The notes below the pieces were generated by a model, which did not search any database, was not told the origin of the DNA, and was given only the letters and a program-made list of their open reading frames with translations. 7,488 nt of DNA from Acetobacteraceae bacterium (lineage in GTDB: Bacteria > Pseudomonadota > Alphaproteobacteria > Acetobacterales > Acetobacteraceae), in NCBI GenBank assembly GCA_030039695.1, contig JASHVB010000006.1, forward strand, positions 1 to 7,488, given 5' to 3'. Positions within the stretch are counted from its first letter, which is position 1. Each line of letters opens with the position of its first letter. The translations under genes and the position numbers were made by a program. Shown here piece after piece: positions 1 through 7,488 of this stretch.

Positions 1-440
1 GACAGTGGGAGCGTCGAGCCGGTAATCTTGGTTGCCCAGCCCCCCATGTAGCGGAACATGTCCACCGCCAGCGGCAGGTCGGCCACGCGCGCAACGGCAT
101 AGGGTTTGCCGTTGTCGATCGATTCCAGCTCGGCCAATTCCTCGAGGTCGCGCTCGATCAGATCCGCGATGCGCCAGAGGATACGGCCACGCTCGGAGGG
201 CGTGATTCTGCCCCAGCGCCGCTCGTCGAATGCGCGTCGCGCCGCGGCCACCGCCAGATCGACATCCGCCTTGTCACCTTCCGGCGCGTTGGCGATCACG
301 CCACCGGTCGCCGGATTGTAGATCGCGAAGGTCTTGCCGGAGACGGCGCCAACCATTTTGCCGTCGATCAGCATGCGAGGCGTCCGTCCCAGAAAGCCGC
401 TCGCATGCCGCAGCCTCGGATCGAGTGCGATCGTGTCCAT
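1..440 (-). CDS. Aldehyde dehydrogenase, N-terminal part (cut by left edge)
   Basis: This is the first 146 residues of an NAD(P)-dependent aldehyde dehydrogenase, an enzyme family that oxidises aldehydes to carboxylic acids in the cytoplasm. Reading on the minus strand from the ATG at 440, the protein shows the usual N-terminal ALDH pattern: MLIDGKMV (residues 23-30), the strand [10 protein letters not shown] (41-50), a helix with AAARRAFDE and [13 protein letters not shown], and the conserved ESIDNGKP (106-113). The catalytic Cys/Glu region lies beyond the window. The start is supported by AGGAGGG (reverse complement of 447-453) six bases upstream. Residues 20-146 resemble the betaine/phenylacetaldehyde dehydrogenase side of the family, but the substrate cannot be told. 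It is divergent from a second ALDH gene, and the shared 148-bp gap holds a ModE-like palindrome exactly at its centre. The family call is firm; the substrate is unknown. Confidence 0.9.
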
Positions 441-473
441 CTCCGTCCCTCCTGACCGAGTGAGTCCTGGCCC

Positions 474-502
474 TTGGCAACCGCCTGGTTGTGGGCCAGT
501 AT
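474..502 (+). promoter_or_regulatory. Weak sigma-70-like promoter candidate for the plus-strand ALDH
   Basis: TTGGCA (474-479, five of six matches to TTGACA) is followed after 17 bases by CAGTAT (497-502, three of six matches to TATAAT). The -10 element would abut the candidate operator at 503, so a bound regulator would cover the transcription start. The -10 match is poor and chance is a real alternative. Confidence 0.25.
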
Positions 503-526
503 CGCTGTATCCAATCACATACGGCG
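503..526. promoter_or_regulatory. Candidate ModE-type operator between the divergent ALDH genes
   Basis: This is a 24-bp imperfect palindrome with left half CGCTGTAT and right half ATACGGCG separated by 8 bases. Seven of the eight outer pairs are complementary; the fourth pair (T/G) is not. Length, centre of symmetry and CG-N-T-rich half sites agree with known ModE/Mo-box operators, for example the E. coli modA operator, which also spans 24 bp between its outer CG pairs. It shares 17 of 24 bases with the site upstream of the molybdenum hydroxylase (6224-6247). It lies exactly 62 bases from each flanking start codon (440 and 589), so one bound dimer could control both ALDH promoters. The geometry is seen directly; the identity of the binding protein is inferred. 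Confidence 0.6.
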
Positions 527-588
527 CCGAGAGGCGAGTCCCCAGCAGACCGCAATCGCAGCCAGAGGCCCGGAGAGGACGGAACACG

Positions 589-2022
589 ATGTATCGCGAC
601 GTTTCCCTATTCATTGACGGCGCCTGGACACCGGCTAGCGGGAACCGCTCGCTGCCGGTCGTCAGCCCTGCAACGGGCGACACCATCGGCACCGTCGCCC
701 ATGCCGACCGCGCCGACCTCGATCATGCCCTCGAAGCGGCTGACAGGGGATTCCGTGGATGGCGCAAGGTCTCCGCCTTCGACCGTTCGAAGGTAATGCG
801 TAAGGCCGCCGACATCCTGCGCGAGCGTGTCGAGGACATCGCACCTTTGCTCACCATGGAGCAGGGAAAGCCGCTGGCGGAGGCCAAAGGCGAGGTGATG
901 GCAGGGGCGGATGTCATCGACTGGTTCGCCGAGGAGGCCCGCCGTACCTACGGTCGCGTTATTCCCGCCCGTAGCGAAGGCATCTATCAGCTCGTCGTGA
1001 AGGAACCGGTGGGACCAGTCGCGGCCTTCACCCCTTGGAACTTCCCGATCAACCAAGTGGTGCGCAAGTTGTCCTGTGCGCTGGCGGCCGGGTGTTCCAT
1101 CATTGTCAAGGCGCCCGAGGAGACGCCGGCGTCACCGGCCGAACTGATCCGCTGCTTCGCCGATGCCGGCGTGCCGGTCGGCGTGATCAATCTCGTCTAT
1201 GGTGTGCCGGCGGAGATCTCCGAGTACCTCATTCCGCATCCGATCATCCGCAAGATATCGTTCACCGGCTCTACCGCGGTCGGCAAGCAGCTCGCGGCCA
1301 TCGCCGGGGCCCACATGAAGCGCGTCACCATGGAACTCGGCGGCCACGCCCCGGCCATCGTGTTCGACGATGCGGATATCGACACTGCCAGTAAGCTGCT
1401 GGCCACCGCGAAATACCGCAATGCGGGCCAGGTCTGCGTGTCGCCCACGCGCGTGCTGGTGCAGGAACGAGTCTATCAGCAGTTCGTCAACGGCTTTGTG
1501 CGGCACAGCCAGGCGGTCAAGGTCGGCGACGGCCTGGAAGCGGGCACTATGATGGGACCGATGGCCAACCCGCGCCGGATCGCCGCGATGGAGATGTTCA
1601 TCGGCGATGCCACACAACACGGTGCCTCCGTGCGTGCCGGTGGTCATCGCATCGGCAACAAGGGCAATTTCTTCGAGCCGACGGTGATCACCGACGTGCC
1701 GAAGGATGCGCGCATCATGAACGAGGAACCGTTCGGTCCCGTTGCGGTGATATCGCCGTTCAGTTCGTTCGACGAGGTGGTGACGGAGGCCAACCGCCTG
1801 CCGTACGGCCTGGCGTCCTACGCTTATACGCGTTCGGCCAAGACCGCGAACGCCATCGCTGCCGCGGTGGAAAGCGGCATGATCTCAATCAACCATCACG
1901 GTCTGGCGCTGCCGGAAGTGCCGTTCGGCGGCGTGAAGGATTCCGGCTATGGCTCGGAAGGCGGCCTGGAGGCGATCGAGAACTACCTCGTCACCAAGTT
2001 CGTGACGCAGGCCGGCCTGTAG
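589..2022 (+). CDS. NAD-dependent aldehyde dehydrogenase, succinate-semialdehyde dehydrogenase type
   Basis: This is a complete 477-residue aldehyde dehydrogenase, the usual length for the GabD-like branch, oxidising an aldehyde to its acid in the cytoplasm. Key residues are all present: Asn151 in FTPWNFP (oxyanion hole), Lys174 in [10 protein letters not shown], the cofactor loop FTGSTAVG (225-232), general base Glu249 in MELGGHAP, and nucleophile Cys283 in NAGQVCVSP. Glu177, three residues after Lys174, occupies the position that binds the adenosine ribose in NAD-preferring ALDHs, so NAD is the likelier cofactor. The C-terminus ([17 protein letters not shown], then ENYLVTKFV) fits the succinate-semialdehyde group, but other semialdehydes or aldehydes are possible. 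The ATG at 589 is chosen because GGAGAGG (572-578) precedes it and homology begins at FIDG; the frame stays open upstream to 334 without ALDH features. The DUF2325 gene follows after 30 bases. Confidence 0.93.
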
Positions 2023-2052
2023 CTGCGTCGTGGCCGGAGGAGACAGGCAATC

Positions 2053-3327
2053 GTGAGCGCCTCTGGGGCAATCCGGCATGGCACCAACCTGGGCTTGCCG
2101 CCAAAGTTGTTTACTGTCTCCGCGGTCGCGCCGACGCTGGTGGCACGTGACGAGACACCGGCCGCCAACCCGCAGCGTCGGACGAAAATTTGGGAATTCC
2201 ACGGCAACCTGCATTGCTCGATCATCGGCACGTGCCTCTCCACTGACGAGCTGCGGCACGTGCTGAGAAAGCTTGAGATCGTGTCGCCGGGCAGTACCGA
2301 CCATGAATTGCATGCCGCGGCGGTAAGTCTCGCCGGGCGGCACGACAAAGCGGCGAAGCTGCTGCACAAGGCACTGGACGAACGTCACCGTCTGGCGATC
2401 AATCAATTCGCCAAGGCGGCCACCGAAGATGCGGTGCGGGTCTTGTGGCGCGAGGCAGTGCGGGGCGGCGAAATCCCCGGCGCCTATTGGGCGACGCTGA
2501 CGCATCCGGCGACGACGCAGGCACTGGTCCGCGATGCGTTCGGCGAGGTACATATGCTGTCGCATCTTGTCGGCGCCGCCAACCGTGCGGATATCCGTCG
2601 GCTGTGCCAGTTGGAAGCCGAGAACGCCGGGCTGCGCGCACGCCTGGATCGTCAGCAGCTTGCGTTCCGCGACGCCGTGGTGACGCGCGATGCACGCATC
2701 CGCGAACTGAATGACTCCCTGGCGCAGCGCGTCGCATCGGAACCCGCGGCGAGCGAGGATAGTGCTGTGCTGCGGCAGTTGATTGCCGAGCTGGAACGCC
2801 GTCTGGCGGCCGAGACCCGGCGTGGCGTCGCGCTGAACGATAAGCTGGCCGCAACCAGCGCCGCGCTTACGGAGGCGCGCGCAGCCCGCGCGAAGGTGGA
2901 ATGCGATGCGGACGCCTTGCGATGTGAACTGGACTCGATTGCCGATCGTTTTGCCCCAGACAATGACGGCACGGCATCCACGAACGCGCCGGAGCTGCTG
3001 CTGAACGGCGTGAGCGTTCTCTATGTCGGCGGCCGGCCGAACCAGGTGGCTCACCTGCGCGCGGCAGCCGAGCGCGCCGGGGCGATGTTGCTGCACCATG
3101 ATGGCGGCATCGAACACCACCTGCAGCTGCTTGGCGGCCTGACGAGTCAGGCTGACATCGTCGTTTTCCCGGTCGATTGCATCAGTCACCATGCCGCACA
3201 CATGGTAAAGCAACTGTGCCGCCAGGCCGGCAAGCGCTTTGTGCCGCTGCGTTCGGCGAGTGCCACGTCGCTGCTGGCCGCGCTGCGCCAGCCAGAGCTG
3301 GCCGCCGCCGCCAATATCACCGACTGA
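2053..3327 (+). CDS. DUF2325 domain protein with His/Cys-rich N-terminal domain and coiled coil
   Basis: A 424-residue cytoplasmic protein of unknown function, starting at GTG 2053 behind GGAGGA (2036-2041), 30 bases after the ALDH stop, so probably cotranscribed with it. Three parts are visible. Residues 45-180 form a mostly helical domain with potential metal ligands: H50, H54, C55 and C61 in FHGNLHCSIIGTC, then H84/H87, and E165, H167, H171 in GEVHMLSHLVG. Residues 181-296 are a charged, heptad-like region rich in Glu, Arg, Ala and Leu, likely a coiled coil. Residues 320-412 match DUF2325: VLYVGGRPNQ, HHDGGIEHH (348-356), then VDCISHHAAH (374-383) and a KRFVPLRS strand. The alternating strands and helices recall a small Rossmann-like fold. 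No signal peptide or membrane segment is seen. Position downstream of a ModE-like site and beside mop suggests a link to molybdenum, but this is inference only. Confidence 0.85.
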   Translation: MSASGAIRHGTNLGLPPKLFTVSAVAPTLVARDETPAANPQRRTKIWEFHGNLHCSIIGTCLSTDELRHVLRKLEIVSPGSTDHELHAAAVSLAGRHDKAAKLLHKALDERHRLAINQFAKAATEDAVRVLWREAVRGGEIPGAYWATLTHPATTQALVRDAFGEVHMLSHLVGAANRADIRRLCQLEAENAGLRARLDRQQLAFRDAVVTRDARIRELNDSLAQRVASEPAASEDSAVLRQLIAELERRLAAETRRGVALNDKLAATSAALTEARAARAKVECDADALRCELDSIADRFAPDNDGTASTNAPELLLNGVSVLYVGGRPNQVAHLRAAAERAGAMLLHHDGGIEHHLQLLGGLTSQADIVVFPVDCISHHAAHMVKQLCRQAGKRFVPLRSASATSLLAALRQPELAAAANITD

Positions 3328-3330
3328 TCA
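3325..3330. other. Back-to-back stop codons in one TGATCA palindrome
   Basis: The TGA of the DUF2325 gene (3325-3327) and the TGA of mop on the other strand (3328-3330) sit directly side by side, forming TGATCA inside the longer palindrome CTGATCAG. There is no intergenic base. No GC-rich stem followed by a T run is visible, so each transcript must end inside, or overlap, the opposite gene, or use factor-dependent termination. Confidence 0.9.
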
Positions 3331-3534
3331 GACGCCGACCATCACATCAGAGGCCTTGATGACGGCAAACGCCTCCATCCCGGGCTTCAGACTTAGCTCT
3401 TCCGCCGCCTCGTTGGTGATCGAGGCCATGATGGTTACGGAAGGCGAGATCTCGATACTCACATGAGTCGTGGTGGCGCCGGGCTTCACCGTCTTGATCG
3501 TTCCGGCGATCTGATTGCGGGCGGATAGTTTCAT
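3328..3534 (-). CDS. mop: Molbindin (Mop / TOBE-domain molybdate-binding protein)
   Basis: A 68-residue single-domain protein of the molbindin family, small cytoplasmic proteins that oligomerise and bind molybdate or tungstate at subunit interfaces, buffering or storing the oxyanion. The full Mop signature is visible: the N-terminal MKLSARNQIAGTI, the strand VSIEI after a Lys-Pro-Gly turn, SITNEAAEEL (38-47), LKPGMEA, and the C-terminal strand AVIKASDVMV (57-66). Clostridium pasteurianum MopII begins with the same SARNQ element and has the same length. ATG at 3534 is preceded by GGAGG (reverse complement of 3542-3546) seven bases upstream; the frame extends to 3675 without domain features. 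It is transcribed away from modA, sharing the operator region 3535-3686, and its stop touches that of the DUF2325 gene. Confident family call; whether it stores or merely carries molybdate is not visible. Confidence 0.93.
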   Translation of the reverse strand: MKLSARNQIAGTIKTVKPGATTTHVSIEISPSVTIMASITNEAAEELSLKPGMEAFAVIKASDVMVGV

Positions 3535-3618
3535 ACTGCAACCTCCATCGAGTTGTGGCGCGTGAGGCTTCCCCCGGCCGCGGGCAGCTCTGCTCCCGCC
3601 TCTGTGATGTCGGCTTGT

Positions 3619-3642
3619 CGCTATGTGCAGACGGGCATACCG
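3619..3642. promoter_or_regulatory. Candidate ModE-type operator between mop and modA
   Basis: This is a 24-bp imperfect palindrome: CGCTATG (3619-3625), ten bases, then CATACCG (3636-3642). Six of the seven outer pairs are complementary; the third is not. It has the length and half-site layout of the E. coli modA operator and sits where a ModE site is expected, 44 bases before the favoured modA start and 84 bases from the mop start. ModE-molybdate classically represses modABC by covering the promoter. The left arm lies in TTGTCGCTAT (3615-3624), a ten-base string also present at the hydroxylase operator. Confidence 0.68.
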
Positions 3643-3686
3643 TAACAAGTAGCGACCGCTCTTGCTCACCGACAAGGATGTCTTCC

Positions 3687-4436
3687 GTGCGCTTTCTTCT
3701 GGCCCTGTGTCTACTGCTTTCGCCGTTGGCTGCGCGGGCGCAGCAGCTCACGGTATTCGCCGCGGCCAGCCTGACCGATGCCATGAAGGACGTCTCGGTG
3801 GTATGGACCCGAGCAGGCCATCAACCGCTGCGCCTGTCCTTCGGTTCCAGCTCGACGCTGGCGCTGCAAATCGAGCAGGGCGCCCCCGCCAACCTGTTCG
3901 CATCCGCGGACCAGAAATGGATGGACTATCTCGCCGGCAAGCAGCTCATTGCCGCCGACACGCGCAAGGACTTGCTCGGCAACGAGCTCGTGCTGGTGGT
4001 CCCGGCTGACCATCCGCGACCGGTCACCATCACGCCGGGCTTCGATCTGCTCGCCTTGCTTGGCCCGAATGGACACCTCGCAACCGGCGACCCGGCGCAT
4101 GTCCCAGTTGGCATCTATGCCCAACAAGCGCTGCAGAAACTTGGCCTGTGGGAAGCCGTCGCGCCGCGGTTGGCGCCCGCCGCCGATGTCCGTTCCGCCC
4201 TGTTGCTGGTGGAGCGCGGGGAAGCGCCGGCCGGCATCGTCTATGCGACTGATGCGGCGGCGTCGAAAGCTGTGATGGTCGCGGGTACGTTCCCCGCCAA
4301 CACCCATGACCCGATCGCGTATCCCTTTGCAGTCACCAAGGCCGGCGACACGCCGGTGGCGCGGGCGCTCATGACATTTCTCTCCGGACCGCAAGCCCGT
4401 GCCATCTTCATCAAGCGTGGCTTCAAGGTTGAATAA
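3687..4436 (+). CDS. modA: Molybdate ABC transporter, periplasmic substrate-binding protein
   Basis: ModA captures molybdate (and usually tungstate) in the periplasm and delivers it to ModBC. The protein is 249 residues from GTG 3687. It opens with a signal peptide, RFLLALCLLLSPLAARA, with cleavage expected after ARA (residue 18). Mature motifs follow in family order: VFAAASLTDAM with Ser28, GSSSTLALQI (Ser54-56), GAPANLFASAD, GNELVLVVP, VPVGIYAQQAL (Val141), and GIVYATDA with Tyr186, which together supply the neutral hydrogen-bonding oxyanion pocket. GTG 3687 is preferred because AAGGA (3674-3678) lies eight bases before it; ATG 3678 adds only three residues but has AAGG touching it with no spacing. 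The frame is open upstream to 3555 without support. The end overlaps the modB start region. Family and role are firm; molybdate versus tungstate preference cannot be read. Confidence 0.95.
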   Translation: MRFLLALCLLLSPLAARAQQLTVFAAASLTDAMKDVSVVWTRAGHQPLRLSFGSSSTLALQIEQGAPANLFASADQKWMDYLAGKQLIAADTRKDLLGNELVLVVPADHPRPVTITPGFDLLALLGPNGHLATGDPAHVPVGIYAQQALQKLGLWEAVAPRLAPAADVRSALLLVERGEAPAGIVYATDAAASKAVMVAGTFPANTHDPIAYPFAVTKAGDTPVARALMTFLSGPQARAIFIKRGFKVE

Positions 4437-5127
4437 TCTGGCGCTGTCGACAGAGGAATGGGAAGCCGTCCGGCTCACACTGGCTGTGGCGGCCCGCGCC
4501 GTTGGCTTTGGGCTGCCGCTGGCGGTGCTCACCGCATGGGTCCTGACGCGCTATCGCTTTCCCGGTCGCCCCATCGTGAATGCGTTGGTGCACCTCCCAT
4601 TGGTCTTGCCGCCGGTGGTGACCGGCTGGCTGCTGCTGATCATCTTTGGCATTCGCGGTCCGATCGGCTCTTTGCTCTATGACTGGTTCGGCGTGCGGCT
4701 CGTGTTCACGACCGCCGGCGCCAGCCTTGCCTGCGCCGTGATGACCTTCCCGGTGATGGTCCGTGCGGTGCGCTTGTCGCTTGAATCCACCGACCGAGGC
4801 TTGGAGCAGGCCGCACAAACACTCGGTGCAGGCCGCCTCGACAGGCTGGTCAACGTGACACTGCCGCTCGCATCGCCCGGCATCCTGGTGGGCGCGATCG
4901 TTGCCTACGCGACCAGCCTGGGAGAATTCGGCGCGGTCATCACCTTCGCCGCGAACATTCCGGGACAGACGCAGACGCTGCCGTTGGCAATCTACACCGC
5001 ACTGCAGGTGCCTGGCGGCGAAGCGAAGGCCGCCGAACTGGCGCTCGTTTCCGTGGTGCTGGCGCTGATCGGCCTCTTGCTGTCGGAATGGGCCAATAGA
5101 CGGCTGAACGCCGTCCTGGGCCGATGA
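4429..5127 (+). CDS. modB: Molybdate ABC transporter, membrane permease
   Basis: ModB forms the dimeric inner-membrane channel of the transporter. About five hydrophobic segments are visible, beginning with LTLAVAARAVGFGLPLAVL, then LVHLPLVLPPVVTGWLLLII, ASLACAVMTFPVMV, a segment after the EAA loop, and a last one ending LALIGLLL. The cytoplasmic coupling loop that docks on ModC reads GLEQAAQTLGAGRLDR (residues 125-140 from TTG 4429), with the conserved E-AA-G spacing. The start is uncertain: alignment to the usual opening (TEEWEAVRLTL) favours TTG 4429, which overlaps the modA stop (232 residues). GTG 4417 and GTG 4399 are in frame and give 236 and 242 residues; none has a strong ribosome site, so coupling to modA translation is likely. 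The end overlaps modC by four bases (ATGA). Confidence 0.94.
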   Translation: MNNLALSTEEWEAVRLTLAVAARAVGFGLPLAVLTAWVLTRYRFPGRPIVNALVHLPLVLPPVVTGWLLLIIFGIRGPIGSLLYDWFGVRLVFTTAGASLACAVMTFPVMVRAVRLSLESTDRGLEQAAQTLGAGRLDRLVNVTLPLASPGILVGAIVAYATSLGEFGAVITFAANIPGQTQTLPLAIYTALQVPGGEAKAAELALVSVVLALIGLLLSEWANRRLNAVLGR

Positions 5128-6203
5128 GCCTGAGCATCCGGCTGCATCACCGGTTTACGTCGATCGAGATTGATGTCGCGTTTGAAGCCCCCTCACCGGG
5201 GGTCACGGTGCTGTTCGGTCCGTCGGGCTCGGGAAAATCCACCATCATTGCGTCCACCGCTGGTCTGCTGCGACCCGATACGTGCCGCATCGTGGTCGAC
5301 GGCAAAGTGCTGAGCGATACGGCATCCGGTATCTGGCTGGCGCCGGAGCAACGCCGTGTCGGCTTGGTGTTCCAAGATGCGCGGTTGTTCCCGCATATGT
5401 CAGTGGCAACGAATTTGCGCTTCGGACTGCGCCGCGCCCCTCAAGGCCCTGTGCGGTTCGACGATGTTGTTGACTTGCTCGGAATCGGTGCGCTGCTGGA
5501 CCGTCGTCCGCATACCCTGTCTGGTGGTGAACGCCAGCGCGTCGCGATCGGCCGGGCGTTGCTGGCACAGCCCCATCTGCTGCTGATGGATGAGCCGTTG
5601 GCAAGCCTTGATGCAGCCCGCAGGTCGGAAATCATGCCATACCTGACCCGGCTGAAGACTGCGCTCAACTTGCCGATTCTTTACGTGACCCACGCTTTCG
5701 AGGAAGTGACGCAGCTTGCCGATTCGATCGTGCTACTTGACGCCGGACGGCTTCTTGCCAGTGGGCCAATGTCCGAGATCGCTGCACGTGGCGATCTACC
5801 GCTCGCTCAGCGCGACGATGCCAGAGCGCTCCTGACGTGCCGGGTCGCGGAGCACGATTCAGCACGCGGGCTCACGCGTGTGGAAGGCGACGGAGCCACC
5901 CTATGGGTGCCGCAGCTCGACGTGCCGCTGTCGGCGGTTGTCCGGGTACGCGTACCCGCCCGTGAGGTGATCCTCGCCCGGGAACCCCCGGGATCGATCA
6001 GCTTGCACAACGTCCTGCCCGGGGCGGTGCGCCGCATCACCAGCGATCCGGCGAGACGCTCGGTGCTGGTGGAAATCGCCCTGGCCAACGGCGCGTTGCT
6101 CTCTCGCGTCACGCCTGACGCCATTGTCCGGCTGGCATTGGCGCCGGGGCAACCGGTTCTGGCATTGATCAAATCCACATCGATCGAGGTGCTGGCGCCC
6201 TAG
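5124..6203 (+). CDS. modC: Molybdate ABC transporter, ATPase with C-terminal TOBE domain
   Basis: ModC powers molybdate import by ATP hydrolysis at the inner membrane. The 359 residues carry every ABC motif: Walker A GPSGSGKST (32-40), Q-loop Gln84 in VFQDARLFPH (a string typical of ModC), signature LSGGERQ (132-138), Walker B LLLMDEP with Glu157, D-loop SLD (161-163) and switch His190 in YVTHAFEE. Residues about 292-356 form one molbindin-like TOBE domain (SLHNVLPGAV ... VLALIKSTSIEVL), which in this family can bind molybdate and give feedback control. Length matches the E. coli ModC class. ATG 5124 overlaps the modB stop in ATGA, so translation is coupled. The next gene begins 70 bases later behind its own operator-like site. 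Confident assignment. Confidence 0.96.
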   Translation: MSLSIRLHHRFTSIEIDVAFEAPSPGVTVLFGPSGSGKSTIIASTAGLLRPDTCRIVVDGKVLSDTASGIWLAPEQRRVGLVFQDARLFPHMSVATNLRFGLRRAPQGPVRFDDVVDLLGIGALLDRRPHTLSGGERQRVAIGRALLAQPHLLLMDEPLASLDAARRSEIMPYLTRLKTALNLPILYVTHAFEEVTQLADSIVLLDAGRLLASGPMSEIAARGDLPLAQRDDARALLTCRVAEHDSARGLTRVEGDGATLWVPQLDVPLSAVVRVRVPAREVILAREPPGSISLHNVLPGAVRRITSDPARRSVLVEIALANGALLSRVTPDAIVRLALAPGQPVLALIKSTSIEVLAP

Positions 6204-6223
6204 GCATCCGGGTTGCGGTTTGT

Positions 6224-6247
6224 CGCTATATCCTGTTGGATATGGCG
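6224..6247. promoter_or_regulatory. Candidate ModE-type operator before the molybdenum hydroxylase gene
   Basis: This is the best palindrome of the three: CGCTATATCC (6224-6233), TGTT, GGATATGGCG (6238-6247). Nine of ten arm pairs are complementary. The left arm reads CGCTATAT, an exact match to the ModE half-site pattern CGNTATAT. It ends 26 bases before the hydroxylase ATG at 6274, close enough to cover the promoter or the transcript start. TTGTCGCTAT (6220-6229) is identical to the ten bases at the modA site. In E. coli ModE-molybdate activates molybdoenzyme genes and represses uptake; which sign applies here cannot be judged without the transcription start. Confidence 0.72.
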
Positions 6248-6273
6248 CTGCCCCACCAAAGGCGAAATCCTCG

Positions 6274-7488
6274 ATGAATGTGCCGTTCGACCCGACGTTC
6301 TTAATGAGCGAAAGATTTGCTGTCGGTCAGCCGGTCTCCCGCAAGGAGGACCCCGTCCTGCTGCGCGGCCAAGGCCGCTACACCGACGATCTGAACCTTC
6401 CCGGCCAACTCTATGGTGTGATGGCGCGAAGCCGGATCGCGCATGGCACGCTGCGCTCGATCGACGCGGACGCGGCGCGGGATGCGCCCGGCGTGCACCT
6501 GATCGTCACGGCCGCCGACCTCGATGCAGCAGGGATCAAGAACATGCCCGCTGCGGCGGGGAAGAACCGTGACGGCACGCCGACTCCACGGCCGCCGCAA
6601 CGGCCATTGGCGAGCGATCGTGTGCGTTATGTCGGTGAGCCGATCGCGATGGTGGTGGCCGAGACAAGCAAACAGGCGAAGGACGCCGCTGAGTTGGTCC
6701 TTACCGACATCGATCAGCTGCCGGCCGTGACAAGCGCGAGCGCCGCCACGGCGGCCAATGCCCCGCAACTGCACGCCGACGCGCCGGGCAATGTCTGCCT
6801 GGACTTCCACTATGGCGACAGTGAGCAGGTTGCCGCGGCCTTCGCTCAGGCGGCGCATGTCACGAGACTGTCGCTGCGCAACAACCGGATTGTCGTGTGT
6901 CCGATGGAGCCGCGCGCTGCCATCGGCGAGTACGACTCGGAGACGGACCGGCTGATCCTGCGCCTCGGCTGTCAAGGTGTGTTCGGTCAGCGCAACCTGC
7001 TGAGTGGCATCCTCGGCCTGCCGGTGGAGAAGTTGCGCATCCTCACGGGCAATGTCGGCGGCTCGTTCGGCATGAAGGCGTCAGCGTATCCCGAATATGT
7101 CTGTCTGCTGCACGCGGCACGCACCGTCGGGCGGCCAGTGAAGTGGACCGACGAACGGTCCGAGAGCTTCCTGTCCGACAGCCACGGGCGTGACCATGAG
7201 ATGACCGCAGAGCTGGCGCTCGATGCGGACGGCAGGTTCCTCGCTGTGCGCGTGGCGGGTTTTGGTAATCTCGGCGCCTGGCTCAGTAACGCGACGACGA
7301 TCCCGCCGACGGTGAACACGGTGAAGAACATTATCGGCGTCTACGCGACACCGCTGATCGAAGTGTCGTCGAAGTGCATGTTCACCAATACGACACCGGT
7401 GGGTGCGTATCGCGGTGCCGGGCGCCCGGAAGGCAATTACTACATGGAGCGCCTGGTCGACACCGCGGCGCGCGAGATGGGTATCGAC
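6274..7488 (+). CDS. Molybdenum hydroxylase large subunit, CoxL form II / xanthine dehydrogenase family (cut by right edge)
   Basis: The first 405 residues of a molybdopterin-cytosine-dinucleotide-binding subunit, about half the usual 750-800. Enzymes of this family hydroxylate aldehydes, purines or N-heterocycles, or oxidise CO, working with FeS and FAD subunits. It opens GQPVSRKEDPVLLRGQGRYTDD, the standard start of the aldehyde oxidase/xanthine dehydrogenase a/b hammerhead domain (about 18-150). Cofactor-domain motifs follow: MEPR (211-214), GCQGVFGQR (232-240), GGSFGMK (262-268, usually GGGFG-K) and AYRGAGR (378-384). AYRGAGR is the form II signature; true CO dehydrogenases carry AYRCSFR, so CO is unlikely to be the main substrate. 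The catalytic Glu near the C-terminus is outside the window. ATG 6274 is chosen with weak AAAGG (6258-6262); ATG 6304 is an alternative lacking a ribosome site. No FeS or FAD subunit gene precedes it. Confidence 0.9.
   Translation, partial: MNVPFDPTFLMSERFAVGQPVSRKEDPVLLRGQGRYTDDLNLPGQLYGVMARSRIAHGTLRSIDADAARDAPGVHLIVTAADLDAAGIKNMPAAAGKNRDGTPTPRPPQRPLASDRVRYVGEPIAMVVAETSKQAKDAAELVLTDIDQLPAVTSASAATAANAPQLHADAPGNVCLDFHYGDSEQVAAAFAQAAHVTRLSLRNNRIVVCPMEPRAAIGEYDSETDRLILRLGCQGVFGQRNLLSGILGLPVEKLRILTGNVGGSFGMKASAYPEYVCLLHAARTVGRPVKWTDERSESFLSDSHGRDHEMTAELALDADGRFLAVRVAGFGNLGAWLSNATTIPPTVNTVKNIIGVYATPLIEVSSKCMFTNTTPVGAYRGAGRPEGNYYMERLVDTAAREMGID

Follow-up and report, generated by a model that had tools for sequence, protein, structure and literature searches.

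The window analysed here, a 7,488-nucleotide stretch of DNA from an Acetobacteraceae bacterium, carries a 24-bp imperfect palindrome in each of three intergenic regions. This raises the question of whether a ModE-type regulator acts through these palindromes, and whether its regulon would take in two aldehyde dehydrogenases (ALDHs) and a DUF2325 protein along with molybdate uptake and a molybdoenzyme. We favour, with a probability of about 0.86, the reading that all three are predicted operators of a ModE-type regulator known from the genomes of relatives. Sequence comparison supports it through the likeness of the boxes to the published core, their conservation, and their linkage to genes for one-domain ModE, molybdate transport (mod), molybdenum storage, ALDH and DUF2325, the relatives compared not being independent of one another.

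Genes and candidate operators of the window

Table 1. Predicted genes and ModE-type operators of the window.
Feature	Position	Strand	Support or placement
Aldehyde dehydrogenase b (ALDH-b), StyD-like, cut by window end	3..440	-	PF00171 E 3.6e-27
Predicted ModE-type operator 1	503..526		between divergent ALDH-a/ALDH-b genes; upstream of DUF2325 gene via ALDH-a
Aldehyde dehydrogenase a (ALDH-a), 477 aa	589..2022	+	PF00171 E 1.1e-160
DUF2325 protein, 424 aa	2053..3327	+	PF10087 E 1.5e-17, residues 321-412
mop, molbindin, 68 aa	3328..3534	-	TIGR00638 71.6 bits, cut-off 55
Predicted ModE-type operator 2	3619..3642		between mop and modABC
modA	3678..4436	+	TIGR01256 and NF007958 above cut-off
modB	4399..5127	+	NF006939 and TIGR02141 above cut-off
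modC	5124..6203	+	TIGR02142 408.2 bits, cut-off 285.05
Predicted ModE-type operator 3	6224..6247		before molybdoenzyme gene
Xanthine-dehydrogenase-family molybdoenzyme large subunit, cut by window end	6274..7488	+	PF02738 E 1.5e-65, PF01315 E 5.6e-26

Profile matches upheld the gene identities behind the original prediction that sites 2 and 3 stand before genes for molybdate uptake and a molybdoenzyme; this is the placement of ModE operators, found in relatives before modA, molybdoenzyme and MosB genes. The best NCBIfam match of the partial ALDH-b protein, NF045735, stayed under its cut-off. The DUF2325 gene follows the ALDH-a gene after a gap of 30 bases, and the two are likely co-transcribed. 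Its product matched PF10087 with 64 bits, against a curated cut-off of 33.6, and belongs to that family; a structure model predicts a helical N-terminal part, a long coiled coil (residues 175-300) and a Rossmann-like C-terminal domain, and fold comparison of the model yielded no function.

The coordinates of the three 24-mers and their intergenic positions proved correct, as did the bases said to be shared by sites 1 and 3 (17/24) and by sites 2 and 3 (15/24). Sites 1 and 2 share only 12/24, and the claim of a same centre does not hold if the central bases were meant, since these differ among the sites. Self-complementary positions number 16, 14 and 18 of 24 in sites 1, 2 and 3, respectively; 196 places in the window reach at least 14/24, so that as bare palindromes the three sites are ordinary. 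Against a ModE-type consensus of 16 positions they were the three best places of the window, with 3, 4 and 1 mismatches (next place, 5). The published operator core is 24 bp long and two-fold symmetric, CGNTATATA-N6-TATATANCG (PMC545781, PMC2700814); sites 1, 2 and 3 agree with it at 11, 11 and 13 of the 16 fixed positions and the next two places at 10 each. The symmetric core is hence present, imperfectly so in sites 1 and 2, which, judged by the core alone, fall below the cut-off of at least 12/16 used for boxes in relatives.

A weight matrix was derived from 66 upstream sites in relatives, leaving out the window sequence. It gave 17.3, 9.5 and 29.1 bits for sites 1, 2 and 3 and -1.1 for the next place in the window, while 100 simulated windows held a mean of 0.07 places of at least 8 bits, with a maximum of 16.3. 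Site 2 is the weakest of the three. Random coding DNA, named in the original prediction as a possible source of equally good hits, does not score like the three sites within the window. No sigma-70-like promoter was found, so the sign of regulation is not readable from box position.

Conservation of the boxes in relatives

For each site of the window, at least one relative carries a matching box at the orthologous position, although some orthologues have none. The 24-mer of site 3 recurs identically (24/24) before the orthologous gene in Acidisphaera (L007, position 13337), where the upstream flank has diverged, and has a further counterpart in L010 at 12667. Site 1 is matched in the closest relative (L001) at 3911 and in L002 at 7277, and site 2 in the closest relative at 7033, with 13/16 agreement to the published core. 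The conservation on which the prediction depended was thus borne out for each site. The wider sample comprised the best 80 of 315 DUF2325 loci. In relatives, a box (at least 12/16) lies within 300 bases of 14 of 33 mop, 6 of 18 modA and 2 of 5 molybdoenzyme genes, which means that individual targets are not universal.

The ModE regulator

The search for ModE covered 65 of the genomes behind these best 80 of 315 loci; 12 loci came from genomes outside the search, and for three the genome had already been searched through another locus. Of these 65 genomes, 62 encode a ModE DNA-binding domain and three gave no match, compared with 51 positives among 190 class genomes lacking the full DUF2325 family. 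The genome of the closest relative encodes such a protein, in a frame of 150 aa. In the DUF2325 loci (best 80 of 315), no molybdate-binding part accompanies 39 of the 42 ModE domains, which have at most 31 residues behind them, and in a class-wide sample 28 of 29 newly fetched modE genes lack the known molybdate sensor. Judged by the relatives, the regulator would lack the fused molybdate-binding domains of canonical two-domain ModE. A truncated ModE of E. coli is active in the absence of molybdate, and one-domain ModE has been treated in surveys of molybdenum use. The original reading as a ModE molybdate regulon stands for the operators, given the matrix and the conservation, whereas molybdate sensing we can only infer, because ModE in the closest and most examined relatives lacks the molybdate-binding part.

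In the DUF2325 loci (best 80 of 315), 20 of the 42 modE genes are preceded by a box at a distance of at most 350 bases, five of these boxes being shared with DUF2325. In the class sample, 12 of 29 loci have a box in the roughly 3.2 kb around modE, nine of these before a modA-like gene; only 2 of the 29 modE genes are themselves preceded by a box. In L149 the box lies between modE and an ALDH gene.

Aldehyde dehydrogenase and DUF2325 genes as predicted targets

Among the best 80 of 315 DUF2325 loci, 27 of 47 ALDH gene starts have a box, as do 20 of the 35 that do not share the DUF2325 upstream region, against 4.3% of random stretches of the same loci. This suggests that ALDH genes are recurrent regulon members in relatives. 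A pattern search of four genomes gave 17 places, against three with the reversed pattern; 15 of these places were examined, with scans of 20 of their 29 flanking frames. Among the matches were MosB (molybdenum storage), DUF2325 and two additional ALDHs, besides the molybdoenzyme site. For most of the remaining sites no molybdenum-linked gene was identified among the scanned flanks, and none of the frames scanned at L119-L127, L129 and L130 pointed clearly to molybdenum. Within its genome, L127 is nonetheless separated by only about 1 kb from a second ModE domain.

Upstream of the DUF2325 gene itself, a box (at least 12/16) is present in 66 of 79 other loci (best 80 of 315; L060, lacking upstream sequence, was excluded). 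Among 3950 shuffles, 0.3% reached this criterion, and among 1380 stretches taken elsewhere in these loci, 3.5%. By this comparison the DUF2325 family of the window type is a regular and very constant member of the predicted regulon, no accidental passenger. As first proposed, the predicted regulon would cover the ALDH and DUF2325 genes; the constancy of DUF2325 in it amends the original reading.

The simplest role for the DUF2325 protein is that of a target only, a molybdenum-responsive effector handling, for example, molybdenum or aldehyde stress. We consider this probable, given the upstream boxes and the neighbours: a simple script called 188 neighbour genes across 35 of the 80 loci, and 111 of these genes were scanned together, yielding SBP_bac_11 (ModA-like binding proteins) 10 times, ALDH 9, FecCD 4 and MoeA 2, and 10 were scanned singly, with MoeA in two. 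By itself, however, this role leaves the frequent pairing of DUF2325 with modE unexplained. In 31 of the best 80 of 315 loci, a one-domain modE gene and the DUF2325 gene are no more than 1 kb apart. All four orientations occur (10 convergent, 10 modE then DUF2325, 6 divergent, 5 DUF2325 then modE), so that the pairing has been retained or formed in more than one arrangement; L031 has the three genes in the order DUF2325, modE, mop on a single strand.

The pairing would fit a DUF2325 protein that, perhaps together with Mop, supplies the partner that one-domain ModE lacks, sensing molybdate or molybdenum status and deciding ModE binding. The presence of ModE in nearly all searched genomes with the family agrees with this, as does the class genome G150, which has two divergent relatives of DUF2325 and yielded no box and no ModE match at 1e-12. 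We nevertheless regard such a partner as unlikely. The dependence is one-sided: among 52 class genomes with a ModE domain, the full DUF2325 family occurs only in G004 (G051 has a short 54-position match), and one-domain ModE can therefore do without it. In the ModE tree, rows from DUF2325 genomes fall into more than one group; their 12 label changes are fewer than in any of 500 label shuffles (mean 27.3), an excess of clustering that kinship alone could cause, and kin (Methylobacterium, Rhodopila) account for many of the 31 paired loci. The fold comparison likewise pointed to no function. The bolder version is doubtful: molybdenum sensing would be split between two proteins, with one-domain ModE binding DNA and the long DUF2325 protein serving as its dedicated signal partner, and the regulon would include metal-free ALDHs as stand-ins for molybdenum-dependent aldehyde oxidation.

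That another regulator with a similar site binds the boxes seems improbable. The operator of the relatives does depart from the published core, with A in 15% and C or T in 84% at position 9, and its arms reach further inward (C/T at 9-10, A/G at 15-16); yet in the DUF2325 loci modE itself often carries the box, and nine loci of the class sample have it before a modA-like gene adjoining modE. Chance palindromes in GC-rich DNA, common as bare palindromes are in the window, are next to inconceivable as an explanation, being contradicted by matrix scores, conservation and placement.

Proposed mechanism and relation to known systems

Under the preferred reading, operators of a ModE-type regulator, the regulator would be a one-domain ModE as in most relatives, with a winged helix for DNA binding but no molybdate-binding part. 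A single dimer would occupy each box of the window and set transcription of the adjoining units: ALDH-b; ALDH-a with the DUF2325 gene; mop and modABC from their common site 2; and the molybdoenzyme. Molybdate would presumably be the signal, with modABC repressed when molybdenum is plentiful, and NAD-type ALDHs may replace molybdenum-dependent aldehyde oxidation when it is scarce, as a metal-sparing switch. Metal-free aldehyde dehydrogenases, molybdate uptake and the molybdoenzyme are likely tuned together by one-domain ModE.

The ModE regulon of E. coli and Geobacter sulfurreducens shares the 24-bp core and a site before molybdate transport genes, but its ModE joins the DNA-binding to two molybdate-binding domains, whereas in the relatives examined here ModE is mostly one-domain, the operator favours C/T at 9-10 and ALDH and DUF2325 genes are predicted targets (PMC545781, PMC2700814). 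In Rhodobacter capsulatus, also with alphaproteobacterial ModE-like regulators and Mo-boxes, the repressors MopA and MopB act at mopA-modABC and at anfA, the regulator of the molybdenum-free nitrogenase (PMC6925177); the alternative to the molybdenum enzyme is Fe-nitrogenase there and, as suggested, NAD-type aldehyde dehydrogenase here. Single-domain ModE of Desulfovibrio likewise consists of the DNA-binding domain only, but that group has the inverted repeat CGGTCACG-N14-CGTGACCG, whereas the E. coli-type box is retained here (PMC545781). Campylobacter Cj1384 bears the same DUF2325 domain name; it has 104 aa with 7 cysteines and is up under light and oxidative stress, while proteins of the family here run to about 400 aa and have a coiled coil and a helical part in addition (PMC9426514). 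A tungsten-dependent enzyme and an ALDH acting on one aldehyde provide a precedent (PMC6365974). The literature search, mostly of titles and abstract openings for regulon membership and scarcely covering subscription papers, found neither a DUF2325-molybdenum link nor ALDH or DUF2325 in a ModE regulon.

These results assign an uncharacterised DUF2325 protein family to molybdenum control and yield a prediction that experiments can test. As the known molybdate sensor is absent from most of the ModE genes sampled, how one-domain ModE senses the metal becomes a directly testable question. They also suggest that metal supply may switch aldehyde oxidation between molybdenum-dependent and molybdenum-free enzymes.

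Predicted ModE operators in the window

The original prediction placed a ModE-like 24-mer in each of the three intergenic regions of the window, and all three were found where it put them. Its counts of shared bases were reproduced (17 of 24 for sites 1 and 3, 15 of 24 for sites 2 and 3), sites 1 and 2 agreeing at 12 of 24, but the common centre ascribed to them was not, as the central bases differ. Palindromy by itself is ordinary in these sites, and their distinguishing mark, in sequence terms, is agreement with the published ModE core, CGNTATATA-N6-TATATANCG, which comprises 24 bases within a 28-base form (PMC545781, PMC2700814). Sites 1, 2 and 3 match 11, 11 and 13 of its 16 fixed positions and the next two places in the window match 10; sites 1 and 2 would be weak candidates if nothing but this count were used. 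A weight matrix was therefore not drawn from the window but built from 66 sites of other genomes, each located 5' of a DUF2325 gene and selected by agreement with at least 12 of the 16 core positions. In the window this matrix set the three sites (17.3, 9.5 and 29.1 bits) well apart from the fourth place (-1.1 bits); in 100 simulated windows the mean number of places with at least 8 bits was 0.07, and the maximum was 16.3 bits. The matrix prefers C/T at positions 9-10 and A/G at 15-16, differing there from the A-N6-T centre of the published core. At 3325-3330 of the window, the stop codons of the DUF2325 gene and mop abut tail to tail, 0 bases apart.

Genes and predicted operators of the window
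Feature	Coordinates	Strand	Remark
Aldehyde dehydrogenase gene, start portion	3-440	minus	
Site 1	503-526		intergenic
Aldehyde dehydrogenase gene	589-2022	plus	
DUF2325 gene	2053-3327	plus	30 bases past aldehyde dehydrogenase gene end
mop	3328-3534	minus	Mop over curated cut-off
Site 2	3619-3642		intergenic
modABC	3678-6203	plus	ModA, ModB, ModC each over curated cut-offs
Site 3	6224-6247		intergenic
Xanthine-dehydrogenase-family molybdoenzyme gene, start portion	6274 on	plus	

Boxes in related loci

Among the best 80 of 315 DUF2325 loci, which are not mutually independent, 79 had at least 300 bases upstream; a predicted operator (box) matching at least 12 of 16 core positions was found 5' of the DUF2325 gene in 66 of these, and one matching at least 11 in 71, while 12 was reached by 0.3% of shuffled sequences (n = 3950) and 3.5% of other stretches from the same loci (n = 1380). 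By record titles, the loci belong to Acetobacteraceae, Reyranella, Hyphomicrobium, Methylobacterium, Rhizobium, Azorhizobium, Inquilinus, Cupriavidus and Burkholderia. Thirteen loci stayed under 12 (L001, L002, L003, L005, L006, L007, L010, L012, L028, L036, L043, L052, L056); in four of them (L001, L002, L043, L056) DUF2325 comes after an aldehyde dehydrogenase gene and the box lies 5' of the latter, as in the window. The DUF2325 gene, which the original prediction had drawn into a ModE-type regulon, is on this comparison a regular member of the box-bearing gene set. Among its neighbours in these loci are genes for ModA-like binding proteins, aldehyde dehydrogenases, FecCD transporters and MoeA. 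In Azorhizobium oxalatiphilum a DUF2478 gene follows immediately 3' of it (L050:11046-11786). One locus with boxes of alphaproteobacterial style (L045) is titled Mycobacterium sp. KBS0706, possibly a mislabel.

For the aldehyde dehydrogenases, likewise counted in by the original prediction, a box was present at 27 of 47 gene starts in the same best 80 of 315 loci (20 of 35 when upstream regions shared with DUF2325 were excluded) against 4.3% of random stretches; since the loci were selected for DUF2325, these starts do not represent aldehyde dehydrogenase genes at large. A pattern search of four genomes returned 17 places against 3 with the reversed pattern. It recovered the known DUF2325 and molybdoenzyme sites, added two aldehyde dehydrogenases (L128, L131), and revealed a box (L132:1501-1524) 242 bases 5' of a molybdenum storage protein beta-subunit gene (1767-2576; product 515.8 bits to 2ogx_B) in a Rhodopila relative; no clear molybdenum link was found for its remaining places. 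A box also lies between a one-domain modE and an aldehyde dehydrogenase gene in L149, a locus whose genome, one of the class, gave no DUF2325 match.

Conservation at orthologous positions, expected under the original prediction, proved partial. In L001, the closest relative among the best 80 of 315 loci (DUF2325 protein 83% identical), boxes are placed as in the window, both in the interval of a divergent pair of aldehyde dehydrogenase genes and in that separating mop from modA. The Acidisphaera locus (L007) carries 5' of its molybdoenzyme gene a 24-mer identical to site 3, with a diverged upstream flank, and L010 also has a counterpart of site 3. Counterparts are missing at some orthologues: a box of at least 12 within 300 bases was seen for 14 of 33 mop, 6 of 18 modA and 2 of 5 molybdoenzyme genes. 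In L002-L005, L010 and L024 mop stands close behind modE on the same strand, so that a box is to be expected 5' of modE; within 350 bases it was found in L003, L010 and L024 (at least 12) and L004 (11), with none in L002 and L005.

The ModE regulator and its linkage to DUF2325

The regulator was sought in relatives, in 65 of the genomes behind the 80 loci. In one set the ModE DNA-binding domain was present in 22 of 22 genomes, the best E of each being 7e-22 or lower; at E 1e-12 a further 40 of 43 had it, the exceptions at that threshold being those of L011, L051 and L060. Of 192 genomes sampled evenly from the class, 52 had it (E 1e-12). The DUF2325 alignment gave seven matches in the class sample, G004 and G150 over its length, G051 over 54 positions and four weak ones in the coiled coil, and only G004 and G150 were taken as family carriers. 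On this count ModE accompanies the family in 62 of 66 genomes vs 51 of 190 without it (Fisher p 5e-23, which overstates the case because the genome sets are unmatched for size or kinship). The 66th family genome, G150, has two divergent DUF2325 copies and yielded neither a ModE match (E 1e-12) nor a box.

ModE operators and one-domain ModE are already known (PMC545781). Within the best 80 of 315 loci modE occurs in 40, and 39 of the 42 domains have no more than 31 residues behind them and hence lack the molybdate-binding part; a tree of few columns, with one row to disregard, separates one-domain from full-length forms with support 100/99. In G001, the genome of the closest relative, a one-domain modE adjoins a mop-like match in two pieces. 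One-domain modE lies less than 1 kb from DUF2325 in 31 of the best 80 of 315 loci, many of them from Methylobacterium and Rhodopila (10 convergent, 10 modE then DUF2325, 6 divergent, 5 DUF2325 then modE). Of 42 modE genes (39 one-domain, 3 full-length), 20 have a box in the 350 bases preceding them, and five of these boxes are common to a divergent DUF2325 gene (L015, L018, L022, L027, L054). The most compact form seen, L031:3410-5489, has on one strand a box, DUF2325, one-domain modE, a second box and mop.

Loci were taken for the best 30 of the 54 ModE matches in the class sample; one was already in the set, and of the 29 new ones 28 hold one-domain ModE. Boxes upstream of modE itself are limited to two of the 29, but over about 3.2 kb a box occurs in 12, where about 0.01 per locus is expected from the simulated one-strand rate of 2.5 per million bases. 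Mod genes adjoin modE in 17 of these loci, and in nine a modA-like gene is preceded by a box.

Proposed mechanism

The box, its conservation and its link with one-domain modE and molybdenum genes are shown by comparison. One ModE dimer would bind each predicted box, and under ample molybdate ModE would shut off modABC and reset the enzymes. No sensor is known in one-domain ModE, so the signal should come through another protein, unless the regulator acts through its own amount; the carrier might be Mop, the DUF2325 protein or both. We consider the DUF2325 protein a doubtful partner: its recurrent pairing with modE favours the idea, but the one-sided dependence counts against it, since the full family occurs in just one of the 52 class genomes with ModE, and a short match in one more. 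Its predicted structure (mean pLDDT 85.1, pTM 0.48) has helices in the N-terminal part, continues in a long coiled coil at 175-300 and ends in a Rossmann-like domain, and fold comparison of the model returned common receiver-type matches only, indicating no function. Residues unchanged in 45 sequences include His-Asp-Gly-Gly (349-352), Cys55, Cys376 and several histidines, and would suit metal or ligand binding.

As far as the literature searched reaches, some of it in extract, two points appear to be new: that the long DUF2325 family and aldehyde dehydrogenases are placed in a predicted ModE-type regulon, and that this family is repeatedly paired with one-domain ModE. Within such a regulon, the aldehyde dehydrogenases may substitute for the molybdoenzyme when molybdenum is scarce. 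Aromatoleum offers a precedent for two enzymes acting on one aldehyde, one of them tungsten-dependent (PMC6365974), and in Rhodobacter MopA and MopB govern a metal-alternative enzyme via Mo-boxes (PMC6925177).
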